This document shows positions 1 through 64,000 of a DNA stretch of 64,000 bases, one piece after another. Made by a program: the position numbers and the translations under genes. Position 1 is the first letter of the stretch. Every line of letters starts with the position of its first letter. Origin of the DNA: Desulfuromonadaceae bacterium (GTDB lineage: Bacteria > Desulfobacterota > Desulfuromonadia > Geobacterales > Pseudopelobacteraceae); assembly GCA_028712075.1 (NCBI GenBank), contig JAQTQX010000018.1, positions 1 through 64,000 on the forward strand, read 5' to 3'. The notes under the pieces were generated by a model. That model was not told the DNA's origin and did no database searches. It was given only the letters and a program-made list of their open reading frames with translations.

Positions 1-32
1 TATTTGCCTGAAGGAATGGACAAAGGGTCCAA

Positions 33-866
33 ATGAACGATGAACTCAGCCGACGGCGTTTTTTGAAGTTGGGCGCTTTTTGCGGATTAGGCGCAATGAC
101 AAGCGTTTATGGCGTATCGTGTGCGCTTCAGTTTGAGGTTAACACCTACCGGATTCCCGTCCCGAACCTGCCGTTAAGTTTCAATGGTTTCACTATTGTA
201 CAACTAACTGATCTGCACCATGGATTCGGCATTCCTGTCAGCGTGATAGACAGAGTTATTCGACAGGTCAACATCATCGAAAAAGACGTAATCGTTTGCA
301 CCGGAGATTATATTCATGGCGGGGATACTCACAGTGCAATTGACGAGGTGTGGTCCCGATTGATGACATTGAAGGCAAAGTGCGGGGTGTACTCGGTACT
401 GGGGAACCATGACCACTGGAACAATAATCAAGACCGTTCTTTTTACTGGCTGGAAAAGAGCGGGCAGAGCGTTCGGCATCGAGCGATTCCCATCAGCAAA
501 GGTGATGACAGAATCTGGATTGGTGGCTCCGGGGATTATACTTTCGACCAACTCGGAATCGACGAGGCTTTCAAATACACTCCTTCCCGTGATTGTAAAA
601 TACTGCTTTCCCATAATCCCAATGCGGCGGATACCAAATTCGATACCAAGGTCGACCTGATGATATGCGGTCACACCCATGGCGGGCAAATAGCCATCCC
701 GCCATTTGCATCAAAACTGAGTGGTCTTCAGGTGAAATCAGGGGTGAATGTCTACATTTCCAGGGGTATCGGGTGGTACATAGCGCCGATCCGCATCAAC
801 TGCGCTCCGGAAATATCAGTACTGAAACTCTTCCCGTCCGAAAGAGCAGGCACAGTCAGCTCTTGA
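33..866 (+). CDS. Metallophosphoesterase with Tat-type signal (SRRRFLK)
   Basis: ORF; N-terminal SRRRFLKLG twin-arginine motif; QLTDLHHG, GDYIHGG, LGNHDHW and GHTHGGQ metallophosphoesterase motifs. Confidence 0.9.
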   Translation: MNDELSRRRFLKLGAFCGLGAMTSVYGVSCALQFEVNTYRIPVPNLPLSFNGFTIVQLTDLHHGFGIPVSVIDRVIRQVNIIEKDVIVCTGDYIHGGDTHSAIDEVWSRLMTLKAKCGVYSVLGNHDHWNNNQDRSFYWLEKSGQSVRHRAIPISKGDDRIWIGGSGDYTFDQLGIDEAFKYTPSRDCKILLSHNPNAADTKFDTKVDLMICGHTHGGQIAIPPFASKLSGLQVKSGVNVYISRGIGWYIAPIRINCAPEISVLKLFPSERAGTVSS

Positions 867-1057
867 TCGGGAAAAACCTTTGGGGACGCCCTTCATATAT
901 TCACATTTGAGGAAAAGAGATGTCCCAACTCTCGTGTGGGGAGAAACTAGGAGAAAAGAGGGACACTCCCCAGTTATTGAAGAACCATCTGTCCAATGCC
1001 TCAAATATCATCAAAATAATCATTGAACGATAGTAACATATAGGATACCATTAACCC

Positions 1058-1393
1058 ATGAGCTATAAGGTTGAAGAATACCTCCGCGAAGATGGAACAA
1101 GCCCTTATGAAGAGTGGTTCATGGGGTTGGACACCGTTGCGGCGGCAAAGATTACAATCGTGAAGCTCAAAATGGAGCAGGGCAATCTTTCCAATGTAAA
1201 ATGGTTCGGTGGAATTGGAGAATACCGACTGGATTGGGGGCCGGGCTATCGAGTCTACATTGGCAAAGACGGTGACAGGCTGATTATTCTTCTCGGTGGT
1301 GGCACCAAAAAGGGGCAGCAAAAGGATATCGACAAGGCTGAAGCGATTTGGAAAGATTACAAAGAACGAAAAGCCAACCAGAGAAAGAAATAG
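1058..1393 (+). CDS. RelE/HigB-like type II toxin (Gp49-like addiction module killer)
   Basis: 111-aa basic protein resembling the RelE/ParE superfamily ([37 protein letters not shown]); followed by a small HTH-type protein. Confidence 0.85.
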
Positions 1394-1418
1394 ATTTAAG
1401 GAGATACAGGAGACGGAA

Positions 1419-1739
1419 ATGGCACTTACAAGAGACTTCAAAGAAACAATAAAAAAACGCGTTGAATGTGACCCTGATTTTGCAAAATCACTACTTCATG
1501 AAGCAGTTGATTTATTGCTGGATGGCGATTCAGCAACGGCCAAACTAATTCTACGCGACTTGATAAATGCAACCGTCGGATTTGAGCGTTTGGCTGAAGA
1601 AGTTAAGAAACCGAGTAAAAGTCTTCACCGCATGCTTTCCACTTCCGGCAATCCTACCATGGAGAATCTATCGACTATCTTCGCCATCATTAAGAAATCC
1701 CTCCACGTCAGAATTGAAACCACTGTCATCACAGTCTGA
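1419..1739 (+). CDS. HigA-like/XRE-type antitoxin partner
   Basis: 106 aa from ATG 1419 after an AGGAGATACAGG-type RBS; 'FERLAEEVKKPSKSLHRMLSTSGNPTMENLSTIFAIIKKSL' is typical of HigA-like antitoxins; the ORF-track start at 1296 overlaps the toxin. Confidence 0.85.
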   Translation: MALTRDFKETIKKRVECDPDFAKSLLHEAVDLLLDGDSATAKLILRDLINATVGFERLAEEVKKPSKSLHRMLSTSGNPTMENLSTIFAIIKKSLHVRIETTVITV

Positions 1740-1907
1740 CAGCAACATAAAGCTGAAATTCCAACAAGGTTTACGACCTGCCCGAAAACCTGGCAGGTCA
1801 AAGCCATGCCCGTTCACCCAACTTTCGGACGAATGAACGGCACCCCGCGTTGACTCACACAACTCTCTGTGATATGTTTTCCCGTAACAATACGGAGGAT
1901 TTCCAAA

Positions 1908-2144
1908 ATGCCACAGACCATTTCTGCCACCTATGAACATGGTGTATTCGTGCCCAATACACCCGTCAATCTGCCGGAACATACCGAGGTAAAGCTTCTG
2001 CTGCCTGAAATAGCATCAAAACGGAATCAGTTGACAAAAGCAGAAATGAGTTTTCTTGCACTGCGCGGTATCTGCCATAATCTTGCAGAGACAGACTCCG
2101 TTGAAATGCAGAAAAATATCCGCAACGAATGGCGCGGTCTGTGA
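1908..2144 (+). CDS. AF2212/DUF104-type antitoxin
   Basis: MPQTISATYEHGVFVPNTPVNLPEHTEVKLLLPE is typical of the AF2212-like antitoxin family; overlaps the start of a PIN-domain ORF. Confidence 0.8.
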   Translation: MPQTISATYEHGVFVPNTPVNLPEHTEVKLLLPEIASKRNQLTKAEMSFLALRGICHNLAETDSVEMQKNIRNEWRGL

Positions 2145-2565
2145 CGGTCTGCATCGACACTAATGTACTGCTCGGCTTTTTCAATAACGAGCCGGCCAAG
2201 GTAGAAAGCTGTACCGCTTTTTTCAGCTACTTTTCACCAAACGCATCAAATCCGTTGTTGCTACCATTACCCTCTTGGAACTGGCTGCTATTCTCACCAC
2301 TGCTGATCAATCCGTTGTAGCTGAACGAATCGTCAAATTCATAGAATCACTTCCTCTGTTTTCCATCGTAGAATTTCGCAATGGCTGGATTCTGCGAACA
2401 GCCGCCCTAAAAAAAGCAAATCAATTGGCTATCGCTGACGCGATAATTCTGTCAACAGCCATTGAGACCCGTTGTTCCTACCTGATCACTTTCGACGCAG
2501 ATTTCAAGAGTGTCAGACAAATCCAAGTATTAACCCCACAGAAGTTTCTTGAATTGCAAAATTAA
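2129..2565 (+). pseudogene. PIN-domain toxin, split into two frames at a T6C heptamer
   Basis: Frame 1 (2129-2320) begins VTVCIDTNVLLGFFNNEPAKVESCTAFF; the -1 frame continues FQLLFTKRIKSVVATITLLELAAILTT...ADAIILSTAIETRCSYLITFDADF; frame change at 2218-2224 (T TTT TTC). Confidence 0.8.
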
Positions 2566-2710
2566 TTACTAAATTAAAAACAAGCAACGTAACGAACCAA
2601 CACCGAAAAAGGCGAATATTCTGAAGCCAATAGGCCGTTTCGTAAAGTGGATTGTGAATTGCAAGGACAATACGGAACGACATTACTCTCCTGAAATATT
2701 TTCCTGAACG

Positions 2711-3622
2711 GTGTCCATGGTAGGCCGGTATAACATTGAAGAAATCAGCGATCGCGCCCGTGCCTCTTTTATCGGTATGGCGATCGGTGATGCCCTTGGT
2801 GCAACGCTCGAATTCATGACAGTGCCTGAAATTGCCCAAAAATACGGCATATTCAGGGATATCGTCGGTGGCGGCTGGCTGCGGCTAAAACCGGGGCAGG
2901 TGACAGATGACACGGAGATGGCGCTCTGTGTGGCCCGTGCAATCCTGCAGCATCAGAGGTGGTCGACAGAGGCGGTTGCCGACAACTTTGCCGCGTGGCT
3001 GAAAGGGCGGCCAACTGACTGCGGCGATACCTGCCGCAAGGGGATCAGACGCTATATGCTGCATGGTTCGCTGGAAGCACCGCCAAACGAATGGGATGCG
3101 GGTAACGGCGCTGCCATGCGCATACTTCCTGCAGCACTGTTTTCTTTTCCGGACAAGGAACTGCTCAAAAAGTATACTCTTGAACAGGCACACATAACCC
3201 ATAACAATCCGGTATCAGATGCTGCGTGTCTCGCTCTTGGAGCCATGCTTCACCAGGCATTACGCGGGGATTCAAAGGCACAGATGCGCAGGACGGCAGA
3301 TGCCCTGGCGACAAATTTTCCGACATTTAAATTTGATCCGTACCGGGGACTTGCCACCGGGTATGTGGTGGATACCGTGCAGACGGTGTTTCACTGGTTT
3401 TTCAAGGCGAGAAGTTTTGAAGAGTGTCTTGTCGGGACGGTCAATCAGGGTGGAGATGCGGATACGACCGGGGCAATCTGCGGCATGCTGGCCGGAGCCT
3501 ACTACGGTATGGATGCAGTTCCGAAACGCTGGATAAAGAAGATGGATGTAAAGGTGATTACTGAAATCGAGCACGTGGTTGAGCGATTGATATCAGCGAG
3601 TCCTGCGGGGAGAGGAATGTAG
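2711..3622 (+). CDS. ADP-ribosylglycohydrolase (DraG-like) family protein
   Basis: SFIGMAIGDALGATLEF, VTDDTEMAL and NQGGDADTTGAICGMLAGAYYG motifs. Confidence 0.92.
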   Translation: MSMVGRYNIEEISDRARASFIGMAIGDALGATLEFMTVPEIAQKYGIFRDIVGGGWLRLKPGQVTDDTEMALCVARAILQHQRWSTEAVADNFAAWLKGRPTDCGDTCRKGIRRYMLHGSLEAPPNEWDAGNGAAMRILPAALFSFPDKELLKKYTLEQAHITHNNPVSDAACLALGAMLHQALRGDSKAQMRRTADALATNFPTFKFDPYRGLATGYVVDTVQTVFHWFFKARSFEECLVGTVNQGGDADTTGAICGMLAGAYYGMDAVPKRWIKKMDVKVITEIEHVVERLISASPAGRGM

Positions 3623-3687
3623 GGGCAAGAGGCAAGGGAAATCGTGTTTTCTTCGAGTGGGTGTTCCCTGATCCTTGCCCCAGTCTG

Positions 3688-4257
3688 TTATAGCCCTTCC
3701 TGCAAAATTTTATTGGCAACCTGGAGCAGTGTCCTGCGCTTGTCCATTGCCGTCTTCTGCATGACGCGATATGCTTCTGCTTCCGAAACACCAGTGGTGC
3801 CCATCAACAGACCTTTCGCCTTTTCGATGACTTTGCGGTTTTCGATGAATTCCTGAAGATCATCAATTTTTTCCTTCAGCTCCTCAACTTCTTCCACATG
3901 CTGCAACGCCATCTGGATAGCCGGTAAAAGATCCTGCTGCCGGAGCGGCTTGGTTAAATAAGCGGCAATTCCGCTGGCAGTTGCCCTTTTTATCGTCTCG
4001 CTATCGCAGGCACCGGTTAACAGCATGATGGGGATTTTCAGCTTTTTCCTGATTTCAACCGCTGCGGAGATTCCATCCATTCCCGGCATGACAACATCAA
4101 GTATTGCCATGTCAGGAAAGGTACTAAGTGCCATCTCTACAGCTTTTGCGCCTTCTCCACACTCATAAATCTGATCGAAACCCAGATTTGTCAACATGTC
4201 CTTCAGGTTCATTCTGATGAGCGGCTCGTCATCACAGATCAGTATTGATTTACTCAT
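3688..4257 (-). CDS. ANTAR-domain response regulator (NasT/AmiR type)
   Basis: N-terminal receiver (ILICDDEPLIRMNL...DMAILDVVMPGMDGI) plus C-terminal ANTAR helix (IEKAKGLLMGTTGVSEAEAYRVMQKTAMDKRRTL). Confidence 0.93.
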   Translation of the reverse strand: MSKSILICDDEPLIRMNLKDMLTNLGFDQIYECGEGAKAVEMALSTFPDMAILDVVMPGMDGISAAVEIRKKLKIPIMLLTGACDSETIKRATASGIAAYLTKPLRQQDLLPAIQMALQHVEEVEELKEKIDDLQEFIENRKVIEKAKGLLMGTTGVSEAEAYRVMQKTAMDKRRTLLQVANKILQEGL

Positions 4258-4284
4258 GGTTGGTGCCCTCCGTACCGAGGGACT

Positions 4285-4300
4285 AGCATGAGGCGTGCCA
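4285..4300 (-). promoter_or_regulatory. Putative sigma-54 promoter of the ANTAR regulator gene
   Basis: Minus strand TGGCACG-CCTC-ATGCT against consensus TGGCACG-N4-TTGCT; correct GG/GC spacing; about 28 nt upstream of ATG 4257. Confidence 0.65.
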
Positions 4301-4351
4301 CTTGGACTGCCGGTGCAAAAGTTGATACAGATTTCCGGAAAATATCCGCAG

Positions 4352-5839
4352 TTACGGCAGCTCGCTGCTCCCCATCAGGTAGCGATCACATTCACGGGCC
4401 GCGCCGCGCCCCTCATTGAAGGCCCATACGACAAGGCTTTGGCCGCGACGGCAGTCGCCGGCGGCAAAAACGCCCGGTATACTGGTGGAGTATTTTTCGA
4501 ATTCCGCCTTTATGTTGCTGCGCGGATCCCTCTCCAGTCCGAAGGAGTCAAGCAACGGCTGTTCCGGGCCGAGAAAGCCCATTGCCAACAGCACCAACTG
4601 GGCAGGACGAATTCGTTCCGTACCCGGAACCGGTTGCGGGATAAACTGCCCCTTGTCATTCTTCTGCCAGGCAACTTCAACGGTATGAACCGCCTTCACC
4701 GCGCCGTCATCGTCACTTTCAAAGCGGGTGGCTGTTGTCAGGTACACACGCGGGTCGTTACCGAATCTGGCCTCAGCCTCTTCCTGTCCGTAATCTACCT
4801 TGTGGGTTTTGGGCCATTCGGGCCAGGGATTGTCATCAGCACGTTCATCCGGAGAACGGGGCATTATTTCCAACTGGGTGACAGAACTGCAGCCGTGACG
4901 GAGTGACGTCCCGACACAGTCGGTCCCGGTGTCACCGCCGCCGATAATGATGACATCCTTCCCTTTGGCCGATATATACTCATCGCTGCCGCTGAGCAGA
5001 GCCTTCGTATTGGCGGTCAGGAACTCCATGGCAAAGTGGATGCCTGTGAGACCACGCCCCTCAATCGGAAGATCACGCGGCAGAGTGGCACCGGTGGTAA
5101 GCACAACGGCATCATATTCACTGCGCAGCTTTGCAACGGGGAATTCGGTCCCGCCAATCTCGGTATTACAGACAAACGTGATTCCTTCTTTTTTCATCAA
5201 TGTTATTCGGCGCAGCACCACTTGACGCTTATCGAGTTTCATGTTGGGGATGCCGTACATCAACAGGCCACCCGGTTGATCGGCGCGCTCGAAAACAGTC
5301 ACGCTATGGCCGGCCTTGTTAAGCTGTGCGGCTGCGGACAGTCCGGCAGGCCCCGATCCGACCACCGCAACTTTTTTGCCGGTTCGGTGCGCAGGCGGTC
5401 GCGGCACAATCCATCCCTCGCCAAAACCACGTTCAACAATACTGACTTCAATATTCTTGATCGTCACCGCCGGGTCAATACTCGATAACGTACATGATCC
5501 CTCGCAGGGGGCCGGGCAGACGCGCCCGGTAAACTCCGGGAAATTATTGGTCTTGAGCAGCCTGTCCAGTGCCTGACGCCAGAGATTTCGATAGACCAGA
5601 TCATTCCATTCGGGAATCAGGTTGCTGATCGGGCAACCGCTGGCCATACCGCTGATCAACACGCCGCTGTGACAGAACGGTACACCGCAATCCATGCAGC
5701 GGGCACCCTGAGTGCGCAACCCGTCATCGGACATCTGCAGGTGAAATTCATCCCAGTCTGTTATCCGTTCCAGAGGCGCCCGGTCAGCAGGCACTTCGCG
5801 CTTGTATTCCATAAATCCAGTTGGTTTTCCCATGGTCAA
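4352..5839 (-). CDS. gltD: Glutamate synthase small subunit
   Basis: Cys-rich N-terminus ([10 protein letters not shown]), [41 protein letters not shown]; downstream of gltB. Confidence 0.97.
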
Positions 5840-5898
5840 TTCCCTATATCAGATATTTCCGTACGGTTTATTCTTCAATCTTCAGCCTTCAACCTGAA

Positions 5899-8800
5899 TC
5901 AATGTCCGCCGTCCTGTGAATTTTCTTCAAATGCAGCGGCCATTGCATCGTCGCCGCTCAAGCCGGCCGCCTTCGCCCGTTCAAGCGCCTGCAGCACCCG
6001 CTTGTAATCAATCGGCATGACTTTCACAAAACGGGTCAAGGTCTGCTGCCAGCTTATCAGCATCATCTGCGCCCGGGAACTCCCGGTGCATTCGGCATGT
6101 TTCTCAATCATTGCCTTGAGTGTGGCGGCGTCAGAGTCGTCAAGCGGCTCGAGGGCAGCCATTTCGGTATTGCAGCGGGAGGTAAAATCATCATATTCGT
6201 CAAATACGTAGGCGATGCCGCCACTCATGCCGGCGGCAAAGTTGCGCCCTGTTTTGCCGAGAATTGCCACGATGCCACCGGTCATATATTCGCACCCGTG
6301 ATCACCCACTCCTTCAACGACGGCATTCACACCGGAATTTCGTACGCAGAAGCGTTCTCCGACCATGCCACGGATGTATGCTGTCCCGCCGGTTGCACCG
6401 TAAAATGCGACATTACCGGCAATGATGTTCTCTTCCGCCTTGAACGGAGAGCCTGCCGGGGGATATACGATGATTGTGCCGCCGCTGAGTCCTTTACCGA
6501 GATAATCATTGGCATCTCCGGACAGTTTCATGGTGATGCCGCGTGGGATAAATGCCCCGAAGCTCTGCCCGGCAGAGCCGTTGAATGTGAGCTGAACCGT
6601 GTTGTCAGGAAGGCCTGCCGCCCCGTATTTTCTGGTGATTTCGTTACCGATAATGGTTCCCACGACCCGGTCAATGTTGGTGATCGACAGTTCGGCGCTC
6701 ACCGCCTCGCCCCGCTCGATTGCCGGCTGGCAGATATCGAGCAGCTTTGACATATCGATCGATTTTTCCAGGCCATGATCCTGCTGTTCGGAACAATACC
6801 GGCCAACAGTCAGCGGTATTTTTGGCTGGTACAGGATGTTGGAGAAATCAAGCCCGGCTGTTTTCCCGTGTTCAATTGCCTTGCTAGCCTCCAGTACGTC
6901 ACTGCGGCCAACCATTTCATTGAGCGTCCGAAAACCGAGCTGAGCCATAATTTCGCGTAACTCCCGGGCAACAAAGCGCATGAAGTTGACGACATACTCA
7001 GGTTTGCCGCTGAAGTTCTTGCGCAGTTCAGGGTCCTGCGTCGCCACACCGGTCGGACAGGTGTTGCTGTGGCAGACGCGCATCATGACGCAGCCAAGAG
7101 TCACCAGTGGCGCTGTGGCAAAGCCGAACTCCTCGGCGCCAAGCAGAGCGGCTATGGCAACGTCCCGCCCGGTTTTCAGCTGGCCATCTGCTTCGATGAT
7201 AATCCGGCTGCGCAGATTGTTGAGCAGCAGGGTCTGATGTGTTTCCGCCAGACCGAGTTCCCACGGCAGGCCGGCATGCTTGATACTGGAAATCGGCGAA
7301 GCACCGGTGCCGCCATCATAGCCGCTGATCAGCACGACATCGGCATGCGCCTTGGCCACACCGGCGGCAATCGTCCCGACTCCAACCTCGGAAACCAGTT
7401 TGACGCTGATACGGGCGCGCCGGTTGGCATTTTTCAGGTCGTGAATAAGCTCCGCCAGATCCTCGATGGAGTAGATGTCATGATGCGGCGGTGGTGACAC
7501 CAGCCCGACGCCCGGAGTCGTGTGACGGGTTTTGGCAATCCAGGGGTAGACCTTGTGGCCTGGAAGTTCACCACCCTCGCCAGGTTTGGCACCCTGAGCC
7601 ATCTTGATCTGCAGTTCGCCGGCGTTTGACAGATATTCACTGGTGACGCCAAAACGTCCCGAGGCCACCTGTTTTATGTTGCTGTTCTTGGAATCGCCCA
7701 ATTCGTTGGTCCAGGTAAAGCGCTCGGGGTCCTCGCCACCTTCGCCGGTGTTTGATCTGCCGCCGATTCGGTTCATGGCGATGGCGAGCGTTTCGTGCGC
7801 TTCCTTGCTGATGGAACCGTAGGACATGGCGCCGGTCTTGAAGCGTTTCATGATGGATTCGACCGGCTCGACTTCCTCAAGCGGAACGGAGGGGATGTTG
7901 TCCTTGAAAGCAAGTAGTCCGCGCAGGGTGTAGTGACGCTCGCTCTGCTCGTCAATAAGTGAGGAGAACGTCTTGAATTCCTTGTAATCATCCGTCCGGG
8001 TTGCTTTCTGCAGAGCGGTGATGGTCAACGGATTATACTGATGTTCCTCCCCGTCTTTACGCCATCGGTACACGCCGCCGGGAGGGAGCACACCGTCCGG
8101 GGCAACCCGTGTCGGGTAGGCTCGTGCGTGCCGTTCCATCAATTCACGGGCGATGCCGTCAATATCTGTTCCGCCGATACGTGACGGGGTCAAGGTGAAA
8201 TATCGGTCAATGACACTTTGATGCAGGCCAACCGCCTCAAAGATCTGGGCGCCACGGTAGCTCTGCACGGTCGAAATCCCCATTTTGGCCATTGTCTTGA
8301 CAACGCCCTTGATGGCAGCCTTGGTGAAATTGTAGACCGCTTTCCTGTGATCGAGACCGGGCAGCATTCCCTGCAGAATCATGTCATCAAGCGATTCGAA
8401 GGCAAGATACGGATTGATGGCGTTGACGCCATAGCCGAGCAGCACCGCAAAATGGTGAACTTCGCGCGGCTCTCCTGATTCCAGAATCAGCGACACTAAT
8501 GTGCGTGTGCCGCTGGCAACCAGATGGTGGTGCAAACCTGAAACCGCCAGCAGTGCAGGAACTGCAGCATACTCGCTGTCGACTCCGCGATCGGAAAGGA
8601 TCAGGAGATTGCTCCCTGCGTCAATTGCGACGTCAGCTGCCGCAAAGAGCGCTTCCAGGCCACGCTCCATTCCCGCAGCGCCTCTCGATACCGGAAAGAG
8701 GAGCGGCAACGTTGCCGCTTTGAAATCAGGGCTGTCTATCTGGCGCAGTTTTTCCAGTTCCTGATTACAGAGTAGAGGGCTTTGAAGTTTGATCCTCCGG

Positions 8801-10473
8801 GCATTGGCTGCAGTCGGTTCCAGAAGATTACCCTCCGAACCAATCAGCGCGATGGTGGAGGTGACAATTTCTTCACGGATCGGGTCGATCGGCGGATTGG
8901 TAACCTGGGCGAACAGTTGCTTGAAATAATTGTATAGCAGCTGGTTCTGGCCGGATAACACAGCAAGCGGTGTATCGGTTCCCATCGAGCCGAGCGGCTG
9001 GATGCCGTCACGGGCCATTGGCCCGAGAACCGCTTGCTGGTCTTCATACGTATAGCCGAAGGCCATTTGACGCTGGGTCAGACTTTCCGGGTCAGGAAAA
9101 GGCATGTCCGTGGGATACGGCAGGTCCTCAAGCAGAACAAGATTTTCCTTGAGCCATCGCCCATACGGGTTGGCAAATGCCAGTTCCCGCTTGATCTCCT
9201 CATCGGGTACGATGCGTCCCTGTTCGGTATCAACCAGAAACATTTGTCCCGGCTGGAGACGCCCTTTTTTCACCACGCGTTCCGGATCGATTGTAAGGAC
9301 TCCTGCTTCGGACGCCATGATGACCAGGTCATCGCTGGTAATGTAGTAGCGTGACGGGCGCAGGCCGTTCCGGTCAAGTACCGCCCCGATACTGCGGCCA
9401 TCGGTAAAGGCAAGTGCCGCTGGGCCATCCCACGGCGCGATAAGGCATGAGTGGTATTCATAGAACGCCCGCTTTTCTTCACTCATTTCAGTATGGTTTT
9501 CCCACGGCTCAGGAACCATCATCATGATCGCATGCGGAAGTGAACGCCCACTCATGACCAGCAGTTCGAGACAATTATCGAACATACCGGAGTCGGAGCC
9601 GTTGGTGTTGATGATCGGCAGCACCTTCTTGATGTCGTCGCCGAACAGCACACTGGTAATATGGTTCTGACGGGCATTCATCCAGTTGACGTTGCCGCGC
9701 AGGGTGTTGATTTCACCGTTGTGAGCAAGATAGCGGTACGGATGGGCACGGTCCCAACTGGGGAAAGTATTGGTGGAAAAGCGTGAATGCACCAGGGCAA
9801 TGGCGCTCTCCATTAAGGGATCGCGCAGCTCCGGGAAATACTGGTCCACCTGAACCGGCATAAGCATCCCTTTGTATATTATCGTCCGGGTCGAAAGGCT
9901 GCAGACGTACCACTGGTCATCAACCTCGGCGCGCCGGATTTCATTGGTGGCCCGCTGGTTTATGACGTACAGCTTGCGGCTGAACGCCTGCTCGTCAGCA
10001 CAGCTGGCCGGGCATTTAAGGAGCAGTTGCCGTACCATCGGTTCACCGGACCAGGCGGTATTGCCCAGGGAAGAGTTGTCGGTCGGCACATTTCTCCAAC
10101 CAAGGAGTTCCACCCCCTCTTCGACCAGAATTTTTTCCAGGATATGCCGGGCGGCATTGCGCTCCGTCGCTTTCTGCGATGTAAAGACCATGCCGGCCGC
10201 ATATTTGAATGGTGCGGGGAGCTCGATGCCGAGTGGCGTGCAGACCGAACGGAGAAAACTGTCCGGCATCTGTATGAGGATTCCGGCACCGTCTCCGGTA
10301 TTCGGTTCACTGCCGGTAGCGCCACGGTGATCAAGATTGACGAGAACTTCAAGCGCCTGGCTGACGATCTTGTGGGATTTATTCCCTTTCATGTTTACGA
10401 TAAAGCCGACACCGCAGGCATCGTGCTCGAATTGTGGGTCGTAAAGACCCTGTTTCACGGGTGGTTTTTTCAT
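5899..10473 (-). CDS. gltB: Glutamate synthase large subunit
   Basis: 1524 aa; [13 protein letters not shown]-terminal glutaminase nucleophile Cys, FMN/Fe-S central domain ([24 protein letters not shown]), GXGXG C-terminal domain. Confidence 0.98.
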
Positions 10474-10533
10474 GGAGGACCCTGTTTAAAATGTAATGAT
10501 GAGTGGCTCGCGCCTTGTGTGTCGGATAATAAT

Positions 10534-10549
10534 AGCAGGGAGCATGCCA
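10534..10549 (-). promoter_or_regulatory. Putative sigma-54 promoter of gltBD
   Basis: Minus strand TGGCATG-CTCC-CTGCT (two mismatches to TGGCACG-N4-TTGCT, spacing conserved), about 60 nt upstream of the gltB start. Confidence 0.55.
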
Positions 10550-10933
10550 CAGTGAAGCCATGCCGCCAGTTCTCATGGATACAACGTGATATGTCAGCTA
10601 GTTATGGCAATTTACCCCGAATTTGTTTTCCGGTACCGCTATGGCAGTGAAAAATATACTGAGTAATATTGCCACACGTGTGAGTACACTGGTTGCCCGC
10701 ACCTACGATACATAATGATTGGATTGCAGGATGCGTTCAAGTGGTAATTTACATGGAAAAGATCCTGCATGAGGTAATACTGACATCGTTAACGATAATG
10801 ATGCACCGCTTTTTGGTGTTTTTGCAGGTGATAAAAGATTGACTACCTTATGCGGCACGCGGTAATTTGGACGCACATTCAGTAACCGTCTGAACCATAC
10901 GATCACAACAATGCTGCACAGAGAGGGTAGTTA

Positions 10934-11266
10934 ATGGAAATAGTACTCATGCTGTTCGTTCTCGTGGGCGGTACCATCGCCTTCTCCGCCTGGAAAAAAA
11001 AATCATCCTCCGAACATGTCCAAGCGGATGACATTCATACGGACACTGATAACGGTCACTCTGTGCGGTCATGCCTTGCATGCGGTCATGAAGGTGAAAT
11101 GAAAACATGGCTTTCCGGCTATACAGCGCCCAAACTTATCGCGGTTGCCGGCTTTCTGCTCGGGTACATACCGGGGTTAATATTTCTTGCGGTCTACTGG
11201 GGCAAATACAAGTGTCCAAACTGCGGGGCTGTCGGCAAGAACCGTCAGATTACTGCTGTGTCGTAG
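10934..11266 (+). CDS. Small membrane protein with zinc-ribbon-like Cys pairs
   Basis: 110 aa; N-terminal TM segment, CLACGHEG ... internal TM ... KCPNCG. Confidence 0.7.
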   Translation: MEIVLMLFVLVGGTIAFSAWKKKSSSEHVQADDIHTDTDNGHSVRSCLACGHEGEMKTWLSGYTAPKLIAVAGFLLGYIPGLIFLAVYWGKYKCPNCGAVGKNRQITAVS

Positions 11267-11299
11267 TGATAAAGAACCGTGACCATGGCACTGGCCATG

Positions 11300-11758
11300 T
11301 TATTTCCCTCCGGAGGAAAATCCGTCCGGTGGAAGTTCGTTCAGCAGGGCCCAGAAACCACCAAGCTGTTTTACTGCATCAACAAAATCTGAAAAATTCA
11401 CCGGTTTGACTACGTAGGCATTAATTCCCAAATCATAGCTCCGGAGCACATCCTGTTCTTCCCTCGAAGAGGTCAGCATCACCACGGGAATATTCTTGAA
11501 CGCCGGGTCGGAACGGATTGCCCGCAGCACCTCAATGCCGTCCATGCGGGGCATTTTGATGTCGAGAATCGCCACCGCCGGACTGACCGGTTTTCGTGAT
11601 GCGTATTTCCCCTCGCAGCGCAAAAACTCCAGTGCTTCAACACCATCTTTGACATGCGTAACCCGGTTTGCCAGGTTGTTATCCGCCAAAGCTTCAAGAG
11701 TCAGTTCGGCATCGTTGGGGCTATCTTCTGCCAGCAAGATCGGTCTCAGTTCCTGCAT
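11300..11758 (-). CDS. Single-domain response regulator (Rcp1/CheY-like)
   Basis: ILLAEDSPNDAELTLEAL...AILDIKMPRMDGIEVL...VVMLTSS...YVVKPVNF. Confidence 0.9.
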   Translation of the reverse strand: MQELRPILLAEDSPNDAELTLEALADNNLANRVTHVKDGVEALEFLRCEGKYASRKPVSPAVAILDIKMPRMDGIEVLRAIRSDPAFKNIPVVMLTSSREEQDVLRSYDLGINAYVVKPVNFSDFVDAVKQLGGFWALLNELPPDGFSSGGK

Positions 11759-11785
11759 GAATGGTGTCCTCCTGTGATGCCGCTA

Positions 11786-13339
11786 TTACTGCGGCAGTGA
11801 AAAATAAAAATTCGCGCCCTTGTCCAATTCTCCCTCGCCCCACACCCTTCCGCCATGCCGGTTGATGATGCGCTGAACGGTGGCAAGGCCGATGCCGGTC
11901 CCTTCAAATTCTTCCTGTGAGTGCAGGCGCTGAAAAACACCGAAGAGTTTACCGGCGTACTTCATATCAAAACCGACCCCGTTATCTTCGACAACGAAGA
12001 CAATGTCGCTATTTTCTTCGTGCGCACTGACGGAGATGCGAGCGGTTTCCCGCGACCTGGTATACTTCACCGCGTTCCCCAGCAGATTGGCCCAGACTTG
12101 GCGCAGCAGTACCGAATCTCCCTTTACAGGGGGCAGTTCCCCAATCACCCATTCGATCATGCGATCGGAAGCGCTCTCCCGAACCATTGTGAGCACATCT
12201 TTGAGTAGCTGGTTCATATCCACCTGTTCGTGGCACATTTCGGCCCGGCCGGTTCGTGAAAACTGCAGCAGGTCGTCAATCAGCGTCCCCATTTGACGGG
12301 CTGAAGAGGCAATAGTATCAACATAATGCACGCCCTTATCGCTCAGGCCGTCACGGCAGCGGGATATCAGCAGATCAACGTAGCCGTCAATATGCCGCAA
12401 TGGAGCGCGCAAATCGTGCGATACGGAATAGCAGAAGGCCTCCAGTTCACTGTTGGCAGATTCCAATTGAGCAGTGCGCTCAATCACCCGCTGCTCCAGC
12501 TCGATATTCAGCCGATGAATTTCATCCTTGGTTTGTTTGTGCTCAATAATCTCGGCTTCAAGTGAGGCGGTTTTGTCACTGACAAGGATTTTCAAGCGTC
12601 TGTTGAAAAAGAACAGGAGAAACGTCGCTGCAATTCCGACCGAAAGAGAGCTGGTTAGAATATGGACGGTTGATATATCATCATTGATCGGCATCTTGAT
12701 CGACTCAATTGCCCGAAACACGCCGGTTTTTTCGTTAAAACCCCCTTCGCCCGGATAGAGTGCCTGAAGCCCTGGCGGCGCTTCCTCCCTTTTTCCATGG
12801 CATTTAAGGCAATTAGCATCAGTTTCCAGAAAAGGGATCGCGTAATACAGGTATTTTTTCCCATCAACGCTTATGACGTCCCTGTACTCATGCACATCCC
12901 TGTTCTCATTGAACATCTTGATCAGTGCGGCCTCGGACGGATCGGCTAAGTTAACCGGATTGCGAGGATTGACGGAGGCCATTTTGTAATATACTTCGGG
13001 GAGCCCCGCCTTTTTCATCTCTTCATTATAAAAAGCATGCATATTCCGGACGATGAAGGAGGATGAAAATATTTCGGGAGAGTAGAATTGTTGCGATACG
13101 GCACCATTGTCGCGTGCCTTGTAGAAGGTGGGGTGCATGATTTTCTGGATGTAATGGTGCAGTCCGCGGTGAGAAAAGAGGACATTTCTGATTTTGTCCT
13201 CGGCATCTTTCAAAAAAAAAGCCGATAATGCGTAATAGATGACAACAGCTACCGCGAATGTAGTTACAACAGCAAACAGGAGCGGTTTGAAAAAACGCCG
13301 CACTGTTTCTGGGCGATGACTTTTGCTGTCAATATCCAT
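11786..13339 (-). CDS. Sensor histidine kinase with periplasmic CXXCH (DUF3365/Tll0287-like) domain
   Basis: Two TM segments flank a domain with NCLKCHGKREE; HisKA (SHDLRAPLRHIDGY) and HATPase_c motifs; overlapping operon order with the Rcp1-like regulator. Confidence 0.9.
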   Translation of the reverse strand: MDIDSKSHRPETVRRFFKPLLFAVVTTFAVAVVIYYALSAFFLKDAEDKIRNVLFSHRGLHHYIQKIMHPTFYKARDNGAVSQQFYSPEIFSSSFIVRNMHAFYNEEMKKAGLPEVYYKMASVNPRNPVNLADPSEAALIKMFNENRDVHEYRDVISVDGKKYLYYAIPFLETDANCLKCHGKREEAPPGLQALYPGEGGFNEKTGVFRAIESIKMPINDDISTVHILTSSLSVGIAATFLLFFFNRRLKILVSDKTASLEAEIIEHKQTKDEIHRLNIELEQRVIERTAQLESANSELEAFCYSVSHDLRAPLRHIDGYVDLLISRCRDGLSDKGVHYVDTIASSARQMGTLIDDLLQFSRTGRAEMCHEQVDMNQLLKDVLTMVRESASDRMIEWVIGELPPVKGDSVLLRQVWANLLGNAVKYTRSRETARISVSAHEENSDIVFVVEDNGVGFDMKYAGKLFGVFQRLHSQEEFEGTGIGLATVQRIINRHGGRVWGEGELDKGANFYFSLPQ

Positions 13340-13395
13340 AGCAACTCCAATATTGGAAAACAGCACTGACGCCAGGTCACAATCAAAAATCCAGA

Positions 13396-15336
13396 TCAGT
13401 CATTCTCTTTCCTGTCGAGCATTTCCCGCATCTTCCGCAACAGCTCCAGCGGTTTGACCGGTTTCAGTATGAGATCGGCTCCCTTGTCAAGTTCTCCGCG
13501 GTTTCGGAGAAAATCGGCGGTATAGCCGCTGGTGAATAATACTTTGGCCCCTGCCTGGATTTGCTTGATCTCCTTGTATGCCTCCAGGCCGCTTTTTTTC
13601 GGCATAATCATGTCCATCAGGATGAGCTTGACGCTGCTGCTGTTTTCACTGAACATCTTAACGGCATCTACTCCATCCCCGGCACTGATAATTTCATATC
13701 CGGAATGTATGAGAATGCTTTCCATCACTTTTCGTACGGAAACATCATCTTCAACGACCAGTATCGTTTCTGTGCCCCCTTTGGGTGCCTTTTCAGCAAC
13801 ATGTTCCATTTCCGTAAGTAGTTCTTTGTCAATAATCGGGATAAAAATTTTGAAGGTGGTTCCTTTGCCCTGCTCGCTATACACGTAAATGAAACCGTTA
13901 TGTTGACTGACGATGCCATGTACGATGGCCATACCGAGACCGGTTCCTTTGCCGACTTCCTTGGTGGTAAAGAAGGGCTCAAAAATTCTGGTGCAGGTCG
14001 TCTCATCCATGCCGCAGCCGTTGTCGGATACCGATATGAGGGCGTAGTTCCCAACTTTTCCACAGTTGTGCTCATGTACAAAAGAATCATCAATAGTCTG
14101 AAAAGAGGTCTCTATGGTCAGCTCACCACCTTCTGACATGGCGTCGCGCGCATTCGCGGCCAGATTGATAAGCACCTGCTCAATCTGACCGGCATCGGCT
14201 AAAACGCTGAGAGTTGCATCATTATGAACCGCCCTGAGCCTGATGTCCTCGCCGATTATTCTGACCAGGAACTTTTGCATCTGTTGCACGATATCGTTCA
14301 GATTAACCGGTTTCGAATCCATGACCTGTTTGCGACTGAAGGCAAGCAGACCTTGTGTTAACTGGGCGGCTTTTTCGGCTGCCGAGACAATGTGTTGCAT
14401 GGCCTCCTTTTCTGATGCACTGAAGTTGACCTTCATGCTCAGGAGATTGGCATAGCCAAGAATCACCGTCAGAATATTGTTGAAGTCGTGTGCCACCCCA
14501 CCCGCAAGCTGCCCGATAGCTTCCATTTTTTGCGACTGGCGAAGCTGTTCTTCGAGTTTGCGATGATCGGAAATGTCCTGCATGAATACTACCATCTGCC
14601 CGCCGTCAACCGGTTGATACTGGACGCTGACTTCGATGTCAAACGTGCTTCCATCTTTGCGACGGTGCCGCGATTCAAAGCGGTCCTCGCCCTGATCCAC
14701 GAGTTTTCGTATGCGCGCAGCGGTTTCCTGCTGATTTTCAATGACCTCCAGGTCTGTAATTCTTTTCGCGAGTAATTCCTGAGCGCTATAGCCGCTCATG
14801 CGGCAATAGGTTTCGTTAACTTCGAGAATCCTCTCCTGCATATCCACCAGCCAGAAGCCATCCATCGCAGTCTGGAGAATCGTGCGGTGACGTTCCTCAC
14901 TCTTCAGGAGTGCCTCTTCGGCCAATTTACGCGCAGCGCGTTCCTTAACCTCATCAAGTGCACGCCGTATGGCCAGCTGCAGATTATCAAGTTTCTTCTT
15001 TGACACATAGTCGGTAGCGCCCTGTTTCAGCAGTGCCACCGCTTTTTCTTCACCAACAGCTCCGGAAACGCAGATAAAGGGCACCTCGGGGCACTGTCGT
15101 AGCACGAGTGCGAGAGCCTCCGGTGCCTCAAAGCCTGGCAGATGGTAATCAGCAATAATGATGTCATACATTCCGCTCTGCAGAAAACGGGCAAATTCGT
15201 TCTCGTTGGCAGCCCAGTCAATGTCAATCGAAAGGCCTCCGTCGATTAACTTCTCCCTGATTATCTCGGCATCCATTGGGGAGTCTTCAATATGCAGGAT
15301 TTTCAAGGGTTGATCGGTGCTATTCCCATTGTTCAT
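13396..15336 (-). CDS. Hybrid histidine kinase: REC-PAS-HisKA-HATPase-REC
   Basis: N-terminal receiver, [29 protein letters not shown]-terminal receiver ([13 protein letters not shown]). Confidence 0.93.
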
Positions 15337-15527
15337 GAGCGGTTATTCTCCAAAAGTATACGGCGAGTGAGCATATCGTTCTTAATTGTAGCGCTGTTTT
15401 GCGGGATTGCAATAAACCGTGAACTAATTGTTACCGCCGGAAACTCCGTATGCAGAAATGCTTCTTGTCTTAACGAGCCGGCTTAACGTAGAATCGCCAG
15501 CAAAAAAGCGTCGGAAGCGAGTGGTTT

Positions 15528-16346
15528 ATGAATATGGCGACAATCGATGGCATTACACTATCTCTTGCCGGACCGGTGGAGCTGAACCTGCGCTGGGTTG
15601 GTCAGGAAGATCTGCTGACGCAGCTTCTGGCGGCCTGGATGGTGATTGACGAGCGGGATCTTCCGTTTAATCCGCGTCTGGTTGGCAAGCCGGGCGTCGG
15701 CAAAACAACTCTTGCGTACGCTGCGGCAAAACGCTTGGGGCGACCGGTCTATCTTTTTCAGGCCACCATGGATACCCGCCCTGAAGATCTGATTGTAACT
15801 CCGGTGATCGGTCCTGATGCTAAGATCCAGTATGCCGCTTCTTCGCTGGTATCTGCAATGCTGACGGGAGGGGTACTGATTCTCGATGAAGGGAACCGCA
15901 TGAGCGAAAAGGCCTGGGCATCCCTGGCGCCCCTTCTGGATGACCGTCGCTATGTTGAGTCGCTTGTGACCGGCCTGCGCATCCCGGCTTCCCGGGATTT
16001 CCGGATTGTGGTCACCATGAACGAGGATTCCTCAACATTCGAGATTCCGGAATATATTCACTCACGACTGCAGCCGCAGATATATATCGATTTTCCCGAG
16101 GCTGACGAGGAGTTGATTATTCTCAAGGAAAACCTGCCGTTTGCCGACAATGACATACTGCAGTATGTGGTCGCCTTTCTGCAGCGCGCTCATGCCGCCG
16201 ATGAGCTCTACTCTGTGCGGGACGGCATCAATATTGCCCGTTATGCGCTCAAGATGTCTGCTGCCGGCAGCACACCGGCAACGGAACTGTTGCGGCTTGC
16301 CATGATGCGTATCCTCGGCAGCGAAGCGCTCCACTACCTCGACTGA
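15528..16346 (+). CDS. MoxR-type AAA+ ATPase
   Basis: Walker A GKPGVGKTT, Walker B GVLILDEGNRM, sensor VVTMNEDSSTFEIPE. Confidence 0.88.
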   Translation: MNMATIDGITLSLAGPVELNLRWVGQEDLLTQLLAAWMVIDERDLPFNPRLVGKPGVGKTTLAYAAAKRLGRPVYLFQATMDTRPEDLIVTPVIGPDAKIQYAASSLVSAMLTGGVLILDEGNRMSEKAWASLAPLLDDRRYVESLVTGLRIPASRDFRIVVTMNEDSSTFEIPEYIHSRLQPQIYIDFPEADEELIILKENLPFADNDILQYVVAFLQRAHAADELYSVRDGINIARYALKMSAAGSTPATELLRLAMMRILGSEALHYLD

Positions 16347-16349
16347 CCC

Positions 16350-18326
16350 ATGCCGCAGCGCCTCTATCTGGAAACATTCGGTTCGATTCATGCCTTGCCG
16401 ATACTGCATTACCGAATGGAGTGCGCCCAGTTGGTACGCATGGCTGTTCGTCAACTGCGTCCCGATGCTATTGCCATTGAGCTCCCGACAACGGTGGAGG
16501 CACCGTTTCTGAGGGGGGTGCGCCGCCTGCCGCAGATTTCCGCCATCAGCTATCAGGCAGAGTATTTGAAAGGTGGGGGAGGGGGCAAAGGTGCCACGGT
16601 CTATCTGCTGACAGAGCCCGCAGACCCGCTGGTAGAAGCGGCGCGGCTGGCACTTGAGCTGCAGCTGCCGCTCCATTTCGTTGATGTAGATACCGACAGC
16701 TATCCCCAGCATCACGAGCCGCTTCCCGATTCCTACAGCATCTGCCGCATCGGTCTAGCGGCGTATTACCGTGCCTACCGGGCCGCGTCGGTCGGGCAAA
16801 CCCCCTGCTGTGAGGATCAGCGCCGCGAACAGGGGATGGCCTACCGTCTGCAAACAGTGGCACAAAATCACCAGCGCATCCTGTTTGTCTGCGGGATGGC
16901 GCATCTTGAGCGGATCAAGGGGCTGTATGCATTACCACAGGCCGCGCCACTGGAGCGGGTCAGGCGCGAAGGGATCAGCATCTTCAATCTGCATCCTGAT
17001 TCATGTCGGGAAATCCTTGCGGAATTTCCCTTTCTTTCCGCGGTCTATGAATACCGTCGCGGCCCACTTCCGGATGAGCCTGAAGAGAGCGGCGACGGCC
17101 TGCGCAAACGCTTCCATGCCCTTGAGCTGATTAAGGGGGGCAGACAGGATCTTTCCGAAGAACAACTACTGGATAACGCCATTCAGAGAACCGCGCGGCA
17201 TACCGGGTCCGAGGGAACTTTTCCCGATCGCCAGCGGATTATGTACCGCCTGTTCTTTGAAACGTGCCGGCACTATCGCCAGGAAACCGGTGAACCGGTG
17301 CATATCTGGCAGAAACGGGCTTTTTTCCGTTTTGCCCGGAATTACGCAGTGCAGGGAGGTATGCTGCTCCCGGACCTGTTCCAGCTCCTGGTTGCAGCGA
17401 GAGGGTGCATTGATGATAATTTTGCCTATGCATTCTGCCGATTGGCAACGTGCTATCCCTGGCAGTCAGCGTCGAGTGATCTCGCCACGATCAGTATTTC
17501 TCCGGAGGAAATATGGGGAGGCAGTCGCCACATCCGTTTCCGGCCACGGCAGAAACGGCACAAGGGGCTTTCGCAGCTTGGACTGCTCAAACGAAAACGG
17601 GAAAAGCGGACGGGTGAGTGGCTGGAGGGGTTTGACGATCCGTCTATCTGCTCGTATCCCCCTGAGGATATTGCCATAGAGGAATATGGGCGCTTTCTCA
17701 AGCGCAAGGGGAGCATGCAGCTTTCGGAGGAGTTGAGCCGCAGTGAGAAGTTCAGCACCTCGCTGCTTGATGGCATTGATATGCGGGAAACGGTGCGCAA
17801 CCTTCACGAAGGGGCAATCTATGTCCGGGAACAGCAGCGTGCCAAGGGGGGTGTTGGCTGCCTCGTGGTGATATTTGACGATGATCGCCGTACGGAGCGG
17901 TATCCTTACCGCATGACCTGGCTGGGGGAGCACGAACAGGAATCGGATATGGCTTTTTACGCCACCGATCCGGCTGAAAACATCGTCGGACCAGGTATCT
18001 GTCGTTGCGAATACGGCGGTTTCATGCTCTCGTATCCCCCCCGGCGCATGGCGGATGTCTGGCACGATCCGGATTACCGCATGTCTGCAACAAGGGCGGA
18101 AGTGCTGTTGCTGGCCGCACTGGACTATTCAATCGAGAAGCATGTTGTGTATGTAGCGGCAAAGCCCCCCCGCAGCATGTTCAAACAGATCGCCGCACGC
18201 CTCGACCGGAAAATTGTCTATATCCCGCTTGGCTCACTCTCCCCGCACAAACTAAAGCAGCTTCGGGTGCTGCATATCCTGTCCGGCAAGGATAAGCGTG
18301 AACTGGCAAAGGATTACATCTGGTAG
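16350..18326 (+). CDS. Uncharacterised 658-aa protein with TraB/DUF5682-like N-terminal motifs, MoxR partner
   Basis: Starts 3 nt after the MoxR stop; motif order LRPDAIAIELPTTVE ... PLHFVDVDTD ... REQGMAYRLQTVA ... ILFVCGMAHLERI resembles TraB/EreA-like proteins; C-terminal 400 aa unassigned. Confidence 0.6.
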   Translation: MPQRLYLETFGSIHALPILHYRMECAQLVRMAVRQLRPDAIAIELPTTVEAPFLRGVRRLPQISAISYQAEYLKGGGGGKGATVYLLTEPADPLVEAARLALELQLPLHFVDVDTDSYPQHHEPLPDSYSICRIGLAAYYRAYRAASVGQTPCCEDQRREQGMAYRLQTVAQNHQRILFVCGMAHLERIKGLYALPQAAPLERVRREGISIFNLHPDSCREILAEFPFLSAVYEYRRGPLPDEPEESGDGLRKRFHALELIKGGRQDLSEEQLLDNAIQRTARHTGSEGTFPDRQRIMYRLFFETCRHYRQETGEPVHIWQKRAFFRFARNYAVQGGMLLPDLFQLLVAARGCIDDNFAYAFCRLATCYPWQSASSDLATISISPEEIWGGSRHIRFRPRQKRHKGLSQLGLLKRKREKRTGEWLEGFDDPSICSYPPEDIAIEEYGRFLKRKGSMQLSEELSRSEKFSTSLLDGIDMRETVRNLHEGAIYVREQQRAKGGVGCLVVIFDDDRRTERYPYRMTWLGEHEQESDMAFYATDPAENIVGPGICRCEYGGFMLSYPPRRMADVWHDPDYRMSATRAEVLLLAALDYSIEKHVVYVAAKPPRSMFKQIAARLDRKIVYIPLGSLSPHKLKQLRVLHILSGKDKRELAKDYIW

Positions 18327-18390
18327 TTTTTGGAGTTGATGTTGACGTTAGTGCATGAACAATTCTGATCAAGGCGCTTGCGTGTCAAAT

Positions 18391-20355
18391 TCACCCTGAA
18401 AACTTCTCCCACTCACCATACAGTTTTTCCAGTCGTCCGTTCAGTTCTGCATGGCGCTCACCCCCCTGCAATCCGCGCTCGGGATCGTCAAAAAAACCGG
18501 GGGCGTTCATTTTATCTTCCAACTGTGTCAGTTCCCGTTCAACCGCGGAAATCTGCGCCTCAATCTCCCCCATTTGCTTTTGCCGCGCCTGTTCTTCCCG
18601 CTTGCGTCGTTTCTCCTCTTCCCGGTCTTTCAGGCGCACTTCCTTGTTCAGTGGGGGGAGCGGGGCCGGAGAACTGTCAGTCGAAATTGAAGTGGTTGCG
18701 GAAGCCGTTGGGCAGGAGGCAGGGAGAGGCTTCACCCCTCCTGCCTCCTGAAAAGAAGCGCCTTTTTTCCCCAGGTAATATTCGTAATCGCCGAAGAAGT
18801 TCACCACCTTTCCCCCTTCAACCTCGACTACCCGCGTGGCGAGCGCATTGACAAAATAGCGGTCGTGCGAAACAAACACCACCGTGCCGTCAAAGCTTTT
18901 GAGGGCGTCCAGCAGAACTTCCTTGCTGTACAGGTCGAGATGATTTGTCGGCTCATCCATCAACAGCAGGTTGGAGGGGCGGAGCAGCATCTTGGCCAGG
19001 GCGAGGCGGTTCCGTTCGCCGCCGGAGAGAACGCCGATCTTTTTATGAATATCGTCGCCGGAGAAGAGAAATGCTCCGAGGATGTCGCGCAGTTTCGGCA
19101 CCATGTCATACGGAGCATCGGCATACAGTTCATCGTAGGCGGTACGGCTTTGTTCAAGGACATTGGCCTGATCCTGTGCGAAATAATCCATGCTGACATT
19201 GTGCCCGGGCAGCCGTTCCCCGCCTTGGAATTCTCCGCCGGCCAGCACCGCCATGAGGGTCGATTTTCCGGCACCGTTGTGTCCGACCAAAGCAACCCGT
19301 TCACCTTTGTCAATCGTCAGGTCAATAGTGTTCAACACAACGTGAGCGTCGAACGAGCGGGTCAGCCCCTTCAGCTCCATGACCGTTTTGCCGCTTTTTG
19401 GGGCATCCGGAAACTGGAAGCGGATTTTTTTCCGTTCGGGGGGGAGAATAATCCGTTCCACCTTTTCCAACTGTTTAACCCGTGACTGAACCTGCGAGGC
19501 CTTGTTGGCCTGATAGCGGAAGCGGCGGATGAAATCCTCGGTTTTTTCGATCTCTTCATCCTGGATACGCTTGGCATTCCGCAGAGCGGAGACCCGTTCG
19601 TCGCGCTGGACAAGATACCGGGTGTAGTTGCAGTGATAGTCGGAGATTGTATGGTTCCAAACTTCGGCGATGCGGCTGCAGACGCTGTCCATGAAGAAGC
19701 GATCATGCGAAACCAGGATAACCGAGCCGGGATAGGCGCATAGGTATTCTTCAAGCCAGTTGCGCGCCTCGATATCAAGATGGTTGGTCGGTTCGTCAAG
19801 CAGCAGGATATCCGGTTTCTGCAGCAGCAACCGGGCGAGGGCAATACGCATCTGCCAGCCGCCCGAGAACTCCCCGCAGTCGCGGTGCCAGTCGAATTGG
19901 GCAAAACCGAGCCCTTTCAACACCGTGCCGATCTCCGCTTCCATGGTATAACCGCCGCCATGCCGGAACTGTTCCTGTAGTTCGCCATAGCGTGCCAAAA
20001 TTTGGTCGTGTTCTGGAGAGTCGTGCGGGAGCCGTTCCAGTTCCTGGCCGATCCGGTGCAGCTCCTCCTCCATGGCGAGCAGTTCAGCGAGAGCGGCGCG
20101 GGCCTCATGGAACAGCGACAGACCTTCGGTGACGATGCCGTCCTGCGGCAGATAGGACGCTTTGGCGCCACGGGCGAACTGAATTTCTCCCGATGACGGT
20201 TCGGTCAGGCCAGAGATGATCTTCATCAGCGTCGATTTTCCCGCGCCGTTTTCGCCGACGAGCGCTACCCGCTCCCCTTTTTTCAAGTGCCAGGAAATAT
20301 CGGTGAAGAGGGGATTGCCGGCAAAGTCTTTGGATAGATTGATGAGTTGGAGCAT
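18391..20355 (-). CDS. ABC-F family ATP-binding protein
   Basis: Two ABC cassettes (GENGAGKST, GHNGAGKST, LSGGERNRLALAKMLL) with a linker and charged C-terminal coiled coil; no TM segments. Confidence 0.94.
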   Translation of the reverse strand: MLQLINLSKDFAGNPLFTDISWHLKKGERVALVGENGAGKSTLMKIISGLTEPSSGEIQFARGAKASYLPQDGIVTEGLSLFHEARAALAELLAMEEELHRIGQELERLPHDSPEHDQILARYGELQEQFRHGGGYTMEAEIGTVLKGLGFAQFDWHRDCGEFSGGWQMRIALARLLLQKPDILLLDEPTNHLDIEARNWLEEYLCAYPGSVILVSHDRFFMDSVCSRIAEVWNHTISDYHCNYTRYLVQRDERVSALRNAKRIQDEEIEKTEDFIRRFRYQANKASQVQSRVKQLEKVERIILPPERKKIRFQFPDAPKSGKTVMELKGLTRSFDAHVVLNTIDLTIDKGERVALVGHNGAGKSTLMAVLAGGEFQGGERLPGHNVSMDYFAQDQANVLEQSRTAYDELYADAPYDMVPKLRDILGAFLFSGDDIHKKIGVLSGGERNRLALAKMLLRPSNLLLMDEPTNHLDLYSKEVLLDALKSFDGTVVFVSHDRYFVNALATRVVEVEGGKVVNFFGDYEYYLGKKGASFQEAGGVKPLPASCPTASATTSISTDSSPAPLPPLNKEVRLKDREEEKRRKREEQARQKQMGEIEAQISAVERELTQLEDKMNAPGFFDDPERGLQGGERHAELNGRLEKLYGEWEKFSG

Positions 20356-20528
20356 GGCTGGCGTTGTAACATACAATGTGAGGTGTCGGCAAGCGGAGGG
20401 TGTGTGCTGCGCTTGCCCTATTCGGCAAACCTGCTACACTGGCGTCAGCTCCAGAGTCATCGAGCGGCAGCAAAAATACCCTGGTAAAGAGGGTGCCATA
20501 TACCATGAATCTCCATCATGCAACATAT

Positions 20529-21497
20529 ATGCAGACTTCCGTACGCATCTGTGCGGTGCTGGCACTCCTGTTTTCTGCTGCGTGCAGCACGGAACCGGCA
20601 CCATCAAACAGGGTTCAGGGGTATGTCGAAGCCGACTACGTGTATGTCACCGCACCGTTGGCAGGGAAACTGCGATCGCTCTCTGTCCGGCGTGGGGCAC
20701 ACGTCAGTGCTGGCGAGTCGCTCTTCCTGCTGGAAAGTGTTCCGGAAAAAACGGCTCGCGATGAGGCAACACAGCGGCTTGCCCAGATCCGTGCCCAACG
20801 GGCTGATGCAGGAAAAGGGAAACGCCCGACGGAAATTGCGGCTGTCACAGCGCAGCTGAATCTTGCTCGGACAGCGCTCCAGCTGTCCGAGCAGGAGCTG
20901 GCTCGTCAGGAGAAACTGCTGCTTGCAAACGTAGTGGCTCTTCAGGATGTGGAACGACAGCGTTCAGCACGGGATCAGAACCGGCAGCGGGTTGGACAAC
21001 TGGAGGCGGAGCTCCGTACGGCACAGCTTGGTTCGCGCAGCGATCAGATGGCCATGCTCCATGCTCAGGAACAGTCTCTCGAAGCGGCTCTTGCCAGAAG
21101 CGAATGGGAGCTTGCCCAGAAGCAGCAGTCCGCTCCGGCCGCGGGGGTGGTTTTCGATACGTTGTACCGGCCGGGCGAGTGGATCGCTGCCGGACGCCCG
21201 GTGATTGTGCTACTACCTCCGCAGAATATCAAGGTGCGCACTTTTGTGCCGCAGTCATTGTTGACATCCATTCATACCGGCAGTAAGGCGGCGATCACGG
21301 TAGACGGAAAGCCGGCTCTGCTCACCGGGATTGTGGCGTACATTTCGCCGCAGGCGGAATACACACCGCCGGTTATCTACAGTCAGGAGCATCGGCAGAA
21401 ACTGGTCTACCTGGTAGAGCTGACGTTTGATCCGGCACCGGCAGATCTGCCCCATCCGGGGCAGCCGGTTGACGTCCAGTTCGGAACCGGCAGATGA
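20529..21497 (+). CDS. HlyD-family efflux adaptor lipoprotein
   Basis: Lipobox ALLFSAAC from ATG 20529; HlyD motifs; operon with ABC ATPase and permease. Confidence 0.9.
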   Translation: MQTSVRICAVLALLFSAACSTEPAPSNRVQGYVEADYVYVTAPLAGKLRSLSVRRGAHVSAGESLFLLESVPEKTARDEATQRLAQIRAQRADAGKGKRPTEIAAVTAQLNLARTALQLSEQELARQEKLLLANVVALQDVERQRSARDQNRQRVGQLEAELRTAQLGSRSDQMAMLHAQEQSLEAALARSEWELAQKQQSAPAAGVVFDTLYRPGEWIAAGRPVIVLLPPQNIKVRTFVPQSLLTSIHTGSKAAITVDGKPALLTGIVAYISPQAEYTPPVIYSQEHRQKLVYLVELTFDPAPADLPHPGQPVDVQFGTGR

Positions 21498-22420
21498 ACG
21501 GGAACATCGCTATTGATGTACGAGGCATGACCAAACGCTTTGGAGAGCATACCGTTGTCAACGGCATCGATCTTCAGATGCGCAGCGGCGAAGTGTGCGG
21601 CTTCCTTGGACCGAACGGGAGCGGCAAGACCACCTTTATCCGGATGCTCTGCGGTCTGCTGGCAGCAGATGCCGGTGAGGGGACTTGCCTCGGCTTCGAC
21701 GTTATCAGGGAAAGTGAGGCGATCAAGCGCCATATCGGCTACATGACACAGCGTTTCAGCTTTTACGAGGATCTGAGCATTGTTGAAAACCTTGATTTTG
21801 TGGCACGCATGTATGACGTGAACAATCGTCGCCAGGCGGTGCAGGATAGCATCGAACGACTCGGTCTTGCCGCCCGCCAGAAGCAGCTGGCCGGTGAGCT
21901 GTCCGGGGGGTGGAAGCAGCGCCTCGCCCTTGCGGCCTGCCTGATTCATAATCCGAGGCTGCTGCTGCTTGACGAACCGACCGCCGGGGTTGATCCGAAA
22001 GCGCGCCGTGACTTCTGGGAGCAGATTCATGAACTTGCCGGACAGGGACTCACTTTTCTGATCACTACCCACTACATGGATGAAGCGGAACGGTGTGACC
22101 GGCTCGCCTATCTTTCCTACGGTAATCTGCTCACTCACGGAACGGCGGCAGAGGTGATTGCCGGAGCGGGGTTGACGACCTGGTCGGTCAGCGGCTCCGA
22201 ATTGGCAGAGCTTGCCCTGCAGTTGCGCGGCATTCCGGGAGTCAATCAGGCGGTTGCCTTTGGTGCCAGGCTGCATGTAAGCGGTACCAGTCAGCATCTG
22301 CTTGAACAGGCAATTGCCCCCTTTCGCACGGAACAACACACATGGCAGCAAGTCAATCCGGGGCTTGAGGATGTTTTTATTCATCTGATGGGCACTTCAC
22401 AGGATAACTACACGCTATGA
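21494..22420 (+). CDS. ABC transporter ATP-binding protein (multidrug, ABC-2 type)
   Basis: GPNGSGKTT, LSGGWKQRLALAACLIHNPRLLLLDEPTAGVDP. Confidence 0.95.
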   Translation: MNGNIAIDVRGMTKRFGEHTVVNGIDLQMRSGEVCGFLGPNGSGKTTFIRMLCGLLAADAGEGTCLGFDVIRESEAIKRHIGYMTQRFSFYEDLSIVENLDFVARMYDVNNRRQAVQDSIERLGLAARQKQLAGELSGGWKQRLALAACLIHNPRLLLLDEPTAGVDPKARRDFWEQIHELAGQGLTFLITTHYMDEAERCDRLAYLSYGNLLTHGTAAEVIAGAGLTTWSVSGSELAELALQLRGIPGVNQAVAFGARLHVSGTSQHLLEQAIAPFRTEQHTWQQVNPGLEDVFIHLMGTSQDNYTL

Positions 22421-23559
22421 AACAGCGCCCGCCATTGTCGTTTGCCCGTTTCTGGGCCATCGTCCTGAAGGAATTTGTCCAGATGCGGCGGGACCGGCTT
22501 ACCTTCGGCATGATTATCGGCATTCCGGTCGTACAGCTGATGCTGTTCGGTTATGCGATAAACGGTGACCCCAAGCATCTGCCCACCGCCGTACTCATGG
22601 CAGACAGCAGTCAGTACAGCCGATCTCTGCTGTCTGCGCTGAAAAACAGTGATTATTTCCGCTTTGTCCGCCGGCTGAACAGTGAGAACGAGGCTGAAAA
22701 AGCGCTTGCACGCGGGGACGTTCAGTTTGTGGTCACGATTCCGGTGGATTTCAGCCGAAAGCTGTTGCGCGGTGAAAAACCGACCATTCTGGTGGAAGCT
22801 GATGCGACCGATCCTTCGGCAACCGGCAATGCGATTGCCTCTCTCAGAACAGCCATCAACAGCGGGCTGCAAAACGATTTCAAAGGGCCTCTCGCCTTTC
22901 TGGCGGGGAGTGATGCCGCAGTGAATCTCCGTGTCCACGCCCGCTACAATCCGGAAGGAATTTCGCAGTTCAATATCGTCCCTGGTTTGATGGGGGTTGT
23001 CTTGACAATGACTATGGTCATGATTACCGGTTTGGCCATCACCCGGGAACGGGAACGTGGCACCATGGAAAATCTCCTTTCAATGCCGACCCGGCCGCTT
23101 GAAGTGCTACTCGGCAAGATCCTCCCCTATATTTTTGTCGGCTACATCCAGGTCGGTCTGATCCTCATAGCGGCGCGGTTTCTCTTTCATGTGCCGATGG
23201 CCGGCAGCATCCCGCTGCTATTGTTGACGTCACTGATCTTTATCGCCGCAAATCTGGCAATGGGTATCACCTTTTCCACTCTGGCAAAGAACCAGCTCCA
23301 GGCGGTGCAGATGACCTTTTTCTTTTTCCTGCCGTCGCTGTTGCTCTCCGGCTTCATGTTCCCGTTTCGCGGCATGCCGGAGTGGGCGCAGGTCATTGGC
23401 GAAATTTTACCGCTCACTCATTTTCTGCGTATCGTCAGAGGAATTCTGCTGAAAGGGAATGGATTTTCGGAGGTAATGCTGCAGTTATGGCAGATCGTGC
23501 TCTTTGCGGCCATCGTCCTGACCATCGGTGTGAAGCGCTATCGAAAAACGCTTGATTAG
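22417..23559 (+). CDS. ABC-2 type permease
   Basis: Six predicted TM segments; ITREREKGTMENLLSMP-like motif (ITRERERGTMENLLSMPTRPLEVLLGKILPY). Confidence 0.93.
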   Translation: MKQRPPLSFARFWAIVLKEFVQMRRDRLTFGMIIGIPVVQLMLFGYAINGDPKHLPTAVLMADSSQYSRSLLSALKNSDYFRFVRRLNSENEAEKALARGDVQFVVTIPVDFSRKLLRGEKPTILVEADATDPSATGNAIASLRTAINSGLQNDFKGPLAFLAGSDAAVNLRVHARYNPEGISQFNIVPGLMGVVLTMTMVMITGLAITRERERGTMENLLSMPTRPLEVLLGKILPYIFVGYIQVGLILIAARFLFHVPMAGSIPLLLLTSLIFIAANLAMGITFSTLAKNQLQAVQMTFFFFLPSLLLSGFMFPFRGMPEWAQVIGEILPLTHFLRIVRGILLKGNGFSEVMLQLWQIVLFAAIVLTIGVKRYRKTLD

Positions 23560-23829
23560 AAAAATAGCCTACGCTTGGTATTTGCCATTGAAGAAATATA
23601 GCCACCGTGTTGATGTCTCGGCGTTCCATGAACCGGAGTTTGCAACAAAACGAGCAGAAGGGCTAAGGCGCTAACGGGTATGACGTTGACCGGGCGAGTT
23701 TAGGACCGGTCGAACTGTCTGGGATTTCAATTTTTATCTATTTGTATGGCATTGAAACTTGCACCCTTGTCTTTTATTCAACCGTTACATAACAAACCTG
23801 CGTCCCCTTCGAGCTTTTTTCCCTTGTAC

Positions 23830-24432
23830 TTATGCTTGTACCAGTCTTCCCGCCAAATTTATAATCTTGGCCCGCACACCTGCCGACAGCTTCGGGTGCT
23901 GTTCCTTGGCAATCATACCCGTAAAGAGTGTACCAACGATTTCGGCGCCAATAACCTTTGCCGTCATTTTAAGTTGTGTATCGGTTCCAAACAACCAGCG
24001 CCCTAAAATTCCCGGAGCAGCACACGAGGAAACCAGCAGCGCTTTTTTCTTTGGTGCCTGCGCTTTTCTATACTGTGGCCCATTCATATCCCACGACCAA
24101 TATGCATAAACAGCCAACCGCTCAATAAACCGTTTAAAAATGGCTGTGACTGAACCAAAGTTTGTTGGTGACGCAAGAATATAACAATCCGCTTGCTCGA
24201 TCTTATCAATCAATTCCTGCATGCCATCATGGTGTACGCACTCCTCCGGCTCCGTACCGGGCTGTTGGGTGCATGCACGGCAATTAATACAAAACTCGAC
24301 TGGGTATTCCCGGAGAAGTATAGTCTCGACTTCGGCCCCAGCCGCCACTAAAGCCTGTGCCAAGGCCTCAACAGTTTGATCGGTTATACCATCATCCCGA
24401 TATGAACCATTAATTGCGAGTATCTTGATCAT
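23830..24432 (-). CDS. NADPH-dependent FMN reductase / flavodoxin-fold protein
   Basis: ILAINGSYRDDGITDQTVEAL, CINCRACTQQPG, ILASPTNFGSVTAIFKRFIERL. Confidence 0.88.
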   Translation of the reverse strand: MIKILAINGSYRDDGITDQTVEALAQALVAAGAEVETILLREYPVEFCINCRACTQQPGTEPEECVHHDGMQELIDKIEQADCYILASPTNFGSVTAIFKRFIERLAVYAYWSWDMNGPQYRKAQAPKKKALLVSSCAAPGILGRWLFGTDTQLKMTAKVIGAEIVGTLFTGMIAKEQHPKLSAGVRAKIINLAGRLVQA

Positions 24433-24676
24433 GGTAGCTATCCCTTTCTGAGATGAGATATCTGTATTTCAGAGTTCCCATACTCATTCGTTTTAAGGTG
24501 TAGTTTTTACCAACGGATATGGCTTTGACCCGCCGGGTTGTTGGGCGGGTCTGGGCGCATGTTGAACACTACTTCGCTTTTTCTGTGGGAGTAACAAGGG
24601 CGTGTGCCAACTCTGCCGGTTGTCCGAAGTTGAACCGCGCCCCCCTTACTCTTGCAAGTTTATGCTGAAGTCAGAT

Positions 24677-25477
24677 CTATGATCTGATTGCCTCAATAGT
24701 TGCCGACACCACATAATCTTCGATCTTGCTTCCTGGCATCCAGTCACGGATAAATGTTTTGCTTTCAGCTTTTGGTTTGATCTGAATCTTCTCAAAACCG
24801 CTTCGATGCAACATGGTTTCAAGGTCCTGAACAGAAGATGCCCCGGCTATGCATCCGGTGTGGAACGCTATATCTTTCTTAAGGACTTCGGGCAGTTCAG
24901 CGGTGGCAACAACATCGGATACCGCTAACCGCCCCCCCGGCTTCAATACGCGGAATGCCTCTCTGAATACCCTTTCTTTCTCGGGAGAAAGGTTGATCAC
25001 GCAGTTCGAAATGATGACATCAACAATCCCATCGGCTACAGGCAGGTTTTCCAACTCCCCCAGTCGGAAATCGACGTTACCGAGGCCAGTTTTCTCCGCG
25101 TTCCGTCTGGATTTGGCGATCATTTCCGATGTCATATCAACGCCGATCACTTGTCCCTTGACGCCAACGGCTCGCGCCGCCAGAAAACAATCAAATCCTC
25201 CGCCGCTCCCCAGGTCGAGCACCGTTTCACCGGGTTGCAAAGAGGCGATGGCCTGCGGATTGCCACAGCCAAGCCCCATGTTCGCTCCTTTCGGCACAGA
25301 TGTCAGGTCCTCGCTGGAGTATCCCAAACCAAGCGAAATACCCGCTACAGTCATATCATCTGGCGATCCACAACAGGAAGAGGTGGAACAACCGCAACCG
25401 GCGTTCCCTGATTCAGCTATTTTCCCGTAATTCTCCCGTACTGCATTGCGAATCTCGTCATTCCTGACTTTGTCCAT
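24677..25477 (-). CDS. arsM: Arsenite S-adenosylmethionine methyltransferase
   Basis: YGKIAES...CGCSTSSCCG, GLGCGNPQAIASLQPGETVLDLGSGGGFDCFLAA, ISNCVINLSPEK, FHTGCIAGA. Confidence 0.95.
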   Translation of the reverse strand: MDKVRNDEIRNAVRENYGKIAESGNAGCGCSTSSCCGSPDDMTVAGISLGLGYSSEDLTSVPKGANMGLGCGNPQAIASLQPGETVLDLGSGGGFDCFLAARAVGVKGQVIGVDMTSEMIAKSRRNAEKTGLGNVDFRLGELENLPVADGIVDVIISNCVINLSPEKERVFREAFRVLKPGGRLAVSDVVATAELPEVLKKDIAFHTGCIAGASSVQDLETMLHRSGFEKIQIKPKAESKTFIRDWMPGSKIEDYVVSATIEAIRS

Positions 25478-25565
25478 TTTGAATCTCCTTCAATAGAGTT
25501 TATGAGCAATGCTCACCCTAAAGACGGTATGATTTCAAAAAGGACGCAAAATTCTGTGTCACTCG

Positions 25566-26114
25566 TCAACAAGCATCACAAGACTTCCCGTTGTGTTCAT
25601 AATCACAGAGCCTTCCGTTATGATCGAACTCAAGCCGGCAGCACTCGGCCAGCATTTCTTTCAATTGGGCACGCCCTCGCTGCACTCGGGATTTGGCGCC
25701 AGAAAGGGAAGTGCCCTGTATCTGTGCGACCTCCTTCTGCGTTAATCCTTTTATTTCTGAAAGAATGACAGCCTCACGATAGTTTTCCGACAACTTTTGT
25801 ATCATGGGTTGCAGGCAATCCGACAACTCTTGCATGACCTTTTCGCTGGGATTGTTTTCGGGATGTGGCAGCCACTCGGGAATCTCTACGGCGGGCTTTT
25901 TTGAGCGATAATGATCGATGACGGCGTTTCTCGAAATTTGATATAGCCAGCTTTGCATCTTTGTCTTGTCCTTCAGGAAAGACAGTCCTCCATGCATTTT
26001 CAGAAATACGTCCTGAAGAATATCATCGGTTGCCATGTCATCTGCAATTTTGCTTTTGATGAAAGCTCGAAGCCGTGCATGATATTCTTTCCAGATTTTT
26101 TCCGATGTACTCAT
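25566..26114 (-). CDS. sigZ: SigZ-like ECF RNA polymerase sigma factor with Cys-rich C-terminus
   Basis: Sigma70 r2/r4 (MATDDILQDVFLKMH...LYQISRNAVIDHYRS), C-terminal RLCDYEHNGKSCDAC; directly upstream of arsM. Confidence 0.88.
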   Translation of the reverse strand: MSTSEKIWKEYHARLRAFIKSKIADDMATDDILQDVFLKMHGGLSFLKDKTKMQSWLYQISRNAVIDHYRSKKPAVEIPEWLPHPENNPSEKVMQELSDCLQPMIQKLSENYREAVILSEIKGLTQKEVAQIQGTSLSGAKSRVQRGRAQLKEMLAECCRLEFDHNGRLCDYEHNGKSCDAC

Positions 26115-26394
26115 TGGAACTCCATGGGATCAACGACAGTATGGGAGCGCAACGGCAACCCTTGACACGAGACATTTTCGGCCCTATCCCCTCAATCGCT
26201 TTGGCACAAATCATGATCTTGTGCTGATATCCCTTGGCAACAGCTGCCGCCCTCATATCGCCAAATATCTCGCCGATCTCGCCGATCTCGCTGTTTTTCG
26301 CGGCCTCCCCGGCTTTCATGGCCTTAATGGCTGATTTAACCGAAATTCCAGCTGATCTATAAATTGATCCGCTCCTAGTTTATCCCATTTCTTT

Positions 26395-27951
26395 TCACTC
26401 CAACAGGTACCCTTTGGCAAGTTCGCAAAAGTCGGCAGCTTGCTGCTCCTGCCATATGTGATCTTTCCCCAATTCGCACGCCAGCAACTCTGCAACCGCT
26501 GACGCGGCGGTAATGCTCGCACGGGCATCCAGCAAAAGCGCCCTGGTACGGCGTGCCAGCACATCATCCACTGTCCTTGCCCATTCGTGCCGTACCGACC
26601 AGACAACCTCTCCCTTACAGTAAGGGAGCGCCGGGTGAAGCGGTTCGCGCCAAAGGGGGTTCTCTTCGAGAAGCAGTTCCAACGCCGGAGCGTCGCTGCC
26701 GTAGACTTGCCACTGATCGCCTGTGCGTACACCTTCCTGCCAGCCATGAATATGCAAACTAGCGGTGACGGATGGCCGATCATCAAGCCCGCCGACCTGG
26801 GCCGCTGCAGTCACCGTATCCTCCCCCATTTTGCGGTAGGTGGTCCATTTGCCACCGGCTATGGTGACCAGCCCGCTGCTGTCTATCAGGAGGGTGTGGT
26901 CGCGTGAAAGTGAGGCTGTATCGCCAACGCCGTCGGTACGCACCAGCGGACGGATGCCGACGAAAACGCTCAACACATCGGTCGCCGTGGGATGCCGGGT
27001 GAGATATCGCGAAGCATGAGTAAGGAGAAAATCGATCTCTGCCGGCAATGGGCGAGGTTCGAGAGGAGCCGCCATTATCGGGGTGTCGGTGGTGCCGACG
27101 ATGGTCCGGCCGTGCCATGGGACCGCGAACAGCACCCGTCCGTCATCGGTATGGGGGACCATGATGCCGCTATCGCCAGGAAGAAACGAGCTATCCAGGA
27201 CGAGATGTACGCCCTGGCTCGGGCTGATAAGCCCCCTCGCGCTTGGATCGATCATGCGTCTTACGCTGTCGATGAAGGGACCTGTGGCATTGACTACAAC
27301 CTTTCCCTTTATTCGGAATTTTTTACCGCTTTCACTATCAATTGCCTCAACTCCTGCCACCAGACCGCTTTCTTGAAAGATACCCGTCACCTGCAGATAA
27401 TTGAGCGCAACTCCTCCCAAATCTTCGAGAGTGAGGGCAAGACTGATCGCAAGCCTCGCGTCGTCGAACTGGCCGTCATGGTACATCACCCCGCCGCGGA
27501 GCCCGTTTGGCTCCACAGTTGGAATGTGGCGCAGAGTCTCTTCCAGAGACAGCAAACGGGACGGACCGAGCCCCAGCTTCCCGGCCAGAATATCGTACAG
27601 CTTGAGGCCTACCCCGTAGAAAGGACCTTCCCACCAGTCATAGATGGGAACTATGAAAGAGAGGTTGTGAACCAGATGGGGAGCGTTGCGGATTAGAAGC
27701 CCTCGTTCCCGCAGCGCCTCAAGCACAAGGGAAAGATTGCCTTGCTGCATATAGCGCACTCCACCGTGGATCAGCTTGGTGCTCCGGCTGGAGGTTCCTT
27801 TGGCGAAATCACTCTGCTCCAGGAGGAGGGTCCGGTAGCCCCGACTCGCAGCCTCCACCGCCGTACCCAGGCCAGTGGCGCCGCCGCCGATCACGATCAT
27901 ATCCCAGACCGGTTCATTTTCCAGTTGCCTTAGTAAATCTTCGCGCATCAT
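26395..27951 (-). CDS. glpD: Glycerol-3-phosphate dehydrogenase
   Basis: [49 protein letters not shown]. Confidence 0.96.
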
Positions 27952-29438
27952 GGCTGCTCCCATCCCTTTGCTCTCTCCAATGCCCTGCTCCAGCGGCTTC
28001 GCATCTCAAACACCCTCGATCTCTCCATGGCAGGGGTAAACGTGCGTTCCGCCTTCCAAAGCTGTCCAATCTCTGCACGGTCGTTCCAAAAACCGACCGC
28101 CAGCCCGGCCAGGTAAGCCGCCCCCAGCGCCGTGGTCTCCCGTATACACGGCCTCACAACCGGGACACCGAGAAGATCCGCCTGGAACTGCATGAGCAGA
28201 TCGTTGGCGGTTGCGCCGCCATCCACCCGCAGCTCGGCAAGAGGAGTGCCTGCATCCTCCTCCATGGCTTCCAGAAGGTCTGCAGTCTGAAAAGCGATGC
28301 TTTCCAAAGTGGCCCGAGCGATGTGTCCGGCAGTTGAACCGCGGGTCAGGCCGAACAAGGCCCCACGAGCGTAAGGGTCCCAATGCGGGGCGCCGAGACC
28401 GGCAAATGCCGGTACGAGATAGACACCGCCGTTATCGGGAACCGATGAAGCCAATGCCTCAACTTCCCCAGGGGTGCGGATTATGCCAAGCCCGTCCCGC
28501 AGCCACTGCACCGCCGCGCCAGCCACGAATATGCTTCCTTCGAGTGCAAACTCGGTCCGGTTACCCAGCCGGCACGCCACTGTACTGAGAAGGTTCCGCC
28601 TTGAAGTTACCGGTTTGTCACCCGTATGCATGAGCATGAAACAACCGGTGCCGTAAGTGCTCTTGACCATCCCCGGTTTGTCGCAAAGCTGGCCGAACAG
28701 CGCTGCTTGCTGGTCGCCGGCGATCCCCGAAATTGGCACATGCGCGGCGAGGAAGCGAGCAGCTGTCTCGCCATAGACCTCACTGGAGGAGACGATCTCG
28801 GGGAGGACCGCATGCGGAATCCGGAGCAACTCCAGCAGTTCTGTATCCCATGTACCTTCATGGATATTGAATAGCAACGTGCGGGAAGCGTTGCTGGCAT
28901 CGGTTACATGTCGTTCTCCCCCGGTCAGGTTCCAGACAAGCCAGGAGTCAACCGTGCCGAAGGCAAGCTCCCCCGCCTCCGCACGGGCTCGAGCGCCGGG
29001 GACATGGTCGATAATCCAGGCAAGCTTGGTGCCGGAGAAATAGGCATCCAGCACCAGCCCGGTCCTGGCGCGGAAAAGAGGTTCAACCCCCTCGGACTTA
29101 ATGCGGTCGCACTCGCCAGCAGTGCGTCGGTCCTGCCAGACTATGGCATTATGGATCGGTCTGCCGGTATGCCTATCCCAAACAATCGTTGTTTCTCGCT
29201 GGTTGGTGATGCCGATGGCGGCGATGTCGGCGGCTGTCAGTCCGGCCCGTGCGATGGCCTCAACCGCCACACCGAGCTGGGATGCCCAGATTTCCTCAGC
29301 ATCGTGCTCCACAAGACCCGGTTGAGGGAACATCTGGCGGAACTCCTTCTGGGCGAATCCACGGACACAACCGTCATGGCCGAACACAAGAGCGCGGGAG
29401 CTGGTGGTTCCCTGATCAAGGGCAAGGATGAAGCTCAT
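27948..29438 (-). CDS. glpK: Glycerol kinase
   Basis: [42 protein letters not shown]. Confidence 0.98.
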
Positions 29439-29532
29439 CGTTCATGACCTCCTGTATCTGCGTTGATTTAGGTATCCTGCATCCGTCAACCGATTGATGC
29501 GGTTCATTATGCCACATCCACGTGAGTTAGTC

Positions 29533-30790
29533 TGAGAAAAGTGGACACCATAAAGTGTGGTAAAGTTGCTATCACACAGGAGATGCCCATTGGAAAGTAT
29601 CCCGCGTCAGTTTTTCACGAATGAAGTTTAAAGAAGAAGCAGTCAAGCTTGTAGTAGAAGGCGGTTTAACAGTTGCAGAAGCAGCTCGTCGCTTGAGTAT
29701 TTCTTCTCAAGCTCTGAAGAATTGGGTCACAAAACATCGAGCATGTGGTCTGGCTGGTCCTGGCAGCAGATCTGTCAGCGAACTGGAAGCTGAAGTATCC
29801 AAACTTCGTAAAAAGCTTGCCGAAACACGAATAGAGAAAGAAATCCTAAAAACGGCTATGGCGTACCTGGCCAAGGGGCCGCAGCCCGGTACGCGACGAT
29901 TGACGAGTTACGGTCACGCCATAAATACAAACTCGGAGTCATGTGCCAGGCCCTTGATCTGTCACGGAGTGGCTACTATGCCTGGAAACATCGGAAGCCT
30001 TCAGCCCGTAAGCTTGAAGATGAACGTATAACAATTGCGATCAAAACCGCTCATGAACACAGCAGAGGCACCTACGGCCCCGAAAGATTCAGGATGAATT
30101 GGCAGAAGTTGACGGTCTATCTGTTGGCCTGAATCGAATCAAGAGGCTACGCCGCAAACACGGCTTACGCTGTAAGCAGAAGAGGAAATCCAAAGCTACG
30201 ACCAACTCGAAGCACAAGATGCCGCTCGCTTCGAACCTACTTGATCACGATTTTGAGGTAGCAGCTCCTAGTCAGGTATGGGTTGCTGATATAACCTGCA
30301 TCCCGACAGATGAGGGGTGGCTGTATCTGGCGGCAATCAAGGCTCTTTGTACGAAGGAAATTGTCGGATATGCCAGAATGTACGCATGACACACGATCTG
30401 ATTGGTCGGGCACTGTTCCGGGTAGTAGCTGCAAAGAAACCTGCCCGAGGCCTGATTCACCATTCAGATCGCGGCAGTCAGTACTGTTCCAAAAGCTATC
30501 AGACACCGATCAAGCAATTTGGGATCGTACCGTCCATGAGTCGCGAGGGGAATTGCTACGAAACGCCCCAATGGAAAGCTGGTTCGGTACATTGAAGATG
30601 GAACTGACGCATCATCGGCATTACAAAACGAGGCATGAAGCAATTCAGGAAATAACGGAATGCATCGAGATATTCTATAATCGACAAAGACGACACGCTA
30701 AGCCTGGCAACATTTCACCAGCCGCATTTGAGAGGAAAGTGTATAAACTGAAACAGGTAGCTTGAACAAACTTATGGTGTCTACTGTTGA
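29533..30790 (+). mobile_element. Decayed IS3-family insertion sequence
   Basis: Imperfect terminal inverted repeats (left TGAGAAAAGTGGACACCATAA; right, reverse complement, TCAACAGTAGACACCATAA); OrfA HTH plus leucine zipper, and OrfB DDE pieces (VADITCIPT, HHSDRGSQY, MESWFGTLKMEL) in several frames. Confidence 0.88.
29621..30765 (+). pseudogene. IS3-family transposase OrfA/OrfB with multiple frameshifts
   Basis: Coding continuity moves between ORFs 29621-30031, 29941-30132, 30099-30389, 30317-30595 and 30310-30765. Confidence 0.85.
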
Positions 30791-30814
30791 CGACCTATCT
30801 CATCCCACCCTCAA

Positions 30815-30855
30815 ACGAAAAAACGCTCCTGGCGGAGTAATCGACGGGAGCGTTT
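30815..30855 (-). terminator. Rho-independent terminator downstream of the NifU-like gene
   Basis: Stem AAACGCTCC...GGAGCGTTT followed on the minus strand by a T-rich tract. Confidence 0.75.
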
Positions 30856-30879
30856 GCACTGCTGTATAACAGGGCTGGA

Positions 30880-31101
30880 TCAGACCTGGACAACTTCCTT
30901 GACACCCGGAATTTTCTCTTTCATGGCGCGCTCGATACCCATTTTCAGAGTCATGGTGGACATTGGACAGCTGCCGCAGGCGCCTTTCAAGCGCACTTGT
31001 ACGGTGCCGTCTTCAGTTACATCAACCAGCTCAACATCGCCGCCATCAGCCTGCAGAGCGGGGCGAACCTCCTCAAGGACTTTCAGTACTTCTTCTTTCA
31101 T
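30880..31101 (-). CDS. NifU C-terminal-domain (Nfu-type) Fe-S scaffold protein
   Basis: 73 aa; [35 protein letters not shown]. Confidence 0.95.
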
Positions 31102-31152
31102 CTGTTCATTCTCCTTTGTAGTTATTGTGACGTCACGCCCATCAACGGCATG

Positions 31153-32550
31153 CTACCGTTTCGGCAGTCCTGGTTCGGTCAGCAGCTCCGGCTGCATGAC
31201 CCGGTCAAACTCATCGACAGTCAAAAGCTTCTGCTCCAGAACAATCTCCCGGATGCTTCTGCCGCTGGCAACCGATTTCTTGGCAATTGAAGCCGCCGCA
31301 TTGTAGCCGATAAACGGGGCAAGCACCGTTACCAGACCGAGTGAATCCTCGAGATATTTCCTGCAGCGTGCCTCATTGACGGATATTCCCCTTATACAGG
31401 AATCGGTAAATTTCTGCACGCAATTCTTGAGCAGTTCCATTGAAAATGTCAGGTTCCAGGCGATAAGCGGCATCATGACATTCAGTTCCAGCTGTCCTGC
31501 CTGACCAGCCAGCAGCACCGCCTGGTCACACCCCATGACCTGGAAGCAGACCATGTTGACCATTTCGGCCATTGAAGGGTTGATTTTACCCGGCATGATT
31601 GAGGAGCCGGGCTGGATGGCGGGGAGGCATATTTCATCAAGGCCGGTGCGGGGGCCGGACGCAAGCAGGCGCAGGTCATTGGCAATCCGCCCGAGGGTAA
31701 CCGCTGTCCGGCGCAGTGCCGCAGAAAGTGCCAAAAACGGGTCCATGTTCTGCATCGCCTCAAACAGATTGGGGTGGGCAACCAGTGGGAACCCGGTGGC
31801 GACCGATAACGCTTCAATGACAGCCGTAATGTACTCCGGTTCGGCATTCAGGCCGGTACCCACGGCGGTGCCGCCGATGCCGAGTTCAAGCAGTGGCGGT
31901 ATGCATGATTCCAGTCCCTCGCGGTTTGTCCGGATAGCTGCTGCGTAGGCACCGAATTCCTGTCCCATCCGGATAGGCACAGCATCCTGCAAATGGGTGC
32001 GCCCCGATTTGAGGATATGGTCAAATTCCTTTGCTTTGCTGCCAAGCGCCAGCTCAAACTCCTCAAGACGTTCCAGCAGAGGGTCGAGCATTTCCAGCGA
32101 GGCAAGGCGAATGGCTGTTGGAATGACGTCATTGGTCGATTGTGCCATGTTGACATGGTCATTCGGATGCAGGGATGAAAAATCGCCACGTTGGCACCCC
32201 ATCAGTTCCAGCGCCCGGTTTGCCAGCACTTCATTGACATTCATGTTGTGTGACGTTCCGGCGCCCGCCTGAAACGGATCGACCACGAACTGGTCGGCCA
32301 TTTCTCCTGCCAGCACCTCATCGGCAGCGGCTACGATGGCCGAGCCGATTTCCGGCTGCAGTCGTCCGGTGGTCATATTGGCCTGTGCGGCGCATTTTTT
32401 TATGGTTACCGTCGCCCAGGTGAAAGCGGGGTGGGGTGTGAAGCCGGAAATGGGGAAATTATGCACAGCTCTCGCGGTCTGCGCTCCGTAGTAGGCCGCT
32501 TCCGGAACCGCCATTTCTCCCATGGAATCTTTTTCAATACGTGTGTTCAT
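31153..32550 (-). CDS. aspA: Aspartate ammonia-lyase (fumarase/aspartase superfamily)
   Basis: GEMAVPEAAYYGAQTARAVHNFPISG; GSSIMPGKINPSMAE signature. Confidence 0.88.
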   Translation of the reverse strand: MNTRIEKDSMGEMAVPEAAYYGAQTARAVHNFPISGFTPHPAFTWATVTIKKCAAQANMTTGRLQPEIGSAIVAAADEVLAGEMADQFVVDPFQAGAGTSHNMNVNEVLANRALELMGCQRGDFSSLHPNDHVNMAQSTNDVIPTAIRLASLEMLDPLLERLEEFELALGSKAKEFDHILKSGRTHLQDAVPIRMGQEFGAYAAAIRTNREGLESCIPPLLELGIGGTAVGTGLNAEPEYITAVIEALSVATGFPLVAHPNLFEAMQNMDPFLALSAALRRTAVTLGRIANDLRLLASGPRTGLDEICLPAIQPGSSIMPGKINPSMAEMVNMVCFQVMGCDQAVLLAGQAGQLELNVMMPLIAWNLTFSMELLKNCVQKFTDSCIRGISVNEARCRKYLEDSLGLVTVLAPFIGYNAAASIAKKSVASGRSIREIVLEQKLLTVDEFDRVMQPELLTEPGLPKR

Positions 32551-32709
32551 GGAGCACCCCATTACATTTAAGTAATCACCACTCCGGCGGTACTATAGGG
32601 AAGTCTGGTAACTCTTTCAACCGTTTATCACATCCTGACGTATCGCAACTCTGGCTCGGCTCATTTTTTCTTTGCCTCACTACTCCTGTTACAGGTAATA
32701 TGCCGACGC

Positions 32710-35094
32710 TTGTACACTTTCCGGAGAACCATATACTTTATGAGTGCGGAACAGACAAAGAAGGAAAATCTGGCTAAAGAGCTGCAGGGAATGGCACTCG
32801 GAACAGTGGGCGTGTTTATTCTGCTCTCTTTTCTGACCTACAATTCATCCGATGTGTCATGGAACAGCTACTCCACCGATGGTGGACCCCACAATCTCGG
32901 GGGACGACTGGGTGCCCAGGTTGCAGATCTGCTGTACAACTCTCCGGTTTCTTTTGGGATTGCCTCTTACCTGATTCCGGGTGCGTTGCTGTATATGGCC
33001 TACACGCTGTTCCGTTTCAAGGAAATCCGCCTTCGCTCGTATAAACTGGCGGCAGCATGTGCACTGCTTTTTTCTTTGGCGACCCTCTGTACTTTTATCA
33101 GTGGCACGGCGGTCATATTCGGCCAGGAGGTGGCGACCGGAGGAGCGGTCGGCGTTGTGGCGTCCCGGATACTGAGAAACACGATTGGCGTTACCGGTGC
33201 TCTTCTGCTGCTTCTGCCGCTGCTGGCGGCGTCAATTATGGTTCTTTCGAAATTTTCTTTTGTTCTGTTTGCCGGCTGGTGGCTGGAAAATCTGAAGCAT
33301 AAATGGAATGCACTGCAGGAGCGGCGCACCACACTCCGCGATGAAAAAAGCCGTATCAAAGCAAAACAGGAAGGGCTTCCACCGGCGGCATCATCGGGTG
33401 GTCCGGTTATCAAGCCGCTTGCGCCGCCGGCGCCACGTCCGAGTATAGTGAAGAAGGAAAAGGATAAAAAGAAGGAAGATGCCAAGAGTGCCGCAGTGCA
33501 GGAAACCTTTGAATTCATCAAGGCAGAGGGAGATTTCCATACTCCGCCGTTCTCGCTGCTGGATGTACCTCCCGTTGCTGAAAAGACGCTCGACCGCGAA
33601 ACATTGACGATGAATGCGCGGTTGCTGGAGAAAAAGCTCAAAGATTACAATATAGACGGTGAAGTGGTTGAGATATGCCCCGGTCCGGTCATCACTATGT
33701 ATGAATACGCTCCGGCCCCTGGCATCAAAATCAGCAAAATTGCCGGTCTTACCGACGACCTGACCATGGCGCTGCAGGCCATGTCGATCCGAATCGTCGC
33801 ACCGATTCCCGGCAAGGGGGTTGTCGGTATCGAGGTGCCTAACCGTGACCGCGAAATGGTCTTCCTGCGCGAAATATTCAACTGTGAACACTTTTCCCAC
33901 AGCAGGATGAAGCTGCCGCTTGCATTGGGCAAGGACATTGCCGGCCTGCCGGTCGTTACTGATCTGGCCAAGGCTCCCCATCTGCTTGTAGCCGGTTCCA
34001 CCGGTTCCGGAAAGTCAGTCTCGATCAATACCATGATTCTTTCACTGCTCTATACGTCCACACCGAAAGATGTGCGGATGATCATGGTGGACCCGAAGAT
34101 GCTCGAGTTTTCCATGTATGAGGGGATTCCGCACCTGCTGCTGCCGGTGGTGACGGAACCGAAAAAGGCGTCGTTGGCCCTCAAATGGGCGGTCAACGAG
34201 ATGGAGCGCCGCTACGTGCTGCTCTCTGACAAAGGCGTCCGTAATATTGAATCCTATAACAAAAAACTTGCCGGTGAACTTCTTGAACAGGAAGAGTACG
34301 GTTCGATATCCGAAGCTGAAATTATCGAAGAGCTTGAAGAATTGGGTGAGGATGATGACGCTGTCATAGATTCGTTCCCCTTTGTGGTGGATGACGGAGA
34401 TGCTCTGGAGCATAGCCATCTTCCGTATATTGTTGTGATTGTGGACGAGCTGGCAGACCTGATGATGGTGGCCGGTCGTGAGGTTGAGGAACATATTGCC
34501 CGTCTTGCCCAAAAGGCGCGCGCCTCCGGTATCCACCTGATTCTTGCCACCCAGCGTCCTTCGGTGGATGTCATTACCGGTCTGATCAAGGCCAATTTGC
34601 CGTCGCGCATTTCGTTCCAGGTGACGTCGAAGGTGGATTCGCGCACTATTCTTGACTGCAACGGCGGTGAAAGCCTGCTCGGTAACGGCGACATGCTCTA
34701 TATGCCGCCCGGTACCTCGCGACTACAGCGGATCCACGGTGCGTATGTATCCGATTCAGAAGTCCAGCGGGTTGTCGATTTCCTGAAAAAACAGGGAAAA
34801 CCGGTCTATGAGAAGTCGATCATGGAAATGAAGGACTCGGATGAGAAAGGGAACAGTGAGGACGAGGTGCAGGATGAGCGATGGGAGGATGCCCTGCGGA
34901 TGGTTGCCGACACCAGGCAGGCCAGTATTTCGATGATTCAGCGTAAACTGCGGATCGGCTATAACCGGGCTGCCCGAATTGTGGAAATGATGGAGAGCGA
35001 GGGGATGATAGCCCAGAGCGACGGCACCAGCAAGCCGCGCGAGATTTATATGGATGTCATCAATGCGTATCTGAATTCGCAGCTGACGAAGTAA
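32710..35094 (+). CDS. ftsK: DNA translocase FtsK/SpoIIIE
   Basis: N-terminal TM segments, Walker A VAGSTGSGKSVSINTMI, C-terminal gamma domain (MIQRKLRIGYNRAARIVEMMESEGMI). Confidence 0.97.
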   Translation: MYTFRRTIYFMSAEQTKKENLAKELQGMALGTVGVFILLSFLTYNSSDVSWNSYSTDGGPHNLGGRLGAQVADLLYNSPVSFGIASYLIPGALLYMAYTLFRFKEIRLRSYKLAAACALLFSLATLCTFISGTAVIFGQEVATGGAVGVVASRILRNTIGVTGALLLLLPLLAASIMVLSKFSFVLFAGWWLENLKHKWNALQERRTTLRDEKSRIKAKQEGLPPAASSGGPVIKPLAPPAPRPSIVKKEKDKKKEDAKSAAVQETFEFIKAEGDFHTPPFSLLDVPPVAEKTLDRETLTMNARLLEKKLKDYNIDGEVVEICPGPVITMYEYAPAPGIKISKIAGLTDDLTMALQAMSIRIVAPIPGKGVVGIEVPNRDREMVFLREIFNCEHFSHSRMKLPLALGKDIAGLPVVTDLAKAPHLLVAGSTGSGKSVSINTMILSLLYTSTPKDVRMIMVDPKMLEFSMYEGIPHLLLPVVTEPKKASLALKWAVNEMERRYVLLSDKGVRNIESYNKKLAGELLEQEEYGSISEAEIIEELEELGEDDDAVIDSFPFVVDDGDALEHSHLPYIVVIVDELADLMMVAGREVEEHIARLAQKARASGIHLILATQRPSVDVITGLIKANLPSRISFQVTSKVDSRTILDCNGGESLLGNGDMLYMPPGTSRLQRIHGAYVSDSEVQRVVDFLKKQGKPVYEKSIMEMKDSDEKGNSEDEVQDERWEDALRMVADTRQASISMIQRKLRIGYNRAARIVEMMESEGMIAQSDGTSKPREIYMDVINAYLNSQLTK

Positions 35095-35166
35095 GGTATA
35101 AGGGTTGAAGGTCAGTAGATTTGCGGAAACTATCCGCATTAACCATACATCAGGAGGGTTATCAGA

Positions 35167-35607
35167 ATGAAGCGTTTTACCAGAATTGCTGTATCGGTTG
35201 TTATGGCTGCACTGCTTGCTGTTCCTGTGTTTGCCGCGCAGGAGGCAAAGAAGGATGCCGGAAAAACAGTTACAACACCGTCCGGGCTTAAATACACCGA
35301 CGTCGTAGTTGGCAAGGGTGCTTCGCCAAGTCTCGGCAAGAGTGTTAAAGTGCATTACACCGGGACACTTGAAAATGGCAAGAAGTTTGACAGTTCCGTG
35401 GACCGTAATGAGCCGTTCTCGTTTACAATCGGTGTCGGTCAGGTCATTAAAGGGTGGGATGAAGGGGTCATGACCATGAAAATCGGCGGCAAGCGCAAGC
35501 TGATCATTCCGGCCAAGCTCGGTTACGGTGCGCGTGGGGCCGGTGGTGTTATCCCGCCGAATGCCACGTTGCTGTTCGATGTTGAGTTGCTCGACGTAGC
35601 GAAGTGA
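35167..35607 (+). CDS. FKBP-type peptidyl-prolyl isomerase, exported
   Basis: Signal peptide, [56 protein letters not shown]. Confidence 0.96.
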
Positions 35608-35627
35608 TAAAAATGTGATGTCTACCG

Positions 35628-35656
35628 AACAGCCCGTGTAAGCGGGCTGTTTTTTA
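35628..35656 (+). terminator. Rho-independent terminator after the FKBP gene
   Basis: ACAGCCCG-TGTAAG-CGGGCTGT followed by TTTTT. Confidence 0.9.
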
Positions 35657-35678
35657 CGCCATGTATGGAGATGTCTGA

Positions 35679-36155
35679 ATGACCAATTTGATTTCTGCTG
35701 AAGGGTTGAAAAAACTGTGTGACGAATATGACTATCTCTGGAAAGTCGAGCGCCCCAAGGTTGTCAGAGGGGTTGCGGACGCTGCTGCGGAAGGAGATCG
35801 GTCGGAGAACGCCGAATATATTTACGGGAAAAAACGTCTGCGTGAAATTGATCGAAAACTGAAACACCTCGGTTCGCGCCTGAAAGTACTGAAGGTGGCA
35901 ACGGTTCCCGCCAATCCCAGGCAGGCGACATTCGGCTGCTGGATCAGCTATGAAGAAGAATCGGGGGAAGAGCGCTGCTACCAGCTGGTCGGACCGGATG
36001 AAATTGATGTCAGTATCGGCAGGATCAGCATTGACTCACCGGTGGGCCAGGCCCTGATGCACAAAAAAGTTGATGATGAAGTTACCGTCCTCAAGCCGGG
36101 AGGAGAATCAACGCTGTATATTACCGCTATCAGTGCCACACGCCCACTCCTGTAA
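35679..36155 (+). CDS. greB: Transcription elongation factor GreB
   Basis: Coiled-coil N-terminus (GDRSENAEYIYGKKRLREIDRKLKHLGSRL), Gre C-terminal domain. Confidence 0.93.
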   Translation: MTNLISAEGLKKLCDEYDYLWKVERPKVVRGVADAAAEGDRSENAEYIYGKKRLREIDRKLKHLGSRLKVLKVATVPANPRQATFGCWISYEEESGEERCYQLVGPDEIDVSIGRISIDSPVGQALMHKKVDDEVTVLKPGGESTLYITAISATRPLL

Positions 36156-36172
36156 TGCAGGGGGGCATCGTG

Positions 36173-38719
36173 TTACGATGACAACAGCCTGCCAAGCAGC
36201 CGGTCGATGTCTTCCATGCGGTACGGTTTTGACAAAACTCCGGCAAAACCAAAGTCACGGAAATTGGCAACGACAGGGTCTTCAGAATAACCGCTTGATA
36301 CGATCAGGCACGCGCTTGGATTGATGGCGTGTATCAGGCGCGCCGCTTCTTTCCCTCCCATTCCTCCTGGAACAGTCAGATCCATTATTACCGCTGAAAA
36401 AGGTGCACCTGATTTCTGCGCTGTTTTAAAGCGCTCAACAGCCTCTGTGCCATCGGCACAGGATGTTACCTTATAGCCGTACGCCTCAAGCATTGAGGTG
36501 GTTATGTCGCGAATAATCTCTTCGTCGTCCATGACCAGGACAGCAGCGCCGGAATGATTCTTGTCAGCCAGGATGGGCGGCTCTGTATCAGGTGGGCTGT
36601 ATGAATCTTCGATAGCTGGCAGATACACCGAAAAAGTTGTGCCGGCTTCAGGTGTGGATGTTACACGGAGATTACCGCCATGTTTGGTTACTATCGAATA
36701 GGCGGAAGCCAGCCCAAGGCCGTTACCGGTCGACTTGGTCGTAAAATAGGGATCAAATATTTTGGTAAGATTTTCTTCTGAAATTCCACACCCCTGATCA
36801 GTAAATGAAATGTTGAGGTACATTCCGGCAGGGAGCGACAGAGGGTTTGCTTCCGGTATAATCTCGTTACACGCAGTTACGGTGATAATACCTCCGCCCG
36901 GCATGGCCTGAACGGCATTGGTGATGATGTTGGTAAAAGCCTGACGAATCTGCACTTCGTCCGCTTCGATGGCATGAAGTGTCGGAGAAATAGTAATAAC
37001 TCCGTGTACATGTGAACTGCGTAGGGCAGTAGTGACGCACTCGTTAATAAGCTGTTCAACAGTCACTCTTGTTTTGGCCGGTACGCCCCCTCGGGCAAAC
37101 GTCAGAAGCTGTCGGGAGAGTTCTGCAGCGCGAGCCGAGGCTTTTTCTGCCGTACAAAGTGATTTGTAAGAACGGTGTTCCGGCTCTATGAATTTCTGCG
37201 CATAAGAAATACTTCCCATAATACCGGCCAGAATATTATTGAAGTCATGAGCAATGCCACCGGCAAGTACACCAAGTGATTCCAGTTTCTCAAGCTTGAT
37301 CCGCTCTTCTTCGAGCTCTTTTTGGGCGGTTATGTCACGCGTGAAACCGACCGTGCCGAACAGCTCACCGTTTTCTGAAATAACCGGTGTTTTATACGTC
37401 TGGGTCCATGTGCGCACGCCATGCTCTGCGGTTTCTTCTTCATACATGATAGTTCTGCCTGTCCTCATGACTTCACGGTCTTTTGTCTGGTATGTTTCAG
37501 CGAGTTCCTGCGGCATAAAATCAAAATCATTTTTTCCGATGATGGAACCGGTACTGCTGGGTGTGTAGGAATCGATAAACTTCTTATTTACGGCAAGGTA
37601 GCGACTTTCGGTGTCCTTGAGCCATACGGCGAACGGGAAGTTGTCGAGCAGGGCGCGTTGATACTGTTCTTTTTTCTGCAGGGCCGCTTCAGCCCGTTTG
37701 AGATCGGTCAGGTCAATATCGAGGCAGAACAGTTCCTGTTCTTTCCCGGGGGACTGGACGATGGCATGGCTTGAGAATACCGGAACGTGCGTGCCATCTT
37801 TGCGCATCTGGGATAATTCAGAAGCGGGGACAGCTTGCCCCGATCCGGCCATAAAGAGGATGGCCTGTTCGACATCTCCCCTCATTTCCGGTGGAATAAT
37901 CAGGTCAAGCAGATTCTGTCCGATGGCCTCCTGCGCACTATATCCATACAGGCGCTCTGAGGCATGATTCCAATACCGGGTAGTGCCATCAGGGGCGTAA
38001 CCCTGTACAGCAATGGCTGGAATATCGAGCAACAGCTGCTTAAAGCGGGTTTCGCTGGCAATCAGTGCCTCAACTGCCAGTTTCCGCTCGGTGATATCAC
38101 GCCCGATTCCAAGGAACGAAAACTCGCCGCTTTCAGCATCGTGCAGGAGGGAAGCGTTGGCTGAATACCAGATCCAGTCGCCGTTTTTGTGCTGCACCCG
38201 ATATACAATATCACTCAGTTTTTCCCCACTGCCTGAAACCTGCTGAAGCGCTTCAAAGCAGGTGGCGACATCATCGGGGTGGACAAACGGGGTAAACGGT
38301 TTGCCGATGGTTTCTGCCAGTTCGTAACCAAACGCGTCCCTCCAGTTGGGGGATACATACGTGAATATCCCTTCAACCGAAAGAACAAAAATAATGTCGT
38401 TGGCATTTTCAACCAGAGTGCGAAAATTCTGTTGACTCTGGCGCAGCGCCAGTTCCGCTGCTCTGCTGCGCCGCAATTCCCTGGTCAGCAGTCGTGCAGA
38501 TTGCGTCGAGATAAGCAGAAAGACAGCCATGAACAGCGTAAATGTGATTAATTCGGAGTGCCAGCGGGTGCGGTCCTGATTGCAGTAATACAGCGAAAAA
38601 CCGATTAACCCGGCAACGGCAAGATTGATGGCAAGGACAGAGAGCCAAATTTTAGTACGTAGCGGATTGGCTGATACGTTTTGTGTGTGTGGGATTATTG
38701 GAAATGTGGACACTGACAT
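36173..38719 (-). CDS. Hybrid PAS histidine kinase with C-terminal receiver
   Basis: TM pair, several PAS domains, [29 protein letters not shown]...IMDLTVPGGMGG. Confidence 0.93.
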   Translation of the reverse strand: MSVSTFPIIPHTQNVSANPLRTKIWLSVLAINLAVAGLIGFSLYYCNQDRTRWHSELITFTLFMAVFLLISTQSARLLTRELRRSRAAELALRQSQQNFRTLVENANDIIFVLSVEGIFTYVSPNWRDAFGYELAETIGKPFTPFVHPDDVATCFEALQQVSGSGEKLSDIVYRVQHKNGDWIWYSANASLLHDAESGEFSFLGIGRDITERKLAVEALIASETRFKQLLLDIPAIAVQGYAPDGTTRYWNHASERLYGYSAQEAIGQNLLDLIIPPEMRGDVEQAILFMAGSGQAVPASELSQMRKDGTHVPVFSSHAIVQSPGKEQELFCLDIDLTDLKRAEAALQKKEQYQRALLDNFPFAVWLKDTESRYLAVNKKFIDSYTPSSTGSIIGKNDFDFMPQELAETYQTKDREVMRTGRTIMYEEETAEHGVRTWTQTYKTPVISENGELFGTVGFTRDITAQKELEEERIKLEKLESLGVLAGGIAHDFNNILAGIMGSISYAQKFIEPEHRSYKSLCTAEKASARAAELSRQLLTFARGGVPAKTRVTVEQLINECVTTALRSSHVHGVITISPTLHAIEADEVQIRQAFTNIITNAVQAMPGGGIITVTACNEIIPEANPLSLPAGMYLNISFTDQGCGISEENLTKIFDPYFTTKSTGNGLGLASAYSIVTKHGGNLRVTSTPEAGTTFSVYLPAIEDSYSPPDTEPPILADKNHSGAAVLVMDDEEIIRDITTSMLEAYGYKVTSCADGTEAVERFKTAQKSGAPFSAVIMDLTVPGGMGGKEAARLIHAINPSACLIVSSGYSEDPVVANFRDFGFAGVLSKPYRMEDIDRLLGRLLSS

Positions 38720-38954
38720 GTACCCCTTGCAGTATCTTCCTCAAACGGTTTACTAAAGGCTATCAATTGCAGAGAGGTGGAGTTGGACAGTTGCTGTAAC
38801 ATGTGAACATATTAACCGTCATTTGGGAAAATATCAACACTGTTTATGTGATGCACAATCTGTTTTTACCCTTGTTATTTATTTTGACTGTGCTACTATG
38901 CCCAAAATTTAGGCAACAAGACATCGTTTTTCTTCCCCCCGGTTTCGCTGCCGC

Positions 38955-39968
38955 GTGTGTATCATGTTAAAACCATTAATTATTAGTTCTCTCGTCCTCC
39001 AGCACAACGTCGTGCTTGCACCTCTGGCGGGAATTACAAATCTGCCGTTCCGCCTGATCTGCCGTCAGGAGGGAGCTGCTTTGGCTTTTACCGAAATGGT
39101 CAGTGTCAACGGCCTGGTACGCGAAGGGGTGAAAACCCTGGCGTTGCTGAAGAGTTCTGCCGCCGACCGTCCGCTCGGCATCCAGCTGTTTGGCGACAAG
39201 CCCGCCGATCTCGCTGAAGCTGCACGCATGGTGGAGGGATACGGAGACCTCCTTGACATCAACATGGGGTGCCCGGTACGCAAGGTGGTCGGCACCGGCG
39301 CCGGAAGCGCCCTGCTGCAGGAACCGATCAAAATCGCCGCCATCATCCGCGCGGTGCGTGCTGCAACCACACTGCCGTTGACAATCAAGATCCGCTCCGG
39401 CTGGCACTGTGGCGATGATGTGTTTCAGGAGGTCGGGCATATCGCGCAAAGCGAGGGATGTGATGCCATAACGCTCCATCCACGCAGTCGCAGTTTGATG
39501 TTTTCCGGTCAGGCTGACTGGACACATCTAGCGCAGCTGAAATCTGCACTCTCAATTCCGGTGCTGGGAAGTGGCGACCTGTTTACGCCGGATGACTGCC
39601 TGCGGATGATGAAAGAAACCGCTTGTGACGGTATAATGATTGCCCGTGGAGCACTTGGCAATCCCTGGATTTTCAGGCAGGTGAAGGAGTTGGAGCGATC
39701 CGGTTGCTACACTTCGGTTACCCCTGTGGAGCGTGCCGGGGCTATCGAGCGGCACCTGGACCTGTTCATAGGCGAAATGGGTGAGGCGGTCGCCATTCGA
39801 GAAATAAAAAAACATATCGGCTGGTATGCCAGGGGATTCGCCGGAGCTTCCGACATCCGGCGGGCTGCCAATTCTGCCCGTACCGTTGACGAAATTACCC
39901 TCCTGATCGGGAGAATCCGCAGCATTCCCACGAGTGAAAGCCATGGTTCAGATGCCTTTGCAGCATGA
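38955..39968 (+). CDS. dusB: tRNA-dihydrouridine synthase (DusB-like)
   Basis: VVLAPLAGITNLPFRLICR, INMGCPVRKVVGTGAGSALL, DGIMIARGALGNPWIF. Confidence 0.93.
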   Translation: MCIMLKPLIISSLVLQHNVVLAPLAGITNLPFRLICRQEGAALAFTEMVSVNGLVREGVKTLALLKSSAADRPLGIQLFGDKPADLAEAARMVEGYGDLLDINMGCPVRKVVGTGAGSALLQEPIKIAAIIRAVRAATTLPLTIKIRSGWHCGDDVFQEVGHIAQSEGCDAITLHPRSRSLMFSGQADWTHLAQLKSALSIPVLGSGDLFTPDDCLRMMKETACDGIMIARGALGNPWIFRQVKELERSGCYTSVTPVERAGAIERHLDLFIGEMGEAVAIREIKKHIGWYARGFAGASDIRRAANSARTVDEITLLIGRIRSIPTSESHGSDAFAA

Positions 39969-41055
39969 TCAAAATCAAAAAAAGCGTGATGACTATTACG
40001 CCACCGTTATCGACAGTGTCGGGGATGGGGTTATAGTCGTGGGGAGCAACGGGAAAATCACCCTGTGTAATCCGGCTGCTGAGCAGATTATCGGGTTTTC
40101 GCAGCGGCAGGCCCAGGGAGCTGCATTCGACGAACTTTTCGCTCTGGAAACGACCCTGATAGAGATGCTTGGCAAAACCATGCGTACCGGTATCACCATT
40201 TCTGATCATGAAAACGTAGTGGTTCGCTCAACCGGCAGAGTCACACCGGTTGCTGTTACCTGCTATCCGCTGGTGGAAGGGAGCGGCGAAAACATCGGCG
40301 CGATCTTGACGCTGAAGGATATCACATACATACGCGATCTGGAAGCTGCAGTGCGGCAGGCTGATCGACTTTCCACACTTGGTGCCTTGGCGGCCGGCCT
40401 TGCTCATGAGGTAAAAAACCCGCTTGGCGGTATAAAAGGCGCGGCCCAGCTGCTGGAACGCGAGTTTCCTCCGGACAGCGACATGCTTGAATATACCCGG
40501 GTTGTTATCCGCGAAACCGAGCGGATCGATCATATTATCAGAGAATTACTGGAGCTTGCCTCTCCGCGCGCGCTCCAACGTGCGCCGGTCAATCTGCATA
40601 TGGTTCTTGGCGACATACTCTTGCTGCAAAAGCAGGCGGCCTCAGATCGGAACATCACATTCGTGCAACATCTGGACCCCAGTATTCCTGAGCTTATCGC
40701 CGATGAAGCCCTGTTGACCAGGCTGTTTCTGAATCTGATTTGCAATGCCCTTGACGCTATGGAGGACGACGGGCGTCTGACTGTGTCAAGCAGGGTGCTG
40801 GCCGACTACCGAATGACTCAGGATCAGCAGCGTTCCCGTTTTGTAGCCATTGAAGTCGCCGATGATGGGCCGGGCATTCCGCAGGAGGATCTGGAAAATA
40901 TCTGGACGCCGTTTTTCAGCACCAAATCTGGTGGCACCGGCCTCGGCCTTGCCATCTGTCACAAAATCGTTGCCGAACATCGTGGCATGATCAAAGCTGA
41001 ATCAGATCCGGCCCACGGCACAAAATTTACGGTGCTACTTCCGCTGGTGAGATAA
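39934..41055 (+). CDS. ntrB: NtrB-like nitrogen sensor histidine kinase
   Basis: PAS plus [25 protein letters not shown]; overlaps the end of dus; followed by ntrC. Confidence 0.88.
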
Positions 41056-41158
41056 TTACAGAGTCATTGCGTAAGGAGAAACATTGGGCCGGTGACGTCA
41101 AAGCCCTTTGCAGCTTTCCTTGGCCCTTGCCCTCTGACCCTGAAAAAAGAGGTATAAC

Positions 41159-42601
41159 ATGCCATTAAACAGAATTCTGGTAGCAGATGATGAAGAGAGT
41201 ATCCGCTGGGTACTGTCAAAGGCGCTCAAACAGAAGGGGTTCAGCGTTGACCTCGCTCACGACGGTCGTCACGCGCTGGAGTTGATCAAGGATAACTGCT
41301 ATGACCTGGCAATTCTTGACATCAAAATGCCGGGGATTACCGGACTTGATCTTCTGGACAAGGTTCGCGAGCTGAAGAACGATCTGCTGGTTGTCATCAT
41401 GACCGCCGAAGCCAGTATGAAAAACGCGGTGGAGGCTATGAAGCGTGGAGCGTACGATTATATCACCAAGCCGTTCGATCTGGACGTTATTGATGCCATC
41501 ATTGAGAAGGTTGCCAAGGCCCGTGACATTGCCGGGCAGGTGACGACCCTCAAGCAGGAGCTCAAAGAACGCTATCAGGTTGAGAAAAACATCGTCGGGA
41601 ACTCTGCCGTCATGCAGGAGGTATACAAAACTATCGGCAAGGTGGCCGTCAGCGACGTCACCATCCTGATTCAGGGAGAGTCCGGTACCGGCAAGGAGTT
41701 GATAGCGCGGGCGGTTCACTTTAACTCGGAACGACTCGGCAAGCCTTTCATTGCGATTAACTGTGCAGCCATCCCGCACGATCTGCTTGAAAGTGAACTG
41801 TTCGGGTCTGAAAAAGGGGCCTTCACCGGGGCCGGAGAGCGGAAGCTGGGGAAATTTGAGCAGGCCAATCACGGCACGCTTTTTCTGGACGAAATTGGCG
41901 ACATGCCGCTTGACCTCCAGGCAAAGATGCTGCGGGTACTGCAGGAGCAAGAAGTGACCCGGATTGGCGGCACCCAGAATATATCGGTCGATGTCCGGAT
42001 TGTTGCTGCAACCAATCAGTCACTAGTCGAAAAAGTCCGTCTGAAAGAGTTCCGCGAGGATCTTTATTATCGCCTGAACGTTGTGCCGATTACCCTCGCA
42101 CCGCTGCGCGAACGCCGTGACGATATCCCTGATCTGGCCAACTACTTCCTGACCCGTTCCAGTGCTGAAATGTCGGTGCCCCCCAAACGACTGACTGATG
42201 ATGCTGTTGCACTCTTGAAGGCATATTCCTGGCCCGGAAACGTCCGTGAACTGGAAAATTCCATTAAACGAGCGGTTATATTGTCAAACGATCCTCTTCT
42301 GTCAGCGCTTGATTTTGGAGGACTGATCCCTGTCGGTGAAACAGCCGTAAGGAATTCTCAGGAAACTTCGCTGGAAGATTTGATTGATCTGAAGCTGCGA
42401 TCCAGTATGAACGGTATTGAGGAGCTTGAGAAGGGAGACATCCATTCCATGGTGCTTGAGCAGGTTGAGCGTCCCCTGATCCGCCTTGTGCTGGAGAAAT
42501 GCCGCTGGAACCAGGTCAAGGCTGCCGATGTGCTCGGCATCAACCGGAACACCTTGAGGAAGAAAATTACGGAGCTGCATATAGAGATGAAGCGGGGCTG
42601 A
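41159..42601 (+). CDS. ntrC: Sigma-54 dependent response regulator (NtrC-like)
   Basis: Receiver, GESGTGKELIARAVH, GAFTGA, C-terminal Fis-type HTH. Confidence 0.93.
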   Translation: MPLNRILVADDEESIRWVLSKALKQKGFSVDLAHDGRHALELIKDNCYDLAILDIKMPGITGLDLLDKVRELKNDLLVVIMTAEASMKNAVEAMKRGAYDYITKPFDLDVIDAIIEKVAKARDIAGQVTTLKQELKERYQVEKNIVGNSAVMQEVYKTIGKVAVSDVTILIQGESGTGKELIARAVHFNSERLGKPFIAINCAAIPHDLLESELFGSEKGAFTGAGERKLGKFEQANHGTLFLDEIGDMPLDLQAKMLRVLQEQEVTRIGGTQNISVDVRIVAATNQSLVEKVRLKEFREDLYYRLNVVPITLAPLRERRDDIPDLANYFLTRSSAEMSVPPKRLTDDAVALLKAYSWPGNVRELENSIKRAVILSNDPLLSALDFGGLIPVGETAVRNSQETSLEDLIDLKLRSSMNGIEELEKGDIHSMVLEQVERPLIRLVLEKCRWNQVKAADVLGINRNTLRKKITELHIEMKRG

Positions 42602-42620
42602 AAACAGCCCCGTTGACCAA

Positions 42621-43706
42621 TCAGAATAAATTCATATTTTCCAGCGCCTTGAGCGGTTGGTTATTAAATGTTGGGCGCGCCGCGCGCTCGTCCGGTTCGC
42701 CCGGTGTCGCCTGGCATGTTTCATCCTCGACCTGCTCGACTTCCTGGTCTGAAGCCATACCGCTGCTTTTGAAAAAATAGCGGTCATACAACCGGTGATG
42801 TGCCGTCCAGCGTGATGAAGAAACAGCCTCTTTGGCTATGTGGGCCTGGATGCCGTTGATCTTTGAATCCATGTCATCCAGATAATTGAGGATGGTCGCC
42901 TCGACCGTTTTTGGGCGTTTGGGCGAACCATACTCGTACTGGCCGTGGTGGGAAAGCAGCATATGTTTCAACAGCAGTGCCAACTCGCGCGGGAACCCTT
43001 CCACCAGCCGGATCTTGTCGTCGACCAGCTCGACGCCAATGGTGATATGCCCCAACAGCTTACCTGCATCGGTGTAATCAAAGGCGCGCTCAAAGCTCAT
43101 CTCATAAACTTTGCCGACATCGTGCAGCAGTGCGCCGACAATCAACAGGTCCTCGTTTATGCCGCTGTACAAGGGCACAACCCTTTTCACCAGCTTGACC
43201 AATGAGAGTGAATGTTCCAGCAACCCCCCCAGATACACATGATGCATTCCTTTGGCAGCCGGTGCCTGACAGTACAGATGCATGAGCGGTTCATCGGCAA
43301 GAAAGGCTGCCATGAGCGACTTGAGATTGCTATCCCCGAGCTGAGCAATTGTATCGGTCAGCTCCTGGCGCATATCCGTCCTATTGCGCGGTGACTCAGG
43401 CAGAAAATCGGCCAGTACGACATTTTCCTCGGGTACTCTGGTGATCTCGGCAATGACAACCTGCATCTTGTTCATGTACACGGATGCTTTGCCCCGTATT
43501 TTGACAAAATCGTCCTTATCGAACTGCTTGTCCAATACCTCGGTATTATCCCATACCTTCGCTTCGATGTCGCCGCTCTTGTCCATGAGGCGCAGATTCA
43601 TGTATGGCTTGCCGTTTTTTGCCATTGCCAGAATCTTGTCCTTGACCAGAAAAACGGCACTGACTGCGTCACGATCTTTTATGTCACTGACAAATTGTTT
43701 TGTCAC
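42621..43706 (-). CDS. HD-domain 3'-5' exoribonuclease YhaM-like protein (OB fold + HD)
   Basis: OB-fold N-terminus (DIEAKVWDNTE), HD domain (GALLHDVGKV; HMLLSHHGQYEYGSPKRP); likely GTG start at 43706. Confidence 0.85.
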   Translation of the reverse strand: MTKQFVSDIKDRDAVSAVFLVKDKILAMAKNGKPYMNLRLMDKSGDIEAKVWDNTEVLDKQFDKDDFVKIRGKASVYMNKMQVVIAEITRVPEENVVLADFLPESPRNRTDMRQELTDTIAQLGDSNLKSLMAAFLADEPLMHLYCQAPAAKGMHHVYLGGLLEHSLSLVKLVKRVVPLYSGINEDLLIVGALLHDVGKVYEMSFERAFDYTDAGKLLGHITIGVELVDDKIRLVEGFPRELALLLKHMLLSHHGQYEYGSPKRPKTVEATILNYLDDMDSKINGIQAHIAKEAVSSSRWTAHHRLYDRYFFKSSGMASDQEVEQVEDETCQATPGEPDERAARPTFNNQPLKALENMNLF

Positions 43707-44090
43707 ACGGCACCTCTCTTGCTGCAGGGAAATCACAAATGTTCGTGACGTTAGCACGAGGACGGCTTGATAGACAAGGGTAGAAACCGGTGTATACGCA
43801 ATCGAGTACAGATATTAAAATAAAAGCTTGCTTATAAGCTGATAAGCGTCTATCTTGTAAAACTCTGTTGCACCACATGAAACGCGGTAAGGTGTCCGCT
43901 GTTTCTCTTTTGATCGTCGCATTCTGCCCCTCCTGCATTCAATCCCGCATTGAAACAAGCAGACCGTACGGCAGGCGAAGATTTATTGTCTGTCCGCACG
44001 AAGCTGATTTTCCCTTCCTGGAATCAATGGTTTGATTCCTCGGTTCGTGTGCGCTTTTGTCTTTACACCGCTCCCAGAAAAGGAATCACC

Positions 44091-45443
44091 ATGACGTTTG
44101 AAGAACTCGGTCTTAATCCGGCCATCCTCTCCGCAATTACCGCCTGCGGCTACACTACTCCGACCCCTATTCAGGAACAATCAATTCCGCTGGTACTCGC
44201 TGGTCACGACCTGATTGCCACTGCCCAGACCGGCACCGGCAAAACAGCAGCCTTCGTGCTGCCCGCTTTGGAGCTTCTGACGAAAAAGTCAACGCTTCCT
44301 GGCAAAGGGCCGCGCATTCTTGTTCTGGCACCGACCCGCGAACTGGCCGGCCAGGTAATGGAATCCGCACGCAACTACGGTCGCGGCATTCGCCCCCGCT
44401 GCGGTACACTGCTGGGTGGCATGCCCTATCGTGAGCAGCTGCGCCTGCTTTCTGCACCGGTTGACATCATTGTTGCCACCCCCGGTCGTCTGGTTGACCA
44501 TATCGAGCGCGGCAGCATCCGTCTCGACCGTCTTGAGATGCTGGTTCTTGATGAAGCCGACCGCATGCTTGATATGGGCTTCAGTGAAGATATCAACAAA
44601 ATTGTTTCCCGCACTCCTGCCAACCGCCAGACCCTCATGTTTACCGCCACCATGGAAGGCGATATTGCCCGACTTGCCGAAAACATGATGCGAGAGCCGC
44701 AGCGGATCCAGCTTGCTGTCAGCACGTCATCGCACGCGCTGATCGAACAACGCCTGCATGTCACCGATAACCTGACCCACAAGAAGGAATTACTTGACCA
44801 TCTGGTCAGGGATGTGGAGTTGACCCGCGCCATTATATTCTCCGCTACCAAGCGCGACGCTGACGAATTGTCCCGTGAGCTTTCCCGCAACGGTTTCCCC
44901 GCAGCTGCACTGCATGGCGATATGACCCAGATGGCACGCAACAAGACAATCGACCGGATGCGCCGCGGCGGTATCCGCCTGCTGGTGGCCACCGACGTTG
45001 CCGCCCGCGGCCTTGACGTAAGCGGCGTCAGCCACGTCATCAACTTTGACCTCCCCCGCTTTGCCGAGGATTATGTCCACCGCATCGGCCGCACCGGTCG
45101 CGCCGGAGCAAACGGCATCGCCATCTCCTTCGCATCAGCCGGAGAGCGCAACTACCTGGAGCGCATCGAGCGCTTCATCGGCAAGAAACTCCCCGAAGCA
45201 CAGATTGAAGGGCTTGAGCCGAAAACCTCTATCCGTAAACCGCTTGGCAGAAGCGGCGGCCCGCGCAAAAGCGGCCCCGGCGGCGCACCGGGCGGACGCT
45301 TCGGCAAACCGGTCGGTGGCCGTGACAGCCAGGCAAAACCGTGGAACAAATCGGCCAAACCAGCCGGCCAGAAACCGCGCACCGCTTCCGCAGCTCGTCA
45401 CGAACCGGTAATCGAGTACCGCTCACGTCGTCCGCAGGCGTAA
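44091..45443 (+). CDS. DEAD-box ATP-dependent RNA helicase
   Basis: AQTGTGKTAAF, PTRELAGQV, VLDEADRMLDMGF, HRIGRTGRAG; ATG 44091 starts the conserved MTFEELGLNP; Gly/Lys-rich tail. Confidence 0.96.
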   Translation: MTFEELGLNPAILSAITACGYTTPTPIQEQSIPLVLAGHDLIATAQTGTGKTAAFVLPALELLTKKSTLPGKGPRILVLAPTRELAGQVMESARNYGRGIRPRCGTLLGGMPYREQLRLLSAPVDIIVATPGRLVDHIERGSIRLDRLEMLVLDEADRMLDMGFSEDINKIVSRTPANRQTLMFTATMEGDIARLAENMMREPQRIQLAVSTSSHALIEQRLHVTDNLTHKKELLDHLVRDVELTRAIIFSATKRDADELSRELSRNGFPAAALHGDMTQMARNKTIDRMRRGGIRLLVATDVAARGLDVSGVSHVINFDLPRFAEDYVHRIGRTGRAGANGIAISFASAGERNYLERIERFIGKKLPEAQIEGLEPKTSIRKPLGRSGGPRKSGPGGAPGGRFGKPVGGRDSQAKPWNKSAKPAGQKPRTASAARHEPVIEYRSRRPQA

Positions 45444-45463
45444 GCAACCTCCACATATTCAAA

Positions 45464-45504
45464 AAAACAAAGGCCTCCAGGAATTTCCCGGAGGCCTTTG
45501 TTTT
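45464..45504. terminator. Bidirectional Rho-independent terminator between the convergent helicase and rlmN genes
   Basis: AAAACAAAGGCCTCC...GGAGGCCTTTGTTTT, near-perfect stem with A/T tails. Confidence 0.93.
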
Positions 45505-45524
45505 AGTGCCATTTTTCAGTTATG

Positions 45525-46646
45525 CTACTTTTTCTCCAGCTTTCCCTTCAACTGGCCGCACGCCGCCGAAATATCCCCCCCCCGGCTGTCACGGGTGATG
45601 ACCGTCACATGTCGATCAATCAGATATTTGTGAAATGCATCAATCGACTTGCGGGTCGGCGCCTTGAACTCGCACCCCTCATGCTCATTGAACGGAATCA
45701 GGTTCACCTTGTTGGGGATGTCGCTGATAAGCTTCAGCAGTCGCTTGGCGTCGTCCAGCGTATCGTTTACCCCCCCCAGCATGACGTATTCAAATGTCAC
45801 CTTGCGCCGCCCGGGGAGCGGAAATTCCTTGCACGCCTTCAAAAGCTCCTTCAGAGGGTAACTCCGGTTCACCGGCATGATCCGGTTGCGCAGTTCATCG
45901 GTGGTGGCATTGAGGGACACCGCCAGATTGACGTTCGGGATCTCCCGCCCCAGGCGGCCCATCTCCGGCACCAGGCCGCAGGTGGACACGGTAACCCGCC
46001 GGTTGGACAGCTGCAGGCCGTTGCCGTCGATCATGATCTGGATCGCCGGGATGACGTTATCCAGATTATGCAGCGGTTCGCCCATCCCCATCAGCACGAT
46101 ATTGCGGATGGCAGCCGGCGAATCGGCCTGATCATCGTCATCCTCGTCGTCAATAATTCCTGCCGCATCAAGTGAAAGCGCCGGAGGGTTCCTGATCAAA
46201 TCGCGCCGAACCGCCATGATCTGGTTGACAATCTCGGCTGTGGTCAGATTGCGGGTCAACTTGAAAGTGCCGGTCAGGCAGAATTCACAGGCCATGGCAC
46301 AACCGACCTGCGACGAGATACAGAGCGTATTGCGCCCTTCAATCGGGATCAGCACCGATTCGACGCTGTTGCCGTCCGCCAGCGGAAATAGGTACTTGCG
46401 GGTGCCATCGTTCCCCTGCTCCACCGCTTCCGGTTCAAGGTTGCTGATGAATGCGGTTTCGTCCAGCTCTTTGCGCAGCGCTTTGGAGATGTTGGTCATC
46501 TCATCAAAGCTGTAGGCATCCTGCTGGTAAATCCACTTGAATACCTGGAGGGCGCGGAAACGCTCTTTGCCCTGTCCCTGGAGAAATTGTTCAAGAGCGG
46601 GAAGTGTAAGGTTTTTAAGGTCGGTTTTGGTTGTCATGTACTGCAA
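45525..46646 (-). CDS. rlmN: 23S rRNA/tRNA adenine-C2 methyltransferase
   Basis: Radical [33 protein letters not shown]. Confidence 0.97.
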
Positions 46647-46685
46647 ACTCCGGATATTTTTCGATATGGCAGAACGTCTTTACAA

Positions 46686-47096
46686 TCAATAGTCTACTGA
46701 CTTTTCAGCAGCGGTATTGACCGCCAACAGCACATGGTCATAAAGTTCCACGACTTTGCCAAGCATTTCAGGGCGGTCAAGAACGTTGGTGGGTGTCTCT
46801 TGTGGTTCATAACGAAACCGCACCGCATAGACGTTCAGCAGTAGCAGATTTTTGAATCGACTGATGTCACAGCCCAGCTCACGAAGGTTCAGGAGCAGAA
46901 CGTGAATATCGTGAACAAATCCGTAGGAGCCCCCGACAACCGCAATCCATGCTTTGAGGGATTTCTCGACCGCCTGCTGGGCGTGAAAACCAAAAATTTC
47001 ATCATCCGCCGATTCCGGCGACAGCAACGATTTCATTGCCTTGATGTCCTTGGATGCCATCACCAGCATCTGGCGCGCCTGATCAATTGCGTTCAT
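46686..47096 (-). CDS. HEPN-domain protein (toxin half of a HEPN/MNT pair)
   Basis: AIDQARQMLVMASKDIKAMKSLL...EIFGFHAQQAVEKSLKAWIAVVG...HDIHVLL; overlaps the MNT gene. Confidence 0.88.
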   Translation of the reverse strand: MNAIDQARQMLVMASKDIKAMKSLLSPESADDEIFGFHAQQAVEKSLKAWIAVVGGSYGFVHDIHVLLLNLRELGCDISRFKNLLLLNVYAVRFRYEPQETPTNVLDRPEMLGKVVELYDHVLLAVNTAAEKSVDY

Positions 47097-47418
47097 AAAG
47101 CACCTTTCCATCCTTGAGAGCATGGGCAATCACATGATTCCGCACATCCTTCCACTGATCAATCTCTTCAGATGAGTACACCAGAAAATCAAGCGGGATG
47201 TTGTAATCAAAACAAACCTCCCAAAGCTTCACCATCTCGGACTCTCTACTGTGTCGGGCATTAAACGGACCATCCTCGACGACCAGAAAATCCAGGTCAG
47301 AATCAGGCCGCGCCGTACCTTTTGCGTATGAGCCAAAGAGAATTATCTTGTTGGGATTGACTCCCCGCACGATGGTTTCGGTCATTTCTTTGAGAAGTTC
47401 GTCTGTTACTTGGAGCAT
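47083..47418 (-). CDS. Minimal nucleotidyltransferase (MNT) antitoxin
   Basis: ILFGSYAKGTARPDSDLDFLVVED, the GSx10DxD nucleotidyltransferase motif. Confidence 0.92.
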   Translation of the reverse strand: MLQVTDELLKEMTETIVRGVNPNKIILFGSYAKGTARPDSDLDFLVVEDGPFNARHSRESEMVKLWEVCFDYNIPLDFLVYSSEEIDQWKDVRNHVIAHALKDGKVLYERN

Positions 47419-47490
47419 GGCTGTCTCCTTGAGTTCGTTGTTATTTTCGCCACAAATGAGCTGTCGTCATCGCCGAGGAAGTAGTATCCG

Positions 47491-48102
47491 TTATAAAGAA
47501 GGGATTTTTAAGGCTTGGGCAACAAGCTGTACAAGCTCAGCTTTAACTGACTCATCATCAACAAAATTCATCTTTGAGCTATCAACAGAGATGATTTTTG
47601 AATGAGATCGTGCTTTGTCAATCTGCGCTTCAATGGAGTCATTCAGTAACCGGAGAAAATCTGTGGTTATGGATTTTTCCACCACTCGCCCCCGGTTGCT
47701 GATGCGGGTTAACTCGGTTTCGGGATCGCATTGCAGATGAATTATCAATGCCGGGGGCGGCAGCTCTTTTTTGATTTCTTCGTAAACGACTTTGAATGCA
47801 GCCAGCCGCGAACCTTGAAGCCCCATTTCGGCATATGCCATGTCCAGCAAAAACGAGTAATCGCACACCATAATTTTATTATCAGCGCATTGTTTATTTA
47901 TCTGGTGATAATGCTGAAGCATGAAGGATATTTCGGTTTCAAAGGTGTATTTTTTAGGATCGGAATAGAACGCTTCCCAGAACGGGTTTGAATGAAATGA
48001 TTCGTAAATTGGATTAATGCCGGTTTTGGCCAAAAATGATGCGAATGTGGTTTTACCTGATGCGATACCGCCGCATATTTCAATTCTGCCAACCATAATC
48101 AT
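47491..48102 (-). CDS. Deoxynucleoside-kinase-like P-loop kinase
   Basis: IEICGGIASGKTTFASFLAK, CDYSFLLDMAYAEMGL (DRS-like region), LIIHLQCDPETELTRISNRGRVVEKSI; 4-nt overlap with the upstream gene. Confidence 0.82.
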   Translation of the reverse strand: MIMVGRIEICGGIASGKTTFASFLAKTGINPIYESFHSNPFWEAFYSDPKKYTFETEISFMLQHYHQINKQCADNKIMVCDYSFLLDMAYAEMGLQGSRLAAFKVVYEEIKKELPPPALIIHLQCDPETELTRISNRGRVVEKSITTDFLRLLNDSIEAQIDKARSHSKIISVDSSKMNFVDDESVKAELVQLVAQALKIPSL

Positions 48103-49133
48103 CTGCTTTTTTGAGCTAATTTTCGCTCTAATTCATCGATTTTTTTCTTTTGCATTGAGAGCGTTGTACTAATGTTGTCAAAGTATTTTTGATTATTTTT
48201 TACATAATTAACAGCGTCTTGCACTATTGACCTTGTTGAGACATGAACGGAATATAAAGATGCCATTACTCCAACGAGCGCAACTGCAACAGCAAAACTT
48301 GCTACTATATCAAAAGTTTTTTGTTTTGAAATTTTGTCTTTTACGTCAGTAATCGTCTTATTAATCAATTCATTTGCATCTGTAATATCCTTGTTCAATT
48401 TTATTGACATCTCAGAAACTGTTTTTTCTACTCCAATCGCTTTTGAAATAGCCGATGGAATTGAACTATGAATATAATTAAAAGATTGACCAGCTAAAGC
48501 TTTGCCAAGAAACTCTTCTGGCTTTTTGTTTTTTTTGGAAACTGGAAATGGAATATATTTATTGCTAAATTCATAACTTTCATTATTTGAACGCCATCGC
48601 GGATTATTACTTACCTTGGTAAATTCAACCCAGATGAGCCCTTCTCCACCCTTTATCAAATAATCATTATTTGTAAGGTTATGTAGTGGTATTAAAAGCT
48701 GACCTTCAAACCCTGGATCTACAAGAGGTCCAGTACCTAACAAAATCCCACTATGAACTAATTTGATCTGCAAATTAAAGCGAACTGCCAAATAGTCAGG
48801 AAGTCTAAAATATAAGTCAGGTGAAATAAAAGCTATCGAGTGTTTAGGCAGTATGAACACACCGTCATCTTCTATTCGCTCAGTTTTTTTATTACCAGCC
48901 TCATCCCAATAAATAATCGTCCCAATAAAATCAACTTCATAAGAAGCAGACTTAAGGTTTTTATGACAAAATGGCCATATCATTGCTGTCTTTGCTGCAT
49001 AAGCAAAGATATCTGCTGAATTAAGCAACGCAGGGTCGATGTGTTCGAGCGGGTCTTTGCCTTCTAAAGATTCAAAGACACTTTTTGCGTCTACATCTAT
49101 CCTGTCAAAATGATCTTTCACAATATCCGTCAT
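48099..49133 (-). CDS. dUTPase/dCTP-deaminase-fold protein fused to a TM helix and C-terminal coiled coil
   Basis: VHSGILLGTGPLVDPGFEGQLLIPLHNLTNNDYLIKGGEGLIWVEF matches the trimeric dUTPase/Dcd motif III region; later TFDIVASFAVAVALVGVMASLYSV TM segment and a coiled coil. Confidence 0.75.
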   Translation of the reverse strand: MTDIVKDHFDRIDVDAKSVFESLEGKDPLEHIDPALLNSADIFAYAAKTAMIWPFCHKNLKSASYEVDFIGTIIYWDEAGNKKTERIEDDGVFILPKHSIAFISPDLYFRLPDYLAVRFNLQIKLVHSGILLGTGPLVDPGFEGQLLIPLHNLTNNDYLIKGGEGLIWVEFTKVSNNPRWRSNNESYEFSNKYIPFPVSKKNKKPEEFLGKALAGQSFNYIHSSIPSAISKAIGVEKTVSEMSIKLNKDITDANELINKTITDVKDKISKQKTFDIVASFAVAVALVGVMASLYSVHVSTRSIVQDAVNYVKNNQKYFDNISTTLSMQKKKIDELERKLAQKSR

Positions 49134-49157
49134 AATTTATTAAACCTCAACAGCAGA

Positions 49158-50186
49158 TTATGCAGCGTCACGACTTAACAATAACGCTTCCTTACTAAGT
49201 AACAGATTATTACTAAGTCCAAAATATGACACGCTTTTACCAATATTTTTTTCTATATAACTTACATACTCTATTGCAATCCTGTTATTATCAAATTCTT
49301 CAATGTAATCTAGATGATTTAACACAATTATCGTTGGCTGATTTACCAAGATGGCCTGTTTAACAATCTTAGCATCAAATTCAGCAATCCTTCTGACTGT
49401 TTTTGTAACAGAAGTTAACTCGAAAAAAGCCGATGATCTTTTCAATCGCTTATTCAGCAGTTCCCAGCTGATTTCATCTGGCAATGGCCCAGAATTACCC
49501 CCAACCCTTATCGGATATGTCCTAATTACAAGTACAATATCATCAACATCCATTGGGCTCAATCCAGCTTCAGCTAAAAAAGCAGCTGCCGATGTATCGC
49601 GACTGGTTGCATACGGATAATAGGGTGAATGAAGTAGCGACAGGCCAAAGCCTTGCGTTCCTTCGATAATAATCCGCTCCCCCTTTGATAACAAATCACG
49701 CATAAACGGTACAACTGGATGAATGAACGGCTTCAGCCTTTCATCGTCTTTTGCCAGCCGTGCAGTACCGTCACGGCTGATGCGCCTTATTACCGCAGCG
49801 CCCGTGCCACTCTGGGTCGATCCAATTGATTCACGCAGAGAACTATTTTTCTCCGCACTGATTTCATTATCAGTCACAACCATGGCATTCGGGTCGATAT
49901 ACAGGCGATCTGTTGACAATCCAGTGCGGATAATTTCTTCAAACAAAATATCCACATCGATATAACTTCCAGCACCCAACACACAGGTAACATCCGGCAG
50001 TATGGATGGTGTCGGCAACTGCCGCAGAATTAATGGTGTTCCGGTCGAGTCAACAACCGTATGCCCCGAATTGGAACCACCAACCCTGACGGCAACTTTT
50101 GCCCCCATCTCCCGTGCCAGGAAATGCGCAACCTTTCCTTTTCCTTCCCCGCCAAATTGTCCACCAACAACAACTGTTACAGGCAT
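49158..50186 (-). CDS. Short adenylosuccinate-synthetase paralog (PurA/PurZ-like) with Asp-to-Gly change in the P-loop-like motif
   Basis: VVVGGQFGGEGKGKVAHFLARE (PurA: WGDEGKGK), GGSNSGHTVVD, RQLPTPSILPDVTCVLGAGSYIDVDILFEE, IIEGTQGFGLSLLHSPYYPYATSRDTSAAAFLAEAGL; 342 aa, archaeal-type length. Confidence 0.85.
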   Translation of the reverse strand: MPVTVVVGGQFGGEGKGKVAHFLAREMGAKVAVRVGGSNSGHTVVDSTGTPLILRQLPTPSILPDVTCVLGAGSYIDVDILFEEIIRTGLSTDRLYIDPNAMVVTDNEISAEKNSSLRESIGSTQSGTGAAVIRRISRDGTARLAKDDERLKPFIHPVVPFMRDLLSKGERIIIEGTQGFGLSLLHSPYYPYATSRDTSAAAFLAEAGLSPMDVDDIVLVIRTYPIRVGGNSGPLPDEISWELLNKRLKRSSAFFELTSVTKTVRRIAEFDAKIVKQAILVNQPTIIVLNHLDYIEEFDNNRIAIEYVSYIEKNIGKSVSYFGLSNNLLLSKEALLLSRDAA

Positions 50187-50195
50187 AAAACACCC

Positions 50196-52268
50196 CTATT
50201 TCAATTTCGAATCAACCTTGGCAATTTTCGCTATCTGCTGTTGCAACGAAACAATATCGTTGCCGTTATGTATCACTACATGGGCAAGACTTGTCAACGT
50301 GTAGATTTCCATTTCTACATGATGAGCATTTGCTTTGTCATAATCTTCCTTGCTATTGCCATCGGCAAGATATCTTTTAATACGCTCTTCTTCCGAAGAT
50401 TCAATATGCACGTGAATGAATGCCTGTCCGAAAGTTTCCACCATGAAGGCATGGTCTTCGGGATGACGAAGCCCGTCAATAACAAGATTACCTTTGGCTG
50501 GCAGCAGTTTAAGCAATTGCTTACATAGCCAGCGTTGCCCCGGTGTTTTGTTTATCTCATCGCCAATGTCCTGAAGGGTATCTCGATCCGGCTCTATGCC
50601 ACGCTCTCGCAGCAGTTGCTTTAACACCAGGCTGAATCTTGTATAGGCAAAACCGGAAGATTCAAGGAAAGTACCTGCAGTAGTCTTACCGGTTGCAATC
50701 GGCCCGCTGAGACCAATTACCTTCCTGTTTCTCCAGCCGCTGGTATTAACCGCCAGATCAGGGATGATCAGGTATTCCTCGTCTTCCGTCCCAAGAGCTT
50801 CAAACTTGCCACTCCAGAAAAACAGGCCGACGATGGCAGAGGTAATGGCATCCAGCTCATCATGGGTGACTTCTTTGTAGTCAAAGCTCCCTTCAATGCC
50901 AAACAACTGTAAACCGCGCTCAAGATATTCAAGGCTGGCACGTTTGCGCGGTATACCCATGATGTCCTGCGCTGCACCGGGATAGCTTTCTATGACAGGA
51001 ACGCCAAGGCTGCGGAAATGAGCAGCCAGCCGCATACCTCGCGCGGTCAATTTTTGCATACTCGGAATTAATGAAGGATAAACGTTTACGCCGCGCCTTT
51101 TCAGGATGCGCTCGCATATTCTCATGATGCCAAATTCATCGCGCCCGGGGTCGTCATCACTTACCGAAAGCCTTCCCTTCGGAATGGATAGCGGGGAATC
51201 AATTGAAACCACATCCGGACGGAATGAAAGGGTTGTTTCAATCAAATCATGGTCAGTACCCAGGCATTGCGTTTCGGCAACATTGTTAGTCAACAGACAC
51301 CACCCGGAGGGACGGCTTTCACTTCCGGTCAGGTCGATGCCCACCACTTTGAATTCGCGGTCTTTTTTGAGAACATGGAGATCTTTAAGAAGAATTAGCG
51401 GTCCGGCAACACCTTCATACGGCTGTAAGCGTATGCCTTCACTGCTTGAGTCACTTGCCCAGACGATTTTACTTTTTTGCTTTGAAAAATGTGGCAATGC
51501 TTTCCTGATTTGATGCGGGGCCTTGAGCTTGTCGAGCATCCGGTCAACTACCGTATCAAAGATGACTTTCATCCCTTCAATATCGGCATGGTTGTACTGT
51601 ATCAGTTGCTTCAGGGCTTTCATGTCACCCCAGCGATACTTGTACCAGAGCACCGGAGCGGCCTCACCCGCCATGTTTTGCAGGTTGCTGGGACGAACAA
51701 CGCCAATCTCGGTTTCAATCGCTTTTTGTCCGCCTGACAATCCCACACGCTTTGCCAGAAAACGAAGGTCAACGTGGCAGACGGGGAGATTCAGCCCCTT
51801 AAATTCCTGCTTTATAAAGGGGAGATCAAAAAGTGAACCGTTGAAGGTAACCAGGATTTTTGCTTGAGCGATGGCCTTTTTAAACGCCTCATCACTACCA
51901 CCCTGAATAAAAGCACCAAATTCTTTACCCATACTCCAGCCTACGAGTGTTATTTTGTCGTAATGCTTACTCAAGCCGGTAGTTTCGATATCAAGAAACA
52001 TGGTTTTTTCGGGGAAGCTGGCGGCAATGCGGTAGTGCTCATTATTTGGAAGGGCGTTGGCAAAGAAATCAAGATCTTGTTTCTCAAATGCCAACTGTGA
52101 CAAGAGTAAAGGAGAGCCGGGCATACTTACAACGTCATCAGCAAATAATGAAAACTGGCTGGGCAGGGTCTTCTCGTAGTCCTTCCAAGTGACAATGCCG
52201 GATTGCCAAAAAGTTTGTTCTCTTTTTGCGGTAATTCCTCTGATATGTTGAAATGTGTGGATGAGCAT
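50196..52268 (-). CDS. Triple fusion: YprB-type RNase H/DEDD exonuclease, DUF429 and P-loop nucleotide kinase
   Basis: MFLDIETTGLSKHYDKITLVG...NGSLFDLPFI...YNHADIEGMKVI (DEDD); FKVVGIDLTGSESRPSGW...DVVSIDSPLS...HDELDAITSAIVG (DUF429-like); VIGLSGPIATGKTTAGTFLESSG...VIDGLRHPED (dNMP-kinase/AAA_18-like). Confidence 0.8.
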   Translation of the reverse strand: MLIHTFQHIRGITAKREQTFWQSGIVTWKDYEKTLPSQFSLFADDVVSMPGSPLLLSQLAFEKQDLDFFANALPNNEHYRIAASFPEKTMFLDIETTGLSKHYDKITLVGWSMGKEFGAFIQGGSDEAFKKAIAQAKILVTFNGSLFDLPFIKQEFKGLNLPVCHVDLRFLAKRVGLSGGQKAIETEIGVVRPSNLQNMAGEAAPVLWYKYRWGDMKALKQLIQYNHADIEGMKVIFDTVVDRMLDKLKAPHQIRKALPHFSKQKSKIVWASDSSSEGIRLQPYEGVAGPLILLKDLHVLKKDREFKVVGIDLTGSESRPSGWCLLTNNVAETQCLGTDHDLIETTLSFRPDVVSIDSPLSIPKGRLSVSDDDPGRDEFGIMRICERILKRRGVNVYPSLIPSMQKLTARGMRLAAHFRSLGVPVIESYPGAAQDIMGIPRKRASLEYLERGLQLFGIEGSFDYKEVTHDELDAITSAIVGLFFWSGKFEALGTEDEEYLIIPDLAVNTSGWRNRKVIGLSGPIATGKTTAGTFLESSGFAYTRFSLVLKQLLRERGIEPDRDTLQDIGDEINKTPGQRWLCKQLLKLLPAKGNLVIDGLRHPEDHAFMVETFGQAFIHVHIESSEEERIKRYLADGNSKEDYDKANAHHVEMEIYTLTSLAHVVIHNGNDIVSLQQQIAKIAKVDSKLK

Positions 52269-52272
52269 GAAA

Positions 52273-52689
52273 TTAGTGTGGGGTTATATTGTAATAAACA
52301 GTGGAAAGGATCCAAAATACAGAGCACATCAAATAAACAAGTCCAGAACGCCTGAAGCTTGCCAAGCTCAGATGCGCTTTTCTTAATTGAATTATGTCAA
52401 ATAATAACGCTTTCCCTTGATCGCTATCGCCAAGACTGCCCTTAACCTGAGTTTCAAGTTCTGATATGCGTTTATCAAATGGCCTTCTGTCATTTCGAGC
52501 TCCTGAAATCCGCCAGAAAAAAAGTACCATTGCAATCGTAAATGCGACAGAACGAAGCCACCCTTCAGGCACGCTCCAACATCCCAATGTGGTAAGGAAA
52601 AGCCATATACCCTCATGATCAAGAGTGCTTCTCCATGCCATTATATCTATTTCAATCTTCTTTATTTCGTCTTTCATCGTTCCTGCCAT
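52273..52689 (-). CDS. Small predicted 2-3 TM protein, first gene of the nucleotide-metabolism operon
   Basis: 138 aa; WLRSVAFTIAMVLFFWRI and GLVYLMCSVFWILSTVYY hydrophobic segments; 4 nt upstream of the triple-fusion ORF. Confidence 0.65.
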   Translation of the reverse strand: MAGTMKDEIKKIEIDIMAWRSTLDHEGIWLFLTTLGCWSVPEGWLRSVAFTIAMVLFFWRISGARNDRRPFDKRISELETQVKGSLGDSDQGKALLFDIIQLRKAHLSLASFRRSGLVYLMCSVFWILSTVYYNITPH

Positions 52690-52732
52690 AGATGCGTTTG
52701 ATAAGAATGGAGGGATGACAAGTTAACCGAGG

Positions 52733-52771
52733 TTATACACCACATTTCATTCCACACGCCACCATTTTAAC
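52733..52771 (+). repeat. Copy A of a ~38-bp imperfect direct repeat
   Basis: TATACACCACATTTCATTCCACACGCCACCATTTTAAC; matches 54113-54150. Confidence 0.8.
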
Positions 52772-53120
52772 CTTGCCTCACAGCCTGCCAAATGCCCGGA
52801 CATCCAGTCTCTCTAGCTTTCTTCCGAGAATGAGGATAACTCCGGCATATCTCCGGCTTCATATCCTGTATCCGACAGATATATTTAGCCTTGCCTGGCA
52901 GCTTACGCAACCATGGACAGCGGTTGACATCATCGTGAGTTCGTGGACTAATCCAGATATCAAAGATCCCAGGGCCAATTTCTTCGACCCACTCAAGAAT
53001 ATCGTTTCGACCGTGTTCTTCCCACATATCAACATCTTCAGCAGTGGCACAGGATTGGTAAGCGCCAAGATTAAGACAACAATGTCCGCACTGTGTACAA
53101 GCAAACCCTTTTGGTGGCAT
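52767..53120 (-). CDS. YkgJ-family cysteine-cluster protein
   Basis: FACTQCGHCCLNLGAYQSC, RCPWLRKLPGKAKYICRIQDMKPEICRSYPHSRKKARETGCPG; Met at 53120 is the likely start. Confidence 0.85.
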   Translation of the reverse strand: MPPKGFACTQCGHCCLNLGAYQSCATAEDVDMWEEHGRNDILEWVEEIGPGIFDIWISPRTHDDVNRCPWLRKLPGKAKYICRIQDMKPEICRSYPHSRKKARETGCPGIWQAVRQG

Positions 53121-53212
53121 AAAACCCTCCCATAAAAAACGCCAACAATAGAAACAGCGCATCCTGCAAGTTTCCGTGGGTTGCCGCACCACGGCCAACC
53201 AGAGCTAAATAT

Positions 53213-54067
53213 CTACCCCCGCCCTTTCAACCCCACCCTGACAAACTCAATCGCTCCCGGCACCTCTTCCCAGTACTTCCCCGCTTCCTGCCAGTAATAC
53301 CAAGCCTGATCCGCACCGCCAACGGTATAACGCCCCTCATCCATATTTCTCGGTCTCGGATGGCGGACTTTTACAAGCTCTGCCGCCACCAGCGGTAAAA
53401 CTGTAACCGCCTGCCTGAACGCCTTTTCCGCCTTGACCAGCTGTTTGAGGGCGACAAGAGCCAGAACGTGGCCATATATCGTTTCGGCCATGTGGTCGTC
53501 CTGTGATTTTTTGCATATTGCCAGCACATCTTTGTACATCTTCAATTTCAGGCAGCAATCGACCACGAGCGCACGGACACCCTGGTTGTCGCCCGGATTC
53601 AGTGACAAGATTGTTTTGAAGACTGAAAGCGCCATCTCGGTATTGCCGTTTTCCATGTATTGCAGGCCAAGAGAATGATAGGAGCGCAAAAAGGGGCGGT
53701 TTTCGAGCCAGCCCCATTCCAGCTTGTTACCGGCGGCGCTGAATTGCTCGATAAAGCACTGCATGCCGATATTCACCGCCTGCTGCCACAGCAACTGGGC
53801 CTCCTGACTTTTTCCGTGCTGATCAAGGAGCATCGCCAGATGATGGTACACGTCAATGAAATTGGGCGCTTCGTGCAACAGTTCCCGGAGTTGCCGCTCC
53901 ATCTCCGTCGGGGTGACGCTGCCAAAATCCTGAGCATCAAGCAGGTCGTTGAACTCCATCTCCGCTTCATACGGAATCTCAACGAACCGCCACTCCTTGT
54001 TACCAAGATCTTCGAGAGTTGCCCTATTGCTTTTACTGGCCTTTTTTACGCTCTTTTTCATCCTCAT
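53213..54067 (-). CDS. Tetratricopeptide-repeat protein
   Basis: FIDVYHHLAMLLDQHGKSQEAQLLWQQAV; SYHSLGLQYMENGNTEMALSVFKTILSLNPGD. Confidence 0.8.
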   Translation of the reverse strand: MRMKKSVKKASKSNRATLEDLGNKEWRFVEIPYEAEMEFNDLLDAQDFGSVTPTEMERQLRELLHEAPNFIDVYHHLAMLLDQHGKSQEAQLLWQQAVNIGMQCFIEQFSAAGNKLEWGWLENRPFLRSYHSLGLQYMENGNTEMALSVFKTILSLNPGDNQGVRALVVDCCLKLKMYKDVLAICKKSQDDHMAETIYGHVLALVALKQLVKAEKAFRQAVTVLPLVAAELVKVRHPRPRNMDEGRYTVGGADQAWYYWQEAGKYWEEVPGAIEFVRVGLKGRG

Positions 54068-54112
54068 TTACCTCTCAGGCATTATTAGAAACGCACACAA
54101 CTTTCAACAACG

Positions 54113-54150
54113 TATACACCACACTCCTCCACACGTGCCACCATTTTAAC
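54113..54150 (+). repeat. Copy B of the ~38-bp imperfect direct repeat
   Basis: TATACACCACACTCCTCCACACGTGCCACCATTTTAAC. Confidence 0.8.
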
Positions 54151-54155
54151 TAACC

Positions 54156-54192
54156 AAAACGGGCCACATGGCATGTTCGCCCTGTGACCCGT
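54156..54192 (-). terminator. Probable terminator of mtgA
   Basis: Imperfect hairpin ACGGGTCACAGG...CCATGTGGCCCGT followed by TTTTGGTT on the minus strand. Confidence 0.5.
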
Positions 54193-54222
54193 AGCAGGTT
54201 CGGTAACAGTGAGGCATCGAGC

Positions 54223-55170
54223 CTATTTGTTCTCCGGAACGGTCTCCACCGGCACTGGTGGTTGGGGTGAACTGCCAGAATCCTTCTGCTCTCCGGGGGA
54301 ATCGTTCACCTTTTCAGGTGCTGTATCCCGTTGTTCTCCATCCGGAGTTTCGCGTGGTTCTTGCCGCGCTGCCGACGGCGATGTAAATACCGGCGGTGCG
54401 GCAATAACGGTATCCACTTTTTTCTGCATACCGGCAATGTTCAGGTCAGCTGCAAGTGCCGACTGGTATTCCGCTTCGTCGAGAACGCCTTTCTGGCGCA
54501 ACAGGCGCAGAATCATATTAGAACGCTTCATGACTTTGCCCAGGTTCTTGTAGGGATTATATGCCACGCGCGGACCGGGGAGCATGGCCGCCAAAAAGGA
54601 GCATTCACGGGGTGTCAGCGCCGAAACCGGTTTGCCGAAATAGTACTGCGCACCATGGCCGATTCCGTACACCATCGGGCCAAGTTCGACCACATTCAGG
54701 TACAGTTCGATTATGCGCCCTTTGGTTAGTTCCTGCTCCATCCGGTATGCCAGAAAAATTTCCTTCAGTTTGCGGGTGATGGTCTTTTCGCGGGAAAGGA
54801 ACAGGTTCTTCGCGGCCTGCTGGGTGATGGTGGAAGCGCCCCGCTTCAGACTTTTCTTCTCCAGATCATACTTGATGGCATTTTTGATGGCTTTGACATC
54901 AAACCCGTCGTGGGAGTAAAAGTTTGAGTCTTCCGCCAGGATAACCGCCCATTTCATTTCCGATGGAATGCGACCGGACGAAGCCCAATAGCGGTTTTTC
55001 GGCCCAACGATAAACGGGTGGTATGCACCCTGCCAATCCCTGACCTGAATGGTGGTGCTGTATTTTTTGCTGGAAAGATCGGCAACAGGCGGCATCAATG
55101 CCAGTGAAATTGCGACGTACAGCAGATAGGCGATAGTGGCGATTATGGCATAGAAGAGGATTTTTTTCAT
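54223..55170 (-). CDS. mtgA: Monofunctional biosynthetic peptidoglycan transglycosylase
   Basis: GT51 motifs AEDSNFYSHDGFD, KRGASTITQQAAKNLFLSREKT, ELYLNVVELGPMVYGIGHGAQYYFGKP; Pro/Glu-rich C-terminal tail. Confidence 0.92.
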   Translation of the reverse strand: MKKILFYAIIATIAYLLYVAISLALMPPVADLSSKKYSTTIQVRDWQGAYHPFIVGPKNRYWASSGRIPSEMKWAVILAEDSNFYSHDGFDVKAIKNAIKYDLEKKSLKRGASTITQQAAKNLFLSREKTITRKLKEIFLAYRMEQELTKGRIIELYLNVVELGPMVYGIGHGAQYYFGKPVSALTPRECSFLAAMLPGPRVAYNPYKNLGKVMKRSNMILRLLRQKGVLDEAEYQSALAADLNIAGMQKKVDTVIAAPPVFTSPSAARQEPRETPDGEQRDTAPEKVNDSPGEQKDSGSSPQPPVPVETVPENK

Positions 55171-55354
55171 GGGCACCGTGCAGAAATCAGATTGACGCGC
55201 ACCATACATGATTGTGCCATGCTCTGCAATTCGGAACTCAATGAAACCAATATCTCGTTGACGCTGCAGCTAGTTGAGTGCTACTTTTCAAAGCCGTTTG
55301 CACTGGTACGCGGCAAACAGCTACAGAAGGAACATATGAATTGGAGGTTACTAC

Positions 55355-56350
55355 GTGAAAAAGTATATGAACGTTGTCCTGGTGTTGTTAGTGTGTGCCA
55401 TGTTGCCAATATCATTGGCCTTTGCCGAAGTTCCGACTTCAAAAATCGTCATCGGCATATCAAAGATTGTTGCCCATCCTGCCCTGGATGCAGTTGAGAA
55501 GGGGATTCAGGATGAGCTGGCTGCCGAAAAAATTAGTGCGACCTTTGACCTGCAAAATGCCAACGGCGATATCGGCACTTCCGCCTCCATCGCCAATAAG
55601 TTTCAATCGGAACATGTGACGCTGGCGGTCGGTATCGCCACGCCAACCTCCCAGTCGCTTGTCAACACGCTGAAAGGTATCCCGATCGTCTTTTCTGCGG
55701 TGACCGATCCGGTCAAGGCGGGTCTGGTACCGTCGCTCAAGGGGAGCAAAAAACCGGTCACCGGCGTTTCCGACATGACTCCGGTCAAGCAGCAGATTGA
55801 ACTGCTGCTGAAAATCAAAAAAATCAAGCGGCTCGGCCACATTTACACCAGTTCCGAAGAAAACGCGGCTGTTCTGGCCGGCGTTGTCAAGCAGAGCTGC
55901 AAGGAGTTGGGGCTCGAATATGTTGAGACAACCGTGTCCAAGTCTGCCGAGGTAAAACAGGCGGTGCAGGCAATTATCAGACGAGTCGATGCGATCTATA
56001 TTAGCACCGATAACACGGTTGTGTCTGCCATGAGCGCGATTGCCGATGTTGCAACCAAGGCCAGGGTGCCGATCATGTCAGCTGATCCGAGTTCGGCGGA
56101 AAAATATCCGGTGCTTGCAGCGTGGGGCTTTGACTATTACAAAATGGGACGTGCCACCGGAAAAGTGATTGGCGAAATTCTCAAGGGGAAAAAACCCGAG
56201 CAGATGCCGACCCGTTTTATGACCAAAGCATCTGATGTTGACCTGCTGATTAACCTGGATGTTGCTAAAAAACTCGGTCTGACGATTCCGAAAGATATGT
56301 TGAAAACCGCCAACAAGGTTATAGAAAACGGTAAGCTTGCCAACAAATAG
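55355..56350 (+). CDS. ABC transporter substrate-binding protein (TrpX/PF04392 type)
   Basis: Signal peptide; KIVIGISKIVAHPALDAVEKGIQDEL, GIPIVFSAVTDPVKAGLV; followed by permease and ATPase. Confidence 0.92.
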   Translation: MKKYMNVVLVLLVCAMLPISLAFAEVPTSKIVIGISKIVAHPALDAVEKGIQDELAAEKISATFDLQNANGDIGTSASIANKFQSEHVTLAVGIATPTSQSLVNTLKGIPIVFSAVTDPVKAGLVPSLKGSKKPVTGVSDMTPVKQQIELLLKIKKIKRLGHIYTSSEENAAVLAGVVKQSCKELGLEYVETTVSKSAEVKQAVQAIIRRVDAIYISTDNTVVSAMSAIADVATKARVPIMSADPSSAEKYPVLAAWGFDYYKMGRATGKVIGEILKGKKPEQMPTRFMTKASDVDLLINLDVAKKLGLTIPKDMLKTANKVIENGKLANK

Positions 56351-56358
56351 TGCACACT

Positions 56359-56395
56359 CACCCGACAGTTCAATGAGCTGTCGGGTGCCTTATTT
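56359..56395 (+). terminator. Attenuating/partial terminator hairpin between SBP and permease genes
   Basis: CACCCGACAG-TTCAATGAG-CTGTCGGGTG followed by CCTTATTT. Confidence 0.65.
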
Positions 56396-56425
56396 CGCTC
56401 TGGAATTGGTGAAACGGGTCAATTA

Positions 56426-57334
56426 ATGATAGAAGCTATTCTGGTCGAAGGCCTGATCTACGGCATTATGGTGATGGGGGTGTTTATCACCTTCAGAGTC
56501 CTTGATTTTCCCGACTTGACGGTGGACGGTTCGTTCCCGCTCGGTGCTGCACTGATGGTTCAGGGGATTCTGCTCGGTATGAACGGGTGGCTCGCGCTGG
56601 CGCTGGCCTTTGTCGGCGGCGTTATTGCCGGCGTTATCACTGCGCTCATTCATAATCGCCTCAAAGTCCCCAATCTGCTGGCCGGCATCCTGACCATGAC
56701 GATGCTGTACTCCATCAACATCCGTATCCTCGGAAATCGGGCCAACGTGCCGGTGCTTGATCAGGAGACGCTTCTGTCGGACGTGTCAGCCCGTCTGTCC
56801 GGCATTATTCCCGAAGAATATGTGCTGCTGATTTTTTTCGTGGTCGTTGCACTGGTCATAAAACTCCTGATTGACCTGTTTTTTCGCACCGATCTCGGTA
56901 TGACTATCGGCGCACTCGGCAACAATGAACAGATGATCGTGTCGCAGGGCATCAATCCACAAACCCTTAAAACCATCGGCCTGGGCCTGTCAAACGGTCT
57001 TGTTGCTGTTTCCGGTGCGTTTGCCGCCCAGTATCTCGGTTTTGCCGATGTGGGCCTCGGTCAGGGTATCATCATTTCCGGTCTGGCTTCGGTCATGATC
57101 GGCGAATTCCTGATTATGAAGAGCAATCGCATCAGTATTCTCACCCTCTGTGCATTGGCCGGTTCCGTGCTGTTCCATGCCGTGATGTACCTGGGGCGCT
57201 ATTACGGTTATGTCATCAAAATGACCCCCAATGACCTGAATCTGATCAAAGGGCTTTTGATTATTGTCCTGCTGATTATGACCCGGTTCAAGAAGCTCAA
57301 TATGGCCGCGTTGAAGGCGATGGTGCAGAAATGA
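56426..57334 (+). CDS. ABC transporter permease
   Basis: Multi-TM; FPDLTVDGSFPLGAAL; same operon. Confidence 0.93.
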   Translation: MIEAILVEGLIYGIMVMGVFITFRVLDFPDLTVDGSFPLGAALMVQGILLGMNGWLALALAFVGGVIAGVITALIHNRLKVPNLLAGILTMTMLYSINIRILGNRANVPVLDQETLLSDVSARLSGIIPEEYVLLIFFVVVALVIKLLIDLFFRTDLGMTIGALGNNEQMIVSQGINPQTLKTIGLGLSNGLVAVSGAFAAQYLGFADVGLGQGIIISGLASVMIGEFLIMKSNRISILTLCALAGSVLFHAVMYLGRYYGYVIKMTPNDLNLIKGLLIIVLLIMTRFKKLNMAALKAMVQK

Positions 57335-58125
57335 TAGAGATAATAAATGCTTCCGTAATCTTCAATCAGGGCACGGTCAATGAAAACAGGGCGCTACAGA
57401 ATATCAGCCTGAATGTCCGGGAAGGTGATTTTATAACTATCATCGGCAGTAATGGCGCGGGGAAATCAACTCTCTTCAACCTGATTGCCGGCACCATTTC
57501 CCCGGCAACCGGTTCCATTCATGCCAATGGCCGTGATATCACCCGCGAACCGGAATACAAGCGGGCGCAATATATCGGCAGAATTTTCCAGAATCCGCTG
57601 CTTGGCACCGCCTCGAACATGAGCCTGGAAGACAACATGATGATCACCTACCGCAAAGGTTTCAAATGGCTGAAACGGAGTCTCAATAACAGGATGCGGG
57701 AATTTTTCCGTTCGGAACTGGTTCAGCTGAAGATGGGACTCGAACAGCGGATGAAGGAAAATCTGGTCATGTTTTCCGGCGGGCAGCGCCAGGCGTTGAC
57801 GCTGCTGATGATGGTGCTCTCCAAGCCGTCACTGATCATGCTCGATGAACACACCGCCGCACTTGACCCGAAAAATGCGGAAATTGTGCTGGAACTGACC
57901 GACACCTTCATCACAGAATACAAACTGACGTCAATGATGATCACCCACAACATGAGCCACGCCATCGAGTTCGGTAATCGGCTGCTGATGATGGACCGTG
58001 GTGAAATCATTTTTGACGTGTCCGGCGCTGCGAAAAAGGAACTGACGGTCGAAAAACTGATCGAGAAATTCCATGAACTGCGTCATCACGGTATTGAAAA
58101 TGACCGTGCGCTGCTCTCTGACTGA
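57331..58125 (+). CDS. ABC transporter ATP-binding protein
   Basis: GSNGAGKSTLFNLIAG, FSGGQRQALTLLMM, LDEHTAALDP. Confidence 0.95.
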   Translation: MIEIINASVIFNQGTVNENRALQNISLNVREGDFITIIGSNGAGKSTLFNLIAGTISPATGSIHANGRDITREPEYKRAQYIGRIFQNPLLGTASNMSLEDNMMITYRKGFKWLKRSLNNRMREFFRSELVQLKMGLEQRMKENLVMFSGGQRQALTLLMMVLSKPSLIMLDEHTAALDPKNAEIVLELTDTFITEYKLTSMMITHNMSHAIEFGNRLLMMDRGEIIFDVSGAAKKELTVEKLIEKFHELRHHGIENDRALLSD

Positions 58126-58269
58126 CCATCTCTCCCCTCATTTCTCCTACGATGGATTCAGGGCTCTTAAAAGTACAGGTCCCCGGCTTGATGTTACTAT
58201 CTCAGCTATCCAGCGCTTCGCGTAGACCCGCAACGGAGTGCTATCTCTGTTATGTATGAGAAAAAACCA

Positions 58270-60723
58270 TTACAGCCTGAACCAGCCAACCATCTGGTTA
58301 AGCTCACTTGCCAGGCGGGCAAAACTTTCTGATGTCCCTTTAATATCACCTACCGAAGAGGAAAGCTGGCGGGTTATTTCGTTTATTGAGGCCATGTTGT
58401 GGTTGACGTCTTCCGCAGTAGCTGACTGCTCTTCGGTGGCGGTGGCAATGGTCTGAATCATATCGAAAACACGTTCTGCACAGAGAACTATTTCACCCAT
58501 CGAATGCTGGGTTGCATTGACATGAGCCACAATCTTTTCAATCGCATTACGCTCGTTCTGCATAAAGGTGACAGAGCCCGCAACCTCGGCTTGCATCTCA
58601 TTAACCGTCCGACTGATTTCGCTTGAAGATTCGATGGTGCGTTGAGCCAGCTGCTTGACGCTATCGGCCACCACCGCAAAACCGCGCCCCATTTCTCCGG
58701 CACGGGCAGCTTCAATCGAAGCATTGAGGGCCAGCAGATTGGTCTGGTCAGCGATATCTTTGATCATATTGACGATATCGTTGATTGCTTCGGATTTTTC
58801 ACCCAACCGCTCGATCTTCTCGGCCGACTGTCTCACTGTTTCGGCAAATGACACGAGCTCTCGGGACGTATCGTCAAGCGCTTTTTGCCCATCCAGAGCA
58901 ATGTTCTTCATCTTGCCTGCCGCATCCGATGTATTGGACGCATTCTGTGATACATCCTGAATAGTCTGCACCATCTCGGTCATGGCGGTAACTGACTGGT
59001 CGATCTGACCGGTCTGTATTTGCGAGTTGCGCTCTAGTTCGTGTGCCGTGGAAGAGAGTTCTTCGGAGCTGCTAGCAATTGTGGTGGTAGAATCAGATAT
59101 TTTTCCGGCCATGTCGCGCAGATTACCAACCATCTTCTCCATAGAAGTCTGAACCTGGCCGAACTCATCGCCGGAGTGCCGTATTGTGCTGATATGAATG
59201 TTGCCGCCTGCCACGCTGTCAGTCACCTGAATTAGCTGTTCAAGCGGCCTTGATACTGAACGGAACACCCAGATGCCTATGCCTATTCCGGCAATTGCGG
59301 CGACAATGCTGATTATTGCCAGTAACGTGACACTGGTTTTGACAACCGAATTGACCGAGCTGATAGCTTTTTCCTGTTCACCGCGAGCCGTAGAGACAGA
59401 TTCTTTACCTTTTTCGGCCTGCTTCAGCACTATTTCACGCAGTTTCAGAGCCGTCTGCAGAGCCTTCTGCTCCATTTCAAACCGTTTTTTCAGTGTCGCC
59501 ACGATACCATTTTCAGCGAGAATGGTGCTCTGAACCCCTGAAAGTGCCGAGGTAACGCTCTTCAAAATCTGCAGTTCGTTCCTGACTCCCAGTTTGGCAA
59601 GATTCTTTTCAAGGTTCGCTGCAGTTTGGCCCGCCTTGGCAAACTTTGCCTTAATGGCAGGGACGGCTTTATCAATATCGGCAGATGATTTGAGTGTAAA
59701 CAGTTGTGCCGAGGAAGCATCAATATCCATTCCCAGGCTGACCAGTTCCGAGTTGGCAACCAGTACGGAATTAGCAAGATTTGACTGGCCGAACATAGTT
59801 CCCTGTTTGGTCGATTCGCTCGCGAAGCGTTCGTTTGCCATCAAGGCATCTTGCTCTATAGACAGGGAGAGAGCGTTCAGCCTTTCACTAATCTCCCTGT
59901 TGGCAACATCCGCTTTACTCTTCGTTACATCATCCTTTTGGGAGAGCCACACACCCCGCAGTTTCTGGGCCTCATCCAGGTGATCGGCAAGCCATTTGAC
60001 ATCAGCAAGTGCGCCATTGGTACTCTTCATAAATTCGCTTTGCTGCAGTTTGGCAATGGCATCATTTACCTTGCCACGGGCAATCAGTACGGTGGGCCGC
60101 TTCTGGGCGTTCTGTATTTCGTAGAAGCCCAGTTGCAAATCTTTCAGATGGAGTCGAACAGCCTCGACACCGCGCAGTCGGCGGGCAATCTTGCCGGACT
60201 CGTCCAGGGCGGCACTGAAAGCACCGGCGCGATTACCCTGCAGTGACCTGACCTTGGCATCTAATTCCCGCAGGTGTACGCCAGATTGGTTCATCCGCTT
60301 CGTAAGGTCGGCAGATGCGTTTTCTGCATCATTCTGTGCCTGAAGTTTGCTGGCGACAATTCCGTACAGTTCTGTGGCAACGGCCTGCAGCTCTTCGTAG
60401 GTCCCGAGCTTGTTTCCACCACTCAAGGCCTCCAGCTGTTCCTGTATCGGCCTGACTTCCGCCACACTCTTCTCGGCTTCGGCTTTAAACGTTTTCAGTT
60501 CCTGAGAATCAAGAGCGGTACTGACTTTTGCAAGAGAGGACGTTGCACTCTGAATTTCCCGCTGGAACTCAAGGGTACGCATCTGATAGGGGGTCGTTTT
60601 CTGTGTCAGATATGAGAGTTTGCCGCTGACAAAGCGCATGCTGAATATGCTTGTGGCAACAACCGTTGCCACGATAGTGAGCACTATGATGATATTAAGA
60701 ATCAGCTTGGCTTTGATGGTCAT
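58270..60723 (-). CDS. Methyl-accepting chemotaxis protein
   Basis: HAMP after the second [46 protein letters not shown] hairpin tip. Confidence 0.96.
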
Positions 60724-60752
60724 ATAAACTCCACATCTGATATTATCAGCGA

Positions 60753-61523
60753 CTATTTTATGAACTTCGCACCGTCGCCTTTGATATAGTCGAGCAGCTT
60801 CTGTACCTTGACGGATGGCGCGCCTTTGGTCAGAATGGTGATATTGCGGGCGACTTCAGGTGACTTGGGGGACCAGACACTGTCATCAACAACTGCTGCC
60901 GGCCCGATTCCGATCGCTTCCGGATTAGCCTTGATCTTGTCCTTTACATCCGCGGCGGTAGTGGCATCAAGCACCTCTTTGGATACTGTCGCACCGCCAA
61001 GCGCTACCTTGATGAACATGCTGTTGGTGCCGGGAATCAGACTCCCCCAGACAATCAGTACCGGCAAATCCTTGCCACCCACCTCTTTCCAGTTTTGAAT
61101 CCTGCCCGAAAAGAGGCCGACCAGCTGTTCCGATGACAAGCTGGCGATCCGGTTGTCCTTGTGGGTAAGCACTATCACCCGGTCCTTGCCGATTACTTGG
61201 CTTTGATAGTCGGCCTGGTTGGCGACAGCAACTCCTTCTTTCTTCAGTAAAGCCCACCAGTCACCAATAGACAGGCCAGCGGCAGCGGCATCAACGGTTC
61301 CTTTCTCCAGCTCAATAAATGCCTGTTTTGGCCCATTGGAAAGGGTGTTGAGCGTCAGGCCGGAGGCCTTTTCAAAGTTTGCTTTCAGAGGTTTGAGAAT
61401 GTTCTCGGTGGGTGCCGCCCCGGCGCCGATTTTCAGCTCTTCGGCACCTGCAGCAAGGGTTAACGTGAGAACACAGGCTGCGGTAAGAGCAATAATGGTA
61501 CTGGCCGGATTACATTTGAACAT
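60753..61523 (-). CDS. PstS-like periplasmic substrate-binding protein
   Basis: Signal peptide; [65 protein letters not shown]. Confidence 0.88.
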
Positions 61524-62228
61524 CGGTATTACCTCCTTGAAATAAACGAGATTGTGCGTGTGAAACACACGTTGAATGACTTCCGCTACTGTAGGTACAA
61601 TGCGTTTCAGAACTTCCTGTAATTAATCAAAACTGTACGGCTCGGCAATTAAACCGGCAATATCTTCAGAGGCTATTTTTGAAGTTATATCCGTATAGTC
61701 AAATCCGCTCGATATAATTATCGGCAGTTCCGGGTGTGCCGTCTTTTTCCTGGAAAATAGCTGGGTAGAAAATGAAGGCGCCAATACGTACGGTCACAGG
61801 TGGATTTGAATCTGCGAATGATTCGTAAGTGATAAACAGCAGTGCTGAAATCACTACAGACAATATTCAGTAGTCGTTTTGGATAGAAATACCCTTATCT
61901 GGCGCGTAATCGTGACGTTGAATACGCATCGGATTCACCTGCAATATATTTGCAGCCTGACATCGCCAATGTTGCAAACATTTTAGCACCATATTTTATT
62001 AATGCAAGGTACTGCATAAAATAAAGTATTGCAAATATGCTTGTGCTGCACAAGTAACCAATTATACTTGCAAAATATTTTTTATCCTGCTTTCAAACGC
62101 AATACTAAAAATTGTTCAATATTCCATATTAGTGCCGTAAAGGCCGCACGGAAAACGGGGGAGTACAAGGCCGGAATGTTAGCCCCTCAGTTGAGCCTGC
62201 TATGTACGGAAGGTGATTCCGATTCCCC

Positions 62229-62257
62229 TTGACTTCTACCTGTCAAACAATTACCTT
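62229..62257 (+). promoter_or_regulatory. Putative sigma-70 promoter for the riboswitch transcript
   Basis: TTGACT-N17-TACCTT, about 6 nt before the start of the riboswitch P1. Confidence 0.6.
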
Positions 62258-62261
62258 GCCC

Positions 62262-62372
62262 GCAATAAAAGGGAGTAGCTATCAACCGGAGGCATGGTTG
62301 ATCCCGTGTTCGTCAGCACAGTCGAAAGACTCGGACCGGGAACGATTTAATCGCAAGCAAGACTTTTATCCG
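62262..62372 (+). ncRNA. yybP-ykoY (manganese-sensing) riboswitch aptamer
   Basis: AUAAAAGGGAGUAGC...P2 (AUCAACC/GGUUGAU)...UUCGUCAGCAC...AGUC-GAAA-GACU...CGGACCGGGAACGA...GCAAGACUUUUAU; P1 AUAAAAG pairs with CUUUUAU. Confidence 0.85.
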
Positions 62373-62407
62373 AAGCGTATCACGCCGTGGGTAAAGGTCT
62401 TTTTTAT
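62358..62407 (+). terminator. Riboswitch expression-platform terminator
   Basis: AAGACTTTTATCC pairs with GGGTAAAGGTCTT followed by TTTTATTT; mutually exclusive with aptamer P1. Confidence 0.75.
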
Positions 62408-62429
62408 TTATCCCGGCGAAAGGATTAGT

Positions 62430-63059
62430 ATGTTTTCTGTCTACGGTGTCACAGGACAAGAATTTAGCGGTACACGGGAAGAAATGATCCGGGTGCGTGC
62501 GTTGGCGAAGGCACGGTCTATACGCGCCGTCGCTCAGGAAGGTGATGAGCTGGGTGGTGATTCCACAGCCGGTGTGGCCAATCGGCTCAATGAAGAAGCC
62601 GTTCGCACGTACCTCACCATGCTTCCGCACGATTTAGAGCGCGGTCCGCTCTATCATGCCAACCAGATTATGCAGCACCACGTAATCACCGTCTTGGGAA
62701 ACGACGATGTGGCACAGGCCTGGCGGGTTCTCCGCGACAATCAGATCCATCAGGCACCGGTGCTCGACAAGATGCAACTTATTGGGATCGTCAGTGAACG
62801 AGATCTCCTGACGGCCATAAACATAGATGGTGGCCGGATTGTTGAAAGTCTCAATTTGCGGGTACGTAATGTCATGACTACTCCGGTGGTCGCGGCTGCA
62901 CCTGTGACCGATATTCGGCGAATTGCCGCCGTCATGCTCGACCATAACGTTGATGGCGTCCCTATAATAAATGACAGCGGGCGCCTGAATGGCTTCATTT
63001 CGCGCAGTGATATCCTTCGTGTTGTAGTCACCGACCCGCCGCTCAGCTTATGGCGCTGA
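62430..63059 (+). CDS. CBS-domain pair protein
   Basis: QIMQHHVITVLGNDDVAQAWRVLRDNQIHQAPVLDKMQLIGIVSERDLL and RNVMTTPVVAAAPVTDIRRIAAVMLDHNVDGVPIINDSGRLNGFISRSDIL; ATG 62430 lies just after the terminator. Confidence 0.9.
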   Translation: MFSVYGVTGQEFSGTREEMIRVRALAKARSIRAVAQEGDELGGDSTAGVANRLNEEAVRTYLTMLPHDLERGPLYHANQIMQHHVITVLGNDDVAQAWRVLRDNQIHQAPVLDKMQLIGIVSERDLLTAINIDGGRIVESLNLRVRNVMTTPVVAAAPVTDIRRIAAVMLDHNVDGVPIINDSGRLNGFISRSDILRVVVTDPPLSLWR

Positions 63060-63116
63060 ATTGAATCAATAGGTTTTTACATGTGCAGGAAGAGTTTTGG
63101 ATGTGAGGCGTAACGC

Positions 63117-64000
63117 ATGAAGGAGAAGTTGGCAGAACAGTGGCATCATTTGTCTGAAGCGGACGTCATAGACTCTCTCGAGACAACTTCGGACAAGGGT
63201 CTGGACGCTTCTGATGTGGGGCACCGTCAGGAGCAGTTTGGTTCAAATACGATCACGCAGAAACAGGGGCGTGGCCTGGTCGTACTGTTTTTGCTGCAGT
63301 TTCATCAGCCGCTGGTCTATATTCTGCTGGCTGCTGCCGTTGTTACCAGTTTCCTTCAGGAATGGGTAGATGCCGGTGTAATTTATGGTGTTGTGTTGGT
63401 CAATGCCGTCATTGGATTCATCCAGGAGGCCAAGGCGGTTCGGGCCATAGAAGCCCTGGCACATTCCATGACCAGCACTGCAACCGTCCTGCGCGGTGGC
63501 GAGCGTCGTCAAATCCCGGCAGAAGAACTGGTCCCGGGAGATATCGTGCTGTTGCAGTCCGGTGACAAGGTACCGGCTGACCTGCGGTTGCTGAGTTCGC
63601 GGGAACTACAGATCGACGAATCAACTCTGACCGGCGAATCGGTTCCGGTGCAAAAACAGAGCGGACTGCTGCCCCACGACACCCAGTTGGCCGACTGCAT
63701 AAACATGGCCTATTCTTCGACACTGGTCACTTATGGTATCGCCACCGGTGCTGTCGTGGCAACCGGCAACAGTACGGAAGTCGGTCGCATTAACGAGTTG
63801 ATAGCTTCTGCCGATATTCTGGCAACGCCGCTCACCAGGAAAATCACCCGTTTCAGTGGGCTGCTGCTGTATATCATTCTCGGACTGGGTGCAATCACCT
63901 TTATTGTCGGGATGCTGCGGGGTTCCTCCTGGATAGAGATGTTCATGGCTGTGGTCGCTTTGGCGGTGGGAGCCATTCCCGAAGGGTTACCGGCAGCGGT
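63117..64000 (+). CDS. Cation-transporting P-type ATPase, truncated by the window end
   Basis: MKEKLAEQWHHLSEADVIDSLETTSDKGLDASDVGHRQEQFGSN; LQSGDKVPADLRLL; DESTLTGESVPVQK; AIPEGLPAA; no stop before 64000, so absent from the ORF track. Confidence 0.93.
   Translation, partial: MKEKLAEQWHHLSEADVIDSLETTSDKGLDASDVGHRQEQFGSNTITQKQGRGLVVLFLLQFHQPLVYILLAAAVVTSFLQEWVDAGVIYGVVLVNAVIGFIQEAKAVRAIEALAHSMTSTATVLRGGERRQIPAEELVPGDIVLLQSGDKVPADLRLLSSRELQIDESTLTGESVPVQKQSGLLPHDTQLADCINMAYSSTLVTYGIATGAVVATGNSTEVGRINELIASADILATPLTRKITRFSGLLLYIILGLGAITFIVGMLRGSSWIEMFMAVVALAVGAIPEGLPAA

Follow-up and report, generated by a model that had tools for sequence, protein, structure and literature searches.

A conserved mobile operon encoding a predicted PurZ-type synthetase, probably an undescribed anti-virus system

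Genes B, C and D of a Desulfuromonadaceae bacterium, in some genomes joined by E, form what is almost certainly a conserved mobile operon, which is probably an undescribed anti-virus system. PurZ chemistry and a role in defence are both well supported by inference. An initial annotation of the window (the whole stretch of 64,000 nucleotides analysed) had left a choice between a modified purine deoxynucleotide and phage defence; the evidence supports a fit to both options at once.

We re-found the five minus-strand open reading frames A–E of that annotation and their close packing, with gaps of 4 nt (A–B), 9 nt (B–C) and 24 nt (C–D) and a 4-nt overlap of D and E (Table 1). Pfam matches bore out its domain calls for B, C, D and E.

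Table 1. Features of the operon and its surroundings (window positions)
Feature	Position	Strand	Description
Gene A	52273..52689	-	138 aa; possibly a small membrane protein; accessory and unconserved
Gene B	50196..52268	-	690 aa; DEDD exonuclease, DUF429 and dNMP-kinase-like fusion; core
B residues 90–239	51552..52001	-	RNase_H_2/YprB-like DEDD exonuclease domain
B residues about 305–500	50769..51356	-	DUF429 domain (RNase H-like)
B residues 515–684	50217..50726	-	AdkA/UPF0200-like P-loop nucleotide kinase domain
Gene C	49158..50186	-	342 aa; predicted PurZ-type 2-aminoadenylosuccinate synthetase (PF00709, NF038379, residues, tree); core
C residues 8–17 GGQFGGEGKG	50136..50165	-	Gly in place of PurA catalytic Asp13
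Gene D	48099..49133	-	344 aa; divergent dCTP-deaminase/dUTPase-fold domain and long helices with TM; core
D residues 276–294	48252..48308	-	Predicted transmembrane helix
Gene E	47491..48102	-	203 aa; deoxynucleoside kinase (deoxyguanosine-kinase-like; PF01712, PDB matches); optional
MNT nucleotidyltransferase	47083..47418	-	Probable antitoxin of neighbouring TA pair
HEPN protein	46686..47129	-	Probable toxin of neighbouring TA pair; domain match
Inserted segment rlmN–mtgA	46647..54222	.	HEPN/MNT, A–E, CxxCxxCC protein, TPR protein

First, the gene set recurs. Among the best 80 genome loci for C, out of 319+ relatives, the order B–C–D(–E) returns as an operon across at least 16 phyla, archaea among them, with B near C in 73 loci, D in 78, both in 71 and E downstream in 23. 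Because this order recurs across phyla, the operon is more than a chance arrangement; a 4-nt overlap is its usual B–C and C–D junction. Failure of the families to co-occur elsewhere would have refuted the initial annotation, and B, C, D and in some loci E do recur together. The unit is nevertheless smaller than the five genes then proposed, as gene A falls outside the conserved core.

Second, the block between rlmN and mtgA is an insertion. The two genes are adjacent, leaving an empty site, in 8/8 relatives, so that the operon passes another refutation test that had been set for it, absence from this interval in relatives. Only 3/76 genomes of the family carry the operon, and B is 93% identical between genera whose rlmN genes are 75–82% identical; together with the empty site, these observations sustain the proposed horizontal acquisition. 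D evolves fast, being only 48% identical in relative G132, where B is 93% identical. The AT-rich stretch noticed earlier traces to D, whose GC content is 34.5%; segments of equal size in the rest of the 64 kb average 52.9% and never fall below 42.7%. The earlier statement that no integrase or tRNA boundary is visible holds in that the window contains no tRNA; in another relative, however, an integrase gene lies directly upstream of B.

Third, the operon keeps company with defence genes. In a matched-flank test, 292 PADLOC families were found around the operon versus 57 around purA of the same genomes, and, among the families listed, type I methylase and specificity subunits occurred only around the operon. 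This enrichment could come merely from both being mobile. PADLOC matched only single domains of the operon, and weakly (dCTPase to the B kinase, PDC-S44 to DUF429, VakA to E), and a known defence system was accordingly rejected. Mobile, patchy and far more often among defence genes than purA of the same genomes, the operon fits the phage-defence option; we regard a defence role as likely, with no phage phenotype to support it and inference as its only basis.

The inserted segment also holds a pair of genes with HEPN and NTP_transf_2 domains, which overlap each other by 47 nt, the MNT gene lying 72 nt from E. Against the MntA antitoxin model (Type VII HEPN/MNT), MNT scored 35 bits and did not reach the cut-off of 60. 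The pair is probably a separate toxin–antitoxin module in the same island. Another HEPN/MNT-like pair lies near the operon in G132. Gene A gave no family match except one weak PHROG, and its only homologue (72%) is in G132; neither A nor HEPN/MNT was retained as a core part.

Fourth, C (Adenylsucc_synt, 1.6e-51) resembles PurZ rather than PurA at the residues that tell the two apart. The catalytic Asp13, present in 8/8 PurA compared, is replaced in 82/82 operon homologues by Ser (71) or Gly (11, including the window protein). A PIRV-x-G insertion is found in 82/82 operon proteins and Thr258 in 77/82, both as in 4/4 phage PurZ and unlike 8/8 PurA; in the PurZ structure, the conserved Val and the insertion lie beside the deoxyribose C2′ and the Thr at a loop tip (PMC8342488). 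A tree separates PurA from all PurZ-type sequences with 100/100 support, and among the latter the operon proteins form their own branch, apart from known phage PurZ. These residues, the tree and a separate canonical purA, present in this genome and in 25/26 other operon genomes, rule out a duplicate canonical PurA. The closest solved-structure match of the C profile is an archaeal short PurA of similar length (Pyrococcus 2d7u), and the best-scoring model is that of the same group (PRK04293), likewise under its cut-off (264 versus 368); unlike C, archaeal short PurA keeps Asp13, lacks the PIRV-x-G insertion and forms a separate 100/100 clade. Because C scores 243 bits against the curated NCBIfam cut-off of 300 for NF038379, we call it PurZ-type, a divergent branch, and not a member by the curated model. 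From the change of Asp13 to Ser or Gly, with the other PurZ-diagnostic residues, we infer that C probably makes 2-aminoadenylosuccinate from dGMP. A PurZ-type reaction is thus predicted with good confidence, in line with the non-standard purine deoxynucleotide proposed initially, although dGMP as substrate is inferred from residues alone, without an enzyme assay, and the window protein has Gly at position 13 where phage PurZ has Ser.

The partners of C supply nuclease, kinase and membrane modules. B matches RNase_H_2 (1.2e-27), the AAA_18 kinase (1e-9) and, weakly, DUF429 (0.076), and its AF2 model has a pLDDT of 90. Its exonuclease domain has MrfB and diDNase as PDB relatives. The nuclease catalytic residues are conserved across homologues, and the DUF429 acidic residues are invariant or nearly so (73 homologues). 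In 6 homologues HHH and PHP domains replace the exonuclease module, while DUF429 and the kinase stay. E matches dNK (6.5e-27) and, in the PDB, dNK/dGK structures.

D is a divergent match to DCD (5e-6), and its AF2 model matches Dcd–Dut structures (E 6e-11, with target-normalized TM-scores reaching about 0.8), which by the model assigns it a Dcd-type fold. In an alignment of 48 D proteins, the catalytic Glu (E138 in E. coli Dcd) is an invariant Pro149, and without this glutamate D is ruled out as a deaminase. It retains the DPG motif and lacks the usual RSSLAR motif. Profile comparison with the two Ghobes dUTPases gave a partial match to one only, and orthology with phage DutZ was rejected on that ground. 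Hydropathy shows a single strong C-terminal TM helix in D, and a TM is present in 81/82 homologues. Of the two products thought to be membrane-anchored, this one stands; A, annotated as a 2-TM protein, has no segment over the hydropathy threshold, which leaves that call weak.

These parts can be assembled into an anti-phage, or conflict, system built on PurZ chemistry with signalling through D, which we favour as a full explanation while holding it a little short of even confidence. As infection proceeds, either the phage or the nuclease domains of B would degrade DNA and so raise dGMP, which E may also supply from deoxyguanosine. C would then join dGMP and aspartate into N6-succino-2-amino-dAMP (dSMP), as its PurZ-diagnostic residues suggest. 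Judging from domains, the B kinase together with host kinases would phosphorylate dSMP or, once the adenylosuccinate lyase of the host has acted, dZMP. The Dcd/dUTPase-fold domain of D, lacking the deaminase glutamate, is hypothesized to bind the unusual nucleotide, whereupon its membrane-helix part would harm the infected cell. A precedent in principle is Kongming, which converts dAMP to dITP for signalling (PMC12948488). Signalling through D remains a tentative hypothesis, with no direct evidence of nucleotide binding. More speculative again is a new class of bacterial and archaeal immunity in which PurZ-made succino-2-amino- or 2-amino-deoxyadenosine nucleotides are an alarm read by a Dcd-fold membrane effector.

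Instead of sensing a nucleotide, D could hydrolyse purine dNTPs to dNMPs, with C and the kinases draining dGMP into dead-end dSMP; the phage would be starved of dGTP and dATP, and the anchor would only localize D. There is precedent: phage DutZ, of dUTPase fold and found beside PurZ0, turns dATP and dGTP into dAMP and dGMP (PMC12884076), MazZ of S-2L does likewise for dGTP (PMC8342488), depleting dNTPs is an established means of defence (PMC12265719), and D has kept its DPG motif. Yet both the Pro149 substitution and the missing RSSLAR motif weigh against such hydrolysis, as does the limited likeness to the Ghobes dUTPases, and the retention of the TM would go unexplained. We consider this reading unlikely, although it survives best among the alternatives.

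Less likely still, the 2-aminoadenine nucleotides would enter host, mobile-element or phage DNA, marking or poisoning it, with the nucleases acting by Z content. A PurZ-type C and the fusion of two nuclease modules to a nucleotide kinase in B are compatible with this, and E. coli made to express a phage Z-cluster incorporates Z into its DNA, the expression being toxic (PMC8342488). Such a route is opposed by the lack of any DNA polymerase recurring in the operon neighbourhoods and of a recognized DatZ/MazZ-type dATPase in the operon, and by the absence of B and D from 50,697 phage records. A nuclease, a dNK and a dNMP kinase could equally form a salvage route recovering deoxynucleotides from DNA fragments, with no part in defence; this is improbable given the patchy distribution, recent cross-genus transfer, flanks rich in defence genes and fast-evolving D. 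Nucleoside natural-product biosynthesis, suggested by the PurA-like gene of a 7-deazapurine cluster on a Rhizobium plasmid, can be practically set aside, because the protein in that cluster retains Asp13 and groups with PurA in the tree, and the operon has no recurrent neighbours that encode tailoring enzymes or exporters.

C shares its diagnostic residues and clade with PurZ/PurZ0 of phage Z-clusters (S-2L, phiVC8, Ghobes, Wayne), and PurZ0 too has a dUTPase-superfamily partner (PMC12884076), but the C proteins, encoded in cellular genomes, branch on their own, and the operon has B, D and E in place of any recognized DpoZ, DatZ or MazZ-like gene, so that membership of the Z-cluster is not met. 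Like Kongming, the operon is inferred to convert a dNMP to a non-canonical nucleotide and thereby to activate an effector. None of the enzymes is shared: in Kongming, KomA takes dAMP as its substrate and NAD+ is depleted by KomBC (PMC12948488), whereas the operon has a PurZ predicted to act on dGMP and the Dcd-fold membrane protein D, and neither the adenosine-deaminase-like domain of KomA nor KomBC domains. With Clover (a dGTPase regulated by dTTP and p3diT) and the defensive dCTP deaminases, the operon shares nucleotide-pool chemistry in defence islands and the Dcd-like fold of D; it differs from Clover in lacking, in the window, an HD dNTPase, and from the deaminases in lacking their glutamate. 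The open-access literature searched contains no description of a cellular PurZ operon or of DUF7002; an earlier mention in Burroughs et al. 2015 (nucleotide-centric systems) is not excluded.

Published descriptions present PurZ as the phage enzyme responsible for Z-DNA; a 2026 survey noted just four relatives in archaea (PMC12884076). PurZ-type enzymes in a conserved operon of at least 16 cellular phyla would imply that cells themselves possess 2-aminoadenine chemistry, probably as part of immunity, and the operon family is a wide new source of such enzymes. The origin of phage PurZ and the use of modified purine deoxynucleotides as cellular alarm signals become testable; were the alarm-signal reading true, phage PurZ would either descend from a host conflict system of this kind or have a common origin with one.

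purB adjoins the operon at two loci, L087 and L088, each copy being the best purB match of its genome and that of L087 following a purE-like AIRC; these copies may be housekeeping, and PurB was not accepted as an operon member. The window operon has no YfbR-like HD gene; such genes are confined to some of the Rhizobiaceae variants. Related kinase–PurZ fusions on a Rhizobium plasmid adjoin AbiE and a SIR2/DUF87-ATPase pair.

The initial annotation had described five packed genes, and all five open reading frames are in place on the minus strand, spaced 4, 9 and 24 nt apart except for one 4-nt overlap. Its domain calls were right by domain search; only the transmembrane call for the accessory gene A (138 aa) is weak, with no segment above the hydropathy threshold. 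The AT-rich stretch that it had pointed out is gene D itself: its GC content is 34.5%, against a mean of 52.9% for its surroundings, and no other segment of its size in the 64 kb falls below 42.7%.

The core of this operon, B–C–D, is real and widespread. Using aligned C-like proteins as query, we scanned a single genome for each species and obtained 319 relatives, from which the best 80 were kept by likeness to the window C; the remaining 239 are outside these counts. Among these best 80 of 319 loci, which span at least 16 phyla (including Pseudomonadota, Cyanobacteriota, Bacillota, Bacteroidota, Chloroflexota and archaea), B lies close to C in 73 and D in 78, with 71 having both, so that the co-occurrence that had been proposed as a check is met in other genomes. 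The immediate order B–C–D is found in 55 of the 80, and E follows in 23 of the 80; 4-nt overlaps are typical at the B–C and C–D junctions.

The operon is mobile. Between the core genes rlmN and mtgA, where the annotation had suggested looking for an absence, the block is indeed missing from relatives: the two genes adjoin in 8 of 8, compared with an interval of about 7.6 kb in the window. B occurs in 3 of 76 family genomes and is 93% identical to the B of a genome from another genus, versus 75–82% for rlmN of the same pair; D is the most divergent gene between close operons, with 48% identity where B has 93%. In one relative (G032), a phage-type integrase gene lies upstream of B. An RlmJ-like gene stands about 2–4 kb from C in eight loci (L037, L054, L058, L060, L078, L080, L081 and L085), and its vicinity is a possible recurrent insertion site. 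Separately, G034 alone among 39 genus members has a close homologue (89%) of the inserted TPR gene, and there it stands next to mtgA.

Coordinates of the operon and of features observed beside it or in other loci
Feature	Sequence	Position	Strand	Remark
Operon A–E	window	47491-52689	minus	
HEPN/MNT-type pair	window (G000)	46686-47418		beside operon; family differs from that in G132
HEPN/MNT-type pair	L016 (G132)	5929-6619		beside operon
TPR gene	window	53213-54067		part of the insertion
Free-standing DUF429-like gene	L012 (Dyadobacter plasmid)	6974-7594		adjoins gene annotated diadenylate cyclase
244–254-aa protein (example)	L091	12172-12903		motif MQNRYVGDxGDFxKYxLLR
Asp-type PurA cluster	L011 (Rhizobium leguminosarum plasmid)	6938-14660		with FolE, PurB, QueC/QueE-like and IMP dehydrogenase genes

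The operon also keeps company with defence genes. In 19 genomes, 133 proteins flanking the operon matched 292 PADLOC families (E 1e-10), compared with 57 for 133 proteins flanking housekeeping purA. For the operon, type I methylase and specificity subunits made up most of the families listed; for the control, the list came mainly from one UvrD-like helicase matched by many GajB models. Because families rather than proteins are counted, this should be read as a contrast rather than as a calibrated test. Genes resembling HsdM, HsdR and integrases turn up repeatedly in operon neighbourhoods.

Judged from its sequence, C is a PurZ-type synthetase, its reaction being inferred. A separate full-length PurA is encoded in its own genome and in 25 of 26 other operon genomes. 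Of 82 operon proteins, 71 have Ser and 11, the window C among them, have Gly at the position of the PurA catalytic Asp13, and their Ile226, PIRV-x-G insertion and Thr258 are as in phage PurZ, unlike the PurA proteins compared. The structure paper on S-2L PurZ links the corresponding Ser, Val/insertion and Thr loop to contacts with the substrate and to selectivity for dGMP (PMC8342488). A 68-row tree splits all PurZ-type proteins from Asp-type PurA (100/100), placing the operon proteins, joined by a few viral contigs, on one PurZ side (96/75) and known phage PurZ with a kinase–PurZ fusion family on the opposite side (91/83). In a 2026 survey, just four archaeal relatives with Ser/Gly were noted (PMC12884076). 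Viral contigs L095, L097 and L098 carry a stand-alone PurZ, 54–59% identical to the window C, without B or D; this reads as PurZ of the operon type that viruses or mobile elements have picked up.

B is a fusion of three domains, a DEDD exonuclease with solved relatives MrfB and diDNase, DUF429, and a nucleotide kinase resembling AdkA, in a confident structure model (pLDDT 90). The DEDD residues are kept in RNase H-type B proteins; among 73 homologues, each acidic residue of DUF429 is either invariant or changed in a single protein. Six homologues have an HHH–PHP module instead of the exonuclease, suggesting that what counts at this place is the ability to degrade DNA. A free-standing protein on a Dyadobacter plasmid is 58% identical to the middle domain. 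D combines a domain of the Dcd/dUTPase fold (Foldseek E 6e-11) with an extended helical tail, which includes a membrane helix in 81 of the 82 homologues; it is ruled out as a dCTP deaminase because the deaminase glutamate is replaced by an invariant proline. The optional E resembles deoxyguanosine/deoxynucleoside kinases, and an adenylate kinase takes its place in one haloarchaeal operon.

The operon, its mobility and conservation, the active-site residues and the flank contrast are established; a defence role is inferred. The most likely reading is that a PurZ-made nucleotide signal is read by D at the membrane. DNA breakdown, the inferred source, would supply dGMP, from which C may make a modified purine deoxynucleotide for phosphorylation by the B kinase, and D would act as sensor or effector, a hypothetical role without nucleotide binding or hydrolysis data. 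The main rival is depletion without signalling. The PurZ-made nucleotide of the preferred signalling reading would be comparable in principle to dITP in Kongming (PMC12948488). No described match to the B–C–D(–E) gene set was found in PADLOC (2023 copy) or the open-access papers searched, a scope that excludes subscription literature, notably Burroughs et al. 2015.

Partners vary around C. Some Rhizobiaceae loci combine C and D with a YfbR-like HD protein and lack B. In 19 loci, most of them from alphaproteobacteria, the operon is accompanied by a 244–254-aa protein that has no Pfam match. A PurZ that stays constant while its partners change fits a defence system whose effectors can be swapped. 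A separate PurZ family, comprising an HD protein, a kinase–PurZ fusion and DUF7002, adjoins AbiE and a SIR2/DUF87-ATPase pair and looks like a sister defence system. The fusion (N-terminal kinase, PurZ with Ser13) occurs on plasmids (L010, L013, L014), viral contigs (L121, L154) and L251, is often followed by the DUF7002 protein, and on Rhizobiaceae plasmids L010 and L013 comes after a gene for a divergent YfbR-like HD protein. The Asp-type PurA cluster of L011 resembles one for the biosynthesis of a 7-deazapurine nucleoside.
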